Assembly (NCBI RefSeq): GCF_032051675.1
Contig: NZ_CP116968.1
Coordinates: forward strand, 2,356,001-2,420,000
Direction: 5' to 3'
Length of the DNA: 64,000 bases
DNA from: Candidatus Nitrospira neomarina
GTDB taxonomy: Bacteria; Nitrospirota; Nitrospiria; Nitrospirales; UBA8639
The translations under genes and the position numbers were made by a program. The notes below the pieces were generated by a model. That model was not told where the DNA came from and ran no database searches. It saw only the letters and a list, made by a program, of their open reading frames with translations. Position 1 is the stretch's first letter. Every line of letters starts with the position of its first letter. Positions 1-64,000 of this stretch are shown piece after piece.

Positions 1-1
1 A

Positions 2-52
2 GCGGCCGGGACTGCAGCCGTGCGTAACCATCAACCTGGTCACGAGCAATGA
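2..52 (+). CDS. possible 3' end of an upstream gene
   Basis: A frame enters from the left edge and ends at the TGA at 50-52, overlapping the ATG of the large kinase gene (49-51). Such start/stop overlaps are typical of translationally coupled genes, so this may be the last 16 codons of an upstream partner. Too little is visible to name it, and an open frame this short could be chance. Confidence 0.25.
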   Translation, partial: AAGTAAVRNHQPGHEQ

Positions 53-3000
53 GCAACCCCGAAAAAAGTCAGGCTGGTGGCGACTGGCTCACAGGCGGCG
101 GGGAGATGGGAAAGCTCGTCCGCACGAAGGACTGGTCCAAAACACCATTGGGTTCAATCGATTCCTGGCCTCAAAGTCTGCGTACGACTGTCAGTCTTGC
201 CCTCGCGTCAAATTTTCCCATCAGTATTGCCTGGGGACCGCAACGCACCCAGATCTACAATGACGGCTATTGGCCGATTTGCGGTGATAAGCATCCCCAT
301 TCGATGGGCCAGGATTTTAAAGAATGCTGGTATTCCGCATGGCCTGCGATCGGCGAAGCTTTTGAAAGCGCCGCCAACGGCAAAACAGCCTTTCTGGTGA
401 ACCAGCGCATGTTTCTCGATCGTCTGGGCTTCCTCGAAGAAACGTTCTTTACCTTCTCCTTCAGTCCGATCCGCGATGAGTCCGGCGGCATTGGCGGCCT
501 CTTTCACCCGGTCACGGAGCTCACACAACACACGCTGGCCGAACGACGGCTCCGCCTCCTACGCGAACTGGCCGAACGGAGTGGGAAAACAACTTCAATC
601 GACGAGGCCATGAGGGTGATCGGCGACTCAATCGCAGCCGCCGAACTCGATGTCCCCTTTGCAATACTCTACCAATTGGAGGAAGACGGCAATGGAGCCC
701 GGTTGGCGCATTGCACAGGTGTCAAAGCCGGAATACCGGTCACTCCGCCAAACATCAGCTTCGATTCATCTGAACCAATGATCTGGCCGCTCCAGGAGGG
801 ACTGGAAACTCAAAGCATTGTTGTGAACGGGTTGAGGCAATATTTTGGAGGAACACCCTGCGGGCCGTATGAGGAAAGTCCTGACACAGCCGTCGTCCTG
901 CGAATCATCCTGTCAGGCCTGGCCCAGCCCTTTGGTTTTTTGATTGCCGGGGTCAGTTCGCGACGTCCTCTCGATGGGTCATACCGGACATTTTTTGACC
1001 TCCTGGCTGAGGCCGTCGCAAATGCCTTGAACAAGGCACGTTCGTATGAGGAGGAACGCAAACGTGCCGAGGCGCTGGCGGAACTCGACCGCGCCAAGAC
1101 CGCCTTCTTCTCCAACGTCAGTCATGAATTTCGCACGCCACTGACGTTGATGCTGGGCCCGCTGGAAGATGCCCTGGGGAATGTGCATGGCGTTCTTCCA
1201 TCGGAAGCCGCCAACGCTGTCGGCATTGCGCACCGAAACAGCCTCCGGCTGCTCAAATTGGTCAACACCCTGCTGGACTTCTCACGCATCGAGGCGGGAC
1301 GCATCCAGGCCAACTATGAACCGACCGATCTTGCGGCACTGACGGCGGATCTCGCCAGCGTATTCCGCTCAGCCGTTGAGCGGGCCGGCCTGCGGTTGAT
1401 CGTGAACTGCCCTCCTCTTCCTGAACCGATATATATCGATTGTGATATGTGGGAAAAAATCGTGCTGAACCTGCTGAGCAATGCCTTTAAATTCACCTTC
1501 CAGGGCGAAATCGAGGTGAGCCTGAAAACGGGGGATCAGTGCACATTACACTTACACAGTGGGGAGAGGAACGTAGAGCCATCAGGTATTCAAGACCCCG
1601 CAGAGCCTGATCCAACCAGGTATGTCGTCTTGGAAGTCCGGGACACGGGCACAGGCATCCCTCCCGAGGAATTGCCCCGTATCTTTGACCGGTTTCACCG
1701 CGTCCAAAACTCCCGTGGCCGCTCTCACGAAGGTTCAGGGATTGGGTTGGCCTTGGTGCAGCAACTGGTCAGGCTGCACGGCGGAGTCGTGCGTGTGGAA
1801 AGCCAGATCGGCCGTGGGAGTCTTTTTACGATTTCCATCCCCCGGGGAGAAGGCCACCTGCCCGCCGACCGCATCAATGCGGCCCGCACGCTGACGTCTA
1901 CCGCGGTGCGCGGCGAGGCCTATGTCGAAGAAGCATTACGGTGGCTGCCGGGAACTATCACTACACGGGAACGAGGTGAAACCGTCATTTCACAGGGCAG
2001 AAGCCAACAGGCACTCCCCACCAGTGCAGGTTCGCCGGTTGCGACTCACGGCGCACAGACCGAGGGGCGTATTCTTTTAGCGGACGACAATGCTGACATG
2101 CGGGAGTACGTCTGTCGCCTGCTCAATCAGGCCGGGTTTGACGTCGAAGCGGTCACCAATGGAGAAGAGGCATTGGAGATAGTCGGCATTCAACAGCCGG
2201 ATTTGGTCCTCACCGATATTATGATGCCCGGATTAGATGGGTTCGGGTTACTGCGTGCATTGCGTTCCAATTCGGCAACCGCAGATATTCCCATCATCCT
2301 CCTTTCAGCCCGCGCCGGTGAGGAGGCCCGAATTGAAGGAATGCAGGCAGGGGCGGACGACTATCTGACCAAGCCTTTCAGTGCCCGGGAACTATTGGCG
2401 CGCGTGGAATCGCATGTCAAGCTGGCCCGCCTTCGACGCATGACGGAAGAAAAATTGCGCGAAAGCCAATCTCAACTGACGGCGATCATTGAGCAACTCC
2501 CGGTCGGTGTCGGCGTCCTTAACGTTGACGGACAATTCATGATCAGAAACTCCCACATGAGAAATATTGTCTCGGAAGTCCTCCCGTCCACGGGCCAGGC
2601 TACCGTTACTCGCTGGCGCAGCCTCCATGCGCCAAACCAGCCGGTGCCGATGGACCAGTGGCCGGGCGCACGTGCCTTGCGCGGCGAGAGCATCGAGCCA
2701 GGCATGGAATTCATCTACACCGATCAGCAAGGCATGAAGCACCATCAACTGGTGTCCGCCGTGCCATTTCGGGACGGCACCGGGAATGTGGTCGGGGCGA
2801 TTACGGTGGTGCAAGATAATACCGAACGGAAACAGGCGGAACAGGCCTTACGCGAAAGCGAGGAGCGCTTCCGTGCCTTCACCAGCGCCACCTCCGACGT
2901 CATCTATCGCATGAGTCCTGACTGGAGGGAACTGCGACATTGTGAGGGCCGCGAATTTGTCGCCGACACACTGGAGCCCACCTCCATGTGGCTCGAGAAA

Positions 3001-4863
3001 TACCTCCATCCCGACGATCAGACATATGTGATGGACACGATCAACAGGGCCATCCGGACAAAAAGCTTCTTTGAACTCGAACATCGGGTCATCCGCGCCG
3101 ACGGCACACTCGGCTGGACGTATTCACGCGCGATTCCGATTCTCAATGACCAGGGGGAGATTATTGAATGGTTCGGCGCCGCAATGGATGTCACGGCTCG
3201 CAAACAAGCCGAGCAGGCACTGTTTGACAGCGAGGAACGCTTCCGCACCCTGGCCGACAACATGAGCCAGCTCGCCTGGATGGCCGACGAACAGGGTTCG
3301 ATCTTTTGGTTCAATCAGCGATGGTGCGACTATACGGGAACCACACTCACAGAGATGCAGGGTTGGGGATGGAAAAAAGTCCTCCACCCCGATCATGTGG
3401 ACCGGGTTGTCGAGGGGCTCAGAGGGTCCTGGGCTACCGGTGAGCCCTGGGAAGATACATTTCCGTTGCGCGGCAAACATGGCCAATATCACTGGTTTCT
3501 TTCCCATGCTCTCCCCATCCGCGATGCGGCCGGAAACATTATCCGCTGGTTCGGCACCAACACAGACATTACGGATTTGCGTGATGTCCAGGATGCGCTG
3601 CGCCAGAGCGAGGCACGGCTCCAGACATTCTCCCATCAACTCGAAGACCTGGTCGACGAACGGACCAGGGATCTCATCCAGTCACAAGAACGCCTGCGCG
3701 CCCTGGCCACCGAACTCAATCTGGCCGAGCAGCGGGAGCGCAAGCGGCTGGCGACAGAGCTGCACGATCATTTGCAGCAGCTCCTGGTGTTGGGAAAATT
3801 AAAACTCGGGCAGGCGAAGCAATCTAGGCAGGCTTTTCCCACCGCTATGGAAGTGATGCAACAGGTCGATGACATCTTATCTGAGGCGTTGACGTATACC
3901 AGCACACTGGTCGCCGGCTTAAGCCCGCAGGTGTTGCGGGATCATGGATTGCCCGAGGGATTGAAATGGTTGGCCGAGGACATGAAAAAACGCAATCTGA
4001 CGGTTCATGTCAGCCTGCCGCAACAGCTCGATCCGGTGCTGCCCGATGACCAATGCATTCTGCTCTATCAATCGGTTCGTGAACTCCTGATCAATGCATC
4101 GAAATATGCAGGAACCAGGGAGGCAACGGTACAGCTCGCTCAAGACGAGACACGATTACAAATTACCGTGCACGATAAGGGCATTGGCTTTAATCCTGTT
4201 GCTATTGAGACCTCCGCGGCCGACGCCAACATCCCATCCACCAAATTCGGCCTCTTCAGTATCAGGGAACGAATGCTGTCTTTAGGCGGCAGCTTGAGTA
4301 TTGAGTCAGCTCCAGGATGTGGAACCACGGCCATACTGATGCTGCCGAAGGCAGGCGCCAAAGGTCACCGCTCAGAGATGGGAGAAAAAAAGGCCGGGCA
4401 AGCAATTACCGTGAATGATCAGCCGACATTCCGCTCAACAAATTCCTCATCGGTGAAATCTCTGGAGTCACGTATCCGCGTGTTGCTGGTTGATGATCAT
4501 GCGATGGTCCGTCAGGGCCTGCGCTCCGTGCTGGAGGGGTATGAGGATGTGGAAGTGGTCGGGGAAGCCGCAAACGGGCTTGAAGCATTGCAAGCGGTCA
4601 ATCGCCTGATCCCTCACGTTGTCGTCATGGACATCAACATGCCGGGGATGAATGGCATCGAAGCGACGAATCACCTCAAAGCCGCTTATCCGGATTTGAA
4701 CGTGATCGGCCTGTCCATGCATACCGACGGCGCAAACCAGGAGGCAATGAAGCGGGCGGGCGCCTTCCTATTGATTCCCAAAGAGGCGGCCGTTAACCAA
4801 CTGTACGGCACTATTCAAGAAGCCATGAGAAACAGTCAGTCTGGTCCTGAACGAGTCATGTGA
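49..4863 (+). CDS. giant hybrid sensor kinase with two kinase cores and two receiver domains
   Basis: This is a 1604-residue soluble two-component sensor. Order: PAS-like domain (about 20-160), GAF-like region (165-335), HisKA with phospho-His H359 in SNVSHEFRTPL, HATPase with NLLSNAFKF, DTGTGIPPE and GSGIGLAL boxes (460-640), a first receiver with phospho-Asp D723 (LTDIMMPG), three PAS/PAC domains (about 815-1195), a NarL-family HisKA_3 core with H1239 in TELHDHLQQ, a second HATPase (1340-1450), and a terminal receiver with D1528 (VMDINMPGMNG). No transmembrane segment or DNA-binding domain is visible, so input is probably cytoplasmic and output goes to a separate partner. An in-frame TAA at 25-27 shows the gene is complete at its 5' end. 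The HisKA_3-receiver tail is clearly paralogous to the kinase at 55946-59152. The ligand cannot be told from sequence. Confidence 0.95.
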   Translation: MSNPEKSQAGGDWLTGGGEMGKLVRTKDWSKTPLGSIDSWPQSLRTTVSLALASNFPISIAWGPQRTQIYNDGYWPICGDKHPHSMGQDFKECWYSAWPAIGEAFESAANGKTAFLVNQRMFLDRLGFLEETFFTFSFSPIRDESGGIGGLFHPVTELTQHTLAERRLRLLRELAERSGKTTSIDEAMRVIGDSIAAAELDVPFAILYQLEEDGNGARLAHCTGVKAGIPVTPPNISFDSSEPMIWPLQEGLETQSIVVNGLRQYFGGTPCGPYEESPDTAVVLRIILSGLAQPFGFLIAGVSSRRPLDGSYRTFFDLLAEAVANALNKARSYEEERKRAEALAELDRAKTAFFSNVSHEFRTPLTLMLGPLEDALGNVHGVLPSEAANAVGIAHRNSLRLLKLVNTLLDFSRIEAGRIQANYEPTDLAALTADLASVFRSAVERAGLRLIVNCPPLPEPIYIDCDMWEKIVLNLLSNAFKFTFQGEIEVSLKTGDQCTLHLHSGERNVEPSGIQDPAEPDPTRYVVLEVRDTGTGIPPEELPRIFDRFHRVQNSRGRSHEGSGIGLALVQQLVRLHGGVVRVESQIGRGSLFTISIPRGEGHLPADRINAARTLTSTAVRGEAYVEEALRWLPGTITTRERGETVISQGRSQQALPTSAGSPVATHGAQTEGRILLADDNADMREYVCRLLNQAGFDVEAVTNGEEALEIVGIQQPDLVLTDIMMPGLDGFGLLRALRSNSATADIPIILLSARAGEEARIEGMQAGADDYLTKPFSARELLARVESHVKLARLRRMTEEKLRESQSQLTAIIEQLPVGVGVLNVDGQFMIRNSHMRNIVSEVLPSTGQATVTRWRSLHAPNQPVPMDQWPGARALRGESIEPGMEFIYTDQQGMKHHQLVSAVPFRDGTGNVVGAITVVQDNTERKQAEQALRESEERFRAFTSATSDVIYRMSPDWRELRHCEGREFVADTLEPTSMWLEKYLHPDDQTYVMDTINRAIRTKSFFELEHRVIRADGTLGWTYSRAIPILNDQGEIIEWFGAAMDVTARKQAEQALFDSEERFRTLADNMSQLAWMADEQGSIFWFNQRWCDYTGTTLTEMQGWGWKKVLHPDHVDRVVEGLRGSWATGEPWEDTFPLRGKHGQYHWFLSHALPIRDAAGNIIRWFGTNTDITDLRDVQDALRQSEARLQTFSHQLEDLVDERTRDLIQSQERLRALATELNLAEQRERKRLATELHDHLQQLLVLGKLKLGQAKQSRQAFPTAMEVMQQVDDILSEALTYTSTLVAGLSPQVLRDHGLPEGLKWLAEDMKKRNLTVHVSLPQQLDPVLPDDQCILLYQSVRELLINASKYAGTREATVQLAQDETRLQITVHDKGIGFNPVAIETSAADANIPSTKFGLFSIRERMLSLGGSLSIESAPGCGTTAILMLPKAGAKGHRSEMGEKKAGQAITVNDQPTFRSTNSSSVKSLESRIRVLLVDDHAMVRQGLRSVLEGYEDVEVVGEAANGLEALQAVNRLIPHVVVMDINMPGMNGIEATNHLKAAYPDLNVIGLSMHTDGANQEAMKRAGAFLLIPKEAAVNQLYGTIQEAMRNSQSGPERVM

Positions 4864-4893
4864 TCCCACGCGGTTGAAAACTCAAAATTCAAC

Positions 4894-5445
4894 TTACTTC
4901 TCTTTTTTTTCTTGCGTGGATATACCAATGCTCTCCAACCCTGCCTTCGCACAGGCGACATCCAAATGACCACCGGGCGCTCCACCAACTCCGATACCGC
5001 CGACAACCTCTCCACCCATTTCAATGGGAAGCCCGCCGCCAAGAATAAGCATATTTTCGTTCATATCCCGTAAGGCTTGCACCGCCGGCATCTTGGCAAT
5101 CAACTCACCCAATTCTGCCGTGGGCCTTTTCAGACTGGCCGAGGTGTAGGCCTTTTTCCGGCTGCTATCCACCGTATGCGGGCCGGCTCCATCTTCCCGT
5201 AATAACGCCCTCACCACCCCGGCCCGATCGACGACCGCCGCACTCACCCGATATCCATCTTTTGTGCATTGCTCCACCGCCGCACTTGCAGCCTTCGTGG
5301 CCAGTGAGAGTGGCAGGACCGCCTCACGCGGCAGCTCGGCGGCCGACACGCCCGCCATGAACAGTCCGCTTAAACTGAGGGTAACCATTCCAGATAGATA
5401 CCAACCTTTTCCCGATGTAAGTTGCAGATTCTTTTTGCCGATCAT
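4894..5445 (-). CDS. secreted GlcG/HbpS-family protein (DUF336)
   Basis: This 183-residue protein has an N-terminal hydrophobic export signal (about 15-36) and one GlcG/HbpS domain. Family signs are the AAVVDRAG strand, the SSRKKAYTSASLKRPT segment and the glycine-rich end LGGGLPIEMGGEVVGGIGVGG. HbpS-like proteins bind haem or small organic ligands, and the role of most members is unknown. The ATG is preceded by AAAGGAG at good spacing. It lies 93 nt downstream of the ankyrin gene on the same strand and converges with the giant kinase. Two more members of this family lie at 30482 and 31047, so this genome region is rich in them. Periplasmic location is an inference from the signal peptide. 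Confidence 0.88.
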   Translation of the reverse strand: MIGKKNLQLTSGKGWYLSGMVTLSLSGLFMAGVSAAELPREAVLPLSLATKAASAAVEQCTKDGYRVSAAVVDRAGVVRALLREDGAGPHTVDSSRKKAYTSASLKRPTAELGELIAKMPAVQALRDMNENMLILGGGLPIEMGGEVVGGIGVGGAPGGHLDVACAKAGLESIGISTQEKKEK

Positions 5446-5538
5446 GAAACGCTCCTTTGATAAACATTGAGATCATTCATGTGTTGACCTGACGATTGTC
5501 TTGGTCAGGCTGCAACGTTGTCAATATATCTCACGCCC

Positions 5539-6228
5539 CTAGCGGGCTCCCGCCGATTCCAGGATATTAACGATTCGTGTGAAACCTTTGGTCCGGGCAT
5601 GTTGCAATGGGCTGATGCCATCCCCATCCGGCAGGTTCATATCGGCGCCCGCCTTCATAAGCATTCCTACTATCTCCTGATGTCTGGGCCCCCCGTCACT
5701 CAAAATAATGGCCTCCAACAACGCGGTCCAACCCAACCGATTCACATGATTGATATCCACATCGGTTTGCAATAGTTCCTTGACGACCTCAACATGCCCA
5801 CGTTCACATGCCGGAATCAAGGCCGTTCCCCCGAACCGGTTATAAATTGTAAAATCAGGTTTGGCCTCTAATATCAACTTTAAAATCTCGAGGTATCCTC
5901 TCGCTCCGGCTAAGAGCACGGGACTGTCCAGTTGACGATCCTGCACATTCACATCCGCTCCAGCCTCAATCAACAGCTTGGCGCTTTCAACATGATTCCG
6001 ATCCACGGCCAAGAGTAACGCCGTTTGCCCCTTGTCATCTTGAGCATGAATGCTTGCCCCGTTTTGCAACAATTGCCGGATCATGGCTGCATCATTTCGT
6101 TCCGCTGCTTTAAGCAACGCTCCATCCAGCCCTCGGCTTGACTCTTCAGACATGACAAAGTCCGGTCCCCCAACCACTATCAGAAAAGCGGTCATCACGA
6201 GGAGTCCTATTGTTTTCATGCATGCCAT
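5539..6228 (-). CDS. secreted ankyrin-repeat protein
   Basis: This 229-residue protein has a short hydrophobic N-terminus that looks like a signal peptide. From about residue 33 to the end it is built of some six ankyrin repeats, with recurring cores such as GQTALLLAVDRNHVESAKLL and GGTALIPACERGHVEVVKEL. Ankyrin repeats are protein-binding scaffolds, and the partner is unknown here. ATGs at 6228 and 6219 are both possible starts; neither has a strong ribosome-binding site. The gene sits between the pyruvate dehydrogenase genes and the HbpS gene on the same strand. It is separated from E2 by 210 nt, so co-transcription is uncertain. Confidence 0.85.
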   Translation of the reverse strand: MACMKTIGLLVMTAFLIVVGGPDFVMSEESSRGLDGALLKAAERNDAAMIRQLLQNGASIHAQDDKGQTALLLAVDRNHVESAKLLIEAGADVNVQDRQLDSPVLLAGARGYLEILKLILEAKPDFTIYNRFGGTALIPACERGHVEVVKELLQTDVDINHVNRLGWTALLEAIILSDGGPRHQEIVGMLMKAGADMNLPDGDGISPLQHARTKGFTRIVNILESAGAR

Positions 6229-6438
6229 CTGCGGTCAATCCTGATTTCCCATTGCGTTTCCCGCTTCACTGACCGTCGAGTCAACATAGGGGACGAGGTA
6301 GAGGCAAGGCCTGAGTCGAGCAAGGAAAAGAGAGAGCAAAAGAATGGAGGATTTTCAGCACGGCGCGATCTCGGCTCACTGACGAGCGCCAACCAATGGC
6401 TATTTCGTAGAGACTTCTGAATACCAGCACACAACCAA

Positions 6439-7743
6439 TTATTGGCCAGCTGGCTTGTGATGTGTTGATGGGGTTTTCAACGGAAGAAAAAGCTCCAATG
6501 GCTTTTCCAGCGCTCGTTTAAATGACTGGAGGAACCGTGCCCCTTGCGCACCATCAAGCGCTCGATGATCGCAGGAGAGCGTGACTTTCATACGGCGGGA
6601 CAATTTTATGGCCTGTCCTCGTGCCACTGGAACAATATTTACCGCCCCTATGGCCAAAGAAGCCGCCTGGGGCGGCATCAAAACTGCAATGAAATTGTCC
6701 ACCTCATACATCCCAAGATTAGAGATAGAGAACGTGGCCCCGGCATATTCCTCCGGAGTGAGCTGTTGGCCTTTGGCCCGAACAAACAGATCACGAATCT
6801 CTTCAGCGACTTGCAGAATATTTTTTCCGGCGCAATTTCGTATCACAGGAGTAATAAGGCCCTCCTCCAGGGCCACCGCGATCCCGATATCAATCGTGGC
6901 ATGCCGCCGTAGGGATTCCCCCATAAATGACACATTGATTTCAGGATGACGGGCTAAAGCCAGGGCAGCCGCACGAACGAACAGGACCGTTAAACTCAAG
7001 GGGGAATTATTCACCTCCTCCATCTGCTTCCGGAGCCGCTCGGCCTGATCCATGGCCACTTCGGTGGTGAGATAAAAATGAGGGACAGGGGCCTTGCTTG
7101 ACGTGGTCACCCGAGCGATCGCCTTGCGCATTTGGCTCAGAGGAATATCCTGGGTTTGCCCCTCAGGAATCTTTGGAGTATCCATCTGTCCCTGGATATC
7201 GGCTTCAACGATCCGGCCTTCAGGGCCGCTTCCTTTGATTGTGGACAAATCTATTCGCTGTTCTTTCGCCAGCGCCTTGGCTCGAGGCGACACTTTGATC
7301 TTTGCCTCCGGTCGGGTCTCTGCCTTTGTTGCCTGGGCTTCTGTCTTCGCACTGCCGGACTTTTCTTCCTTGGCCGGGATGGATGGTGCCGGGGACGGAG
7401 GAGAATGCTTTTCTTTTCGAGAAGGAGCAGGAGAATCCTTTTGAGGTTCACGTGCTGCAGCCTGGTCCTCAGAAGTCTCAGACAGCGTGGCCTCAATATC
7501 ATCGTCCTCTTCTCCGATCACGGCAATGAGCTTCCCGGCTTTCACGGTTTCCCCTTCGGGCACTAATACTTTTTTCAGGACACCGGACCCAAAGGATTCC
7601 AGATCGAGGACGGCTTTGTCCGTTTCAATTTCTGCCAGAATGTCTCCCGAGTCAACAGCATCCCCTTCATGCTTTTTCCAAGCTACCACCACTCCTTCCT
7701 CCATCGTGTCTGTAAGCTTGGGCATGACGACGCGCGTAATCAT
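6439..7743 (-). CDS. pdhC: dihydrolipoamide acetyltransferase, E2 of pyruvate dehydrogenase-type complex
   Basis: E2 transfers the acetyl group from the lipoyl arm to CoA and forms the core of the complex. The 434-residue protein has one lipoyl domain with the modified lysine K43 in EIETDKAVLDLES. A long linker rich in Ala, Pro, Lys and Glu follows (about 85-145), then a peripheral-subunit-binding domain (about 150-187, SPRAKALAKEQ). The catalytic domain ends in the DHRALDG active-site motif. It is the last of three collinear genes, E1-alpha, E1-beta and E2. The subunit arrangement fits pyruvate. An acetoin or branched-chain substrate cannot be fully excluded, since E3 and other context are absent. 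Confidence 0.93.
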   Translation of the reverse strand: MITRVVMPKLTDTMEEGVVVAWKKHEGDAVDSGDILAEIETDKAVLDLESFGSGVLKKVLVPEGETVKAGKLIAVIGEEDDDIEATLSETSEDQAAAREPQKDSPAPSRKEKHSPPSPAPSIPAKEEKSGSAKTEAQATKAETRPEAKIKVSPRAKALAKEQRIDLSTIKGSGPEGRIVEADIQGQMDTPKIPEGQTQDIPLSQMRKAIARVTTSSKAPVPHFYLTTEVAMDQAERLRKQMEEVNNSPLSLTVLFVRAAALALARHPEINVSFMGESLRRHATIDIGIAVALEEGLITPVIRNCAGKNILQVAEEIRDLFVRAKGQQLTPEEYAGATFSISNLGMYEVDNFIAVLMPPQAASLAIGAVNIVPVARGQAIKLSRRMKVTLSCDHRALDGAQGARFLQSFKRALEKPLELFLPLKTPSTHHKPAGQ

Positions 7744-7833
7744 AAGCCTCTCCTGTTATGGCAGAAAAATCCATTGTAAGACTCTATGACGAAAAATGTT
7801 GGAGAAATAGTCATGACAAAAATAGGTTGCATG

Positions 7834-8802
7834 TTAAAGGATCTCTTTGACCGCCGATATAACCCGAGCCTGGTCGGGAACGGCCAGATCTTCAAGCGGC
7901 CTGGCATACGGCATGGGGACTTCCTCACCGGCGACCCTCACGATGGGCCCATCTAATAAATCAAATCCTTTTGAATAGATAGTCTCGGCAATCTGAGCGC
8001 CCAACCCGCAAAACTCCCATCCCTCTTCCACAATAACGACACGCCCGGTTTTCTTGACAGATTCCAGGATGGTATCGGTATCCAGGGGTTTTAATGACCT
8101 CAGATCGATGACTTCGGCATTGATGCCTTCCTTTGATAAGGCTTCCGCGGCCTCAAGCGCCAGTAAGGCCATCTTTGAATAGGCCACAATGGTCACATCG
8201 CTTCCTGTTCGCGTCACAGCGGCTTTGCCGATCGGAAGAGTGTAATCCTGCTCAGCCACCTCGCCTTTCGTGCCATAGAGAAGTTGCGCTTCAATAAAAA
8301 TAACCGGATTCTCATCACGAATGGCGCTCTTCAATAATCCCTTCGCATCAGAGGGCGTTGCCGGGGCAATCACTTTCAGTCCGGGTACATGGCAGAACCA
8401 GGCTTCAAGACTCTGCGAATGCTGGGCGGCCAGTTGATGGGCCGCACTCCCCGGCCCGCGGATCACCATGGGCGCTGATAACTGGCCTCCGGACATATAG
8501 CGAATTTTCGCCGCATTATTCACGATTTGGTCAAGGGCAAGAATGCCGAAATTAAAGGTCATCAATTCAACAATGGGACGCAACCCAGCCATCGCCGCGC
8601 CAATGGCCAACCCGGTGAATCCGGCTTCAGTAATCGGCGTATCTAATACCCGCTCAACGCCGAATTCCTCCACAAAGCCTTTGCTCACTTTAAAGGCTCC
8701 CTGGTAATACCCGACCTCTTCCCCGATTAAAAAGACGCGGGAATCCCGTTGCATTTCCTCACGCATCGCCTGATTTAAGGCTTCCCTATAGGAAATCAAC
8801 AT
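7834..8802 (-). CDS. pdhB: pyruvate dehydrogenase E1 component, beta subunit
   Basis: The 322-residue beta subunit of a heterotetrameric thiamine-diphosphate E1 enzyme has the expected family length. It shows the conserved transketolase-type pyrimidine-binding region (LIGEEVGYYQGAFKVSKG, RVLDTPITEAGFTGLAIGAA) and the C-terminal transketolase domain (IDLRSLKPLDTDTI, VIVEEGWEFCGLGAQI). Together with E1-alpha it decarboxylates pyruvate and reductively acetylates the lipoyl arm of E2. It is spaced about 90-100 nt from both neighbours on the same strand. Confidence 0.95.
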   Translation of the reverse strand: MLISYREALNQAMREEMQRDSRVFLIGEEVGYYQGAFKVSKGFVEEFGVERVLDTPITEAGFTGLAIGAAMAGLRPIVELMTFNFGILALDQIVNNAAKIRYMSGGQLSAPMVIRGPGSAAHQLAAQHSQSLEAWFCHVPGLKVIAPATPSDAKGLLKSAIRDENPVIFIEAQLLYGTKGEVAEQDYTLPIGKAAVTRTGSDVTIVAYSKMALLALEAAEALSKEGINAEVIDLRSLKPLDTDTILESVKKTGRVVIVEEGWEFCGLGAQIAETIYSKGFDLLDGPIVRVAGEEVPMPYARPLEDLAVPDQARVISAVKEIL

Positions 8803-8899
8803 GGTTCGTCATCATTCAAAAATAATTGATCATCGTGTTGCATTGATGAAGGAGATACCACCCCGATCCTTCCGGCTTAACCTTTGTAAGAGCAAATTT

Positions 8900-9892
8900 T
8901 CACTCAACTAATACATCCTCATGGAGCGCGCCGGGCTCAGGAAACGGACTTTCATCGGCAAACTTCACAGCTTCGGTCACCGTCTCAATCACATCTTTAT
9001 CCATCTGCTTAAAGTCGGCCTCGGTAGCCAGGCCATCCTGAAGGATCCGGCTCTTGAGAAAAATCAACGGATCCTGCTTACGGGCTTCTCCAACTTCTTC
9101 CTTCGTTCGATAATGACCGTGGGCGGGATCGGACATGGAATGACCCATAAATCGATACGTTGACGCCTCAATAAAGTATGGTTGTGGTTCTTTTCGCAAC
9201 TTCTTCACCACGCCCGCGGTCAACTCCTTCACCGCCAGCACATCCATCCCATCCACCTGTTCCGCTTCAATCCCATGCGCCCTGGCCCGTTCGGCAATGT
9301 CTTTATACAGCAGCATCTCGCGTTCAACCGGCGTACCCATCCCGTACCGGTTGTTTTCGCAAATAAAGATGACAGGTAACTTCCACAACGCCGCCAGATT
9401 GAAGGCTTCATGCGTATGCCCGCTGGGAACCGCTCCATCACCAAAAAAGCAGAGAACCACCCGGTCTTCCTTGCGATACCGTGAGGCAAACGCCAACCCG
9501 ACTGCAAGCGGTAAATGCCCACCAACAATGGCATACCCGCCCATGAAGTGCCGTTCGACGTCGATGAGATGCATCGATCCTCCTTTGCCTTTACACAAGC
9601 CGGTGGCCTTTCCAAACAATTCAGCCATCACATTTTTGGGATCCGACCCCTTGGCCAGACAATGTCCGTGATCCCGGTAGGAGGTAATGACATAGTCATC
9701 CGGGCGAATCGCATGCATACATCCCACGGCGACTGCTTCCTGACCGATGTATAAATGAAGGAAGCCTGCGATCTTCGCTAAGGCGTACATCTCCGCCGAC
9801 TTTTCCTCAAAGCGTCGGATGAGGAGCATGTCCCGGTACAATGTCAAGAAATCGTTCTTGTTCGAATGGTGTTCCACCGTACTCTTCGCCAT
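8900..9892 (-). CDS. pdhA: pyruvate dehydrogenase E1 component, alpha subunit
   Basis: The 330-residue alpha subunit binds thiamine diphosphate through the motif that begins FFGDGAVPSG and ends at ENN about 30 residues later. Other family blocks are LLIRRFEEKSAEMYAL at the N-terminus, GKGGSMHL, the phosphorylation-loop equivalent RFMGHSMSDPAHGHYR, and a C-terminal helix typical of the short bacterial form. It is the first gene of the minus-strand set E1-alpha/E1-beta/E2, so the operon promoter should lie in 9893-10199. Confidence 0.95.
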   Translation of the reverse strand: MAKSTVEHHSNKNDFLTLYRDMLLIRRFEEKSAEMYALAKIAGFLHLYIGQEAVAVGCMHAIRPDDYVITSYRDHGHCLAKGSDPKNVMAELFGKATGLCKGKGGSMHLIDVERHFMGGYAIVGGHLPLAVGLAFASRYRKEDRVVLCFFGDGAVPSGHTHEAFNLAALWKLPVIFICENNRYGMGTPVEREMLLYKDIAERARAHGIEAEQVDGMDVLAVKELTAGVVKKLRKEPQPYFIEASTYRFMGHSMSDPAHGHYRTKEEVGEARKQDPLIFLKSRILQDGLATEADFKQMDKDVIETVTEAVKFADESPFPEPGALHEDVLVE

Positions 9893-10199
9893 AATTGCGT
9901 GTCTTCGTTTTCCTTCAGTGCTGTCTTTGTAACGTTAGAAGAACTGTAGCAAGAGATCGCCTGCCGATACAATTTTTAAAGTCTTTACCGAAAAATTTTT
10001 TACCTTTCCTTCCCCTTTGACTTCCATGCAAATCAGGACCAGTCCTAGACTCCTTCTCAGGTTCACCTCGTTTGGAATTTTCCAAAAAAATCCAGGAAAC
10101 ACATTTCACATGTTGTCAGGCATGTGGAAAATTCCCACATCAAGGAAGGGGCTTACCTTTTCTTCTCCAATGACTTCTAAGGCGCGATAAGGTTGGAGG
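9893..10199. other. intergenic region upstream of the pyruvate dehydrogenase genes
   Basis: No gene is supported in this 307-nt stretch. It should hold the promoter of the minus-strand pdh genes. The pdhA-proximal half is AT-rich, but I could not identify a convincing operator. Confidence 0.5.
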
Positions 10200-11360
10200 T
10201 CAGTAATACAGATGAAGGCCGACTCCGATCCACTCGGTTCGCTGAGAATAAAATTGGCCGTTGGGTGAAGCACCCTTATAATACTCCATTAAGAGTTGAA
10301 GTTTGCGATCGCCGATACGGGCATTTTCGAATTGTAGCCCTGCCATCAGCGAACGGTTGATGATCCAATTGCTTCTCTCATTGACCTGAAAATCTCCATA
10401 CGCCACCGGACGAATCTTCCCGCTCAATAACGTCCAAGGGCTCGTTAATTCGGCCCCGAATTGGCTTGTGCCGCGGCCTAACGAGTCGGGATCCCGATTC
10501 ACCAGTATCCCGCCGCCGCCATACACCCGGAACCAGTCGAACAATTCATAGGACAACTTTGCATCAATTTCTTCATAGGACAAATTGATTCTGTTCGGCT
10601 GGTTATTGAGAATGAATTCATCACCAAGATGGGAACTTTGATGATGGATGCGAAGGAAGCCGGAAAGGGAACCGGTCCGATAACTGGCAAGAAGGCCGGC
10701 AGTATAATCAGCGTTGACAAGGTCTTTGGACGACGCGTCCAAATCGAACACGCTGAAAACTCCGCCCTGGAACGCGATTTCCCATTGTCCGTCGAATGGC
10801 GCAGCATTCCGATAGATCGCGAACGTTTCTCCGAAATTTGCCGAGCCGGTTTTTGAGGGTTCGGAACCTTTTGAAATATCACGATAGGTCACGGAGAAAT
10901 GCGGCCAACGTGGGTCGGCATGAAGCGGATCGAAGAGAAGACCATTCGGAAGAAACTTGGACTCGGGCTTGGGAATTTCTTGCGTGATAGCATCCGATGG
11001 AGGAGGTTTGGGAGTCACGGAGTCGGCATTGCCCTCTATGACTTCTACTCGCTTGACACCGGGAATGTTTTCCAGCGCGGTCTGGACCTTCGTTCGGTCC
11101 AGAGTCCCGAGCGAAACGGCATAGACGGTCACGACGCCGTCTTTTACGATCAAGGAGGCATTGGTTGCGTTAAATTCATGTTGAAGTACAGCGGCGGCAT
11201 ATCCGGCGATGTAGGAATCTTCGACCGCGATGGCGTTTGGCATCCATCCAAAAATACAACAGAGTAGGAACACGATCACGTTTGTCCATTTCCGCAATCC
11301 TGTATGGGTCGTTGTGGGAACCGTAGAATCTGCGGCGAGAGAAGCAACCGGTTGGGTCAT
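10200..11360 (-). CDS. BON domain fused to DUF1207 outer-membrane-type protein
   Basis: This 386-residue envelope protein begins with a cytoplasmic stretch and a hydrophobic export segment (about 24-46). A BON domain follows (about 49-115, including LIVKDGVVTVYAVSLG and IPGVKRVEVIEG). After a proline-rich linker the rest (about 136-386) resembles DUF1207, with the diagnostic opening FLPNGLLFDPLHADPRWPHF. Alternating strands rich in aromatic residues and a final LHLYY favour a beta-barrel at the outer membrane. BON domains bind phospholipid-like surfaces; DUF1207 has no settled function. The fusion is the unusual point. The gene lies upstream, on the same strand, of nothing obviously linked. 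Confidence 0.75.
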   Translation of the reverse strand: MTQPVASLAADSTVPTTTHTGLRKWTNVIVFLLCCIFGWMPNAIAVEDSYIAGYAAAVLQHEFNATNASLIVKDGVVTVYAVSLGTLDRTKVQTALENIPGVKRVEVIEGNADSVTPKPPPSDAITQEIPKPESKFLPNGLLFDPLHADPRWPHFSVTYRDISKGSEPSKTGSANFGETFAIYRNAAPFDGQWEIAFQGGVFSVFDLDASSKDLVNADYTAGLLASYRTGSLSGFLRIHHQSSHLGDEFILNNQPNRINLSYEEIDAKLSYELFDWFRVYGGGGILVNRDPDSLGRGTSQFGAELTSPWTLLSGKIRPVAYGDFQVNERSNWIINRSLMAGLQFENARIGDRKLQLLMEYYKGASPNGQFYSQRTEWIGVGLHLYY

Positions 11361-11683
11361 GGGAATTTGCGCTCCTTACCGAAGGTTAAAAGGAATAAGA
11401 ACCTCGCGAGGAAATACTCAACGCTCAGGGAACACCGGAAAGTTCTCTTAGCTGGCACCACAGACCACTTTCTTTTTGGAGTGGTCAGGTTAGGGCATCC
11501 TGGTTTATCAGGAAGAAGCCCTGCTCACAAAATAGCATGACGAATGATTTTGGTTGGACAGACAAAACGTCAGGGTGAGCGGCATAATTTGGACATTGTC
11601 AAATAAGAAGATTCACGGGGTCACGCGCAAAGGACTGATTATTTATTCAACAATGACGATTTGGTTCTTATGTCTGTCCCAAT

Positions 11684-11724
11684 AAGAAGGCCGGCTGCAG
11701 AGTCAGTCCACAGCCGGCCTTCTT
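11684..11724 (-). terminator. Rho-independent terminator
   Basis: A perfect 14-bp inverted repeat (AAGAAGGCCGGCTG and its complement) encloses a 13-nt loop, and T-rich sequence follows the stem on the minus strand. It lies 25 nt beyond the stop of the gene at 11749-12036, which it should terminate. Confidence 0.85.
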
Positions 11725-11748
11725 AGAGATGCGTAAAAGGAATGAGAA

Positions 11749-12036
11749 TTACTTTTTCATCGGTTCTTCTTTCATGGGTTTCTTTTTCTTTTTACCCATT
11801 TTCTCTTTTCCCTGGGCTTCTATGTTACCAGGCATCTCCTGGCCTTTGGCGTCGGATGACATCTCTTCGCCTTTTCCCTTCATGTCCCCCATGGCGTCAT
11901 CAGCCGTTTTCATGCCCTCCTCTTTCATCGTTTCGGTCTTGTCTGTCATTTCGTCTCCCATCCCGGCCGCAAACGATACGGAACCGATCCCAAACAGCAA
12001 CACGATACCTGCACACATCAGAAATACGCGTTTCAT
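11749..12036 (-). CDS. small secreted highly charged protein
   Basis: The 95-residue product starts at 12036, where AAGGAGGTGATTCT precedes the ATG; a longer upstream reading has no such site. Residues 1-23 form a signal peptide (MKRVFLMCAGIVLLFGIGSV). The mature part is almost entirely Met, Asp, Glu, Lys and Gly, with repeated DEM/KGEEM units and a lysine-rich end (KKKKKPMKEEP). It resembles no enzyme. Low-complexity secreted proteins of this type may bind metals or act as stress proteins, but nothing here proves it. It is followed by a strong terminator and lies next to the chlorite dismutase gene. Confidence 0.75.
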   Translation of the reverse strand: MKRVFLMCAGIVLLFGIGSVSFAAGMGDEMTDKTETMKEEGMKTADDAMGDMKGKGEEMSSDAKGQEMPGNIEAQGKEKMGKKKKKPMKEEPMKK

Positions 12037-12185
12037 AGAATCACCTCCTTGAACAGACACACAGGTTGAATGGTGAAGATGTGAAACCGTGGGAAGAATG
12101 TTTGGCATGTTTCAATCCTTTCACCTCTGATGCCAAGGTTGGTTGCCACAAGGATGACGGGGCCCATCACCAGGCCGTCATCCGG

Positions 12186-12950
12186 CTATTTCACAAGAAG
12201 GTCGACAATATCATTCCAGCTTTTCAATGTGCCGATGATCGTCGGCTCTCCGAGCTGAACATTGAAGATATCTTCACGGACCATCCGTAACGCAATAACC
12301 AGGTCATTGAAATCCACCAGATTATTGGTTTCAAAGATGGTGAGAAAGTCCACATCCGAAATCCCGGTGGAATGGTACAATTTCCGCTTCACCGTTTTTA
12401 AATAGGCAACCGTGGGAATGGTGTGTTCTTTCATCAGTGCCACACGATCCTCTTTAGACAGGTTCCACCATTCGGCATTTTTCCGAATGGGGATCATAAT
12501 CGCATAGGTAGACGGATCACCTTCGTATTTCGCCCCTTTCAGTTGTTGAAGCAAATCAGGAAAATCCGGAGCATAATTCAATCCCTTGGTCACCCCGCTG
12601 ATCGTGTACTCCAAATCCAAATGCCGGCCAAGGCGGGTACTCCGAAGTTGGGTCAGTAATTGCTGGTTGGTTTTGAGTTCAGCGGAATGCAGACGAAGCA
12701 AAAAATGGGATTCTGTCGTCAATCCATAAGTCCAATATCCATCCACGGTCACCTGACTTGTGAATGCCTCCAACAGAGCTTTGGCCTCCTCCCCGCCTTT
12801 CTGCCTTTCCTCCATCGGCAAATCCTTCCAATCTTTATCCACCTCATAAAGGGCGAAGGTCCCAAACACCGGGGCATCGGCGGCCCAGCTTAACCCAGAC
12901 AAACAAAATTGCACGACCGTAATGAACAACAAAGATAGTAATACAGGCAT
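12186..12950 (-). CDS. cld: periplasmic chlorite dismutase-family haem enzyme
   Basis: Chlorite dismutase converts chlorite to chloride and O2 at a haem b. The start at 12950 is chosen because AAAAAGGAG sits just upstream; this leaves a clean signal peptide (MPVLLSLLFITVVQFCLSG) and a mature protein of about 230 residues, the length of the long pentameric Cld form. Counted from an upstream in-frame ATG at 12989, the proximal haem ligand is H189 (MKEHT) and the distal catalytic arginine is R202 (KTVKRKLYHSTG). Their spacing of 13 matches H160/R173 of the Nitrospira enzyme as I remember it. The blocks EWWNL and DVDFLTIFET are also typical. In nitrite oxidisers the natural substrate is debated, and detoxification of oxychlorine or other reactive species is plausible. 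Confidence 0.9.
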   Translation of the reverse strand: MPVLLSLLFITVVQFCLSGLSWAADAPVFGTFALYEVDKDWKDLPMEERQKGGEEAKALLEAFTSQVTVDGYWTYGLTTESHFLLRLHSAELKTNQQLLTQLRSTRLGRHLDLEYTISGVTKGLNYAPDFPDLLQQLKGAKYEGDPSTYAIMIPIRKNAEWWNLSKEDRVALMKEHTIPTVAYLKTVKRKLYHSTGISDVDFLTIFETNNLVDFNDLVIALRMVREDIFNVQLGEPTIIGTLKSWNDIVDLLVK

Positions 12951-13461
12951 ATGTTCACTCCTTTTTACCTGAGCCTTATTTTTTAACATGCGAATAGCAA
13001 ACGTCGGCTTACGGATGACCGGATAGATCTCCCAGGAATCCCCTTAGGAATTTTTGAACGGGAATCACCACACGCGGGTCGACTTTAGAACGGGCACGAG
13101 GGAAGAAATAATCTTTTAAGAAATGTTGAGATCTGGAGAAAGGCCACAGCAGAAAAAGGTCAGGAATACCACAAAAAAAATGCTGGTACGGGAGTTTTTG
13201 CGGAGGGTCTGCTCCGTGGCGGTAAAGCGGCCATTGCCCTATCAATAGCGCGACTTTCAGAACAGTCGGGACTCTCACGAATATTCCCTTTCCGACTGAA
13301 TGACTCCGGCCCTACCCGCTAAGAGACCATTGTGGAGAAAACCTCACCAAAGACCTGTGGAGGTCATTCCATATTGACGATCGACCGGAAAACCCCAGGC
13401 AAACGCATGGACTTGGATAGTTGTCTTTTATCCCTTCTATCCGTTACACGAGAAAAAAAAC
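12951..13461. other. intergenic region with no supported gene
   Basis: Short frames on both strands here have unlikely composition and no good start signals. The segment before 12951 carries the ribosome-binding site of cld. Nothing else could be identified. Confidence 0.5.
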
Positions 13462-13492
13462 GGCCTGTCGAGAGAAACACCCTCGACAGGCC
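13462..13492 (-). terminator. Rho-independent terminator
   Basis: An 11-bp perfect stem (GGCCTGTCGAG/CTCGACAGGCC) with a short loop is followed on the minus strand by eight consecutive T residues (the A-run at 13453-13460). It lies about 65 nt beyond the small secreted protein gene at 13557-13889. Confidence 0.88.
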
Positions 13493-13556
13493 TCAACACA
13501 GCTGGATAACTCTGATATTTCTCTAACCGGAAAACACTCCGATCATACTTCTGTCC

Positions 13557-13889
13557 TTATCTCCCTAAATTGTCTATTGTTGAATTGATGCTTTTACTCC
13601 GTTGATTAACCTCCCCCTTTGCCCCTTCCCGGAGTTGATCCACAATTCCCCCGGCTTCTTGTTGGGTGGAACGTTGGGCTTCAATGGCCCGCTCCTTTTG
13701 TGTTTCCTTGATGTTCTCTGCCGCATCCTCCATATTTTTCATCTCTCTCTCCTGAGCTTCATTGGCCGCCTGGTTTCTCTCTTCAGCTTGATTCTGTAAA
13801 TCATCCGCCGTCCCCGTCCCCGCCACGGACAATCCTGATACACCAACTACACACAGTACAGAAAATGCTCCTGATAATATCCAGGTCAT
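13557..13889 (-). CDS. small secreted helical protein, glutamate/glutamine-rich
   Basis: The 110-residue product has an N-terminal export signal (about 1-24, ending near SVAG). The rest is a single long amphipathic helix rich in Glu, Gln, Lys and Ala, with no cysteine. The composition recalls apolipoprotein- or LEA-like stress proteins, but no family is recognised. A clear terminator follows. It belongs to a run of small envelope genes (11749, 13557, 14088). Confidence 0.7.
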   Translation of the reverse strand: MTWILSGAFSVLCVVGVSGLSVAGTGTADDLQNQAEERNQAANEAQEREMKNMEDAAENIKETQKERAIEAQRSTQQEAGGIVDQLREGAKGEVNQRSKSINSTIDNLGR

Positions 13890-14087
13890 AAAAACCTCCC
13901 TGAGAAGAATGGTAAAGAGTAGAAAAACAAAGATGCCTCAATATTACCCATGAGACAGATATGCTGTAACTATTGGAAACCCTGGCAGTCAGCTACCCTC
14001 TTTTCGGATCTCAAATTTTTTGTACGGACACATAACACCTTGCCTCTTTTATACAATAGAGTCAATTTGCATCATCCCGGCAAATGT

Positions 14088-14687
14088 TCATCGCCAACCC
14101 CTGTGTCCCCTAAAATTGCGTCGGGCGTACCCAAAGGAATACGGAGAATACGGCCAATACCATCCCCGATTCCGGCCCCAGTAGGGATAAGGCCCCCAAT
14201 AGGGACCATACCCGTATCCGCCTTGAGGAATCAGCGGCCACACTTTCAAGGCTTGAATGGCAAGAACAGGATAATTTTTTTCTTCTGCATCCACTTGCAC
14301 GGACTTTTGGCCGGTCACTTCGCCTAGAATTGTTACCCGAGTGCCTTCGGGAAGCGTGGCCGGATCAAGAAAGGGCTGCTGAGTGGCAATGAAACGACCT
14401 TGGGAGAGAGTCCGATTCCATTTGGGAATCGAATCGCTGTCTAAGGGGATCTGAAGTACCATCACTTCGGTCCGGTCCACGAGACGTTTCGCAGACAGGA
14501 CGACTCCACCCACCTTGAGAAGGTGTCCGATATGTGCAGAGGGGTCTTGAATCACGTTGGCAAACGACGCACCGGCCGTCACCTGCCCTTCCTGGTTTGT
14601 GGAAAACGGGGAGGAGGAAAATGTCGCGCACCCACTCAGGCCAACCAACAGAACCACCAGATGAATACCCCGCATCCCAATTTTCAT
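14088..14687 (-). CDS. slp: Slp-family outer-membrane lipoprotein
   Basis: The start at 14687 is preceded by GGAGGG; a GTG five codons upstream has no site of its own. Residues 1-20 form a lipoprotein signal ending in the lipobox LSGC, so the protein is lipidated. The body has the Slp-like beta domain: IQDPSAHIGHLLKVGGVV, TEVMVLQIPLD and GTRVTILGEVTG. The C-terminus is a Gly/Tyr/Trp/Pro-rich tail (YGYGPYWGPYPYWGRN) ending in basic residues. Slp was first seen as a starvation-inducible outer-membrane lipoprotein of E. coli; its biochemical function is unclear. Confidence 0.85.
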   Translation of the reverse strand: MKIGMRGIHLVVLLVGLSGCATFSSSPFSTNQEGQVTAGASFANVIQDPSAHIGHLLKVGGVVLSAKRLVDRTEVMVLQIPLDSDSIPKWNRTLSQGRFIATQQPFLDPATLPEGTRVTILGEVTGQKSVQVDAEEKNYPVLAIQALKVWPLIPQGGYGYGPYWGPYPYWGRNRGWYWPYSPYSFGYARRNFRGHRGWR

Positions 14688-14972
14688 AGAGCCCTCCTTC
14701 ACCCCCTTATCTATTATACGCTTTCTCCCCCGTCCTTGAAGAGGAAAGAAGGGTAAGGATCTCTTGTTTGCCGGATTGATGAACTTTCGAATCTATTCGT
14801 TGAGAAGCCAACGAGAATGCAAAGACACAGGTGCTCCATCCACGAATCGCAATAATCCCATGCCCAGATGGTTCTTTGACTTGTGATTTCCCTTGTGATT
14901 TCCGTTGTTCCAGGTTACATTTCACCTATCACTATCAATTAATGACCTCTACCTACCCAAAAGGAGCAGACA

Positions 14973-15416
14973 ATGGCTGCAAAAAAAGCGGTAAAGAGCA
15001 CGGCGAGAAATGCCTCCAAAAAGGTCTCTCAAGTTAAGTCAGCGGCAAAGAAAAAATCAGCGACCGTGGCCAAGCAAGCCAAGACAGCGGCCAAAACCGG
15101 AGTCAAGAAAGCTAAGACCGCGACCAACCGGGCAAAAAGCACGATTTCCAAAGCCAAGAAAACGGCTACAAAGCGATCCGCCGGCGTTTCCTCGCGTGCG
15201 AAGAAAACCGTGAGCCAATTGAAAAAGGAAGGGGCGAAGAAAGTAGCCTCCACCAAAAAGGCCGTCAAAAAGAATACTCGAAAGGGTAAAAGCACCGTGC
15301 GCAGCGCAGCGAAGCAAGCCGGGAAAACGGTAGGAAAAAATGTGGGAAAAGCAATAAAAACAGTTGAGGAATTGGTCCAACAAGCCCAGGAATATGGCAA
15401 ATCCCTACTTGGCTAA
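14973..15416 (+). CDS. histone H1-like Lys/Ala-rich DNA-binding protein
   Basis: The 147-residue protein consists almost wholly of Lys, Ala, Thr, Ser and Val, with repeated AAKK/TAKK/KKA units like eukaryotic H1 tails and bacterial histone-like proteins (Hc1 and AlgP types). Only the last 25 residues (TVEELVQQAQEYGKSLLG) look like an ordinary amphipathic helix. Such proteins condense nucleic acid. AAAGGAGC precedes the ATG with good spacing. The very basic composition makes the opposite strand look open, but that frame is a shadow. Confidence 0.85.
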   Translation: MAAKKAVKSTARNASKKVSQVKSAAKKKSATVAKQAKTAAKTGVKKAKTATNRAKSTISKAKKTATKRSAGVSSRAKKTVSQLKKEGAKKVASTKKAVKKNTRKGKSTVRSAAKQAGKTVGKNVGKAIKTVEELVQQAQEYGKSLLG

Positions 15417-15463
15417 CAAGCACTGGGTTTCAAAGATGTCCTTGCCATACACTTTAACCGACC

Positions 15464-15552
15464 TGTCATCCTGAGACCATGGCGAAGGATCTGTGCCCAG
15501 GTTGACGATGCGACGGCACCGCGAGATTCTTCGTTTCACTCAGGATGACAAG
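15464..15552. repeat. dispersed palindromic repeat, copy A
   Basis: The element is bounded by inverted ends TGTCATCCTGAG and CTCAGGATGACA, and its left arm contains GAAGGATCTGTGCCCAG. It is one of ten related copies in this window and lies just after the histone-like gene. Confidence 0.8.
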
Positions 15553-15658
15553 GGCTCCCTGGACGTTCTCTAACTGTTCCTCGCTCATGATGCACCCGGC
15601 CGTGTCCGAACATGCCCATCGTCGTTCCTTGAACCCTTGGATGAGTGATTGAGACAGC

Positions 15659-15773
15659 TTGTCATGCTGAGCCCACGGCGAAGAATCTGTGCCCAGGCGG
15701 AAAATAATCCGGCTCAGCGAGATCCTTCTGTGGACCCGGCCCTGAGCTTTGCCGAATGGGTCAGGATGACAAG
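15659..15773. repeat. dispersed palindromic repeat, copy B
   Basis: The left end is TTGTCATGCTGAG with GAAGAATCTGTGCCCAGG inside, and the right end is GGTCAGGATGACAAG. It belongs to the same family as copy A, 100 nt away, but has a longer middle. Confidence 0.8.
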
Positions 15774-15819
15774 AGCCTCATTAATCCGTGGGACTAAGAG
15801 AAAAACGGGTGCGACCCAA

Positions 15820-16719
<900 letters not shown>

Positions 16720-17213
16720 ATCCTCCCCTTTTTAAACAAATTGAACCCGAAAAAAAAGGCTTGCTGGTTCACTCCATACATCTACCAAACATGGACACCG
16801 ATGTATAGCAGTCAGCCGACACTCTTCTCATGAGAGGTCATCATTTGTTCCAAAACATTTCAGCATGGCCGGGAACTTCTCCGGCCCTTTCATGTCGTCA
16901 ATCGAGTTGGTCCCCTAAGTTCAGTGGTTCCCGTGGAGTTGACTCCACGGGTCATGGGCCCAATCCCTCAGTAATTTTCACCGCGCCCCTGCCTCCCACC
17001 GGAACATGAATGAAGGAGTGGCTTTCCTTCCCAATCAACCAAGCTTGAAAGAGCCGAAAGGGAATACCCACCGTCCCTGACGGGTTATAGGGCCAACAGA
17101 ACCCGGCAATTCGATGAAACAAATTTGAACCACATTAGACGATAGGGCATGTTGTTGCGAACGAACGTTCACGTACCCCATGTACTATTATTCTCTTGCC
17201 ATGGAGTCACCAG
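16720..17213. other. divergent intergenic region with hairpins
   Basis: This region lies between divergent genes and should hold both promoters. Two strong small hairpins are visible: GGCCGG/CCGGCC at 16867-16886 followed by CTTT, and CCCGTGGAG-TTGA-CTCCACGGG at 16930-16951. Neither has a full T-run. No gene is supported. Confidence 0.55.
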
Positions 17214-18320
17214 ATGAAAGCCATTGCCGTGATCCCCGGAAAACCCAACTCCATCCATTTACGACAGGTTCCTTCCCCTCGATTGGACCACATTCCCGAT
17301 CATCGAGGTGTGCTCATTCAGGTGCTTCGAGTCGGGGTGGATGGCACGGACAAGGAGATTAACGCCGCCGAATACGGGCAGGCCCCTCCAGGAGATGATT
17401 TTTTGATCACCGGCCATGAATGTTTTGGGCAGGTGCGCGAGGTGGGAAAAGAGGTCACGGAATTTGCCACCGGGGATTATGTGGTCCCGACGGTCAGACG
17501 GCCCGGACAAAGTTTTTATGATCAAATCGGTCAATACGATATGACTACGGACGAAGTGTATTTCGAACGAGGGATTAACTTGCGGCATGGGTATCTGACT
17601 GAGCACATCGTGGAACATCCCGATTATCTAGTGCGGATTCCGCAAGGCCTCAAACATGTGGGTGTGCTGTTGGAGCCCACCTCCGTTATTGAAAAAGGCA
17701 TCATCCAAGCATATGAAAGTCAGCGCCGACTCAAAATCTGGAGGCCGCGGCGGGCCGCCGTGTTGGGTGCCGGAACCATCGGGCTCCTGGCCGCGCTCTC
17801 CCTCCGCATGCGGGGACTGCAAGTCACCAACATCGGTCGGACTCCGCCGCCCTACCGCAACTCACGACTGCTGGAAGAAATCGGTGTCAGGTATGTCTCC
17901 AACCAGGAAATGCCTCTTCCTGACGCGGCCAAACACTTTGGCCCGTTTGACATCATGTTTGAAGCCACCGGCCATGCCCAAATGGTCTTCGAGGCCATGG
18001 AGCATCTGGGAAAAAACGGAGTATTGATTCTATCCAGCGTGACGGGAGGGGGACGGACCTTACAAGTGCCTGCCGACATGATTAACCTGGGATTTGTGTT
18101 AGGGAATAAAGTGATGGTCGGAACCGTGAATGCCAATCGCGAATATTTTGAAGCGGGGGTCTACGATCTGGCGCGGGCGGAGTTGGAGTATCCTGGCTGG
18201 CTGTCCAAGCTCCTGACTCATCCGGTTGACGGATTGGACCGCTATGAGGAGATGATGCGTTTACTGACCGAGGAAAAGGGCGCCATCAAAGTGTTCGTGA
18301 ATGTTGCCAAGGAATGTTGA
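17214..18320 (+). CDS. glucose dehydrogenase-like medium-chain dehydrogenase
   Basis: The 368-residue protein resembles the zinc-dependent glucose dehydrogenase branch known from archaea. The start at 17214 has GGAG seven nt upstream. Family marks are MKAIAVIPGKP at the start, the GVDGTDKEI segment, the catalytic-site GHECFGQV, VRRPG, FERGINLRHG, the LLEPTSVIEKG block and a nucleotide-binding AVLGAGTIGLLAAL. Position 2 of the CGTD motif is Asp instead of Cys, as in the haloarchaeal enzyme. The four cysteines of the usual structural-zinc lobe are absent between VRRPG and FERGI. It would oxidise glucose or a related sugar to the lactone with NAD(P). Sugar specificity is inferred. Confidence 0.82.
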   Translation: MKAIAVIPGKPNSIHLRQVPSPRLDHIPDHRGVLIQVLRVGVDGTDKEINAAEYGQAPPGDDFLITGHECFGQVREVGKEVTEFATGDYVVPTVRRPGQSFYDQIGQYDMTTDEVYFERGINLRHGYLTEHIVEHPDYLVRIPQGLKHVGVLLEPTSVIEKGIIQAYESQRRLKIWRPRRAAVLGAGTIGLLAALSLRMRGLQVTNIGRTPPPYRNSRLLEEIGVRYVSNQEMPLPDAAKHFGPFDIMFEATGHAQMVFEAMEHLGKNGVLILSSVTGGGRTLQVPADMINLGFVLGNKVMVGTVNANREYFEAGVYDLARAELEYPGWLSKLLTHPVDGLDRYEEMMRLLTEEKGAIKVFVNVAKEC

Positions 18321-18492
18321 AAGTTCCGGTGGATAGCTTCCGACAGTTTGCCGTAGGTAGAACGCATCCATATTGGGTCGTCTGTCTCTACGATCGTTTC
18401 TGTCTTCCTTGTGTCACCTGAAAAACGGGGTTTTCCCATAATGGCTCACCATCACCTTCTCAAAGCAAGCCAGTGGAGGACCTAAACGTTTC

Positions 18493-19314
18493 ATGCGTGA
18501 ATCCTTCAGACATCATTGGCCTGAATACTTGATGGAGGCGGCAGGCCTGGGATTATTCATGATCTCGGCAGCCACGTTCGCCATCCTTTTGGAGCACCCC
18601 GCGTCTGCTTTCAGGCAGAGCCTTCCCGACGCGACGGTTCGCCGTTTAATCATGGGAATCGCCATGGGACTCACCGCAATCGGCATTATTTATTCACCCT
18701 GGGGGAAACAATCCGGGGCCCATATTAATCCATCGGTCACCTTGACGTTTTTCCGACTGGGGAAAGTTCAATTCTGGGACACGGTCTTCTATATCCTGTT
18801 TCAATGTTTTGGCGGGGTGGTAGGCATTTTCCTGGCTTCCTTTGTGGCCGGGAGCTTTCTGTTAGATCCCTCGGTCAATTATGTGGCGACACTCCCTGGA
18901 CCGGAGGGAGAGAGCCTGGCCTTTTTCGCGGAAATGTGCATTTCCTTCGGGTTGATGACGGTCGTGTTAATGTCAAGCAATCATCCGGCCCTTTCACGCT
19001 GGACCGGAGTGTTTGCCGGAATGCTCGTGGCCACCTACATTACGGTTGAAGCGCCATTCTCCGGGATGAGCATGAACCCTGCCCGGAGTCTGGCGTCCGC
19101 TTTTCCCGCTCAACTCTGGACCGGTTTTTGGATATACCTCACCGCGCCGGTTCTTGGAATGCTGTTGGCCGCGGAAGCCTATCTTCGAGTGGCGGGGATT
19201 CACAAAGTCTGGTGCGCCAAACTTCATCACCACAATTCCAAACGGTGTATTTTCCGCTGCGGATATCATGAGGCACCGGCATCGAAGACCCCGTCTTTTC
19301 ACACATCAGGCTGA
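18493..19314 (+). CDS. MIP-family channel (aquaporin/glycerol facilitator type)
   Basis: The 273-residue integral membrane protein has six hydrophobic helices and the two pore half-helices of the MIP family. The first box is HINPSVTL, so its third residue is Ser instead of Ala. The second is the canonical SMNPARSL with the selectivity-filter Arg. The length and the long C-terminal tail (about 235-273, Cys- and His-rich) are slightly unusual. It would pass water or small neutral solutes. It follows the glucose dehydrogenase by about 170 nt on the same strand; linkage is uncertain. Confidence 0.88.
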   Translation: MRESFRHHWPEYLMEAAGLGLFMISAATFAILLEHPASAFRQSLPDATVRRLIMGIAMGLTAIGIIYSPWGKQSGAHINPSVTLTFFRLGKVQFWDTVFYILFQCFGGVVGIFLASFVAGSFLLDPSVNYVATLPGPEGESLAFFAEMCISFGLMTVVLMSSNHPALSRWTGVFAGMLVATYITVEAPFSGMSMNPARSLASAFPAQLWTGFWIYLTAPVLGMLLAAEAYLRVAGIHKVWCAKLHHHNSKRCIFRCGYHEAPASKTPSFHTSG

Positions 19315-19355
19315 ACTCACCGCAATCAACCATTTTCTCATAGGGGAGAGCGTAT

Positions 19356-19571
19356 ATGACCTGTGCATGCGGCCAACCCATCGCTCATTCGGAATTCATT
19401 CAATCCATCCGTGATGGCCGGATACCATTTGAGGTCTATCACTGGCCCTGCCCCTCCTGCTCCACCTTGATGGAAGAACTGCGTTTAGCGGCCGACCCGA
19501 ATTATCACACGGCATCTTCCCTCGCCTATCCCGTCAGAACTGACAGGGAGCCAACAGTCGTATGCCTGTAA
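19356..19571 (+). CDS. small protein with two cysteine pairs
   Basis: The 71-residue product starts after GGGGAG at suitable spacing, 41 nt beyond the aquaporin stop. It contains TCACGQ near the start and CPSC at about 32-35, a pattern compatible with a zinc knuckle. The remainder is hydrophilic and ends in a lone Cys. No family is recognised. Its position suggests co-transcription with the aquaporin gene. Confidence 0.5.
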   Translation: MTCACGQPIAHSEFIQSIRDGRIPFEVYHWPCPSCSTLMEELRLAADPNYHTASSLAYPVRTDREPTVVCL

Positions 19572-19834
19572 GGCCTGCCGCATTCCCCTATTCCCAGCAT
19601 CAATGGGTATTGGTTTTTTTCAACGGGAAATCCACCCGCCTTTCAATTCCCAAGGCCGTCCGGCTTTAACGAATCCCCCTCCTGATCGGCCTGGGGGGAA
19701 AACGGGAGGTTACGAAAGTCCATATTCAGCATCCCGATGGGTCCGTTTCGGTCATCCAGCAGCACCCATCCATCAACCAACCACTCATCGTCCAGGAATA
19801 CCAAGGAAACGTGAATGCCCCAAGGGCAGAATAG
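19562..19834 (+). pseudogene. possible remnant of an ASPIC/UnbV-type domain
   Basis: One frame from the ATG at 19562 reads 35 codons to a TAA at 19667-19669, then continues open for 54 more codons to the TAG at 19832. The second part (LLIGLGGKREVTKV, HPDGSVSVI, NQPLIVQEYQG) follows the order of the C-terminal ASPIC/UnbV domain: a GLG, a basic Val-rich strand, a (W)PDG turn, then NQ-L-V-EG. The first part (HQWVLVFFNGKST) could be the preceding strand with the middle deleted. An overlapping frame at 19603-19950 is open but has poor composition. Assignment is by eye only. Confidence 0.35.
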
Positions 19835-19965
19835 GAAGGTCGAGTCAGCAGGAACTATCCAAAATACATGACCAGTTGTGGGACCTTTTCCAAAATGAAA
19901 ATATCGTATTGCACGACTTTCCCCAGAATCTGACCCCGAATCGTGATTGAACGAAACCTCTTCTC

Positions 19966-21279
19966 CTAATCGCCGTGGGGTGTGTTCATAGGCTGAGCAT
20001 TTTCTTTGGTTTTAGGGTACTTCTTCAATTCTTCTCTCGTGGCCCCCTGAACGAGATCTGTGGGTGAGGACAAACGCAAGTAACTGCCCATGCCAAATTG
20101 GGTATTCTTATCAAATGTGAGGTTGGCCATCACCGAATCCCCTTTTATTCTGCCTAAGGTCGTTCGGGCCTCATCGTGCGAACTGGCATGAACTTCAAAG
20201 ATGTTGGTTGTAGCCCGCTCGGGGGTCATGAGATGTTCAAAAATCTGCCGTCGTGGATTGCCGACGGCCACGGGCCACACAACGGGAATTAACACATGGA
20301 GTTTGTCCCACTCTTTCGGACCTAACTCTTTTTTCCATTGGCTCATTGCGCTCAACCCCGCTTGTACCTGCAGTTCCACGGCGGTTTTCATGGCCTCCGC
20401 AACATAAGGGATTATTTTGTGAGAAAACGCACGATAAGACTGTTCATCACCGGAGCCATTTTCAATACAATCACGTAAATATTCATTCACCATATCCAAC
20501 ATCTTCATGGCTCTCATCGAGGTAGCTTGACCAATATCACTTTTCCCTAAATGTTCTTTGATGTTTTCAACATGTGTTTTATATTTAATCAGAGGTTCTT
20601 CCCATCCCTCAGGTCGATTGGCCACATTGTCAAAGTAGGGAGAAATTAAAATAAAGACTCCCATTGGAATGTGCGCAAGGATCTTTTCCATCTCATACCT
20701 GACGGAAGTCGGCGTGACGGATTCGACGGGACGGTCTCTTCGGTACAGGTAATAGGTACTGCCAACCCCCTCTTTTCCCGGTTCATAGTCACTCGCAATG
20801 ATCACCGGGTAAATATTCTGACCAACATTTCGGATGAAATTTTGATAATTGTTTTTCCTGAACCAATCCATATTGCGCAAGGCTTCATATGTTTGTTTTT
20901 TGAAATGAGCGGCGTCTGCCCCCGCACCAGCTGGTTCGGCTCCTTCTTCATCGACATTGGGCCGCACACCTTTATAATCCATATACTCCACTGTCTTATC
21001 TCCCGCGTACGAAACACTGTCCATCAAGAATTTTTTATACTCCTCGTCTTTTTCAAGTTCCAGAAGGGCTTTAAAATATTCCTGATCGCCCTCCGGGTAA
21101 TCCTCTTTCGATTGTGAAAAAACCGGGCTAGGTAATAGGGTTTGAATAAACAACTCGATCCCCCAGATCAAAGCAAACAAAATCCTCTTGTTCCTCATGA
21201 AGTGACAATGTTGGAAAAATGGATATAAGGAATGGCTTGCGATTAGTGTCTGGCGTTTCTTGTGAAGCTTTTGCAACAT
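19966..21279 (-). CDS. secreted protein of unknown function
   Basis: The start at 21279 is chosen because GGGAG lies five nt upstream; an ATG at 21198 would leave a more standard signal peptide. The protein (437 residues from 21279) has one hydrophobic export segment (ILFALIWGIELFIQTLL) ending near VFSQ, then a soluble, mostly helical domain rich in Lys, Glu, Tyr and Met. Visible blocks are FKALLELEKDEEYKKFL, a Gly/Ala/Glu linker (EEGAEPAGAGADAA), YEALRNMDWFRKNNYQNF, IPYVAEAMKTAVELQVQAG and VWPVAVGNPRRQIFEHL. No family is recognised. Its nearest neighbours are repeats and unrelated genes. Confidence 0.75.
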   Translation of the reverse strand: MLQKLHKKRQTLIASHSLYPFFQHCHFMRNKRILFALIWGIELFIQTLLPSPVFSQSKEDYPEGDQEYFKALLELEKDEEYKKFLMDSVSYAGDKTVEYMDYKGVRPNVDEEGAEPAGAGADAAHFKKQTYEALRNMDWFRKNNYQNFIRNVGQNIYPVIIASDYEPGKEGVGSTYYLYRRDRPVESVTPTSVRYEMEKILAHIPMGVFILISPYFDNVANRPEGWEEPLIKYKTHVENIKEHLGKSDIGQATSMRAMKMLDMVNEYLRDCIENGSGDEQSYRAFSHKIIPYVAEAMKTAVELQVQAGLSAMSQWKKELGPKEWDKLHVLIPVVWPVAVGNPRRQIFEHLMTPERATTNIFEVHASSHDEARTTLGRIKGDSVMANLTFDKNTQFGMGSYLRLSSPTDLVQGATREELKKYPKTKENAQPMNTPHGD

Positions 21280-21394
21280 AGGAACTCCCGATTCAAAAAG
21301 AATGAAAAGAAATTTCAACGCACATTTCCAGCCTATTTTTGGGAAGATCCCTACAAATAGTCAATTGACCGTTGCCAGATCTTACTTAAACAAA

Positions 21395-21482
21395 TTGTCA
21401 TGCTGAGCAACGCGAAGCATCTGGCTAAGCCAAAGCCTGATTGAGCTGGGCTCAGATCCTTCGTTCCTCTCAGGATGACAAG
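21395..21482. repeat. dispersed palindromic repeat, copy C
   Basis: Inverted ends TTGTCATGCTGAG and CTCAGGATGACAAG enclose an AGCATCTGG...CAGATCCTTCG core. It is nearly identical to copy D 210 nt downstream. Confidence 0.82.
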
Positions 21483-21607
21483 AAGAAGCACGAAGTCTTC
21501 CACCGCCTGTCCTGAGCTTGACCGAAGTTAATCAGATAAATCTTGCTAGGGAACATTGAACGTCTGAAGATGAAAAGAGGACCGGGTGGGAGACACCCTC
21601 AAGGGAA

Positions 21608-21695
21608 TTGTCATGCTGAGCATCGCGAAGCATCTGGATGAGCCAATGCCTGGGTGAGCTGGGCTCAGATCCTTCGTTCCTCTCAGGATGACAAG
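21608..21695. repeat. dispersed palindromic repeat, copy D
   Basis: It has the same ends and core as copy C (TTGTCATGCTGAG ... CTCAGGATGACAAG) and is followed by similar flanking sequence (GCCTGTTCTGAACTTG here, GCCTGTCCTGAGCTTG after copy C). The 215-nt unit therefore looks duplicated in tandem. Confidence 0.82.
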
Positions 21696-21867
21696 AAGAG
21701 GAAGTTTTATAGCGCCTGTTCTGAACTTGGCCAAAGGGAGAAAATATGACTGAAGTTTTTCGGTGATCATTAAAAATGAGTATCCTTTGGTCAGCCGCAA
21801 TTGGTATACACTATTGAACCCTTTTGGGCATGCAAGTCATCAACGTGAACTTCCCGGATCAAGCCCC

Positions 21868-23205
21868 ATGATACCGTTGTGTCTGAGAACTCTCTTCCTG
21901 TTAATCCTGCTGGTCCCTCCAACCATGGCCAAGGGGCAGGAGGTTGACTGGATGGCGACTGTCGGCGAGGCCAAGGAAACCTTGCAGCGCTATCTTCAAT
22001 TCGACACCACCAACCCGCCGGGGAATGTCACGGAGGCAGCCGGATTCCTTCAGGCTATTCTCGAGAAAGAGGGACTCACGGTCACGCGGTACGAAGCTGC
22101 ACCGGACAAAATCAATCTATTAGCTCGTCTCAAGGGCACGGGGAAGGCCAAGCCTATTCTGTTGCTCCATCACATGGATGTCGTGCCTGCAGACGCGAGT
22201 CGCTGGGATGGCGTCGATCCTTTTGGTGGCGAGATGAAAGACGGCCACATCTGGGGCCGTGGGGCGATCGACATGAAAGGCACGGGTGTGCTTCAACTCT
22301 ACGCCTTTCTGACGCTGGCGCGGCAGAAGATTCCACTCGACCGCGATATCATTTTCATGGCGGTGAACGACGAAGAAATCGGCGGGACGATGGGCACGCG
22401 CTATATGCTCGACCACCACTATGAGGCACTCGATCCCGAGTACGTTCTGGACGAGGGAGGGTTCGGCAGTCGAGAAATTTTCGTGGACGGGAAGTTGGTT
22501 TTCGGCATTTCCGTGGCGGAGAAGCGGGCGCTCTGGCTCCGTGTGACAGCCCGCGGAACTGCCGGTCACGGCTCTCAACCGCATGATCAGAATCCGAATG
22601 ACAAGTTGCTCCAGGCGCTCACGAGGCTTTTCAGCAAGCCGTTTCCGACGATTCCCAATCCTGTCCTTGACGCGCTCGAGACCCGGCTCGGCCCACTTAC
22701 ACCAAACCAGTTCACGAACGCCATCCGGCAGACGACGGTCTCGCTCACCTCGCTTCGGTCCGGTGTGGGCGATCCGCCCAAGGCAAATGTGATTCCCTCG
22801 CTGGCCACTGCGACTCTCGATACCCGATTGCTGCCGGGCATGGATGCCGAAGCTTTTCTGTCGGAATTGAAGTCCAGACTTGGAGATGAGATCGACGTGG
22901 AAGTGATCCACCCGGCGAGCGAGTCTGTCGTAACACCTCATGACACCGAAATGTTTCGAGCGCTGTCCAACGCCATCACACGGCACCATCCCGACGCGAC
23001 CGTCGTACCGATGATTATTCCTTACGGAACCGATTCGAGGATGTTTCGTCTACGCGGAGCCAAATGCTATGGCATCCTCCCCCTCGTGCTCAGCACTGAA
23101 CTTGCCACGTCCATCCATGGTGACACTGAGCGAATCCCTGTCGACCAATTCGAGACGGGAATCCGTATCTATTACGAGAGCCTGGTTGAAGCGGCCGCCC
23201 GCTAG
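21868..23205 (+). CDS. secreted M20/M25/M40-family metallopeptidase
   Basis: The start at 21868 gives a 445-residue protein with a clear signal peptide (MIPLCLRTLFLLILLV, cleavage near AKGQ). It shows the metal-binding series of M20 enzymes: HHMDVVPA, GRGAIDMKG, NDEEIGG and DEGGFGS, a dimerisation domain (about 205-315) and a C-terminal HGDTERIP near the end. These are dinuclear zinc carboxypeptidases or deacylases working on short peptides or N-acyl amino acids. A periplasmic site is inferred. Codon use looks more GC-rich than in its neighbours, so transfer from another genome is possible. Repeats C and D lie directly upstream. Confidence 0.9.
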   Translation: MIPLCLRTLFLLILLVPPTMAKGQEVDWMATVGEAKETLQRYLQFDTTNPPGNVTEAAGFLQAILEKEGLTVTRYEAAPDKINLLARLKGTGKAKPILLLHHMDVVPADASRWDGVDPFGGEMKDGHIWGRGAIDMKGTGVLQLYAFLTLARQKIPLDRDIIFMAVNDEEIGGTMGTRYMLDHHYEALDPEYVLDEGGFGSREIFVDGKLVFGISVAEKRALWLRVTARGTAGHGSQPHDQNPNDKLLQALTRLFSKPFPTIPNPVLDALETRLGPLTPNQFTNAIRQTTVSLTSLRSGVGDPPKANVIPSLATATLDTRLLPGMDAEAFLSELKSRLGDEIDVEVIHPASESVVTPHDTEMFRALSNAITRHHPDATVVPMIIPYGTDSRMFRLRGAKCYGILPLVLSTELATSIHGDTERIPVDQFETGIRIYYESLVEAAAR

Positions 23206-23365
23206 GTCTTGGTTATCCCTCCGATATTGTGATGTCCCCACCGCTGGTCATGTGCCCTTCTAGCGGTCCTTCATGACCTGACCACGCATTCGATACCCTC
23301 CGGCGCTCAGCATTCACGGCGCCGTCCATCTATTCCCAAGCCACTGAACATTTCCCCTTCATCGA

Positions 23366-24175
23366 TCAGGCACATTGTTTAAGGGGCCAGGGATCTAGAG
23401 GCTCCGGGTCGGACTGCTCCATGTAGGGTTGCAACGCCTCGCGGACTTTGGTTCGTGCCCGATGTAATAATACCCGTTGATTCGTATCGGAAAGATTGAG
23501 CATGCTGCACACTTCCTCAGACTCAAAGCCCTCAACATCCCGGAGGAGGATGACTTTGCGTTGCATGGCAGGAAGCCTGTGAATGGCTCCGGCAATTCGG
23601 TGAATGAGTTCCTTGTTCATGATCTGTTGATCCGCTGGAACATCGGGTTGAGACGACGTCCTATTTAAACAAGACCCGGGCCACGCCTCACCACCCAGGG
23701 CGATCATGTTTTCAAATGATTCCGCCCCCCCCTGTTCAGTCCCGTCTGATTTCCCGGGAAATTCCACATACCGGCTTTCCCGCACTCCCTGGGTTTTAGC
23801 CCGGTTCATAAGGATCCGAAACATCCAGGTTTTGAGCGATGAACGCCCTTCAAACCGGTGAATCCCCTCTAACACAGCCACCCAGGTGTCCTGGACCACC
23901 TCTTCGGCCACCGCTTCGCAATGAACGAATGTCATGGCCACACGGAGTAATGGGGAATGAAATCGCTCGACGAGCTCAGAAAAAGCATGTTCCTCTCCCC
24001 GCTTGATGGCCTCTACTAAAATCGCTTCGGCACTTCCAGCCTTGATGCCAACCAGCGATTGCGACGTATCCGATTCCTCGACACCCATGACAGAAGTCAT
24101 GAGACGTTCGGAACGATCAACCAAATGCTGGACAACAGGCAACACGTCAACGCAATTAGCCATGGCAGTATTCAT
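23366..24175 (-). CDS. ECF-type RNA polymerase sigma factor
   Basis: The 269-residue sigma factor has an N-terminal extension of about 65 residues. Region 2 follows (FSELVERFHSPLLRVAM, VVQDTWVAVLEGIHRFEG, LKTWMFRILMNRA), then a long acidic linker and region 4 (LPAMQRKVILLRDVEGFESE, LNLSDTNQRVLLHRARTKVR). GAGGAG precedes the ATG at good spacing. It starts 11 nt after the STAS-domain gene on the same strand, so the two form an operon. No anti-sigma gene with a zinc motif is adjacent, so control may run through the STAS protein or an unlinked regulator. Confidence 0.92.
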   Translation of the reverse strand: MNTAMANCVDVLPVVQHLVDRSERLMTSVMGVEESDTSQSLVGIKAGSAEAILVEAIKRGEEHAFSELVERFHSPLLRVAMTFVHCEAVAEEVVQDTWVAVLEGIHRFEGRSSLKTWMFRILMNRAKTQGVRESRYVEFPGKSDGTEQGGAESFENMIALGGEAWPGSCLNRTSSQPDVPADQQIMNKELIHRIAGAIHRLPAMQRKVILLRDVEGFESEEVCSMLNLSDTNQRVLLHRARTKVREALQPYMEQSDPEPLDPWPLKQCA

Positions 24176-24186
24176 GACAAACTCCT

Positions 24187-24456
24187 CTATGATGTAATTT
24201 GAGTAAATAAGACATGATGAATAAACAGTGGACAGCTTGATAACACGCAGCCCTTGTCGAGAATCCCTCGAATCATGTGGACGCCTTCGGGTTCAACAAA
24301 GGTGACTTCAGATAAATCCAGTGCAACAATTTTCCCTTCGGCCAACAGGTTCTTGAATTCGGTTTCCATCACCTCGATCCAATCTGAAACGATCCGACCT
24401 TCAACTTTCATCGTCGTGTGCTTTTCTGCGGTATCCATCAGAGTAATTCGAATCAT
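24187..24456 (-). CDS. STAS-domain protein, anti-sigma-antagonist-like
   Basis: The start at 24456 follows AAGGAA; an upstream ATG at 24495 has weaker support. The 89-residue product has the STAS pattern: a strand (MKVEGRI), a helix, the strand KIVALDLSEVTFVEPEG and a second helix. In true anti-sigma antagonists the segment after the third strand carries a phosphorylated Ser or Thr. Here that place reads FVEPEGVHMI with no Ser or Thr, so phospho-switching is doubtful. The Cys-rich tail (GCVLSSCPLF) is odd. It is the first gene of the STAS-sigma pair. Confidence 0.75.
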   Translation of the reverse strand: MIRITLMDTAEKHTTMKVEGRIVSDWIEVMETEFKNLLAEGKIVALDLSEVTFVEPEGVHMIRGILDKGCVLSSCPLFIHHVLFTQITS

Positions 24457-24529
24457 CGGTATTTCCTTCTGCTCGATTGTGTTCAAGGTCTTCATGATCT
24501 ATGGCATTTCGCAACCTTGATGCCAAAAT

Positions 24530-24568
24530 AAAACCGGCCACAGAGATCCCCTCTAAGTGGCCGGTTTT
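24530..24568 (-). terminator. Rho-independent terminator, probably bidirectional
   Basis: A perfect 12-bp inverted repeat (AAAACCGGCCAC/GTGGCCGGTTTT) with a 15-nt loop and T-rich flanks. It should end transcription of the sigma-54 activator gene before the STAS-sigma operon. Confidence 0.88.
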
Positions 24569-24627
24569 GATAATGTTTCTTTCGAATTACCCGTTACATG
24601 TCATCCTGGCTTTCGGTTAAATCAATT

Positions 24628-24660
24628 CCCAATATATTGGGACCTTCCCAACATATTGGG
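24628..24660. repeat. pair of near-identical 14-nt palindromes
   Basis: CCCAATATATTGGG (24628-24641) and CCCAACATATTGGG (24647-24660) lie 19 nt apart, centre to centre, just beyond the activator stop codon. Paired dyads like this usually bind a dimeric regulator or form short hairpins; neither is proven. Confidence 0.6.
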
Positions 24661-24669
24661 AAAATATTC

Positions 24670-27534
24670 CTATTTCTTCCGGGAAAGACCCAATTTTTTC
24701 ATTCGAGCTTCCAATGTTGTAGGCCTGAGTCCCAACAGTACCGCTGCACCGCCAGGACCGCTGATCTTCCATCCCACCTGCTCCAGAACCTGTTCGATAT
24801 GTCGCCGCTCACAGGCCTCTAACGTCAACACTTCTTCATTTTCACCAGCGTCTCCTACGGGTTGGGAATCAATCGTGATGGTTTGCAGACTCTTTCCTTC
24901 CGACAAAATAACGGCCCGCTCAATCACATGCTCCAACTCCCGAATATTCCCCGGCCAGCCGTATGAGATAAGCGTCTTCTGGAATATCTCGGGAATACCG
25001 GTAATTTTTTTCCCCATGCGGGCAGCATATTTCTGCACGAAGTATTCCGCTAACAGGGGAATATCTTCTTTCCGTTCCCGGAGGGAGGGAAGCGCGAGAG
25101 GAAAGACATTTAACCGGTAATATAAGTCCGGTCGAAATCTCCCTGCCCGTGTTTCCTGAGCTAACTCCCGATTCGTCGCCGCAATCACGCGAACGTGCAC
25201 CTGAATGGTTTTCGTTCCGCCCACCCGCTCAAATTCCCCTTCTTGTAGGACCCGCAACAGTTTGGATTGCACATCCAAGGGAATTTCCCCTATTTCATCA
25301 AGGAAGATGGTGCCCCCATCCGCTAATTCAAATCGGCCGATCTTTCGACTTAGCGCTCCCGTAAATGCTCCCTTTTCGTGTCCGAATAATTCGCTCTCGA
25401 TCAACCCTGACGGAATGGCCGCGCAGTTCACCTTGACCAACGGTTTGGTCTTGCGGGGACTCAAATTGTGAATAGCCCGCGCCATAAGTTCTTTGCCCGT
25501 TCCCGTTTCCCCGGTAATCAGAACTGTGGAATCGGTCGGCGCCACACGCTCCACATTTCGTAACACGGTCTTGAGGGCAGGTGATTCCCCAATTAACTCC
25601 TCGAAGTTGTGTACGCTCTGGATTTCTTCTCTGAGGTAGGTATTCTGCGCCTCAAGTTTGGCCTTCTCCTGTTCCATCAGAATGCGATCGGTAATATCCA
25701 GGAACATCGTGCGGGTGTACTTTTCGCTGGGGTCGGGCTTTGACCACCATTGGATCCATAACGGCTTGCCGTTATCCTTGCGGCGGAGCTCCAGTACGAC
25801 TCCGCCCGTGTCCGTGCCGCGACCCATAGCCGCAAGCGCATCCTGTAAGCGTCGCTGGGCATCAGGCGTGTCGGGAATGAATGTTTTTCCGAAGGTGTGA
25901 GGAACCTCTTCGGGCGTGATTCCCAGGATGTTCATCGCCGCACGATTGGCGCGGATAAAACGGGTATCCACTCCCTCATGGACATAGGCAATCGGAGCCT
26001 CGTCAAATAAATCCCGCAAACGCTCTTCGTTTTCGGCCAGCCGGGCATGGATGGTTTGGCGCTCCAATTCCGCTCCCGCCCTCGCGCCGAAAATTCGAAA
26101 GAGGGGGAGCAGCCGGGCATCCATGGGCATCGGACGCACGTCCAACGCGGCCAGATGTCCGAGCACGTCACCAGCCTGATTCACTAAGGGGATGGCCAGG
26201 TAACTTTCGGCTCCTAATTCAACCAACCCTTCTTCGTGCGGAAACAACTGTTGAATACGTTCCGGAAAATGACAGATCTCCCCGGCTAACACCTGTTTAC
26301 AGGGGCTATGCTCCAATTCATATTCAAAATTCGGTAGAAACCCTTCGCCTGTCCAGAAAGCCAGTGTGCGCACCTTGGTCTCGTTCGGGATCATTTCGGA
26401 CACGAAGGCATAACGCACGTCCAGGGCAGATGCCAAATTCTTCACGAGTGATTGGAAAAATTGATCACCGGTGGTCGCGGCCGTGCCCTCCACGATTTTT
26501 CTCAGGATCAACTCTCCGCGATGAACACTTTCCTCCAGGCGCATTCGGGCCAACTCGGTGGCCGCGCGTGCCGCGAATATTTTAAAGATGGAATAATCTT
26601 GCGGACTCGCCGACATCGGTTTGACATCAAGAGCCGCCAAATGCCCCAGCACGGTTCCATCGGAAGCAATCAATGGAATGGCCAGATACCCTTCCGCTTG
26701 TAATTCCACCAATGCCTGATCATTGGGAAACAGGGTTTGGACTCCGTGAGCGAAATGACAAATTTCGCCACGAATGACTTTTTCACAAGGCGTTCCCGCC
26801 AAATCATATTCAAAATTTTCGATAAACTTCTGTCCCTCCCAAAACGCCAGAGTCTTCACCCTGGTCCCTTCCTTGAGAAGTTCTCCCACAAAGGCGTACC
26901 GGACTCCGAGGGCGGCCGCCAGATTACGCGCCAGGGCTTGGAAAAACGCTTCTCCGGATGTCGTCGCGGTACCTTCATCCACCAAGCGAAGAATGAGATT
27001 ACTTTTTCGCAAGGCCTGATCCAGCCGGGCGCGTTCAATTTCCGCGACGAGACGACTCGCAAAGATTCGCATGACGGAGGCCGTCTCCTCCGTTTGAGGC
27101 ATCGGCTTGTCGTCCAGAACGGCCAAATGTCCCACAACCGTATTCGAGGAATCGATCAACGGGACGCCATAATAACTGGTGACATTCCATTCTTTGATCA
27201 ATGGACCGGCAGGATAGAGGGCAGCAAGATTTTCAGGATGGTGAACGATGTTTCGATTCAGCACAGACTCACAAGGCCCCCCCGGCAATACTGGAAACCG
27301 GGAAAGCAATCCATGGGGAGACCATCCGGCTTTCAACTGGTAACACCCTTCGGTCTCGGTTAACTCGGACACGTAGGCATATTGCACGCCAAGCGATTTG
27401 GCCAACTGCTCAATGAGCGATTCAAAGAAACGTTCACCCGTCTGAGTCTCAACGCCCTGAACGATATTGTGTAACGTCTGATCTTTGGCAGATGACAAAA
27501 GGGGAGAAGTTGAGGTGGTGAGTGCTTCGGCCAT
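24670..27534 (-). CDS. sigma-54-dependent activator with three GAF domains and a PAS domain
   Basis: The 954-residue enhancer-binding protein has three tandem GAF domains (about 20-175, 180-345, 345-515) sharing repeated blocks such as FLxxFEYxLxxSPCxxV and [16 protein letters not shown] domain (about 520-635) follows, then a coiled linker and an AAA+ domain with Walker A GETGTGKE near residue 675, the sigma-54-contacting GAFTGA loop and [14 protein letters not shown] Fis-type HTH lies at the end ([18 protein letters not shown]). It activates RpoN promoters in response to a ligand or redox state sensed by the GAF units, as in FhlA and NorR. It is transcribed divergently from the alternative oxidase gene, which makes that gene a candidate target. 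No -24/-12 element was found upstream of it. Confidence 0.95.
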
Positions 27535-27822
27535 AGCACCCTCCTTTGGATAGAAAACAGCCGGTCATACACACGTGAGCGAGGGAATGTGAACCCCGGT
27601 CACACAATGGGACTCTATTATCCATAAACAAATGCAGAAATGGAATACTTATCTTTGTTCCTGGCTTCGGGTTCAGCCGGGTGGGTGTACCAATTGGCTT
27701 ACTTTTCTCTCCCTTTTCCCTGTTCAACTGTAATACCAAGCCTCCATCGTCTGACTAACGGGGAAAATTTCCTGGTGACATCTCACCCGGGATCACCAAA
27801 AACCATCGACTTCATTATTACT

Positions 27823-28473
27823 ATGCTTTCCCACGAACAACTCCATAAAGAACAACAGAATTCGCTCGCCAGCCCGCCGATCCGTTATGGAATGCTCGCG
27901 AAAATCCTGTTTTTGACCATGGATATCGTGTACGGGCGTAAGCGAACCTGGAACAAATTTAAAATTTTGGAGCTCATCGCACGAGTTCCTTATCAGGCCT
28001 GGGAACACGTCGCCTATATTGCCATCACCCATTCCTACCACCAGGCGGACTTCGCCCGCCGCATCTACGAGAGAATCCAGGAATCCCGGCACCAGCAGGA
28101 CAATGAACAATGGCACTTGCTCATCCTGGAGGAATGGATTCATCGCCGCGGCATCCGTGAGGGGTTCCTGCGACACCGTCTGATCCCCCAAGTCATCGCC
28201 TTTGTCTACTACCACATCAGTTGGTTGTTATACGTCATCAACCCGTCTCTCAGTTATCGATTGAATATGGAATTTGAAGACCATGCCGAACGTGAATATA
28301 TGAGATTCGTGCAGGAGCATCCGGAATTCGATCGGGAACCGTTTATGAGTTGCTTCAAACAGGAATTCGGAAATTTTGACACGATGGGGGACGTTCTCCG
28401 CCAGATCGGATTCGACGAGCGCATGCACAAAGAGGACAGCTTGAAAAAAATTGAACAGGCACGGTTCACGTAA
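27823..28473 (+). CDS. diiron alternative oxidase (AOX/PTOX family)
   Basis: The 216-residue protein (start at 27823) carries all six carboxylate/histidine ligands of alternative oxidases in order: E50 (LELIARVPY), E95 and H98 (NEQWHL), E152 (EFEDHAEREY), and E199 and H202 (FDERMHKED). Their spacing is close to that of known AOX. The segments between them form the amphipathic helices that bind the membrane face, and there is no signal peptide. AOX oxidises quinol and reduces O2 to water without pumping protons, bypassing cytochrome oxidases. The lipoprotein gene follows by 36 nt, and the triple-GAF activator is divergent. The start is uncertain because a longer frame extends upstream to 27640. 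Confidence 0.88.
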   Translation: MLSHEQLHKEQQNSLASPPIRYGMLAKILFLTMDIVYGRKRTWNKFKILELIARVPYQAWEHVAYIAITHSYHQADFARRIYERIQESRHQQDNEQWHLLILEEWIHRRGIREGFLRHRLIPQVIAFVYYHISWLLYVINPSLSYRLNMEFEDHAEREYMRFVQEHPEFDREPFMSCFKQEFGNFDTMGDVLRQIGFDERMHKEDSLKKIEQARFT

Positions 28474-28509
28474 TTATCTTCCGCCTTGCAGCGAATCACA
28501 CACAATCTC

Positions 28510-29721
28510 ATGGCTACACCGATCCTCTTCACTCTTGGTATGGCCTTTATTGTAAGCCTGTCAGGTTGCCTATCACCCATCGCTCTTCATAAAGCCGTAT
28601 TGGAATACGACCGGACGGTCAACCGTGTGGAAGCCGAACTGCTGCTCCTGAATATTGCCCGTGCCCGTCAATACCATCCGATCCACTTCACGACGGTGTC
28701 CAGCGTCGCGGCCACCTTCGACTTTCGCACGGAGGCCGGCATCCTTGGTCGAATCGGTCCTTCGCCGGAAGATGCGCCGGTGGAGGTGGGATTCAGCACG
28801 AGTGTGGCAGAAAATCCCACGGTCACCATTATTCCCATATCCGGAGAAGAATTTACCAAACGCATTCTCAGGCCGCTGGACGAATCCCAGTTTGAATTTC
28901 TGGTTCATCAAGGGCTGGACATCAATATGCTCCTCCGGTTGATGGCCCGTGGTGTGCTTGTAGAAGAGGAAGGCACGTCCGTCACCCTCTTAAATAATCC
29001 CACTCACACAGATGATTACCGGCAATTCCGCCAACGACTTCTCCACCTGGCGGCGCTCAATCAATCCGGCCATCTCTTTATTCAGCCGTTATCGTATGAA
29101 GAAGCCTACCCTGTCGCGCTGGACCGTGCACTCACGCCGGTGGAGGTCGTGGCCGTTCTGGAGAAAGGGTACCGGTGGGTGCGGCCGGAGAAATCTTCAA
29201 CTCCCATGCTGATGCGCAAGATACTCGGACGCCTCGTCGTCACCAATTACAATCCGAATACGATGAGCAGTGACACACGCCGGGTTTTGAATGAAACGAT
29301 CAATCAGGACCCTCGGGACTGGGTCTACGTGGATATCCAGCCGGGATCTCCAGGAGGTAATTATCCCTTTCAGGGACGTATCATGCTCAGAAGCTTCAAT
29401 GCCATTCTCGGGTTTATCGCCAGAGGGATCGGAGAAGATCCTGAATTTCCCGTCGATGCGGATCCCCGAACCGATACGATCGGCCCCAACCCGGCCCGTA
29501 CGTTGGAAATTGCCGAAACCACTTCCCCACCGAACGATTCGGATTTCTCGGTGGAACTGGAAGGACGCCATTACTCGTTACGACGTGTCCCCGTGACGCA
29601 AGGAATGGTCCCAAGCTGGAACCAGGAAGCCTTCAGCGTTCTAACTAATCTATTTCAAATGACCGTCACCGACGTATCCAATACGAAAACCCCGTTGATC
29701 ACGATTCCCAAGGGCGAATAA
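28510..29721 (+). CDS. lipoprotein of unknown function
   Basis: The 403-residue product starts at the ATG at 28510, with an in-frame TTG eight codons upstream. It has a lipoprotein signal ending in LSGC. The N-terminal part has conserved-looking blocks (LHKAVLEYDRTVNRVEAELL, LLNIARARQYHPIHFTTVSS) that I have seen in uncharacterised bacterial envelope proteins, but no named domain can be given. A helical middle and a C-terminal beta-rich part (WVYVDIQPGSPGGNYPFQG, MLRSFNAILGFIARGIGE) follow. It lies 36 nt after the alternative oxidase gene and probably shares its transcript. Confidence 0.75.
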   Translation: MATPILFTLGMAFIVSLSGCLSPIALHKAVLEYDRTVNRVEAELLLLNIARARQYHPIHFTTVSSVAATFDFRTEAGILGRIGPSPEDAPVEVGFSTSVAENPTVTIIPISGEEFTKRILRPLDESQFEFLVHQGLDINMLLRLMARGVLVEEEGTSVTLLNNPTHTDDYRQFRQRLLHLAALNQSGHLFIQPLSYEEAYPVALDRALTPVEVVAVLEKGYRWVRPEKSSTPMLMRKILGRLVVTNYNPNTMSSDTRRVLNETINQDPRDWVYVDIQPGSPGGNYPFQGRIMLRSFNAILGFIARGIGEDPEFPVDADPRTDTIGPNPARTLEIAETTSPPNDSDFSVELEGRHYSLRRVPVTQGMVPSWNQEAFSVLTNLFQMTVTDVSNTKTPLITIPKGE

Positions 29722-29964
29722 TTTTCTCATTTCCACGCCCGACCTAATCACCCTTCTATTGTTTTTTCATTTCCCGGTTTCATCCGTCCGTCATTCTTAT
29801 GGTCGTTTTCAGGAGTACTCTATGCACGTTGCCATACAACGGAACACGTGTAGGGGTTCATGTGAAACAGAACACGGGTATGTCGGACTAAGGGGCGACA
29901 CAAGAGATGAATGTATCGGAACGATGATTCATCTCACCCACACCAACACATACAGGAGGTTTCC

Positions 29965-30405
29965 ATGAACACATTCGCACAGCGGCTTTCTATTCGTCGG
30001 ACGATCGGAATGGCGGTACTCGGGCTTGTTCTTATGAGTGCATCCCAAAGCTTTTCAGACATGACGGTGTCCACCACGAAATTCGAAGGGATCAAAGCCA
30101 ACACGGGAATGGCCATGCTGACCAAAGAAGGCAAGACCAACACCTTGTCATGGTCGAAAGATTTTAAAATCCCCGATGCGCCGGCTCCTCATTGGCAGGT
30201 GGTGGATTCAAACGGGAATACCTTTATGCTGAATCGTCTGGTCATCAAGGGCGACAAGCAAAATAAATCCATTACCGTCCCGTCGTATGTCAAAGATATC
30301 GCCAAAGTACAAATCTGGTGCGCGTACGCTGAAGTGTTGCTCGGGGAAGCCTCCTTTCCAAAGCCAATGGCCATGGACAGTTTCGATTGGTTCAACCCGG
30401 CATAA
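29965..30405 (+). CDS. periplasmic DM13-like protein
   Basis: The ATG at 29965 is preceded by AGGAGGT. The 146-residue product has a signal peptide (about 1-32) and one small beta domain that resembles DM13: LSWSKDFKIPDAPAPHWQVV, a middle strand pair, then ITVPSYVKDIAKVQIWC with the single conserved Cys of the WC motif. DM13 domains are proposed to take part in electron transfer via that Cys. The match is by eye and imperfect, since the expected Gly-rich turn is degenerate. A strong terminator follows, so it is probably monocistronic. Confidence 0.6.
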   Translation: MNTFAQRLSIRRTIGMAVLGLVLMSASQSFSDMTVSTTKFEGIKANTGMAMLTKEGKTNTLSWSKDFKIPDAPAPHWQVVDSNGNTFMLNRLVIKGDKQNKSITVPSYVKDIAKVQIWCAYAEVLLGEASFPKPMAMDSFDWFNPA

Positions 30406-30418
30406 GGCCCGTGAAGAG

Positions 30419-30453
30419 TTTCCTGCTCCGTGATTCACGGAGCAGGAAATTTT
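30419..30453 (+). terminator. Rho-independent terminator
   Basis: A 14-bp perfect stem (TTTCCTGCTCCGTG/CACGGAGCAGGAAA) with a 3-nt loop is followed by TTTT. It lies 13 nt after the DM13-like gene. Confidence 0.9.
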
Positions 30454-30481
30454 CATCCTTTTACATTGGGGAGCTCGATAC

Positions 30482-30958
30482 ATGCTTACGACACGCACCA
30501 TTCTCGCATGCCTCTGTCTTGTTGTGCTGACCACTCCGGTTCATGCGCAATTACTGGTGAAAAAAACTCTGTCGCTGGACGCAGCCAAAAAGGTGGCCGC
30601 GGCTGCAGAGGCCGATGCCAGGGCCAAAAAAGCACGCGTCGTCATCGCTGTGGTGGATGAAGGCGGGCACCTTCTCCTGTTGGAACGACTGGATGACACC
30701 CAGGTGGCCAGCGTGGATGTGGGTATCGGGAAAGCACGAACGGCTGCGATCTTCCGGCGCCCGAGCAAAGTCTTTGAAGATCAAATCCGCAACGGACGAG
30801 TGGCGGCGCTGGGCCTTCCCGGCGTCACGGCCTTACAAGGCGGCATACCCATCATCGTCGATCAGCAGGTGATCGGAGCCATTGGCGTCAGCGGAGAAAC
30901 TCCACAACAAGATGAGGACATTGCCGTCGCCGGCGCACGGGCGTTGGCCGTCCCCTGA
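30482..30958 (+). CDS. secreted GlcG/HbpS-family protein
   Basis: The 158-residue protein has a signal peptide (about 1-22, ending VHAQ) and one GlcG/HbpS domain, with VVIAVVDEGGHLLLLERLDD, a KARTAAIFRRPSKVFE helix and the LQGGIPIIVDQQVIGAIGVSG end. GGGGAG precedes the ATG. It is followed at 89 nt by a second HbpS gene fused to a cupin, to which it is clearly paralogous. The pair probably arose by local duplication. Haem or small-ligand binding in the periplasm is inferred from the family. Confidence 0.9.
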   Translation: MLTTRTILACLCLVVLTTPVHAQLLVKKTLSLDAAKKVAAAAEADARAKKARVVIAVVDEGGHLLLLERLDDTQVASVDVGIGKARTAAIFRRPSKVFEDQIRNGRVAALGLPGVTALQGGIPIIVDQQVIGAIGVSGETPQQDEDIAVAGARALAVP

Positions 30959-31046
30959 GAAGGCCAATCGGAGTTCACCATCCGGAACACGTTCACGGCA
31001 GGATGCGGCAAGTAAAATCCTATATGCATTAATAAGGAGAACGACG

Positions 31047-31955
31047 ATGAACCGGTTCATGCTCACTTCAATCAGTCTGGCCTCTGGAATCATTCTGAGC
31101 TTCGGTCAGACCGCTGCAGATGCCCAGGTTTCGGATAAGCGAACGCTCACGCTGGCGGGCGCTCACACCGTGATGAACGGTGCGGTCGAGGCGGCCAAAA
31201 AGATGAATGCCCCCGGCGGATCGATTGCGATTGTCGATGATGGCGGAAACCTTCTGTGCTTGGAACGACTGGACGGGACGTTCGCCGCTTCCTCGAATAT
31301 CGCCATCGGGAAGGCACGAACCGCAGCCTTATTCAAAAAACCCACCAAGATCTTTGGAGAAGCCATTAACAAGGGGCGAACGACCATGGTTTCCCTCAAT
31401 GACTTTACTCCCTTGCAAGGAGGCGTTCCGATCCAATGGGAGGGAACCGTGATCGGGGCAATCGGAGTGAGTGGCGCGGCCAGCGCTCAACAAGATGAAG
31501 AGTTGGCGATGGCCGGCGCGGAAGCTCTTGATGGGATGAGTCCGTCATTGACACCCGCGTCCCAACTGCTACCCGTCACATTTATCGCCAGTCATGAGGT
31601 TCATAAAGCGTTCTCCAAAGGCGCCGTGCTGGTGGGTAAAGAAGAAACGATGATGCATGCCGACCGGAATTATATGGTGCATGCCAGCCATCGCGAAAAA
31701 GCCGGGATGGCGGAGATACATGAATTGGATACCGATATCGTGTACGTCCTTCAAGGCACGGCGACACTGGTCACCGGCGGCCAGGCGATCGACGCGAAAA
31801 TCACCGCGCCCCATGAACTTCGCGGATCGTCTATTGAAGGGGGAGAGACCCGTCATCTGGTAGCAGGCGATGTCATCGTGATTCCCCATGGCGTCCCTCA
31901 CTGGTTTCAGGAGGTTCAGGCGCCTTTTGATTACTACGTTGTCAAAGTCAGGTAA
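31047..31955 (+). CDS. secreted HbpS-cupin fusion protein
   Basis: The start at 31047 follows AAGGAGA. The 302-residue protein has a signal peptide (about 1-27), a GlcG/HbpS domain (about 30-165: GGSIAIVDDGGNLLCLERL, LQGGVPIQWEGTVIGAIGVSG), then a cupin domain (about 185-302). In the cupin, EIHELDTDIVYVLQG and GDVIVIPHGVPHWFQEV are the two metal-binding boxes. The first box reads E-x-D instead of the usual H-x-H, so metal binding may differ. Joining a haem/ligand-binding module to a cupin suggests a small-molecule sensor or enzyme in the periplasm. Confidence 0.88.
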   Translation: MNRFMLTSISLASGIILSFGQTAADAQVSDKRTLTLAGAHTVMNGAVEAAKKMNAPGGSIAIVDDGGNLLCLERLDGTFAASSNIAIGKARTAALFKKPTKIFGEAINKGRTTMVSLNDFTPLQGGVPIQWEGTVIGAIGVSGAASAQQDEELAMAGAEALDGMSPSLTPASQLLPVTFIASHEVHKAFSKGAVLVGKEETMMHADRNYMVHASHREKAGMAEIHELDTDIVYVLQGTATLVTGGQAIDAKITAPHELRGSSIEGGETRHLVAGDVIVIPHGVPHWFQEVQAPFDYYVVKVR

Positions 31956-31988
31956 CCACAACACTGTTTCTGCAAACGGAGATTCATC

Positions 31989-33635
31989 ATGTCGGCATAC
32001 TGGCACATATTCATCTTACTGACGGTTTTCGTATGGCATTCCGCCTGGCTCCCTTCTGCCTGGAGCACAACCTCGGTATTGAATAAGCGGCCGGATGCGA
32101 TCATAGATCTTATGACCGAGGAGGGCGTCCAACTGGTGAAGGGACAGTGGCGATATCAGGATACCTCGCTGGTGGAAGTCACGCATCCAGGTCCCGGCGT
32201 GGATTTGGGACCGAGCGGCCCTCCAATCCGCACGTTCGATGTGTTGCCTCATGCCGGCGTGAAGGAGTTTGACGATTCGTCCTGGCAACCTATTCCGGCA
32301 CCGGGTTTGGAAACCAGACGAGCCACAGGAAAATTGTGCTTTAACTGGTACCGCATCAACCTCACCATGCCCGAACGGATCGGAACCTTCAACACCGCAG
32401 GATCAACGGCCGTGTTTGAAATCGTGATTGACGATTATGCGGAAGTCTGGGTGGACGGCAAACTTCCCCTGGTTCTCGGCCAATCCGGAGACCACCTCAT
32501 TCAGGGTTTTAACGCTCCCAACCGTGTCGTGCTTTCCCGCCATGTGCAACCCGGCCAGACCATCCAACTCGCCGTGTTCGGAGTGAACGGTCCCTTATCC
32601 AATCCTCCCGGAAATTTCATATGGGTTCGATCGGCGACGCTTGATTTTTATCAGGCATTCCGGATCGAACAGAACAAAGAATTTGTCGGGAACGTGGTCC
32701 GGAAGGATCCGGCCCTCGATGCCATCGTCTCCCCCGAAACCAAACTGGAAAAACTCGCCTCAGGCTTCTCGTTTACCGAAGGTCCCGTATGGGTACCCAA
32801 AACCGACAAGACCGACGGGTATCTGTTGTTCAGCGATCCCAACGACAACACGATTTATCGCATGACGGCGGAAGGCACGGTTTCCGTCTTCAGGGTGAAG
32901 AGCGGGTACTCCGGTTTCAATATCGGTGAATACCATCAGGCAGGCTCGAACGGACTCGCCTTGGATCACCAGGGACGACTGACCATCAATCAACACGGGA
33001 ATCGCCGTATCATCCGGGTTGAACCACACGGGAATATCACCGTCCTCGCGGACCGGTATGAGGGGAAGCGGCTCAACAGCCCGAATGATCTGGTGTATAG
33101 ATCCGACGGGTCGCTTTACTTCACCGATCCCCCATTCGGCCTTCCCAATGCATTCACCGATTCCCGGAAGGAACTGCCCTATAGCGGGGTATTCCGTTGG
33201 CATGAAGGGAGGCTTCAATTGGTGGCCAACGACTTACGCGGACCCAACGGCCTTGCCTTCTCGCCGGATGAAACATATTTATATGTCGACAATTGGGATC
33301 CCGAGAAAAAAATCATTATGCGCTATGACGTGCAGCCAGATGGGACATTGTCGAACGGACAGGTGTTCTTTGATATGACCCACGCCACCGGGGAGGATGC
33401 CCTTGACGGGTTAAAAGTGGATCAGCAGGGAAATGTGTATGCGACCGGACCCGGCGGATTATGGATCCTTTCGCCCGAAGGCAAACACCTCGGAACCATT
33501 CAGGGACCTGAAAATCCTCATAACATGGCGTGGGGTGATGACGACCGGCAGACTTTATACATCACGGCAGAATCGGGAATTTATCGCATCCGCCTGAATA
33601 CCTCAGGTGCCGCGTCAAAGAAAGACCCCACATGA
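31989..33635 (+). CDS. SMP-30/gluconolactonase with N-terminal beta domain
   Basis: The 548-residue secreted protein has a signal peptide (about 1-27). A beta-sandwich domain of galactose-binding or jelly-roll type follows (about 60-220: VFEIVIDDYAEVWVDGKLP). The C-terminal part (about 235-540) is a six-bladed SMP-30/gluconolactonase propeller with the family boxes FTEGPVWVP, NDLVYRSDGSLYFTDPPFG, LRGPNGLAFSPDETYLYVDN and DGLKVDQQGNVYATGPGG. The Asn/Asp residues in these boxes bind the catalytic divalent metal. It would hydrolyse an aldonolactone. Its stop overlaps the ATG of the next lactonase (ATGA), so the two are translationally coupled. Confidence 0.92.
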   Translation: MSAYWHIFILLTVFVWHSAWLPSAWSTTSVLNKRPDAIIDLMTEEGVQLVKGQWRYQDTSLVEVTHPGPGVDLGPSGPPIRTFDVLPHAGVKEFDDSSWQPIPAPGLETRRATGKLCFNWYRINLTMPERIGTFNTAGSTAVFEIVIDDYAEVWVDGKLPLVLGQSGDHLIQGFNAPNRVVLSRHVQPGQTIQLAVFGVNGPLSNPPGNFIWVRSATLDFYQAFRIEQNKEFVGNVVRKDPALDAIVSPETKLEKLASGFSFTEGPVWVPKTDKTDGYLLFSDPNDNTIYRMTAEGTVSVFRVKSGYSGFNIGEYHQAGSNGLALDHQGRLTINQHGNRRIIRVEPHGNITVLADRYEGKRLNSPNDLVYRSDGSLYFTDPPFGLPNAFTDSRKELPYSGVFRWHEGRLQLVANDLRGPNGLAFSPDETYLYVDNWDPEKKIIMRYDVQPDGTLSNGQVFFDMTHATGEDALDGLKVDQQGNVYATGPGGLWILSPEGKHLGTIQGPENPHNMAWGDDDRQTLYITAESGIYRIRLNTSGAASKKDPT

Positions 33636-34693
33636 CACCGGCACATCGTCGACCCTCCAGTCTGATGATCGTCCTCGCCCTTTTCTGGTATCTGGGATTT
33701 CCGCTTTTCGCCTTATCGGGAGACTCCATGAACCCGATGGCCGCATCCGGGATCCGCCTCATCTCACTGGACCCACGTTTCGAACACATGCTGTCGCCGG
33801 ATACACCCCTGGAAATACTTGCGGAGGGGTTTACGTGGGTGGAAGGTCCGGTCTGGAGATCGGCTGACAACACGCTTGCATTCTCCGACATTCCGGACAA
33901 CTCCGTGTTCATCTGGAAAGCGGGAAAACCGGCCACACGCTTGTTGTATCCCAGCGGCTACTCAGGAATGACACGATTTGGGGGTGCCGAGCCGGGTTCA
34001 AACGGATTAACGCTTGATGCCACGGGCCGATTGGTTCTATGCCAACATGGAGACCGTCGTATCGCGCGATTGGAATCGAATGGGCAACTCACCGTCCTGG
34101 CCGATCGGTATCAGGGGCGGCGCCTGAACAGTCCGAACGATCTCGTATACAAATCGAATGGCGATCTGTATTTCACCGATCCCCCGTTTGGTCTACCCAA
34201 GCAATTTGACGATTCTTCAAAGGAACTATCTTTTCAAGGCGTCTACCGTCTCACCCCGCAGGGCCGTCTGGATGTGATCATCCGGGATATCGTCGCCCCG
34301 AATGGCTTGGCGTTTTCTCCCGATGAAAAAAGGCTCTATGTGACCGATGTGAATCCCAAACGTGCTGCCTGGCTCGTCTATGATGTCCTTGGGGATGGAA
34401 CGGTCACGAACGGTCGGGTCTTCGCCGATGCCACACCCTGGCGGAAAGATCCGTATTTCGGACCCGATGGTATCAAGGTCGATAAGGACGGCAATGTGTG
34501 GGGAGCCCGCCCTGGCGGGATCAACACCTTTGGCCCTGATGGCGATTTATTGGGGATGATCGAAACCGGCATGCCGACCTCTAATCTGAATTGGGGAGAA
34601 GACGGCAGCATCCTCTTTATCACAGGAGGTTCCACCGTTTACCGTTTGAAAACCACAACCCGTGGTGCAATCGCTCAATCTCCTCTTCAATGA
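33632..34693 (+). CDS. SMP-30/gluconolactonase, secreted
   Basis: The 353-residue protein is a single SMP-30 propeller with an N-terminal export signal (about 12-30). Boxes are GFTWVEGPVWR, SNGLTLDATGRLVLCQHGDR, NDLVYKSNGDLYFTDPPFG, APNGLAFSPDEKRLYVTD and DGIKVDKDGNVWGARPGG. It overlaps the previous lactonase by four bases and shares its motifs closely, so the pair probably arose by duplication of the propeller. It should hydrolyse gluconolactone-type lactones, products of the sugar oxidoreductases nearby. Confidence 0.93.
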   Translation: MTPAHRRPSSLMIVLALFWYLGFPLFALSGDSMNPMAASGIRLISLDPRFEHMLSPDTPLEILAEGFTWVEGPVWRSADNTLAFSDIPDNSVFIWKAGKPATRLLYPSGYSGMTRFGGAEPGSNGLTLDATGRLVLCQHGDRRIARLESNGQLTVLADRYQGRRLNSPNDLVYKSNGDLYFTDPPFGLPKQFDDSSKELSFQGVYRLTPQGRLDVIIRDIVAPNGLAFSPDEKRLYVTDVNPKRAAWLVYDVLGDGTVTNGRVFADATPWRKDPYFGPDGIKVDKDGNVWGARPGGINTFGPDGDLLGMIETGMPTSNLNWGEDGSILFITGGSTVYRLKTTTRGAIAQSPLQ

Positions 34694-34911
34694 GTTTGTG
34701 TATTCAACGGCCTCCCGCCGCCGTGTTTTCACAATGCTGACCTTCCGATTATTCCGTTCATATCCGTAACAAAAACTTCGATCATCCGACCAATAGGTGA
34801 AAATAAACGAATAACCTTTTGGACCATCCGGATTAGGAATTCCCAAACACCGCCAACTCATACCGAATATTGCCCGGTGCAGACCCGGCTCACAAAAAGG
34901 AGGATCACATC

Positions 34912-35418
34912 ATGGCCACGATAACTGCAACAACCAGCCTGACCCATAAAGTGGATATCGGACAGACGATCACCAGGATGGGAATATTTCTGACGAGATT
35001 GGGCCTCGTCATCGTTTTTCTTTGGATCGGTGCCATGAAGTTTACCGCCTATGAAGCTCAGGCCATTCAACCGTTGGTGGCCAACAGCCCGTTCATGAGT
35101 TGGCTGTATGGTCTCTTCAGCATCCAGGCTTTCTCGAATGGTTTAGGAGTGCTGGAAATCACCATCGGCTTGATGATTGCCGCCAGAGAAATTTCCCCGC
35201 TGGTGTCTGCAATCGGGAGCGCGTTCGGCGCCGTATTATTTTTGGGCACACTGAGTTTTATGGTTTCCACGCCTCCGGTGTGGGAAGCCACTCTGGGTGG
35301 GTTCCCGGCCTTGTCAGTCGCACCGGGGCAGTTTCTTTTAAAGGATCTGGCTCTCCTGGGAGCCGCCATTTGGATATGTGGGGAATCTCTGGAGGCCATG
35401 AAAAATCGATTTGCATAA
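34912..35418 (+). CDS. RclC/YkgB-like membrane protein (DUF417)
   Basis: The ATG at 34912 follows AAGGAGG. The 168-residue protein has four hydrophobic helices and the DUF417 hallmarks: LGLVIVFLWIGAMKFTAYEA, VANSPFMSWLY, the GVLEITIGLM helix and LSFMVSTPPVWE. The E. coli member RclC (YkgB) is part of the hypochlorous-acid resistance operon, and its mechanism is not known. Finding one in the same window as a chlorite dismutase suggests a wider oxychlorine or oxidant response, but that link is an inference. Confidence 0.85.
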   Translation: MATITATTSLTHKVDIGQTITRMGIFLTRLGLVIVFLWIGAMKFTAYEAQAIQPLVANSPFMSWLYGLFSIQAFSNGLGVLEITIGLMIAAREISPLVSAIGSAFGAVLFLGTLSFMVSTPPVWEATLGGFPALSVAPGQFLLKDLALLGAAIWICGESLEAMKNRFA

Positions 35419-35465
35419 GTCCGGAAGGAGACCAACGGCCCCGTCACAAGATAAAGGAAATCATC

Positions 35466-35630
35466 ATGGTAACCTGCGATCAATGCCGACATTCTGTGAC
35501 ATTTTACGAATGGCATTCCAAACAGAACCTTTGCGAACATTTACTCTTAGATGTTTTATCCAGCTCCCAATGCCTCTCATACCCTCGGCCACGGTTTTTC
35601 ACCCGCATCCCCGAGCAGACGGCCGCCTAG
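35466..35630 (+). CDS. small cysteine/histidine-rich protein
   Basis: The 54-residue product (start at 35466 after AAGGAAA) contains CDQCRH near the start and CEHLLLDVLSSSQC further on, compatible with one small zinc site. It lies 47 nt after the RclC-like gene and just before a strong hairpin, which suggests co-transcription. No family is recognised, and its short length makes the call uncertain. Confidence 0.45.
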   Translation: MVTCDQCRHSVTFYEWHSKQNLCEHLLLDVLSSSQCLSYPRPRFFTRIPEQTAA

Positions 35631-35636
35631 GATCCT

Positions 35637-35674
35637 GGAGCACAGAGAAGGAGATTGTCCCCTTTCTGTGCTCC
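35637..35674 (+). terminator. hairpin, possible terminator
   Basis: A 10-bp stem GGAGCACAGA/TCTGTGCTCC lies 7 nt after the small gene at 35466. There is no T-run, so it may be an mRNA-stabilising hairpin or a weak terminator. Confidence 0.5.
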
Positions 35675-35860
35675 ACTCCGTGAATCCTCTTCTTAATTTC
35701 CCCCAAATCCTTCAGCCTTTGGCGATCGGGTTTTTTCCTTACACGGCCCTTGGAATAAAAATCTCCGGACCCATTCCACTGTAATATTCTCACGCGACAT
35801 CGGACAAAGAGTGGACATTGATCCGTCACCAATCACAGCATAGGCGTTGAGGAAACGTTG

Positions 35861-36658
35861 ATGACCTCGTCCATCTTAATCAATAACATCTCCCTTTTCC
35901 GGCTGCTGAAATGGACGGTTGGTTCAATAATCGTTCTGTCCCTGGTATTCATGCTCCCTTTCGAGGGGTTGTCCATTCTCTCGTCCGGCACGCTGGAGCA
36001 CCACTACGCACATGTCCGGACCTTTTCTCATGATCATTATGCGTTGAGCGTCATGTTGTATATCGGTCTGTATTGTTTCCTGGCGGCACTGTCTCTTCCT
36101 GGAAAATTGATGCTCACCCTTGCAGCCGGACATTTCTTCGGAACGGTATTGGGCACCGTGTATATTCTCTGGGGAGCCACGACAGGAGCGGCTCTGGCAT
36201 TTTTAGGAGCACGATATGTCTTTCGGGAGGCGGCACAGGAGACATTCACCCACCGCCTTCCCGCCTTTCATCACACCCTGAAGTCCAAGGCATTTTCCAC
36301 ACTCCTGATTCTCCGGCTGCTTCCTGTCGTACCCTTTACCATCTTAAATCTGTTGGCCGGTCTCACGCCCATCACGTTCAACACATTCTTATGGGCTACC
36401 GTGATTGGCATTCTCCCATGCGCGCTCTTCCTCTCCTATTTGGGAAGCCAAATGGCTCACCTGTTGCCGGTATCCGATTGGGCACCTGATTCTCTGATTC
36501 TGCCTGTATCGGGTCTGGCATTACTGGCACTCATTCCACTGGCCTATCTATCTTTCACTTGTCAGAAAAAATTTGTCGAGGCCGGAGCATCTTCCGGTCG
36601 CCCGGTATCCCGGTCTTTCAGGCCTGACCATTCCAAGATCACAGCTATACACCCCTAA
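35861..36658 (+). CDS. TVP38/TMEM64-family (DedA-like) membrane protein
   Basis: The start at 35861 follows GAGGAAA. The 265-residue membrane protein has about six hydrophobic helices and the VTT-domain core: LSLPGKLMLTLAAGHFFG, the WGATTGAALAFLGARYVFRE re-entrant segment and LRLLPVVPFTILNLLAGLT with its conserved Arg and Pro. Family members move phospholipids or help envelope integrity. It is placed between the RclC-like gene and the GMC oxidoreductase on the same strand. Confidence 0.88.
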   Translation: MTSSILINNISLFRLLKWTVGSIIVLSLVFMLPFEGLSILSSGTLEHHYAHVRTFSHDHYALSVMLYIGLYCFLAALSLPGKLMLTLAAGHFFGTVLGTVYILWGATTGAALAFLGARYVFREAAQETFTHRLPAFHHTLKSKAFSTLLILRLLPVVPFTILNLLAGLTPITFNTFLWATVIGILPCALFLSYLGSQMAHLLPVSDWAPDSLILPVSGLALLALIPLAYLSFTCQKKFVEAGASSGRPVSRSFRPDHSKITAIHP

Positions 36659-36682
36659 CGGCATTTTCACGACGAGGCACCT

Positions 36683-38233
36683 ATGTCCAACTCCAATCAT
36701 TATGATGTCATCATTATCGGAACCGGAGCCGGCGGAGGCACACTGGCGTATCGACTGGCCCCGACAGGGAAAAAAATTCTTCTGCTGGAGCGAGGGAATT
36801 ATCTCCCGCGTGAAAAGGATAATTGGAATTCCCGCGCCGTCTTCGTGGACAGTAAATATAAAGCCAGGGTGACCTGGAAAGACAAACAGGGCCACCCATT
36901 CCATCCCGGCATTCATTACTATGTGGGAGGCAACACGAAGGTCTATGGAGCTGCCCTTCTCCGCTTCCGGCAGGAGGATTTCGGCGAAGTCAAACATCAC
37001 GGCGGCGTATCTCCTGCCTGGCCCATCCAGTATCAGGATTTGGAACCCTATTATACGGAGGCCGAACACTTGTACCACGTGCATGGCCGACACAGTGAAG
37101 ATCCCACCGACCCTCCGGTCAGCGCCGATTACCGCTATCCAGCCATGCGTCACGAACCCCGAATCCAGGAATTGCATGAAGACTGGCAGCGATTGGGTTA
37201 TCGCCCCTTTCATTTGCCGGTTGGCGTCATGTTGGATGAAGAACGACCCTCTCAGAGCCGATGCATCCGGTGTAATACCTGTGACGGCTTCCCGTGCGTC
37301 ATGAATGCCAAGGCCGATGCCCAGGTTGTTTGCGTGGATCCTGCTCTTCAACATTCCAATGTCACACTGCTGACTCAAGCTGAAGTCATCAAACTGGATA
37401 CCAACGCTTCCGGCAGATCAGTCACGTTCGTTCACGCCAAGTGCGGTGAGGCGCTTCGAACATTCTCCGCGGATATGGTGGTGGTAGCCTGCGGCGCCAT
37501 CAACTCGGCGGCACTGCTGTTGCGATCGGCCAACTCCCAACATCCTCATGGCCTGGCCAATTCATCGGGTGTGGTGGGACGCCATTATATGTGCCATAAC
37601 AATTCCGTCATGCTGGCGATTTCCAAGCGGCCCAATCCGACGCAATTCCAAAAAACAATCGGATTGAACGATTTTTATTTTGGCTCTCCGGATTGGCATT
37701 TCCCCATGGGCCATATATCCATGGTGGGAAAACAGGATCTGGACATGCTCAAATCCGGCGCACCAGGCTTTGCACCAGGGATGGCCTTGGATGTTATGGC
37801 CAAACATTCTTTGGATTTCTGGATGACCTCCGAAGATCTTCCGGACCCTGATAATCGCGTCGAAGTGGATCGAGACGGTCAGATCACCCTGCGCTATAAG
37901 GACAATAATCTGGAAGGACACCGAAGGCTGGCGGCAACCCTCAAGGGCATGCTGAACCGGATTGGATGCGAGGAACGGCTGCTCCCCTCACACCTCTATC
38001 TTGGCAAAAAAATTCCCATTGCCGGCACGGCCCATCAATGCGGCACCATTCGTTTCGGTTATGACCCTACGACGTCTGCCCTGGATATCAACTGCCGGGC
38101 CCATGACCTGGACAATCTCTATGTGGTCGACGCCAGCTTTTTCGTCTCCAGTACCGCGGTGAATCCATCCCTCACGATTATGGCCAATGCCCTGAGAGTT
38201 GGTGACCACATTAAGGAGCGTCTCCAAGCATGA
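36683..38233 (+). CDS. GMC-family FAD oxidoreductase
   Basis: The 516-residue flavoprotein has the dinucleotide motif VIIIGTGAGGGTLAYRLA near the start, an FAD-linked GGNTKVYGAALLR block, and the C-terminal GMC domain with NLYVVDASFFVSSTAVNPSL. A Cys cluster in the middle (CIRCNTCDGFPC) is typical of one bacterial subgroup. The active-site His in HQCGTIRFG is visible. These enzymes oxidise sugars, polyols or other alcohols. There is no signal peptide, unlike the neighbouring lactonases, so it may act inside or be exported with a partner. Its stop overlaps the ATG of the VOC gene. Confidence 0.92.
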   Translation: MSNSNHYDVIIIGTGAGGGTLAYRLAPTGKKILLLERGNYLPREKDNWNSRAVFVDSKYKARVTWKDKQGHPFHPGIHYYVGGNTKVYGAALLRFRQEDFGEVKHHGGVSPAWPIQYQDLEPYYTEAEHLYHVHGRHSEDPTDPPVSADYRYPAMRHEPRIQELHEDWQRLGYRPFHLPVGVMLDEERPSQSRCIRCNTCDGFPCVMNAKADAQVVCVDPALQHSNVTLLTQAEVIKLDTNASGRSVTFVHAKCGEALRTFSADMVVVACGAINSAALLLRSANSQHPHGLANSSGVVGRHYMCHNNSVMLAISKRPNPTQFQKTIGLNDFYFGSPDWHFPMGHISMVGKQDLDMLKSGAPGFAPGMALDVMAKHSLDFWMTSEDLPDPDNRVEVDRDGQITLRYKDNNLEGHRRLAATLKGMLNRIGCEERLLPSHLYLGKKIPIAGTAHQCGTIRFGYDPTTSALDINCRAHDLDNLYVVDASFFVSSTAVNPSLTIMANALRVGDHIKERLQA

Positions 38234-39258
38234 ACGTCTTGATGTCCCTCCGACGTACCTTTGCCCTCTGCCTGTTCGTATGGCACTTCGGAGTATTCGC
38301 CTGGGCCGCGCCATCGGCACCCGGCATTACGGCCGTCGACTCCGTGGGAATGACGGTTCAGGAGATGGACCGCTCCATGAAGTTTTACACCGAGGTCTTA
38401 ACCTTTGAACCCGTCTCCGATGTGGAAGTCTGGGGATCTGAATACGAACAGTTCCAGGGCATTTTCGGCCTCCGCATGCGCGTGGTTCGCCTGAAACTTG
38501 GCGAGGAGTGTATTGAACTCACCGAATACCTGACTCCCAAGGGTAAACCTATCCCACCGGACTCACGCAGTCACGACCATTGGTTCCAGCATGTGGCCAT
38601 TATCGTTCAGGACATGAACCAGGCCTACCACTGGTTGCGGCAGCACCAGATACGTCATGTTTCTACGGGCCCCCAGCGGCTACCTGACTGGAACCCGCAA
38701 GCAGGCGGAATTCGGGCTTTCTATTTTCAGGATCCGGACGGGCATGTCCTGGAAATCCTTCAATTTCCGCCAGGAAAGGGACAAAGCAAATGGCACCAAC
38801 CCACCGACCGGCTGTTTCTGGGTATCGATCATACCGCCATCGTCGTCAAAGAAACGGAGGCCAGTTTACGAATGTTTCGTGATACACTAGGATTACGCGT
38901 CGTGGGGGAAAGCGAAAATTATGGAACAGAACAGGAACATCTCAACCAGGTGTTTGGCGCACGACTTCGCATCACCGCTCTTCGGGCAATCGAGGGACCC
39001 GGAATCGAGTTCCTGGAATATCTAAGCCCCAACGACGGACGATCGATGCCGGAATCTGAACGCCCGAACGATCTGTTTCATTGGCACACGCGACTGGTCA
39101 CGACACAAATGCCCGCCCTGATTCGCCAGCTCACAATGATGCGAACCCCGTTTCTTTCCGGTGGGCCCATCACCCTCCCCTCGCCAACCTTTGGATTTGC
39201 CTCAGGCCTCCTGATCCGCGATCCAACAGGGCACGTCCTGCAAATCGTCCAACGATAA
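38230..39258 (+). CDS. secreted two-domain VOC (glyoxalase-like) protein
   Basis: The 342-residue protein has an N-terminal signal peptide (about 8-32) and two VOC domains in tandem (about 35-180 and 195-340). Each shows the beta-alpha-beta-beta-beta pattern: VGMTVQEMDRSMKFYTEVL, HWFQHVAIIVQDM and FYFQDPDGHVLEILQF; then GIDHTAIVVKETEASLRMF and LLIRDPTGHVLQIVQR. His and Glu residues suited to a metal site are present in both. VOC proteins include glyoxalases, dioxygenases and isomerases; no specific reaction can be assigned. It is coupled to the GMC oxidoreductase by a four-base overlap. Confidence 0.85.
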   Translation: MNVLMSLRRTFALCLFVWHFGVFAWAAPSAPGITAVDSVGMTVQEMDRSMKFYTEVLTFEPVSDVEVWGSEYEQFQGIFGLRMRVVRLKLGEECIELTEYLTPKGKPIPPDSRSHDHWFQHVAIIVQDMNQAYHWLRQHQIRHVSTGPQRLPDWNPQAGGIRAFYFQDPDGHVLEILQFPPGKGQSKWHQPTDRLFLGIDHTAIVVKETEASLRMFRDTLGLRVVGESENYGTEQEHLNQVFGARLRITALRAIEGPGIEFLEYLSPNDGRSMPESERPNDLFHWHTRLVTTQMPALIRQLTMMRTPFLSGGPITLPSPTFGFASGLLIRDPTGHVLQIVQR

Positions 39259-39292
39259 TCACGAACGCATCTAGCATAGGGAGCCTCGTCCA

Positions 39293-41962
39293 ATGCCCAA
39301 AGCCCCGCTCCACCTGACAAAAGAAGAAGCACGATTAGAGGAAGCCAAAAAGCGCACCGTGCATTGGAAACGGTGGGGACCCTATCTGAGTGAACGCCAA
39401 TGGGGCACCGTTCGTGAGGATTACAGCCCCCACGGGAACGCCTGGGAATACTTCTCTCACGACCAGGCCCGCTCACGCGCCTATCGGTGGGGCGAGGATG
39501 GCATCGGTGGCATCTGCGACCGCCACCAGCAGATTTGCTTTGCGCTGGCGCTCTGGAACGGAAAAGATCCGATTCTGAAGGAACGCTTGTTTGGCTTGAC
39601 CGGGAACGAAGGCAATCATGGGGAAGACGTCAAAGAGTATTACTTTTACCTGGACTCCACACCGACGCATTCCTACATGAAGTTTTTGTATAAATATCCC
39701 CAACACCCGTTTCCCTATGCCCAATTGATCGAAGAAAACCGGAAGCGGGGCAAACACGATTGGGAATATGAGTTGATGGACACGGGTGTGTTTGATGACA
39801 ACCGGTATTTCGACGTGTTTATCGAATATGCCAAAGCCACACACGAAGACATCCTGATCATGATTACTGCTCATAACCGGGGGCCTGACGCCGCGGAGCT
39901 TCATGTGTTGCCGACCATCTGGTTCCGCAACACCTGGTTCTGGACGCCGCATGCGCCACGTCCCACTCTCAATCGGGATGAAGACCTTGGCGATGCGCAG
40001 GCCATCCACCTGGACCATGAACAATACGGGTCGCGATGGTTGTTATGCGAAGGCACACCGGACATGCTCTTTACCGAAAATGACACCAATACACAGCGAC
40101 TGTATGGGGTGCCCAACGCCGGCCCCTACGTCAAAGACGGGATCAATGACTATATCGTCGCCGGCACACAAGGGACAGTGAATCCGCAACAAGTGGGAAC
40201 GAAGGCTGCGATCCATTATCATCCCTTGATTGCTCCCGGACAAAGCATCACCTACCGACTGCGATTGACCAACCTCCCTCCGACCGAGGGCCAGTTGGGC
40301 GAAGAATTTGAAACCCTTTTCCCGGCGCGCCAACAGGAAGCGGATGAATTTTTTGCCAAACGACTCGGAACGTGCCATTCCGCCGATGCCCAAAATGTTC
40401 AGCGTCAGGCATTTGCGGGGATGCTGTGGAGCAAACAGTTTTATCATTTTGACGTGCGCACCTGGCTTGCCGGCGACCCCACAGGACCGTCGCCTCCCGC
40501 AGGGCGAAAAGATGGCCGGAACACGGATTGGAAGCATCTCTATAATGAAGACATTATTTCCATGCCCGACAAATGGGAATATCCGTGGTTTGCCGCCTGG
40601 GACCTTGCCTTTCATTGCGTGCCGTTGGCTCTGGTCGATCCCGATTTCGCGAAGGACCAGCTCCGGTTGCTGGTACGCGAATGGTACATGCATCCCAACG
40701 GTCAAATTCCGGCCTATGAGTGGGCGTTCGGCGATGTGAATCCGCCCGTCCACGCCTGGGCCACCTGGCGGGTGTATAAAATTGAAAAACGCATCAGGGG
40801 CAAAGCCGACCGGGTGTGGTTAGCCAAGATATTCCATAAACTCCTGCTGAACTTTACCTGGTGGGTCAACCGGAAAGATGCCGATGGCCGGAATATTTTT
40901 CAGGGAGGGTTCCTCGGACTGGATAATATCGGCCTTTTCGACCGGTCCGCGCCGCTTCCCACCGGCGGATATATCGATCAATCCGACGGCACCAGCTGGA
41001 TGGGCATGTATTGCCTGAATATGCTGGCCATTGCCCTGGAACTGGCACGACACGATCCATCTTACGGCGATGTGGCCAGCAAGTTCTTTGAACATTTTGT
41101 CTACATCTCGCACGCCATTAATCACATCGGGGAAGGCAATCACGAAGCCTCCCTCTGGGATGAGACCGACGGCTTCTATTATGACATGCTGCATTTTCCG
41201 GACGGCCACCATCAACAAATGAAGGTCCGGTCCATGGTGGGATTGATCCCGCTCTTTGCCGTTGAAACGTTGGAACCGGAAGTGGTGGATGCCTTGCCGG
41301 GCTTTAAACGGCGCCTGTTGTGGTTTATCGAAAACCGCCCGGAATTCCGGCGTCATGTCTGTTCAACCAGCCTGCCGGATGGAAGTGTTCGTCGGATGCT
41401 CTCCATAGTGGATCAGGAACAACTTCCTCGCGTCATGAAGTACATGCTGGATGAAGAAGAATTTCTCTCCACGTATGGCATTCGAGCCTTATCAAAATAC
41501 CATCAAGACCACCCCTATGTGCTCCATGTGAATGGAGATGAACATCGCGTGGATTATGAACCGGCCGAATCCAAAACAGGGTTGTTCGGCGGCAACTCCA
41601 ATTGGCGGGGACCGGTTTGGTTTCCGGTCAATTTTCTGCTCATCGAATCATTACAAAAGTTCCATCATTTCTTCGGCGATCAGCTCACCATGGAATGCCC
41701 GACCGGATCAGGATCGCAACAAACTTTGTGGCAAGTCGCGGCGGAACTATCCCGTCGTCTCAATCGTCTCTTCCTTCGTGATCCTTCCGGGCATCGACCG
41801 GTCTTCGGGGGAGTCGCCAAGTTTCAACAGGATCCGCATTGGCGGGATTACCTGTTATTCCATGAATATTTTCACGGAGACAATGGGGCGGGATTAGGCG
41901 CCAGCCACCAAACGGGCTGGACCGGACTTGTCACCAAACTGTTGGAACAATCAGGAGAATAG
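39293..41962 (+). CDS. GH63-like large glucosidase
   Basis: The 889-residue protein starts after GGGAG. It belongs to a bacterial family usually annotated as glucosidase and related to GH63 (mannosyl-oligosaccharide glucosidase). The N-terminal beta domain includes [18 protein letters not shown] and [19 protein letters not shown]. The C-terminal (alpha/alpha)6 barrel contains [36 protein letters not shown] and [20 protein letters not shown], where catalytic acids normally lie. There is no signal peptide. It stops 4 nt before the start of the GH133-like gene, which indicates an operon. Substrate is probably an alpha-glucoside. Confidence 0.88.
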
Positions 41963-41966
41963 GACC

Positions 41967-44051
41967 ATGCCTTCCACGACAAAGCCGTCAGACCGCAGGC
42001 CAACCCTGTCCCGGAGCGCACCAGCCTGGCCACAGGTCGTGGATGTTGGCAGAGAAATTTGCGGCGATTTGTGGCTGTCCGAACGGCGGGAATGGCTCGT
42101 CACTAATGGCATCGGAGGGTTTGCCTCCGGCACCGTGGCGGGTTCCCTGACCCGACGGTATCACGGCCTGCTCATTGCCGCCCTCAAGCCACCCCTCGGA
42201 CGCACCTTGTTGGTCAGCAAACTGGAAGAAACTGTGGAGTACCAGGAACAAATCGTTCAGCTCTCCACCAACCATTGGCATAGCGGAACCGTGGCGCCAG
42301 CGGGATTTGTCTTCCTGGAACGCTTCCGCCTGGAAGGCACGACACCGGTCTGGACGTTTGCCATCGGGGACGCATTAGTCGAAAAGCGCATATGGATGGA
42401 ACCCGGTGAGAATACCACGTACGTGCAGTACGCCTTCACCAGAGGATCGCTTCCGATTCGCCTCAATCTGCGAGCCTTCATCAATCACCGGGACTACCAT
42501 GGCATCACGCTGGACACTCTTCATGAATTTTCAACCACCGCCATCCCGCATGGACTCCAGATTCTACCCGCAGAAGGTTCTCCGTTTATCCTGTCCGCAT
42601 CGGGAGGATCGGTTGAAGCCGCCAATATGTGGTACCACAATTACGATCTGCCGCTCGAACGCGAACGGGGACTTCCCGATCGGGAACATCATCTGCACAT
42701 CGGCACATGGAACATCGACTTGAAACCGGGCGAAGTGATCACCTGGATGGCCAGCACCCGTCTTAAGCCGTCCAGACCCGCTGCTTCGTGTTTCGAATTA
42801 CGCCGACGCCATGATATGGCATTACTCCAATCGGAACCTACGGTAAAACAATCGCCCCAGGGTTGGCCGGACTGGATCCAACAGCTCACACTGGCCGCCG
42901 ATCAATTTATCGCCTCACGCCCCCTGGCAACTCATGACGCCGGTCATACCATCATTGCCGGGTATCACTGGTTTGGGGATTGGGGCCGGGACACGATGAT
43001 CAGCCTGCCGGGACTCACCCTGACCACCAGGCGCGTTGACATCGCTCGCAGCATTCTGTCGACGTTCGCGCAATATGCCAATCAAGGCATGCTGCCCAAT
43101 CGTTTCCCCGATGCGGGGGAGGAACCGGAATACAACACCGTTGATGCGACGCTCTGGTACGTCGAGGCCGTCCGTCAATATGTGGACGCCACCGATGATC
43201 GCACCTTTCTCAAAACGATCTTTCCCGTGCTTGTCGAGATGCTGGCGTGGTACCGCAAGGGCACCAGGTTTGGAATCGGTATGGATCCCGCCGATCACTT
43301 ACTTCATGCCGGAGAGCCGGGCGTACAGCTCACCTGGATGGATGCCAAGATCGGAGACTGGGTCGTGACTCCGCGGGTCGGCAAACCTGTCGAGATCAAT
43401 GCGCTGTGGTACCAAGCCTGGCTGACCTTGGGCCAATTGGCCAGGACCATGAAAGAGCCGCACGAGGAATTTCTACAAACAGCCAAGGCCATCCACACAT
43501 CCTTTCAACGGTTCTGGGACGAACGATTACACCGCTGTTATGACGTGGTGGACGGACCGCATGGCCATGATCCGGCCCCACGACCCAATCAATTGTTCGC
43601 CGTGTCCCTGCCAAACAGTCCGCTCACCTACAAACAGCAACATGCTGTCGTGGATTATTGCGCCCAACATCTCTACACATCGTATGGGTTACGCAGCCTG
43701 GGACAGGAAGATCCCCAATACGTAGGACAGTATGAAGGAGATACCCGGCAGAGGGATGGCGCCTATCATCAAGGCACCGTGTGGGGCTGGCTACTTGGTC
43801 CTTTTGTGCTGGCACACTTTCGGGTCTATCGCAATCCCGAAGCTGCTCGATCGTATCTTGCACCGATGGCTCATCATCTCAACGATTACGGACTGGGAAC
43901 GCTGGGAGAAATTTTTGACGGCCAACCTCCGTACGCTCCACGTGGCTGCATCGCCCAAGCCTGGACCGTGGCCGAAATCCTCCGCGCCTGGCATCTCATT
44001 CACACGTCCACCAACAAGCATAGAACAGAAAACCATACGCCCCAAAAATAA
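41967..44051 (+). CDS. glycogen debranching enzyme-type amylo-alpha-1,6-glucosidase (GH133-like)
   Basis: The start at 41967 follows AGGAG. The 694-residue protein has the N-terminal domain typical of bacterial debranching enzymes (WLVTNGIGGFASGTVAGSLT, RRYHGLLIAAL) and the (alpha/alpha)6 catalytic barrel with AGYHWFGDWGRDTMISLPGL, MLPNRFPDAGEEPEYNTVDA and GAYHQGTVWGWLLGPFV. These enzymes release glucose from alpha-1,6 branch points. It lies in one operon with the GH63-like gene, suggesting joint breakdown of a storage or external alpha-glucan. Diverged copies of its 3' end occur near 47345 and 50292, each followed by the same type of repeat as here. Confidence 0.92.
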   Translation: MPSTTKPSDRRPTLSRSAPAWPQVVDVGREICGDLWLSERREWLVTNGIGGFASGTVAGSLTRRYHGLLIAALKPPLGRTLLVSKLEETVEYQEQIVQLSTNHWHSGTVAPAGFVFLERFRLEGTTPVWTFAIGDALVEKRIWMEPGENTTYVQYAFTRGSLPIRLNLRAFINHRDYHGITLDTLHEFSTTAIPHGLQILPAEGSPFILSASGGSVEAANMWYHNYDLPLERERGLPDREHHLHIGTWNIDLKPGEVITWMASTRLKPSRPAASCFELRRRHDMALLQSEPTVKQSPQGWPDWIQQLTLAADQFIASRPLATHDAGHTIIAGYHWFGDWGRDTMISLPGLTLTTRRVDIARSILSTFAQYANQGMLPNRFPDAGEEPEYNTVDATLWYVEAVRQYVDATDDRTFLKTIFPVLVEMLAWYRKGTRFGIGMDPADHLLHAGEPGVQLTWMDAKIGDWVVTPRVGKPVEINALWYQAWLTLGQLARTMKEPHEEFLQTAKAIHTSFQRFWDERLHRCYDVVDGPHGHDPAPRPNQLFAVSLPNSPLTYKQQHAVVDYCAQHLYTSYGLRSLGQEDPQYVGQYEGDTRQRDGAYHQGTVWGWLLGPFVLAHFRVYRNPEAARSYLAPMAHHLNDYGLGTLGEIFDGQPPYAPRGCIAQAWTVAEILRAWHLIHTSTNKHRTENHTPQK

Positions 44052-44723
44052 AGTGCTCTGGTCCAATTGAGACTTGTCATTCTGAGGCCAGGCCGAAGAA
44101 TCTGTGCCCAGCCTGAAGATGTAACGACTCAAAGGGATCCTTTCATTTTCCGCAGATGCCCCTTTCACCACTTGTTTTCTCTCACACATCCATCCTCCAA
44201 TGTTCCCCAATAATAGAGACTTAAAGAATTTGAAGATAATGGATGTTTTATCTATAGTGGCGTACACAACTGGCGGGAGGCACTGTCATGGTAGCGGTCT
44301 CATTTCGCTGGATCGTGGCGGACCAGATGCAAGAAGGACGGCCAGCCGCCAATACAATCGCGTTCGATTTCCAACACACCGGCAATGGCTTTGTTCAGAA
44401 GCCTCTCCGTAACCACAAGATAATCTCATTCCTCCAAACCATCCGGATCGGCCCTTGGCGGGCAGAAACCGGGCGTTCCAAATTCCTTCGTTCCTCGTCG
44501 GTCGAGCGAATGGGGGCGTCCATTCATGCTCGCATGGGCCACACCTCCATCTTCAGATAGCCGAAAAAGGAATACTTCAAACGTCACGACAATAAACATT
44601 CCCTACATTCGTACAGTTATGTGGAATAGTTATGGCCCTTCCTTTCCTACCGATTGATCTTTTTTTTCGAACCGAAACGTATGGGCGAACCGCGCATGAC
44701 TTGTACGAGCAGGGCAGTAATCA
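44052..44723. other. intergenic region with no supported gene
   Basis: Apart from the dispersed repeat at 44074, this 670-nt stretch holds only a 90-codon plus-strand frame (44288-44560) with poor composition and no good ribosome-binding site. The promoter of the kinase-cyclase gene should lie at its right end. Confidence 0.5.
44074..44151. repeat. dispersed palindromic repeat, copy E (left half)
   Basis: It starts TTGTCATTCTGAGGCCAGG and contains GAAGAATCTGTGCCCAGCC. No clear right-hand end is present. It follows the GH133 stop by 22 nt, and the same junction recurs at 50488. Confidence 0.75.
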
Positions 44724-47285
44724 ATGGATAGACTGTCAAAACCTATCCAGATCATTCCGAGGTTCACGATGACCCTCATCTCCACGTTACGCAGTTTTTA
44801 TTTAAGACTCGTGACAAACAAGGAAGACAGTTCGCAGCTCCATGAATCTGAATCTTACACAAATTGGTGCACCCGGTTTGCCTGGGAACGCTTGACCGTC
44901 CTTTATCTTTTGGGTTTGGTCGCCAATCCGGCATTCATCGTAGCCGACGTCCTCCTCCATCAAGAGCACCTCGATGCAATCCTCGACATACGCACGATTT
45001 TGGAGTTAGGGCTCCTCGGTTGTTTTCTGCTGGTGAGATACCAACCTGCCGCAATCCCGCCACATGTGTTCTTAATCCTTTGGGTATTGATTGGCAACCT
45101 GTGCATCGTCCAGATGACCGTCGTGCTTGGCGGATTCACCGCCCAGTATTACAACGGACTCAATCTCGTATTCCTGGCTGCAGCGGTCATTGTGCCGGTG
45201 TCCTGGCCCAGTCATCTGATCGCTCAGGCGGGAACGCTCATAGCATATTATGGGCTGAATCTTCTCAAGACATCTGTGACGGCTGATATCGATGCAGCCA
45301 TTGAGAACTCGTTTTTTCTCATATGGACCTGTGTCGCCTTACTGTTCTCGGTTTCCCTCTACGAGCGACTGCAGCGGGCCGAATTTCAAGCACGGCTCCT
45401 CGAGCGAAAGGCAAGGGTTGAATTGGAGACATCCAATCAAAAACTTCTCGAACTGGATCGGTTGAAAAGTGAGTTCTTTGCCAATATCAGCCATGAAATT
45501 CGCACGCCGCTCACTCTGGCGGTGGGTGCATTTAAGACGCTCTTGAAATCTTCACTAGGCGCAGAAGCCAAAGAGGTGGTCCAGACCGGTTTACGGAATG
45601 CATCAAGACTCTTGTTTCTCATCAATGAGTTGCTGGACCTGGCTAAATTCGACAGCGGTCGCACCACTCCGAACAAACGGTGTATGGATTTCGCTGCGCT
45701 CGTGAGCAGTGTGGTGATGAATTTCGATTCCAGCCCGACCCGTCGCATCCATGTGAAAGGCCTGATGCAACCGGTGGCCCTGGAGGCCGATCCACTCCAA
45801 ATGAAAAAGGTGCTGTATAACCTGCTCTCCAACGCCTTCAAGTTCAGCGATCCCCATGAAGGCCAGGTGTGGATTCGTCTCTCCTCCAAGGAACATTCCA
45901 TTGAGCTGGAGGTTGAAGACAACGGCATCGGCATTCCACCCGAACAATTAGGTCGAATCTTCGACCGATTCACTCAAGTGGAAAGCAGTGCCACGCGGCG
46001 GTACGAAGGCAGCGGGATCGGATTGGCCCTGGTGAAGGAAATCGTCATGCTGCATGGGGGAACCATTGCGGTGGAAAGCGACCCCGGCCGTGGTTCCGTA
46101 TTTACCATCACCTTGCCTCGCGGGAATGTGACGGCTGATCAGATCCTTGCCATTCAAGACGACGAGGAGGATCGGGACGTTCTTCCCAGACCAGCCGAAG
46201 ACGCACAGAAAGACGATGAGTCCTTTCTTTCCCCCGCTGAAAAACATGACGCCCCTTTGGTGTTGGTGGTCGATGACAATGCCGATATGCGCGGGTACGT
46301 CAAAAAAATATTGCACAGACAATATCAGATCGTGGTAGCCAGGGACGGGGCGGAAGCCCTGGAGATGGCTCAACACTTCCACCCGGCATTGATTCTGACG
46401 GATGTCATGATGCCGAAAATGAGCGGACAGGATCTCTTGAAGGCCGTTCGAAGCGATAAGGCACTTCGCTCGACCCCCGTGATTTTCTTAACAGCCCGCG
46501 CTGGGACCGAAGCACGCATTGAAAGTCTGGAAGCCGGAGCCGACGATTATCTTTCCAAACCCTTCGACGAACCGGAACTCCTGGCACGCGTCGACAACCT
46601 GATACGAACACGCCTACAAGAACGGGAACTCGTGCAATTACAAAAAGAAAAATTAGCCAGGTTCTTACCTCAAAATCTGGCCGACATGATTATGTCGGGC
46701 GACCACGAGGATTTCCTGAAAGGGCATCGCAGAGAAATCACCGTGCTCTTCATCGACCTTCGAGGATTCACCCCCTTTACTGAAACGGTAGCTCCCGAAG
46801 TGGTGATGACGGTCCTTCGTGAATACCAGACCGTGATGGGTTGTCTGATCTCCGAATATGGCGGAACACTTGAGCGATTTGCCGGCGACGGCATCATGGT
46901 CTATTTTAACGATCCGCAGCCCTGTCCCAATCATGCGGAACAAGCGGTGCGCATGGCGATCGCCATGCGACGTGAGGTCTTTTCGTTGGAAGGGCAATGG
47001 AAAAAGCGCGGCATTTCCCTCGGGGTAGGAATCGGGATAGCGACCGGATTTGCCACAATTGGTTTGATTGGATTTGAAAGGCGAATGGACTATACCGCGA
47101 TCGGGCCCGTCACCAATCTTGCCTCCAGACTCTGCAGCGAGGCCCAACACGGTCAAATCCTGGTCCCGGAACAAGTCTCCTTCCTTCTCGGAAAGTTGGT
47201 CTCGACCGAACCGGTCGGGGAACTCGCACTGAAAGGCATTCAACGGCCCCTTTCCGTCTATCAGGTGATCGGATTGAACACCTAA
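44724..47285 (+). CDS. membrane histidine kinase fused to receiver and class III nucleotide cyclase
   Basis: The 853-residue protein has about six hydrophobic helices (55-215) and a short coiled segment. HisKA with phospho-His H257 (NISHEIRTPLTL) and HATPase (NLLSNAFKFSD, EDNGIGIPPEQL, GSGIGLALVKEI) follow. Then come a receiver with D560 (LTDVMMPKMSG) and a C-terminal class III adenylate/guanylate cyclase (about 665-850). The two metal-binding aspartates are D678 (LFIDLRGFT) and D722 (FAGDGIMVYF). The base-recognition motif reads YTAIGPVTNLASR. The Lys usually seen before the second Asp is Arg (LERFAGDG), so nucleotide choice is uncertain. This is a one-piece route from a membrane signal through phosphotransfer to a cyclic nucleotide. 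Confidence 0.93.
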   Translation: MDRLSKPIQIIPRFTMTLISTLRSFYLRLVTNKEDSSQLHESESYTNWCTRFAWERLTVLYLLGLVANPAFIVADVLLHQEHLDAILDIRTILELGLLGCFLLVRYQPAAIPPHVFLILWVLIGNLCIVQMTVVLGGFTAQYYNGLNLVFLAAAVIVPVSWPSHLIAQAGTLIAYYGLNLLKTSVTADIDAAIENSFFLIWTCVALLFSVSLYERLQRAEFQARLLERKARVELETSNQKLLELDRLKSEFFANISHEIRTPLTLAVGAFKTLLKSSLGAEAKEVVQTGLRNASRLLFLINELLDLAKFDSGRTTPNKRCMDFAALVSSVVMNFDSSPTRRIHVKGLMQPVALEADPLQMKKVLYNLLSNAFKFSDPHEGQVWIRLSSKEHSIELEVEDNGIGIPPEQLGRIFDRFTQVESSATRRYEGSGIGLALVKEIVMLHGGTIAVESDPGRGSVFTITLPRGNVTADQILAIQDDEEDRDVLPRPAEDAQKDDESFLSPAEKHDAPLVLVVDDNADMRGYVKKILHRQYQIVVARDGAEALEMAQHFHPALILTDVMMPKMSGQDLLKAVRSDKALRSTPVIFLTARAGTEARIESLEAGADDYLSKPFDEPELLARVDNLIRTRLQERELVQLQKEKLARFLPQNLADMIMSGDHEDFLKGHRREITVLFIDLRGFTPFTETVAPEVVMTVLREYQTVMGCLISEYGGTLERFAGDGIMVYFNDPQPCPNHAEQAVRMAIAMRREVFSLEGQWKKRGISLGVGIGIATGFATIGLIGFERRMDYTAIGPVTNLASRLCSEAQHGQILVPEQVSFLLGKLVSTEPVGELALKGIQRPLSVYQVIGLNT

Positions 47286-47445
47286 GCGAATGATCTGACG
47301 ATTGATAAATATGGTCAGCGCAGTCCGGATGTATTCGACAATAGATCCGCCGTTTAACGCTGGGAAAAATCTTTGGCTGCCAACCGCCGTTCGCTCCACG
47401 TGTCCCCAACTCTGGACCGTGTCAGAAGTCATCCACGTCCCCCAG
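47286..47445 (+). pseudogene. decayed chimera: small secreted protein fragment joined to GH133 3' end
   Basis: Sequence from 47293 (GATCTGACGATTGATAAATA) resembles the part of the small-protein gene 59284-59694 that encodes KHDLTIEDYRQRSPEVF. About 50 nt later it turns into a diverged GH133 3' end (AACGCTGGGAAAAATCTTTG onward). The same two-part join, better preserved, lies at 50017-50470. Many changes and no open frame indicate an old remnant. Confidence 0.65.
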
Positions 47446-47461
47446 TCGTTCCCCATCCCCA

Positions 47462-47532
47462 TTGTCATTCTGAGGTCTGCCGAAGAATCTGTGCCCAGCC
47501 TGTAGACTCCACCGCCCAGCAAGATCTTCGGT
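47462..47532. repeat. dispersed palindromic repeat, copy F
   Basis: It begins TTGTCATTCTGAGG and contains GAAGAATCTGTGCCCAGCC. With copy G it forms a tandem duplication of about 95 nt whose left flank GTCGTTCCCCATCCCCATTG is repeated. Confidence 0.78.
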
Positions 47533-47556
47533 GCCCCCCGTCGTTCCCCATCCCCA

Positions 47557-47646
47557 TTGTCATTCCGAGGCCACGCCGAAGAATCTGTGCCCAGCCAAAA
47601 GACCCCCACAACTCACCGAGATCCTCTCGGTCCATTAGGAATGACA
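47557..47646. repeat. dispersed palindromic repeat, copy G
   Basis: It begins TTGTCATTCCGAGGCCACG and ends ATTAGGAATGACA, giving a near-complete inverted pair of ends. Confidence 0.78.
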
Positions 47647-48044
47647 TGGTCGCTCAGGACATATGCATTTCAGTGGTCACCCACCATAAGCAAAGCCTCC
47701 ACCACAATCATCCGCGACATTAATTATCGCGATTCTGCCCTTTTTCGTCCTTTGCGTTTGTCCTTCTTCAACTCATCACAATCCAAGCTTTATTGCGCAC
47801 TATAGCGGGTTGCGCGTGCACAGTTTCCTTCTTGATGTTGTCCCCCACGATTAAGCTCCTCTATTCCGCTGATCCAAGACTGGGGGAGAGTCAGCCGTCT
47901 TCCAGATTCCGTTTTTTTTGGTAGTGAGCAATTTTGACCAGACTGCTGCGTGGCTTCTTGCAAGAATAGATCGCCTTGAATGACAAAAAACCAATAACCA
48001 ATCTAACGCAACCCTGAGCGATCCTTACAGGAAGGGGGCACGCT
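47647..48044. other. intergenic region upstream of a PAS kinase
   Basis: No gene is supported. AGGAAGGGGG just before 48045 gives the next gene a ribosome-binding site. Confidence 0.5.
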
Positions 48045-49700
48045 ATGGCCACAGATTATCAAAAAAGAATAGGGATGCAGTTCAAAGATACCAAAGAATT
48101 AATAGACGGTCATGTGCATCTCTTTCTTTCGGCTTCTTCACGAACCAGTCCTACCGGGATCGTTCATCAGGATGACCTCAAACAGCTAAATCGGCAATGT
48201 GATAAATCCTTCATTCTGGTCGGGAATACCGGGGGAGATATTCTTTTCGTCAATTCCCGAATAGAGGACTGGTTCGATTATCCCAGCAAGGAGTTAATCG
48301 GGAAACCCTTAGAATGTCTTATTCCGGGACAATTTCGAGTCCAACTGACCGACGAGCGTTTAGCATTCGTGTTGACACCCTACCGCGAGTCCAAGGAACA
48401 TGAACCTGAATTTCAGGGACGTGGTAAAAACGGAAGGACCATCCCACTCCAAATCAGGCTCGATCCGATGGGGAAGGAACACGATGGAGTAACTTTGGTG
48501 ACGATGACGAATATCACCGAGCGCCAACGGGATGGGGAAACGATTCGCCAGTCGGCCGTGGCGCTTCATGAACAACTGGATCTCAATAAAACCATCACCG
48601 ATAATGCCTCTGCCAGCCTGTTGATGCTAGATACCGCCGGACGAGTGACATTTGCCAACCCCTCCACGGAAATCGTGATGGGGTTCAAACCCCAAGAACT
48701 GATCGGCAAAGTCCTGCATAAGATGGTTCACCATAGTCATCCTGATGAAACGCCATTTCCCATTAAGGATTGTCTCCTTAACGGCCTTTTTCCTTTACAC
48801 GTCGTTCTCATCAGCCATGAAGACGTGTTTATCCATAAAGACGGTCATTATTATCCCGTGCGGTGCAATGCCAGGCAGATTGTCAAGCAAGGAGTGCCCG
48901 TTGGCATCGTCCTTGAAGTTGTGGATATTACAGACCTTCAACGGGCCGAGAAAGGTCGACTACTTTTCACGCTGGAACTTGCGCGACAAGTGCATGATCG
49001 CACAGAAGAACTGGTTAATTCTCAAAAACGGTTACGGGAATTGGCGACCGAACTCAATTTAACCGAACAACGCGAACGGCAACGCATTGCGATAGAACTC
49101 CATGATTATCTCAGCCAACTGTTAGTAGTGTGCCGCTTAAAGCTGAGCCAGACCATGCAGGTCCTCAAACCTGAATCCCAGGAGTTCGGTCTTATCAAAG
49201 AAACCGACGACGTCCTCGATCAAGCCCTCACCTATAGCAGAACATTAGTGGCGGAATTAAGCCCCTCGGTCTTGTTTGAATTCGGATTGGTAGCAGCGTT
49301 GCAATGGTTGGCCGGTCAAATGATTAACCATGGACTCAAGGTAGCAATGACCTGTGAGTGCATTCAAGACCTGAAAATCCCTGAGGAACAGGCAATTTTA
49401 TTGTATCAATCGACCCGCGAGCTGTTACTCAATGTCATGAAACATGCCGCCATCGACCGTGCCACGCTCAAACTCGGCAAGAAGGAGAACGTATTACGCA
49501 TAACCGTGCGCGATGAAGGGAAAGGGTTTCAGCCAACCACAGGAATCGGTACACAGCCCTGCAAGGAGCAACCGATGAAATTCGGCCTGTTCTCCATTCG
49601 CGAACGCATGATCAGTCTTGGAGGATCATTTGAAATTTCATCACAGCCTGCTCAAGGGACCACGGCCAGCCTCATCATACCCCTATCACTGGAGGACTAA
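48045..49700 (+). CDS. PAS-PAS histidine kinase of the NarL/HisKA_3 type
   Basis: The 551-residue soluble kinase has two PAS domains (about 60-165 and 180-300), a coiled linker, a HisKA_3 dimerisation domain with phospho-His H353 (IELHDYLSQLL) and a HATPase (about 450-550: STRELLLNVMKHA, VRDEGKGF, FGLFSIRERMISLGG). It is closely paralogous to the central part of the kinase at 55946-59152, sharing RIEDWF, VALHEQLDLNKTITDNAS and RQIVKQ-type blocks. It lacks that protein's AhpD-like and first PAS domains. It ends IPLSLED exactly where the paralogue continues into a linker and receiver; a receiver remnant lies downstream at 49826. It probably signals to an unlinked receiver. Confidence 0.92.
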   Translation: MATDYQKRIGMQFKDTKELIDGHVHLFLSASSRTSPTGIVHQDDLKQLNRQCDKSFILVGNTGGDILFVNSRIEDWFDYPSKELIGKPLECLIPGQFRVQLTDERLAFVLTPYRESKEHEPEFQGRGKNGRTIPLQIRLDPMGKEHDGVTLVTMTNITERQRDGETIRQSAVALHEQLDLNKTITDNASASLLMLDTAGRVTFANPSTEIVMGFKPQELIGKVLHKMVHHSHPDETPFPIKDCLLNGLFPLHVVLISHEDVFIHKDGHYYPVRCNARQIVKQGVPVGIVLEVVDITDLQRAEKGRLLFTLELARQVHDRTEELVNSQKRLRELATELNLTEQRERQRIAIELHDYLSQLLVVCRLKLSQTMQVLKPESQEFGLIKETDDVLDQALTYSRTLVAELSPSVLFEFGLVAALQWLAGQMINHGLKVAMTCECIQDLKIPEEQAILLYQSTRELLLNVMKHAAIDRATLKLGKKENVLRITVRDEGKGFQPTTGIGTQPCKEQPMKFGLFSIRERMISLGGSFEISSQPAQGTTASLIIPLSLED

Positions 49701-49825
49701 GCGCGTGCCTTAATACAACAGGACCCTGCTGGTGGCTTAACCAGCACCTCCTCTCTCTCCGAACTACTCCATGATATTTCACTTCCTTGTCTCAAAAGTG
49801 GAGTGTGTCTCAAAGATTTTCCCTT

Positions 49826-49939
49826 GGGGAGAATTAACGAGCCATGTTGAAGGCCGGAGCCGTGGCTCTTTTACCCAAAGAAGCTGCCGTGGCCGAACTT
49901 TATCACCTGGTCAGGACCGTCACCGGGTCTCAGTCATAA
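49826..49939 (+). pseudogene. 3' remnant of a receiver domain
   Basis: From 49844 a short frame encodes MLKAGAVALLPKEAAVAELY and 11 more residues before TAA. It matches the receiver end of the 55946 kinase (AMLKAGAVALLPKEAAVADL). Homology starts just upstream (GAGAATTAACGAGCC against GAGAAAATCAACAAGCC). The first two thirds of the receiver, including the phospho-Asp, are missing. Confidence 0.85.
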
Positions 49940-50016
49940 GTCAACGCTATTTAGATTGTTGATAGTGCGGCCCGAGGATTACCCCCTGACTGCACGACGT
50001 CCGGTCGAGATGATAT

Positions 50017-50291
50017 GGTGTTCTGCTCTTCGCGGGGACCAGCTTGGCCACCGAACCGACGGAGGTGGAGAAATTTGTGAAGTCCCGTATTGGGATCAGC
50101 AAGATGATGATGGACTATTTTAAGGGTGGAAATGGTTACGGGGACGGTCAACGACCCTCGCCCGAGGCGATGAAAACAATGGGTGCGGATATCAATACAT
50201 AGCTCAGCGAGTTGTTGGTAAAGCATGATATGACGATCGATAAATATCGCCAACACAGTTCTGAGGTATATGACGATGATGCGGTCGCAAG
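50017..50291 (+). pseudogene. broken copy of the small secreted protein gene
   Basis: This stretch is collinear with 59318-59590. It reads VLLFAGTSLATEPTEVEKF, then FKGGNGYGDGQRPSPEAMK and GADINT, where an in-frame TAG at 50200-50202 replaces the Lys codon. The frame then continues LSELLVKHDMTIDKYRQ to the junction with the GH133 fragment. The start codon and first half of the signal peptide are lost. Confidence 0.88.
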
Positions 50292-50470
50292 CACTATCTC
50301 AACGATTACGGACTGGGAACTCTGGGAAAAATCTTTGACGGACAACCACCGTTCGCTCCACGGGTCCCCCAAGTCTGGACCGTGTCCGAAGTCCTCCGCC
50401 CCTGGCATCTCATTTACCATTCCACCAACAACCCCAGAACAAAAAACCACACTCCTAAAAATAAAGTTCT
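50292..50470 (+). pseudogene. displaced 3' end of a GH133-type gene
   Basis: It is strongly similar to 43868-44060 (end of the debranching enzyme gene). It would encode LNDYGLGTLGKIFDGQPPF and WTVSEVLRPWHLI. The join to the small-protein fragment falls in ATCTCA, a six-base identity shared by both source genes. The flank after the stop matches too and leads into the same repeat family, as at the true gene. Confidence 0.88.
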
Positions 50471-50487
50471 CTGGTTTCCCCTTAGAA

Positions 50488-50560
50488 TTGTCATTCTGAG
50501 GCCACGCCGAAGAATCTGAGCCCAGCCAAAAGACTCCACAACTCCCCAAGATCATCAGAT
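50488..50560. repeat. dispersed palindromic repeat, copy H (left half)
   Basis: It starts TTGTCATTCTGAGGCCACG, follows the displaced GH133 end, and is collinear with copy E. Confidence 0.75.
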
Positions 50561-50586
50561 TCCTTCAGGCAGTCCCCCCACCCGCC

Positions 50587-50640
50587 TTGTCATTCTCAGG
50601 CCATGGCGAAGAATCTGTGCTCAGCCTGAATATGACCATT
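50587..50640. repeat. dispersed palindromic repeat, copy I (left half)
   Basis: TTGTCATTCTCAGGCCATGG and GAAGAATCTGTGCTCAGCC are visible; the right half is absent. Confidence 0.7.
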
Positions 50641-50771
50641 TTTCCCAGAATGTTTTCTCCGTCATCCCGACATTAATTATCGGGAATCCATCTATTACAT
50701 TTGTTCTTCCTGCTGGACTTTGACAGGAATTTCCTTATTTCATTATCCCGTATTTTCCACACCTCATCACC

Positions 50772-51863
50772 TCAGAGTTGCACGTGATCAAGAAATTTGG
50801 ACACGGCACTGACCGCTTCCCGAAGCTCCTGCATGTTCCCGGACGGATCATGATAGATCCAGATTTTCGCTTGAAGGAGATGCAGGAGTCCGAGCACACG
50901 GTCCGACCGACTATTACTCAAGGACCAGACCACCTCCGTGAGTACTGGAAACTCAATATCATCAGGGGAGGCGATCGTATCCACCGCTTCTGCCAGATAC
51001 TCCACCATCGGCACAAAGGCGGCCCGATTTCCCGTGGTGCCATAAATTCGGCCAATCCCTCTGGCGGCAGACGCCTGAATCATAGGCAACTGGTTCCGGT
51101 CCTGGAACAACGCCACAAGATGAGGCAACCCTTCCTCCCCTGCGGATGCCAGGGCCTCAATCGCTTCCACCGGAAAATGCTGCCGTTGAATAAAAGTCAG
51201 CAGGCTGGGAAGAAATGTAGAGGAGGAAAAACCTGCCATCTGTTGAACAATGAGTTGTTGTTGAGCGGGTTGGGTTTCAGAATCCAACAGGAGCGAGGCT
51301 AACCGTGAGGCATGTCCCCAGTCAGCCATGACCAGTAACGGAAACTCCGATCGTGCAACCTCTTGAAGCAGCGAGGCAAACACGGCACTCTCTTCAAAGG
51401 CTTCCCCGGCCTCACGGAACCCGAGCTTCTCATCAGAAGAAGGACCCCGTACCTCCGTGAGCCAACCCAGGTCTACACCATTCAAATGATATCGGAACCG
51501 GCAGGCCGGACCATTCCATAGACGATCCGGGGCCTCCTCCAATTCCGCATCCCCACCCCCGGGTGTGGTTCCCACAAACCGTTTCCGCTCCACACAAAAC
51601 ACGCGAAACTCTACATCATGCGAAGCCGAGGAATCGCTCACGACCGAAAATCCCAGTTCTTGAAATCGCTTGGCAACCAGAGTATGCAATGCCTCCGACT
51701 GAACGAGTCCCTCCTCCGTCCTGACGCTGGAAGTAAGGAGAATGATATGGATCTGAGCTAACTGCGAGATCTGTTCAGAGGAAAGATGCACCCGCCGGGC
51801 CATTCCGTCGGAAGGTCCGGTGACGAAGACCAGCGCAAACAGGCAAACCAGCACTCGACGCAT
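50772..51863 (-). CDS. secreted protein with HEAT-like helical repeats
   Basis: The 363-residue protein has a short signal peptide (about 1-20). A first domain (about 25-150, with VEFRVFCVERKRF and WNGPACRFRYHLNG) resembles no known family to me. A helical C-terminal part follows (about 190-355), with units like EAIEALASAGEEGLPHLVAL and IQASAARGIGRIYGTTGNR that fit HEAT repeats. Such repeats bind proteins. Its 5' end abuts the csaA remnant on the same strand. Confidence 0.75.
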   Translation of the reverse strand: MRRVLVCLFALVFVTGPSDGMARRVHLSSEQISQLAQIHIILLTSSVRTEEGLVQSEALHTLVAKRFQELGFSVVSDSSASHDVEFRVFCVERKRFVGTTPGGGDAELEEAPDRLWNGPACRFRYHLNGVDLGWLTEVRGPSSDEKLGFREAGEAFEESAVFASLLQEVARSEFPLLVMADWGHASRLASLLLDSETQPAQQQLIVQQMAGFSSSTFLPSLLTFIQRQHFPVEAIEALASAGEEGLPHLVALFQDRNQLPMIQASAARGIGRIYGTTGNRAAFVPMVEYLAEAVDTIASPDDIEFPVLTEVVWSLSNSRSDRVLGLLHLLQAKIWIYHDPSGNMQELREAVSAVSKFLDHVQL

Positions 51864-51909
51864 AGACGCTCTCCTGGAGAAAGGTTGGCAGGGCTAATAC
51901 CCCAGGCTT

Positions 51910-52293
51910 GCACCATCTTCGTTCCAGGGGAACCGGCTTATCCGGGACACACATCGCGACCTCCACGTTGACCGTAGGCAACAATCCGATGACCAGATAT
52001 TCGGACATCACCGGACCAATCAGCTTGGGTGCCAAACTGACAATCGCCACAAGCTTTCTCTACAGCCCATCCTGTTTGGACAGATGCGTGTTCTGCGCGC
52101 ACGATTGCTTCATGCCGACTTCCCCGCCGAAATCAAACTGCAAAAGGTAGGCCGGTTTGCCAGCCACAGAAAATAGCGCTGCACTGACAATACGCCCAAC
52201 CCGCATTTCAACGGTGGTGAATTCAGTCCAGGAGATATTCTGCACTTCGCCCTCCTTACCAAACGTCAATGCCCTGGACTCATTTCTGATCAT
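51910..52293 (-). pseudogene. csaA: csaA-type tRNA-binding-domain protein interrupted by an in-frame TAG
   Basis: The frame from an ATG near 52293 encodes the start of a CsaA-like OB-fold: ISWTEFTTVEMRVGRIV, KPAYLLQFDFGGEVGMKQ and SCAQNT. It then meets TAG at about 52058. The same frame continues directly with RKLVAIVSLAPKLIGPVMSE, YLVIGLLP and VAMCVPDKPVPLERRW, the CsaA C-terminal half. The TAG sits where the family usually has Gly (L-G-R/K). The natural stop after the C-terminal motif is also missing. A nonsense mutation with decay is the simplest reading. Confidence 0.85.
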
Positions 52294-52541
52294 CCAGGGC
52301 TCTCCTCTCCCGGTTTGGATCGGCGTCAAAAATCCCGTTTCTCCAGGATCGAATCCAGGAAGAAGTCATGTCGATGCCAAACATGAACCACCCTTCTCCC
52401 TCGAAAATCGGTTAGTAGGCTTCATTGATCTCATGAATTTTCAAGGTTTGAATCTCGCAGGTGCCCCCATGGTCGGCACAAAATTGAAGTTTCTCCTGAG
52501 TTTCTCGTCGCCAGAATATCTCGTTCAATCGCATCCCCACA

Positions 52542-52656
52542 TTGTCATTCTGAGGCCACGCCGAAGAATCTGTGCCCAGCCCGCAGACCCCACAGCTCAG
52601 GGATATTTTTCGGTGGACCTTGCCCTGAGATTTGCCGAATGGGTCAGGATAGCATC
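52542..52656. repeat. dispersed palindromic repeat, copy J
   Basis: It begins TTGTCATTCTGAGGCCACG with GAAGAATCTGTGCCCAGCC and ends TTGCCGAATGGGTCAGGAT. It is similar in length to copy B, including the CCCTGAGATTTGCCGAATGG segment. Confidence 0.78.
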
Positions 52657-53306
52657 GGCGCTCAGAACATATGAGTTTCGTTGATTACTCACCTTTGGAA
52701 AACATTCCCCTCCGTCATCCTCGCCATCTGTGATCGTAGATTCATCCTATAGATTTTTCATTCATGAGGTTTTTCCCTTGCCCTTCCTACAAATATTTGG
52801 CAAAAGCTTTCGTCCGAAAACCCTCATATTCTATCTGTACATTAATGTAAGGGTTGGCTATCCTCCTTTAATTGCTAACTAAGTCCTGCTCGTAACAATA
52901 AAATTGTGCGGCAAGATATATTTGGAAGGCGTTAAATTCGTTTTCATTTTTCTCAAACTTCCAAGGTACAAAAAATTAATACCAACCACTTTTCGATGAA
53001 CTCAAAGAAAAAAATCAACCCGATAAATTTCATTATCATCGTCCGCATTTTTGCGGTGTCCTCCTTTTCGCATAAAGTTAACGGATACTATTTTTTAACC
53101 ACGAATGAAGATATCGCCCTGAGAATCGGAGAATTCAAATTGGGATTCAACTCAGATGCTTTGAAATATGCTCTTTTTATCAAAGAGTCTGGGCAACACG
53201 GATTTGCCACAAGCGAGACCCTTTTATATTGATTAACGAATAGGCCGCCACACACTCTTGTACTCTTTTCACTGGATAGAGCCACCCTTAGGAATCGTGT
53301 CAAACT
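52657..53306. other. AT-rich intergenic region
   Basis: This stretch is noticeably more AT-rich than its surroundings. A 78-codon plus-strand frame (52996-53232) exists but has no convincing start signal and no family resemblance. The region separates the csaA remnant from RhuM-type genes and may mark the edge of acquired DNA. Confidence 0.5.
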
Positions 53307-53675
53307 GTGACCGGGCATTCACGAAAGAGGCTGATATGGGCATGCCTCCCCAGGAGACTTTCATTGCCGACTAATCGCCAGAGGCAAACAACCGGCTCCG
53401 TGCAACCATCTGCCGCCCCTTCCAAAAGCCCTGGCGGGGAGGTGGTGTTTTATCGGTCGCCGGATGGGATGGTTCGCCTCGACGTTCAACTCACCAAGGA
53501 CACAGGCTGGCTCAGCCTGACCCAGATGGCTGAGCTGTTCGGACGCGATAGGCCATTGATTTCACAGCATTTACGAATTGTTTTCACTTCTGGGGAGCTG
53601 GAGCGAGAGGCAACCGTTGCAAAAGATACAACAATTACGGCCGACAGAAAGACCGGCCACGAAAGAAGCGTGTGA
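53307..53675 (+). pseudogene. truncated RhuM-family gene, first copy
   Basis: From about codon 45 the frame encodes the RhuM-type N-terminal domain: GEVVFYRSPDGMVRLDVQL, WLSLTQMAELFGRDRPLISQ and IVFTSGELEREATVAKD. It then ends after about 78 residues of this domain, whereas intact members run past 300. The rest is gone, replaced by an unrelated gene whose ATG overlaps the stop (53672). The first 40 codons have no family resemblance. Confidence 0.75.
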
Positions 53676-53983
53676 AAACTATTCAAGATTGTTTCGGACG
53701 AAGTGTGAGGCTCACGAATGAGCGTGTGGCCCACATTCTTCAACACAAAGAAATGGCCGACATGGCGACGGAAATTGAACGAGTCCTCTCAGCTCCAGCC
53801 GAAGTTCGGCGTTCTCGATCAGACGCCACTGTTCAATTATTTTACGAATTTTATGCCAAGACACGTGTGGGTGGGAAATGGCTCTGTGTCGTGGTAAAGT
53901 ATGGCACAGATGATGCGTTTGTTGTGACGGCCTATTTAACCGACCAAATCAAAGACGGAGCAATCGTATGGCCGAAAAAGTAA
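53672..53983 (+). CDS. possible RNase-type toxin of a toxin-antitoxin pair
   Basis: The 103-residue protein has a small alpha-plus-beta pattern: RSVRLTNERVAHILQHKEM, a helix, a strand pair (VQLFYEFYAKT, KWLCVVVKYG) and VVTAYLTDQIK. The HI-x-H-x-E and V-TAY marks resemble BECR-fold (Barnase/EndoU/ColicinE5/RelE) nuclease families. No exact family can be named by eye. Its end overlaps the start of the DUF2283 gene by 16 nt; such overlaps are common in toxin-antitoxin operons. Confidence 0.6.
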   Translation: MKTIQDCFGRSVRLTNERVAHILQHKEMADMATEIERVLSAPAEVRRSRSDATVQLFYEFYAKTRVGGKWLCVVVKYGTDDAFVVTAYLTDQIKDGAIVWPKK

Positions 53984-54180
53984 AAGTGTGGTTCGATCCG
54001 GAAGGGGACTTTTTGGAAGTCCAATTTAAAGACGCCCCTGGATTTCTGCGTCCTACCGGTCATGAGGCGGTCATGGAGCGCGTCGATGAACAAGGCCATG
54101 TATTGGGATTTAGCGTTTTCGGTGTCAGCCGTTTTCAAAAAGATCATCCCCTGGAAGCTGAACTCGTCACGGACAGATAA
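53968..54180 (+). CDS. DUF2283 protein, possible antitoxin
   Basis: The 70-residue protein carries the DUF2283 (YuzE-like) pattern: VWFDPEGDFLEVQF near the start, then the VMERVDEQGHVLGFSVFGVS block. DUF2283 genes often lie beside small toxin-like genes; function is not established. The start overlaps the previous gene, indicating coupled translation. Confidence 0.8.
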   Translation: MAEKVKVWFDPEGDFLEVQFKDAPGFLRPTGHEAVMERVDEQGHVLGFSVFGVSRFQKDHPLEAELVTDR

Positions 54181-54402
54181 CCGGACCACGGGAATTCATC
54201 AATCCTTTTGTCACTTTGGACCCGGCCTTTCTCCCCTCAAAGCTGTTATCTGCACTAAAGGTTTCAAAACAAAATACTGCTTTTTTTCCGCAAAAAACAT
54301 TTTGTGTGAACGAAGCCTGACCTTCACGACATCCGGTCGATGGTATATTGAGCCCGACTCGACCAACCAACTTTTCTTACTACATTCTGAGAGACTCTAC
54401 GC

Positions 54403-55384
54403 ATGAGCACGGCAGGCGGAGAATTGTCGTTTATGAGACCCCGGACGGCGAAATTCGTGTGGACGTGCGACTTGAGCAGGAGTCCGTCTGGCTTACGCAA
54501 CGGCAAATTTCAGACCTATTCGATACATCCACGGACAACATCGGCTTACATTTGAAGAACATCTTCAACGAAGGTGAACTGGACGAATCAGCAACTGCCG
54601 AGGATTCCTCGGTAGTTCAAATGGAAGGCAAACGACGGGTCACTCGCACAATTAAACACTACAACCTGGACGCCATCATCTCCGTCGGGTACCGCGTCAA
54701 CTCCAAACGCGGCACACAATTTCGCATTTGGGCGACACAGATATTGCGTGATCATCTGGTGAAAGGCTACTCCGTCAACCAGCGTCGGCTGGAGGAACTC
54801 CAGCAGACGGTCCGGCTGATGGCGACCATGGCTATACACAGGGGCCTTTCCGGTGATGAGGGCACCGCGCTTCTCCGCATGGTGGGCGAGTACAGCCGGG
54901 CGCTGGATCTGCTTGACGATTATGACCACCAACGGGTTCCCGCCCCCAGGTCAGGGAGCCAGACACGTTACGCCTTAACCTATGAGGAAGCCATTGGCAT
55001 TGTGGATCGTTTGCGAGAACGATTTGGGGGTTCGGCCCTCTTTGGGCAGGAAAACGATGAAAGCCTGCACAGTAGCCTGCAAGCGATCATGCACACGTTC
55101 AGTGGGCAGGATCTCTATCCCAGCTTGGAAGAGAAAGGGGCCCACCTATCTGTATTTCCTGGGTAAACCACTTCTCTGTGGATGGAAACAAGCGTATCGC
55201 GGCTGCGTTATTTCTTTGGTTTCTGGAACGCAACAGCGTCCTGACCAATGCCACCGGGGCGCGTTTGATTTCGGATGCCGCACTCGTGGCCATGACCCTG
55301 ATGATCGCGAAAAGCCGTTCGGAAGAAAAGGACGTGTTGGTGCGCATCGTCATGCACCTCCTCTGTCAACACGACCCAGTATGA
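54403..55384 (+). pseudogene. RhuM-Fic fusion gene, frameshifted, second copy
   Basis: An ATG at 54403 opens MSTAGGEL; one base is then apparently lost and the frame changes to IVVYETPDGEIRVDV, VWLTQRQISDLFDTSTDNIG and IKHYNLDAIISVGYRVNSKR, the RhuM-type domain. The frame is open to about 55150, reaching YPSLEEKGAHL. Two single-base insertions there (in CTATCTG and CTGGGTAA) move the reading to the Fic motif HFSVDGNKRIAAALFLWFL. The FIC box HPFxDGNKR is thus changed to HFSVDGNKR. With three shifts it is unlikely to make a working protein. Confidence 0.85.
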
Positions 55385-55439
55385 GCCACGCTAGACATTA
55401 GACGGCAATGCTAGATTGATTTAGCTGGACTTTACCAAT

Positions 55440-55700
55440 TTTTATTCTCTCGTTCTGAAAGACATTCATGACCATGAATCTGACCCCCATCATGATCGGA
55501 GTTTCTTTGAGTGTTGTGCTCCACGCAGGGAAAAGTCTGAAGACGGTCACCCTCATTTTACCATTATCACTGGCAGTGATAAGGGAGCTCAATCTTACAT
55601 TAGGACCCAGCCGGTGGCTTAACAACACATCCCCCTCTCCCAAAACTTCTTTTGGTACATCACTTCCTTGCCTCAAATGTGAAAAGTGGCTCAACTCAGT
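55440..55700 (+). pseudogene. mosaic of small secreted gene 5' end and kinase 3' flank
   Basis: 55444-55530 matches the start and leader of the small-protein gene at 59284 (CTGAAAGACATTCATGACC; MTMNLTPIMIGVSLSVVLHA). From about 55550 the sequence matches 49670-49800, the 3' end and downstream flank of the 48045 kinase (TTATCACTGG, GGTGGCTTAA, TCACTTCCTTG). The order small protein then kinase end is what deletion between neighbouring units of a tandem array would give. Confidence 0.75.
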
Positions 55701-55945
55701 ACCTGTACAAAATGGGCTAAAAAATTTGATTTGGATCTTTGCTGACCCGGGCAGGGAGTGCATCCCCTGAAAATTCTCATAACAACAGCCCCTTATCGAT
55801 GAAATTCGATCTCCACAATTTGAAAAATGAGGACCGATTCGGATGTGATGGATGTCGCAGCTTGGCTTTGTCCGATCCCCTCCAGGCCTTGTATAATCTG
55901 ACTAGAAGACGCCCGACACAATTTCACTAAATTTAGGAATAAAAG

Positions 55946-58900
55946 TTGAGCCCTAATACCCCGGATACCGGCTTAGAAACTCTTTGGGAGGAAATCCGCC
56001 GGTATATGGGAGTCACTCCTTCCTTTTTTCGGCTGGCCAGTGCAGATCCGGCCGTTGCCCGCGGTTTATTCGAACTTGCCAAATTCGCCTATCTGGAAAG
56101 TCCCCTTCCCGCGCTATTCAAGGAAAAACTTTTTACCTATTTGTCCCGCTTCTGCGGAGTCCGCTATTGCGTGACGCGTCATGCGGCATTTTTGTTGGGT
56201 CGGGGGAATATCGCCGGAGACCCTGCCTGCCCTCCCCTGACACCCGAAAAAGTCATGGTCCTGCTCAGCGAACCTTTTCCTGAACGCGATCAACTCCCGC
56301 ACATTCTTTCAGAACTGGAAAGCCTCACGGCTCCCTTAAAAGAATGGCCGGACTTCGAATCGGTGACGGGAAGGTATGTGCGCATCGCCTCTGCCGTCAT
56401 CTTCCTAGAACCCGGACGTTCTCCCCAATGGTGTGCCGCCTTGCGGCGTCTCTTGGGACCACGTCAATTCGAATGGCTCATGCTGTTTCTCGCCTTTGTC
56501 AGGACCGCGCATTTTTGGACACAGGTCCACATGTCGACCGACGACACAATCCCGATGTTGAGTGATTCGGCTGCCACCGAGCATGATCCCGTGAGTAGTC
56601 CATCTCCCAGACTGGTGTTTGAGGAGGATATAGAAATTCTGTTTCGGGAGCATCAGGCGTTGGTCGAACCGCTCTTACAGAAGGCCCAAGATGCCGTGCA
56701 GTTCGAATTGGGATCTCAGCTTCGAGCGGAGTTACAGGAATTACGCACGACCCATCGGCTTGCCCAGGCTTTGAAAAAAAGTGAGGCCCGGTTTCGCGAT
56801 CTCTATGAAAATGCTCCGGATATGTTTTGCTCGATTGATGCCGAGACCGGCGTTATTCTGGAATGTAATCACACACTTCTGGACAAGACCGGTTTTACTC
56901 GCGAGGAAATCGTCGGCAAGCCCGTCTTCGAACGGTATACCCCCGCCTCTCGGGAACAAGCCCGCTTATGCTTTCAACAGTTCCGCCAACATGGAGTCGT
57001 CCAAGATGCAGAATTGCAATTGCTGACCCGTGAGGGAAAAACAATTGAGGTCAGCCTGAATGCCACGGCCGTGCGTGATGCTTCCGGGCACATTATCTCC
57101 AGCCGCTCCATATGGCGTGATATCAGTAAGCAGAAATCCCTTGAGGATCAACAACGCTTAATATTTGAAGCCTCCCCGAACGGCATTCTCGTCGTCAATG
57201 CCGAGGGAAGGATTCTCATGGCCAATTCCCGAATAGAAGACTGGTTCGGCTATCGCCGTGAGGAATTGATCGGGACCCCCGTTGAACGTCTTGTTCCGGA
57301 GCGGTTTCGAACTCAACATGCCGGCGACCGTCGTGAATTCATGTTGGTGCCACAAGTCAGGCCCATGGGAAAAGGCCGTGATCTCTATGGCTTGTGCAAG
57401 GACGGCAGCGAAGTCCCTCTCGAAATCGGCCTTAATCCGATGGGAAGAGAACATGACGGAAGGATCCTGGTGACGATAACCAATATGACCGAACGGAAGC
57501 GGGATAGAGATACCATTCGTCGGTCGACCGTGGCACTCCATGAACAATTAGACCTCAATAAGACGATCACCGATAATGCCTCCACCAGCCTTCTGATGAT
57601 TGATACCTCAGGACAAGTGACTTTTGCGAATCCAGCTACTGAAACCGTGATGGGGTACAAACCCGAAGAGCTGATCGGCAAAGTCTTACATCAAGTGGTG
57701 CACCATTCGCACCCGGATGGGGTGCCCTATCCCAATGAGGAATGTCCTATTACCAGGATTCTTCCTTCAAACGACGTCCTCTCCAATCATGAAGACATGT
57801 TCATCCATAAAGATGGTCATTTTTATCCCGTCCGATGCAATGCCAGGCAGATTTTTAAACAAGATGTGCGGGTGGGCATTGTCATTGAAGTTTCGGATAT
57901 CACGGATATCAAGCGTGCGGAGAAAGACCGTCAACTCTTCACCCTTGAACTCGCCCGACAAGTCAATGAGCGGACGGAGGAGCTCCTCAACTCTCAAACT
58001 CAATTGCGTGAATTGGCGACAGAACTCAACCTGACAGAGCAACGGGAACGGCAACGCATTGCCATGGAGCTGCATGATTACTTGAGCCAACTCTTAGTGG
58101 TGGGGCGGTTGAAGCTGGGCCAGACCAGACAGGTCCTGGATGGGAACGTGGAAAGTCTTAATCTCGTCAAGGAGACGGAAGACGTTCTTGATCAAGCCCT
58201 CACCTACACGAGAACCTTAACGGCTGAATTAAGCCCGTCGGTCTTATTCGAATTCGGATTGCTGGCCGCCTTGCAATGGCTGGCCAATCAGATGATCCAC
58301 CATGGATTAAAAGTGGAATTCGAATCCGGTGGGGTTGAAGAACTGAAACTGCCGGAAGAACACGCGATCTTATTGTATCAATCGACCCGCGAACTGTTTC
58401 TCAATGTGATTAAACATGCCGACACGGGCCGTGCCACACTTACACTTGGCAAAGAAGAGGGGATGTTACGTATTTCCGTCCGCGATGAGGGGAAGGGGTT
58501 TCATCCCCCCAAAGGAACTGCCACCCAGCCGTTCACGGACCAAGCGGTGAAATTTGGTTTGTTCTCCATTCGCGAACGCATGATCACCCTTGGAGGAACA
58601 TTCGAAATTGAATCCCTACCTGATCACGGAACCACGGCCCGCCTCATGGTACCCCTAGCGTTAAAGTTGGAAAAGATTTCTACACCACAACCGGATACGG
58701 ACGGGCAGCACGTCGATCAACCCACGGTCGATCAATCTTTACCGGAAGCAGGCGATCTCCCAAAGACCAGCACAAAAAACCAAATCCGCATTCTGATCGC
58801 CGATGACCATGTGATGGTGCGGGAGGGGTTAAGGAAAATGTTGGAGAGCCATGAAGATCTGGAACTGGTAGGGGAAGCCGGGAACGGCAAGGAAGCCATC

Positions 58901-59152
58901 GATTTAGTTGAACGCCTGAAACCTGCTCTGGTGATCATGGATGTCAATATGCCACAACTGAATGGCATTGAGGCTACATCCCGGATAAAAGCGCATCATC
59001 CGGATATCATTATTATCGGTTTATCTGTCAATGCCGGTGGAGAAAATCAACAAGCCATGCTAAAGGCCGGAGCTGTCGCCCTCTTGCCTAAAGAAGCTGC
59101 GGTCGCCGATCTATATCAAATGATTACAACCGTTATGACGTCACAGCCCTGA
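55946..59152 (+). CDS. AhpD-domain PAS histidine kinase with C-terminal receiver
   Basis: The 1068-residue protein starts at a TTG behind AGGA. The N-terminus (about 10-180) resembles the AhpD/carboxymuconolactone-decarboxylase fold: FELAKFAYLESPLPALFKE, LFTYLSRFCGVRYCVTRHAA and the LGRG-x-x-x-GD segment. Three PAS domains follow (about 275-395, 405-510, 530-650), then HisKA_3 with H710 (MELHDYLSQLL), HATPase (about 805-910) and a receiver with D999 (VIMDVNMPQLNG). The two Cys in RFCGVRYC, with the following His, recall the AhpD redox site but are spaced C-x4-C instead of C-x2-C. The protein could sense peroxide or thiol state, which is inference. It is paralogous to 48045-49700 and to the end of the first gene, and is followed by the small secreted gene. 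Confidence 0.93.
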   Translation: MSPNTPDTGLETLWEEIRRYMGVTPSFFRLASADPAVARGLFELAKFAYLESPLPALFKEKLFTYLSRFCGVRYCVTRHAAFLLGRGNIAGDPACPPLTPEKVMVLLSEPFPERDQLPHILSELESLTAPLKEWPDFESVTGRYVRIASAVIFLEPGRSPQWCAALRRLLGPRQFEWLMLFLAFVRTAHFWTQVHMSTDDTIPMLSDSAATEHDPVSSPSPRLVFEEDIEILFREHQALVEPLLQKAQDAVQFELGSQLRAELQELRTTHRLAQALKKSEARFRDLYENAPDMFCSIDAETGVILECNHTLLDKTGFTREEIVGKPVFERYTPASREQARLCFQQFRQHGVVQDAELQLLTREGKTIEVSLNATAVRDASGHIISSRSIWRDISKQKSLEDQQRLIFEASPNGILVVNAEGRILMANSRIEDWFGYRREELIGTPVERLVPERFRTQHAGDRREFMLVPQVRPMGKGRDLYGLCKDGSEVPLEIGLNPMGREHDGRILVTITNMTERKRDRDTIRRSTVALHEQLDLNKTITDNASTSLLMIDTSGQVTFANPATETVMGYKPEELIGKVLHQVVHHSHPDGVPYPNEECPITRILPSNDVLSNHEDMFIHKDGHFYPVRCNARQIFKQDVRVGIVIEVSDITDIKRAEKDRQLFTLELARQVNERTEELLNSQTQLRELATELNLTEQRERQRIAMELHDYLSQLLVVGRLKLGQTRQVLDGNVESLNLVKETEDVLDQALTYTRTLTAELSPSVLFEFGLLAALQWLANQMIHHGLKVEFESGGVEELKLPEEHAILLYQSTRELFLNVIKHADTGRATLTLGKEEGMLRISVRDEGKGFHPPKGTATQPFTDQAVKFGLFSIRERMITLGGTFEIESLPDHGTTARLMVPLALKLEKISTPQPDTDGQHVDQPTVDQSLPEAGDLPKTSTKNQIRILIADDHVMVREGLRKMLESHEDLELVGEAGNGKEAIDLVERLKPALVIMDVNMPQLNGIEATSRIKAHHPDIIIIGLSVNAGGENQQAMLKAGAVALLPKEAAVADLYQMITTVMTSQP

Positions 59153-59283
59153 ATCTGTGGCATTCTGATAGTTGACAGAGCGCCCCGTGAGTTGCGCTCT
59201 AAACTGCACAAGGTTTGTTGGAATGCTATGATGGAATACAACATGAAGGACTGAATTATTTACTCACATTCTGAAAGGAATTC

Positions 59284-59694
59284 ATGACCATGAATCTGCT
59301 ACGCATGATGATCGGCGTTTCTTTGGGTGTTGTGCTCTTCGCGGGGGCCGGGTTTGCCACAGAACCGGCCGAAGTGGAGAAATACGTGAAGGCCCGTATT
59401 GAGATCGGCGAGATGATGACGAACTACTTTAAGGGTGGAAAGGGATACGGGGACGGTCAACGACCCTCGCCGGAGGCCATGAAAGAAATGGGCGCAGATA
59501 TCAATACAAAACTCAGTGCATTATTGGCAAAGCATGATTTGACGATCGAGGATTATCGCCAACGCAGCCCTGAGGTCTTTGCCGATGATGCGGCCGTACA
59601 AGAGTATCTCAGTAAGCATCCGGAACTGAAAGCACGCTACGATGCTCTTCCACTGGGCAGTATGAAAGGCGGGAGCACCGGGCGGGGATACTGA
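59284..59694 (+). CDS. small secreted protein, repeated as fragments nearby
   Basis: The 136-residue product starts after AAAGGAA. It has a signal peptide (about 1-26), then a helical mature part with YFKGGKGYGDGQRPSPEAMK, LLAKHDLTIEDYRQRSPEVF and LSKHPELKARYDAL. No family is recognised. It follows the AhpD-kinase by 131 nt. Fragments of the same gene lie at 47293, 50017 and 55440, beside other kinase remnants, so it seems to belong to the kinase module. Confidence 0.8.
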   Translation: MTMNLLRMMIGVSLGVVLFAGAGFATEPAEVEKYVKARIEIGEMMTNYFKGGKGYGDGQRPSPEAMKEMGADINTKLSALLAKHDLTIEDYRQRSPEVFADDAAVQEYLSKHPELKARYDALPLGSMKGGSTGRGY

Positions 59695-59737
59695 GACACC
59701 CCTAATTTCAGACAGAATTCTCCCTCAAAAAAACTCC

Positions 59738-59965
59738 TTGGCTATTGCCAAGGTGACCAAGGGAAGGGGCGGTCTTAATGGGACCCTGCCCATAACGATG
59801 CTAATCTGTTTTCCCATCGACACACAATTGAAGGATGGTTCGGCCTTGCGATTGGCGCTGGCCGAACCCAAAGATATCGAATCGCTTCGCCAGCTGTACC
59901 ACGTGATTGTCGATGAAGGGACTTCCTTTCCCCATGAGCAGATGCGGCCAGCTGGTTTGGTTTGA
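59738..59965 (+). pseudogene. truncated GNAT acetyltransferase
   Basis: From about 59818 the frame reads LKDGSALRLALAEPKDIESL, RQLYHVIVDEGTSFPHEQ, the usual opening of a GNAT acetyltransferase. It then runs into unrelated codons and a stop six bases before a dispersed repeat. The acetyl-CoA-binding part is missing. The first 25 codons after 59738 do not look like GNAT sequence. Confidence 0.7.
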
Positions 59966-59970
59966 GTTCA

Positions 59971-60240
59971 GAGGCTGTTGAAAAAAGCCGCCAGCGGCGT
60001 TCTCCCCATTTTTCTGTGCTCACGTACTGGAAGTACGCTCTGCGCGCAAAACAAAAGTTGTGCCCTTCGGGACACGGCAGGCAATTTTCGGCCTCCCCTT
60101 CGGCATGACTCAGGACAGGACTGGACGGAACCTTCGGGAACACTCAGGGCATGCTTTTGGGGACCGCCCCGAGACCTCTAATATGCAACGTGTCTGTGAG
60201 GCAATATGCCCTTGAAAATTGGTTTTATTCAACACTCCCG
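59971..60240. repeat. second-family dispersed repeat, long copy
   Basis: It begins GAGGCTGTTGAAAAAAGCCG, with a GCCGCCAGCGGC palindrome near its start. It ends ATATGCCCTTGAAAATTGG followed by TTTATTCAACACTCCC. A related, internally deleted copy lies at 61251. No open frame is evident. Confidence 0.8.
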
Positions 60241-60752
60241 TTCAGAAAAATCTGTCGTGACGGATTACATGTTTCCAGGAAAGATATTTTCATGAAATTG
60301 AATGCCTCCGAAGTTTTATTGACTCACCCCGTTCCAGTCACCTAGGTGATAGGCTCGCCAAACACAAGATTTACGAAGCCAGAGAACTCACTCCGAACAG
60401 GGGCTACTCCTTGCCCTTGAACTGTCCGATGCCGCTGCCGCTCTCCAAGGCGCGTGTTCCAACAAGCATTAACCGTCATTGTTTCCCGCCTTGAAACAGC
60501 CAAAGCACAGGTCCTTATCCGAACATTCTGTCGGGTTACGCCTTGACAAATAGGCCCGTTCCCGTACTATCGAAACACAAGAACAGCAGGGCAGATCCGT
60601 GCTCAACCCTTACAAATAAGACACACAATTAATTGGATTTTTCTCTTTCTGTGCCTTTGTCATAGAACTTGAAATCAGGGAGATGCGGGCGTGGCATCAT
60701 TCGCTTCCCCACTCTCCAACTGAAACTCTATCAATGGAGGTCGTGACATCTC
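60241..60752. other. intergenic region upstream of the HugZ-like gene
   Basis: No gene is supported. The perfect 12-base palindrome TCACCTAGGTGA at 60338-60349 may be an operator. Part of the sequence is GC-rich with weak coding-like composition. Confidence 0.45.
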
Positions 60753-61241
60753 ATGAACGATGAACAGCCGGCCACGGTCTGCACCAGTCTCATAGACGGA
60801 ATGCAGAGTCTCCAACTCTCAACAGTCGGGGTGGACGGCACCCCTCACTGCAGCTATACGCCCTACTTACACCGGGCTTCTGGCAGCTTTTACATCTTTG
60901 TCAGTCAACTGGCCACGCATACCCGTCATCTGCTGGCAAACCGGACTGTTGCCATCATGATCATTGCCGATGAACAGTCGACGCCACAGATTTTCGCCAG
61001 GACGAGGGTGCAATACGTATGTGAGGCCGTACAAATTCCGCCCGATCATCCCGAATACGAGTCTGTGCTGGACGATTATCAGGAACGTCATGGCAAGATG
61101 GCCGGCCTGTTACGGCAGCTGCCGGACTTTGTTCTGTTTCAACTGCACACGAAGAGCGGACAGTTTGTCATGGGGTTTGGCAAAGCGTACACACTGACCG
61201 GAGACAATTTGTCGGTCTTCGAACATTCCCGCACGGGATAG
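60753..61241 (+). CDS. HugZ-like pyridoxamine-oxidase-fold haem/flavin protein
   Basis: The 162-residue protein has the split-barrel fold of the pyridoxamine-phosphate-oxidase superfamily: LSTVGVDGTPHCSYTPYLH, FYIFVSQLATHTRHLLANR, VAIMIIADEQSTPQIFARTR and the final GQFVMGFGKAYTLTGDN. The GFGKAY box and the arrangement fit the HugZ group, whose members bind or break down haem. No additional C-terminal haem-binding domain is present, so it is a short form. A ribosome-binding site (TGGAGG) lies about 12 nt upstream, slightly far. Confidence 0.85.
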   Translation: MNDEQPATVCTSLIDGMQSLQLSTVGVDGTPHCSYTPYLHRASGSFYIFVSQLATHTRHLLANRTVAIMIIADEQSTPQIFARTRVQYVCEAVQIPPDHPEYESVLDDYQERHGKMAGLLRQLPDFVLFQLHTKSGQFVMGFGKAYTLTGDNLSVFEHSRTG

Positions 61242-61250
61242 CGTGATTAA

Positions 61251-61381
61251 TGGGGCGGTTGAAAAGCCGCCAGCGGCGGGAAGACTCAGGGCATTCTTTT
61301 TTGAACCGCCCCGAGGTCTGTGATATGCAACGTGCCTGTGGGTAGATATGCTCTTGAAAATTATTATTATTCAATACTCCC
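61251..61381. repeat. second-family dispersed repeat, internally deleted copy
   Basis: It starts GGTTGAAAAGCCGCCAGCGG and ends ATATGCTCTTGAAAATTATT followed by CAATACTCCC. Compared with the copy at 59971 it lacks about 110 bases of the middle but keeps both ends (ACTCAGGGCAT and GCAACGTG are shared). Confidence 0.8.
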
Positions 61382-62054
61382 TTAATCAATAGCCTCCTGT
61401 AATCCCTTATGGGACGTTAACTAGATACGTAGGTGAAATACGATCTGCAACCGACCCAGTAAATTCCCCTTCAGAGAAAGACTGGGTAATCGATCGTTTA
61501 AACAAAACACTGGCCGGCCTCTATTTCAGCCCTAAACGCGTCTCTGTACTTTACAGGAGAGTAAGGGTTCGCTATTCTTGCCAAGGACTGAAGACACCTT
61601 CCCGATAACTGTTCAGGGAACTCTCCATCACACAAACGATCGTCATGGTGCAACCTCGGCCTTGGTAGCCCGGGCTTTGGTCCTCTGGCTAGAGCCACGG
61701 CTCCTCCTGGATCCTCCCCCTCACAAGGATAGCGGACTCCATCGGACGGCAATCCGTACATTTCGAATACGTGTAAATTTGCTTCCTGCGTGCTCCCTCG
61801 CGGGCGGAAATCACACGAAGGGAGAGGCTTGAATGGATACCCTGGAGAACCGACACGAGCAACTTGTTCAAGGGAAAAACACAATTATTAAACGGTATGT
61901 GAATAATGGAGAACACTATACGGCGGAACAATGGAAAAGCAGATTTTATGTGCAAGGATACGGAAAACGTATATGCATCTGATGAACCATATGGAGAGCG
62001 CTTTCGCATAGAAAGCACCACGATCACCAACTACTGAATATGAGGAACACCACG
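61382..62054. other. intergenic region upstream of pyrophosphatase
   Basis: No gene is supported. Frames in both directions are short and have unlikely composition. The right end contains GAGGAAC, the ribosome-binding site of the next gene. Confidence 0.5.
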
Positions 62055-62606
62055 ATGACCAAGTTAGCCAAGAGTCAGTATTTTAATCCCTGGCATCATG
62101 CCAGCCCCGGAGACAAATTACCCGAGTTCGTGAATGGAATCATTGAGATTCCCAAAGGCACGAGAGCAAAATATGAATTAGAGAAAGAGAGTGGCCTGCT
62201 GATACTGGACAGAGTGTTATACTCTTCCGTGTATTACCCCGCCAATTACGGATTCATTCCCCAAACGTACTGTGAAGATAAAGACCCCTTGGATATTTTG
62301 ATTATTTCACAAATTGATGTGGTCCCGATGTGTATCGTGCCGGCCAAAGTCATCGGGGTCATGCGGATGCTTGATAACGGAGAAGCGGATGACAAACTCA
62401 TCGCGGTTGCGGCAGGCGATCCCAGTGTCAGTCATATCAAGGACATTTCCGAATTGCCCCAACACTTTATTTCCGAAATGCGGCATTTCTTTGAAGAGTA
62501 CAAGACTCTTGAACATAAAGCGGTGGTGGTGGAGGAGTTTTTAGAAAAAAAAGTGGCTCAAAACATTCTGAATCAGAGCCTTGCGATGTATAAAGATATG
62601 TTTTGA
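62055..62606 (+). CDS. ppa: inorganic pyrophosphatase
   Basis: The 183-residue family I pyrophosphatase (start at 62055 after GAGGAAC) hydrolyses pyrophosphate in the cytoplasm. Key blocks are [19 protein letters not shown], the [16 protein letters not shown] segment, the metal site [29 protein letters not shown] and the [11 protein letters not shown] lysine/tyrosine segment. It is standard in length and sequence. It stands alone between a repeat-rich region and the minus-strand dehydrogenase. Confidence 0.96.
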
Positions 62607-62784
62607 AACATAGAGTTACCAAATTGGCCCAAGGCCGACAGTCCGGGTGAGTCACAATGGATCTCCCCGGCCTTCGTCTCATGCGGGACGATTTTCAATC
62701 AGGATTGAACCGAAAAATCTGGTAACACATCACCCCTGAGTGCAAACCGGTTGCTCATGATGAGGATCTACCATTTTCCTATTC

Positions 62785-63924
62785 TCAAGCTGCAGGCTTA
62801 AGCAGGACCTTGACCCAGCCATTTTCCCCCGCATCAAAATGCCGATAGGCTTTGGGTCCATCCCGAAGTGGCAACTCGTGAGTGACGAGGAACGAGGGCT
62901 TTGCTTTGCCCACCTCAATAAGATTGCATAATCGCCGATTATATGCCTTAACGTTGGCCTGACCGGTTCCTATCCGCTGCCCCTTGGACAGGAAAAGACT
63001 CCAGTCGAATGCCGGCTGTCTTTTCTGAGCCAATGCTTCTGACAACTTCGGATCCTCAGGTTGGAACCCGCCCACCACACCTATTCGGCCTGTCGGGCGC
63101 ACCGATCGTATAAGATTATTCATCGTGATATCGGCCTGTTCGTGATTTTGCGGATCGTACGCATGGTGTCCCAGGCATTCGCAGCCTGAATCCGCGCCCT
63201 CCCCGTCAGTCAGGTCCAGAATCTGATCAACCGGGGAAACTCTCGATTCATCGATGGGAATAGCACCGATTTTCTCTGCCAGTCGTAATCCATCGGGGTG
63301 ACGGTCCACAATCATGACCTTACTGGCACTTTTGAGGATGGCCGAGTAAGCTGCCAGGAGCCCCACCGGTCCCGCACCATAGATGACGACCGAATCGCCC
63401 GGCTGGACACCGGCCATCTCAGTCGCATGATATCCGGTCGGAAAGATGTCCGACAGCAGCACGTAATCGGCTTCTTTCTCCTGCGCATCCTCAGGCAACC
63501 GCAAACAGTTAAAATCACCGTATGGCACACGCAGGTACTCCGCCTGGCCACCTGGATAAGGACCCATTCCCGCACAGCCATAGGCTCCGCCGGCCGTACC
63601 TGGGTTGACCGTCAGACAGAAGGCGGTCAACCCGCTTTCGCAGTTTTTGCAGAATCCGCAACTAATATTGAAGGGCAGACAGACACGGTCGCCAACCTGC
63701 ACCTGTGCCACATGAGCGCCCACCTCAATCACTTCGCCAAGATTTTCGTGCCCGAATATTGTGCCCGGCTCAATGGGCATTCGTCCTTCATACATATGTA
63801 AATCAGAATCGCAGATATTGGTCGTGGTCATTTTCACCAACACATCCGTTGGTCGCTCGATCGTTGGATCAGGCACTTCTTCCAGACTCACATCATGGGG
63901 TCCGTGATAGACCAGTGCTTTCAT
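62785..63924 (-). CDS. zinc-dependent formaldehyde/alcohol dehydrogenase
   Basis: The start at 63924 follows AGGAGG. The 379-residue medium-chain dehydrogenase resembles glutathione-independent formaldehyde dehydrogenases. The catalytic zinc site includes Cys in NICDSDLHMYEG and GHENLGEV. The structural zinc cluster CGFCKNCESGLTAFC is complete, and the NAD motif is VVIYGAGPVGLLAAYSA. The long insertion GGAYGCAGMGPYPGGQAEYL is typical of the formaldehyde-dehydrogenase branch. It would oxidise formaldehyde or another short aldehyde or alcohol with NAD. Confidence 0.9.
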   Translation of the reverse strand: MKALVYHGPHDVSLEEVPDPTIERPTDVLVKMTTTNICDSDLHMYEGRMPIEPGTIFGHENLGEVIEVGAHVAQVQVGDRVCLPFNISCGFCKNCESGLTAFCLTVNPGTAGGAYGCAGMGPYPGGQAEYLRVPYGDFNCLRLPEDAQEKEADYVLLSDIFPTGYHATEMAGVQPGDSVVIYGAGPVGLLAAYSAILKSASKVMIVDRHPDGLRLAEKIGAIPIDESRVSPVDQILDLTDGEGADSGCECLGHHAYDPQNHEQADITMNNLIRSVRPTGRIGVVGGFQPEDPKLSEALAQKRQPAFDWSLFLSKGQRIGTGQANVKAYNRRLCNLIEVGKAKPSFLVTHELPLRDGPKAYRHFDAGENGWVKVLLKPAA

Positions 63925-64000
63925 GGCTTCGTTCCTCCTATGGTTATAGGTGAAACATCCAACATTCCTTGTTAAGCCCAAGCCACGGACCGGTTGTAAA

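Follow-up and report, generated by a model that had tools for sequence, protein, structure and literature searches.

The window, the whole 64,000-nucleotide stretch of Candidatus Nitrospira neomarina DNA that we analyzed, contains an open reading frame at positions 27823..28473 on the plus strand that translates without a stop into 216 amino acids and has its terminus exactly at position 28473. The frame could be extended upstream to an ATG at 27640. Since the relatives of the protein begin near 27823 in alignments, but no Shine-Dalgarno sequence is evident before that position, we regard 27823 as only the probable translation start. We found no sigma-54 promoter upstream of the gene, and sigma-70-like sites there were no more frequent than expected by chance. 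This is the only gene of the alternative oxidase (AOX) family in the 4.80-Mb, single-contig host genome. Its third-position GC content (0.64) is like that of its neighbors (about 0.6), and recent import was rejected on that ground.

Divergent from the oxidase gene is a gene (24670..27534, minus strand) for a sigma-54 activator with three GAF domains, a PAS domain, an AAA domain, and a Fis-type HTH. Its position, and the presence of a relative near the oxidase gene of another genome, G283, make it a candidate regulator. G283 comes from another Nitrospirales family; 47 kb of it was compared with the window. The product of a gene for an ECF sigma factor (23366..24175, minus strand) has a relative (37% identity) encoded just upstream of the oxidase gene in G283. 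A gene for a lipoprotein of unknown function (28486..29721, plus strand) follows the oxidase stop codon after 12 bp and is likely cotranscribed with the oxidase gene. The lipoprotein gene adjoins the oxidase gene at the related locus L008 as well, and lies 3 kb from it in G283; its product had no Pfam or NCBIfam match, and its structure model reached a pLDDT of only 33.

A preliminary description of the locus had read the gene as an alternative oxidase in a Nitrospira-like genome, with all six diiron ligands in order and near-canonically spaced. Consistent with this assignment at the level of the superfamily, the protein matched the Pfam AOX family (PF01786) at 38.8 bits (cutoff, 22.7; E, 1e-9). 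No other Pfam family and no NCBIfam family matched. Among 84,980 species genomes scanned, we found 18 relatives with 57 to 85% identity. Given the Pfam E value and the occurrence of these relatives in eight phyla, the AOX match is far beyond chance. The ligands (E50, E95, H98, E152, E199, and H202) are all present and, together with Y159, are invariant among the relatives wherever the sequences reach. Their spacing, 45/3/54/47/3, is close to that of the AOX of Trypanosoma brucei (39/3/48/53/3), and to this extent the earlier reading stands; each of the three wide gaps, however, is off by six residues, the first two being longer and the third shorter. We conclude that the open reading frame is a genuine gene of the superfamily that comprises AOX and the chloroplast-type plastoquinol terminal oxidase (PTOX).

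Searches of the PDB by sequence, with the window protein and with a profile of its relatives, returned no true relative; the protein is therefore tied to solved AOX structures through Pfam and through comparison of folds. An AlphaFold model built from 24 members of the clade to which the protein belongs (pLDDT, 92; pTM, 0.89) distributes the six ligands (four Glu, two His) over the four helices of a single predicted bundle, which resembles that of AOX. In a Foldseek search against the PDB, all 14 matches with an E value of <0.001 were trypanosome AOX chains. Structural alignment of the model with trypanosome AOX by VIA-align gave a Z score of 20.6 (root mean square deviation, 2.4 Å over 198 residues). 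The runners-up were nigerythrin, with a Z score of 13.0, and then ferritin-like proteins; VIA-align warns that a Z score near 13.0 may reflect only a common helical bundle. Ferritin-like, Coq7, and R2-type diiron families were rejected because their structural match was far poorer than that of AOX, and no diiron family that we compared fits the protein better. The most hydrophobic helices, residues 24 to 37 and 115 to 139, are as expected for a monotopic enzyme, and the protein presumably binds the membrane through them.

We built profiles for PTOX (seven sequences), AOX (four sequences), and the clade (45 sequences) and compared the window protein with them. It scored 71.5 bits with the PTOX profile and 17.4 bits with the AOX profile; shuffled sequences peaked at 5.2 and 4.7 bits, respectively. 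Comparison of the profiles by hhalign gave an E value of 4e-19 for the clade against PTOX (32% identity over 168 columns) and 4.6e-7 for the clade against AOX. In a phylogenetic tree, the new clade (support, 99/98), PTOX (95/96), and AOX (100/99) each fell on one side of a branch; PTOX was represented in this tree by cyanobacterial and phage sequences only. A larger tree recovered the new clade and AOX but did not sort PTOX into a clade: its cyanobacterial sequences and a single phage sequence on a long branch lay near the middle. The kinship with AOX that the preliminary description proposed is borne out at the level of the superfamily, but the protein falls in neither the AOX clade nor the PTOX clade. 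Based on these comparisons of sequence, we conclude that the oxidase is in a third clade beside mitochondrial-type AOX and cyanobacterial PTOX, and nearer to PTOX than to AOX. The clade is apparently undescribed.

Within this clade, the window protein groups with four further Nitrospirota sequences (98/91), and a second Nitrospirota group lies elsewhere. Because there are two such separate groups, transfer between phyla within the clade is likely. Two divergent members, L046 (genome G510) and L070 (genome G800), have 36 to 37% identity to the window protein. Both retain the complete set of six ligands, and in L046 a Thr takes the place of E158. They form a possible sub-branch, and their joining may be due to long-branch attraction.

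PTOX, which occurs in cyanobacteria, their plasmids, and cyanophages, shares with the window protein the six ligands, the LExIARVPY motif of helix 2, and an equivalent of AOX Tyr220. The automatic alignment breaks helix 2 of PTOX, and a gap-free alignment places W60 and E61 opposite a Tyr and a Leu of PTOX. The identity to PTOX is about 30%, the spacing between helices 2 and 3 is six residues longer in the window protein, and the clade hosts are not phototrophs of the kind that carry PTOX. An insert before the last helix is found in cyanobacterial PTOX and is absent from the window protein, as it is from phage PTOX. AOX of mitochondria and Pseudomonadota, of which the T. brucei enzyme (3VV9) has 15% identity to the window protein, has the same fold and the same six ligands.

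In trypanosome AOX, Tyr220 is the site of a catalytic radical, an ion-pair cluster for proton uptake pairs Glu215 with Arg96 and Asp100 with Arg118, and Thr219 and Arg118 contact the quinol (PMC11492382). Tyr220 aligns with Y159 of the window protein, which is invariant in the clade, and Asp100 corresponds to D34, which is nearly so. In contrast, Glu215 and Arg96 of AOX are replaced by His154 and Phe30. This replacement is PTOX-like, since the two positions are occupied in PTOX by His and a hydrophobic residue. Arg118 and Thr219 are replaced by Lys45 and Glu158, a pair of changes seen in neither AOX nor PTOX. In the narrow sense, the protein is therefore not an AOX, lying outside the AOX clade and having His154/Phe30 for Glu215/Arg96, and it is not a PTOX, lying outside the PTOX clade and lacking the insert before the last helix. 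With less certainty, we infer that the proton-accepting pairs have been rewired, from Glu215/Arg96, Asp100/Arg118, and Thr219 to His154/Phe30, Asp34/Lys45, and Glu158. Since two residues that contact the quinol in AOX differ (Arg118 to Lys and Thr219 to Glu), the substrate that binds in the pocket may be a different one.

The clade spans at least eight phyla, namely Nitrospirota, Rokubacteria/Methylomirabilota, Omnitrophota, Myxococcota, Planctomycetota, Chlorobiota, Kiritimatiellota, and Actinomycetota, and most of its members lie in metagenome-assembled genomes. PF01786 was detected in 7 of 396 Nitrospirota genomes and, for the phyla of the Myxococcota, Rokubacteria, and Omnitrophota loci, in 7 of 284, 21 of 95, and 18 of 237 genomes, respectively. 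All extracted PF01786 matches other than L046 and L070 belong to the clade (≥56% identity to the window protein); none of those extracted is a canonical AOX or PTOX. The host family has PF01786 in 2 of its 49 genomes, both among the 21 genomes of the host genus. Hence, the oxidase gene is rare in the host genus, and most Nitrospira genomes are without it. Carriage of the clade by viruses was rejected, as no relatives were found in viral contigs and the matches in plasmids and phages were of the PTOX type only. One relative (L047; G720 contig 1, near position 2511393) lies in a 2.8-Mb genome from the phylum of the Rokubacteria locus; this genome matched the COX1 family eleven times and bd-type oxidases not at all.

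According to a survey of oxygen reductases published in 2025, AOX is restricted to Pseudomonadota and PTOX to Cyanobacteriota, and PTOX is untouched by lateral transfer; metagenome-assembled genomes were mostly missing from its data set (PMC7618691). In the literature on AOX in Nitrospira, Omnitrophota, Methylomirabilis, and comammox bacteria that fell within our scope, which took in few subscription journals and no preprints, we found no report of the clade.

The host genome was searched with the Nitrospira nxrB primer pair. Each primer found an exact match, the two lying 485 bp apart, at three loci outside the window (2932642-2933126, 2946068-2946552, and 3360702-3361186 of the host contig, G000:C1). 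From these exact matches, we conclude that the host is a Nitrospira-type nitrite oxidizer, as had been supposed. COX1-type oxidases gave a single match in the genome. Cyt_bd_oxida_I gave eight, at positions that include 892252, 2486994, and 4054813, outside the window; two cover the full length with strong scores (474 and 462 bits), and the other six are partial, with weak scores (66 to 79 bits). The window oxidase is thus not the sole oxidase of its host. Several other hosts of the clade have no COX1-type match.

Cultured Nitrospira strains contain only methyl-plastoquinones (E0′, 57 to 59 mV); ubiquinone and menaquinone were not found (PMC12324825). In keeping with this, MqnA/MqnD and MenD were above the cutoff in none of the 8 Nitrospirota hosts tested; among 22 other hosts tested, MqnA/MqnD was present in 17 and MenD in three. 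The PTOX-like character of the protein fits the use of methyl-plastoquinone by Nitrospira. Published models place the quinones of nitrite-oxidizing Nitrospira off the path from nitrite to O2 (PMC12324825). Consequently, relief of over-reduction, as proposed in the preliminary description, would concern electrons from sugars, H2, or formate, or from reverse electron flow.

Comparison with G283 defined the wider neighborhood of the gene. Thirteen open reading frames of the window, all located from 17.2 to 39.3 kb, are related (37 to 74% identity) to twelve frames of G283, which lie, in shuffled order, within 28 kb of one contig; outside this interval, no frame of the window matched the 47 kb of G283 that was compared. 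The shared cluster (17196-39258) encodes a zinc-dependent glucose-dehydrogenase-type enzyme (17196..18320, plus strand; PF16912), a MIP channel, the ECF sigma factor, the GAF sigma-54 activator, the oxidase, the lipoprotein, HbpS-like proteins, two SMP-30/gluconolactonase-like proteins (31989-33635 and 33632-34693, plus strand), a GMC-family FAD oxidoreductase (36683..38233, plus strand), and a glyoxalase-like protein. Also in the cluster, at 34870-35418, is a gene for a DUF417 protein akin to RclC, a membrane protein for reactive-chlorine resistance (110 bits; cutoff, 275). Genes for an MGH1-like glycoside hydrolase and a glycogen debranching enzyme follow directly (39293-44051) and extend the carbohydrate theme of the cluster. 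No neighbor is conserved across phyla outside the Nitrospirales. Judged by its gene content, 17196-39258 is apparently a sugar-oxidation cluster in a nitrite oxidizer, and the GMC oxidoreductase may feed electrons into the quinone pool. This cluster, seen in two genomes only, suggests that the enzyme serves overflow from sugar oxidation rather than resistance to NO, the role entertained earlier. None of our results favors a function in tolerance of NO or cyanide.

We consider it probable that the product of the gene is a quinol:O2 oxidoreductase of a third AOX/PTOX clade, monotopic and heme free, with a diiron center. The diiron center would reduce O2 to water with electrons from the membrane quinol, without pumping protons. 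In the host, the quinol would be methyl-plastoquinol, given the published quinone chemistry; a nonpumping methyl-plastoquinol:O2 oxidase is proposed because cultured Nitrospira strains use methyl-plastoquinone only. The least certain step is the role in Nitrospirales, where the enzyme may act as a safety valve, draining the quinone pool of electrons delivered by the oxidation of sugars or other organic compounds. The quinone content of cultured Nitrospira and the quinone-pathway genes of the hosts suggest that the window enzyme may oxidize methyl-plastoquinol and that relatives elsewhere may oxidize menaquinol. Our broadest proposal is tentative: a third class of diiron quinol oxidases, their proton-loading site rewired, that would occur in eight or more phyla, mainly uncultured ones, with methyl-plastoquinol as the substrate in Nitrospirota and menaquinol elsewhere.

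The same enzyme could instead serve mainly in defense against O2 or oxidant stress, scavenging O2 or keeping the quinone pool oxidized, rather than in sugar overflow. The two regulators of the shared cluster, the nearby RclC-related protein (although below its cutoff), the several hosts without a COX1-type match, and the groundwater-derived lineages among the relatives are in line with this role; the cluster, however, consists mostly of carbohydrate-oxidation genes, and we hold a primary role in defense to be rather unlikely. A diiron hydroxylase or oxygenase of quinone or another lipid, similar to Coq7 but on an AOX-like scaffold, is improbable. Lys45 and Glu158 alter the pocket, and the ligands and catalytic Tyr would also suit a different diiron oxidation. 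Coq7 (demethoxyubiquinone hydroxylase) has, as do ferritin-like proteins, a diiron four-helix bundle, and it is attached to the membrane, where it acts on quinone. Nevertheless, its Z score with the model was only 12.2 over 134 residues, within the usual range for helical bundles and far below the AOX match, there was no sequence family match, and the catalytic Tyr of AOX is invariant in the clade. Moreover, synthesis of the quinone does not require the gene, since cultured Nitrospira strains produce methyl-plastoquinone, yet the gene occurs in only 2 of 21 genomes of the genus. A canonical mitochondrial-type AOX from Pseudomonadota, tolerant of NO and cyanide, is very improbable, since for all its identical fold and ligands the protein scores just 17.4 bits with the AOX profile, belongs to a separate supported clade, and lacks Glu215 and Arg96, and although NO genes can adjoin such a gene (the Azospirillum AOX gene lies between an Rrf2 regulator gene and genes for a truncated hemoglobin and nirK), we recognized none comparable beside the oxidase gene among the neighbors scanned.

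A third clade of diiron quinol oxidases is at odds with the map that assigns AOX to Pseudomonadota and PTOX to Cyanobacteriota (PMC7618691). The clade bears on the origins of AOX and PTOX and on the range of quinols that such enzymes can use. One relative is in a cultured actinomycete, the type strain Granulicoccus phenolivorans DSM 17626, which also has a menaquinone-pathway gene, and the menaquinol question is directly testable there. If the proposal is correct, we know of no earlier AOX-type enzyme shown to work in a menaquinone-based respiratory chain, and this would be the first. For Nitrospira, the oxidase would provide the recently discovered methyl-plastoquinone pool with a nonpumping outlet.
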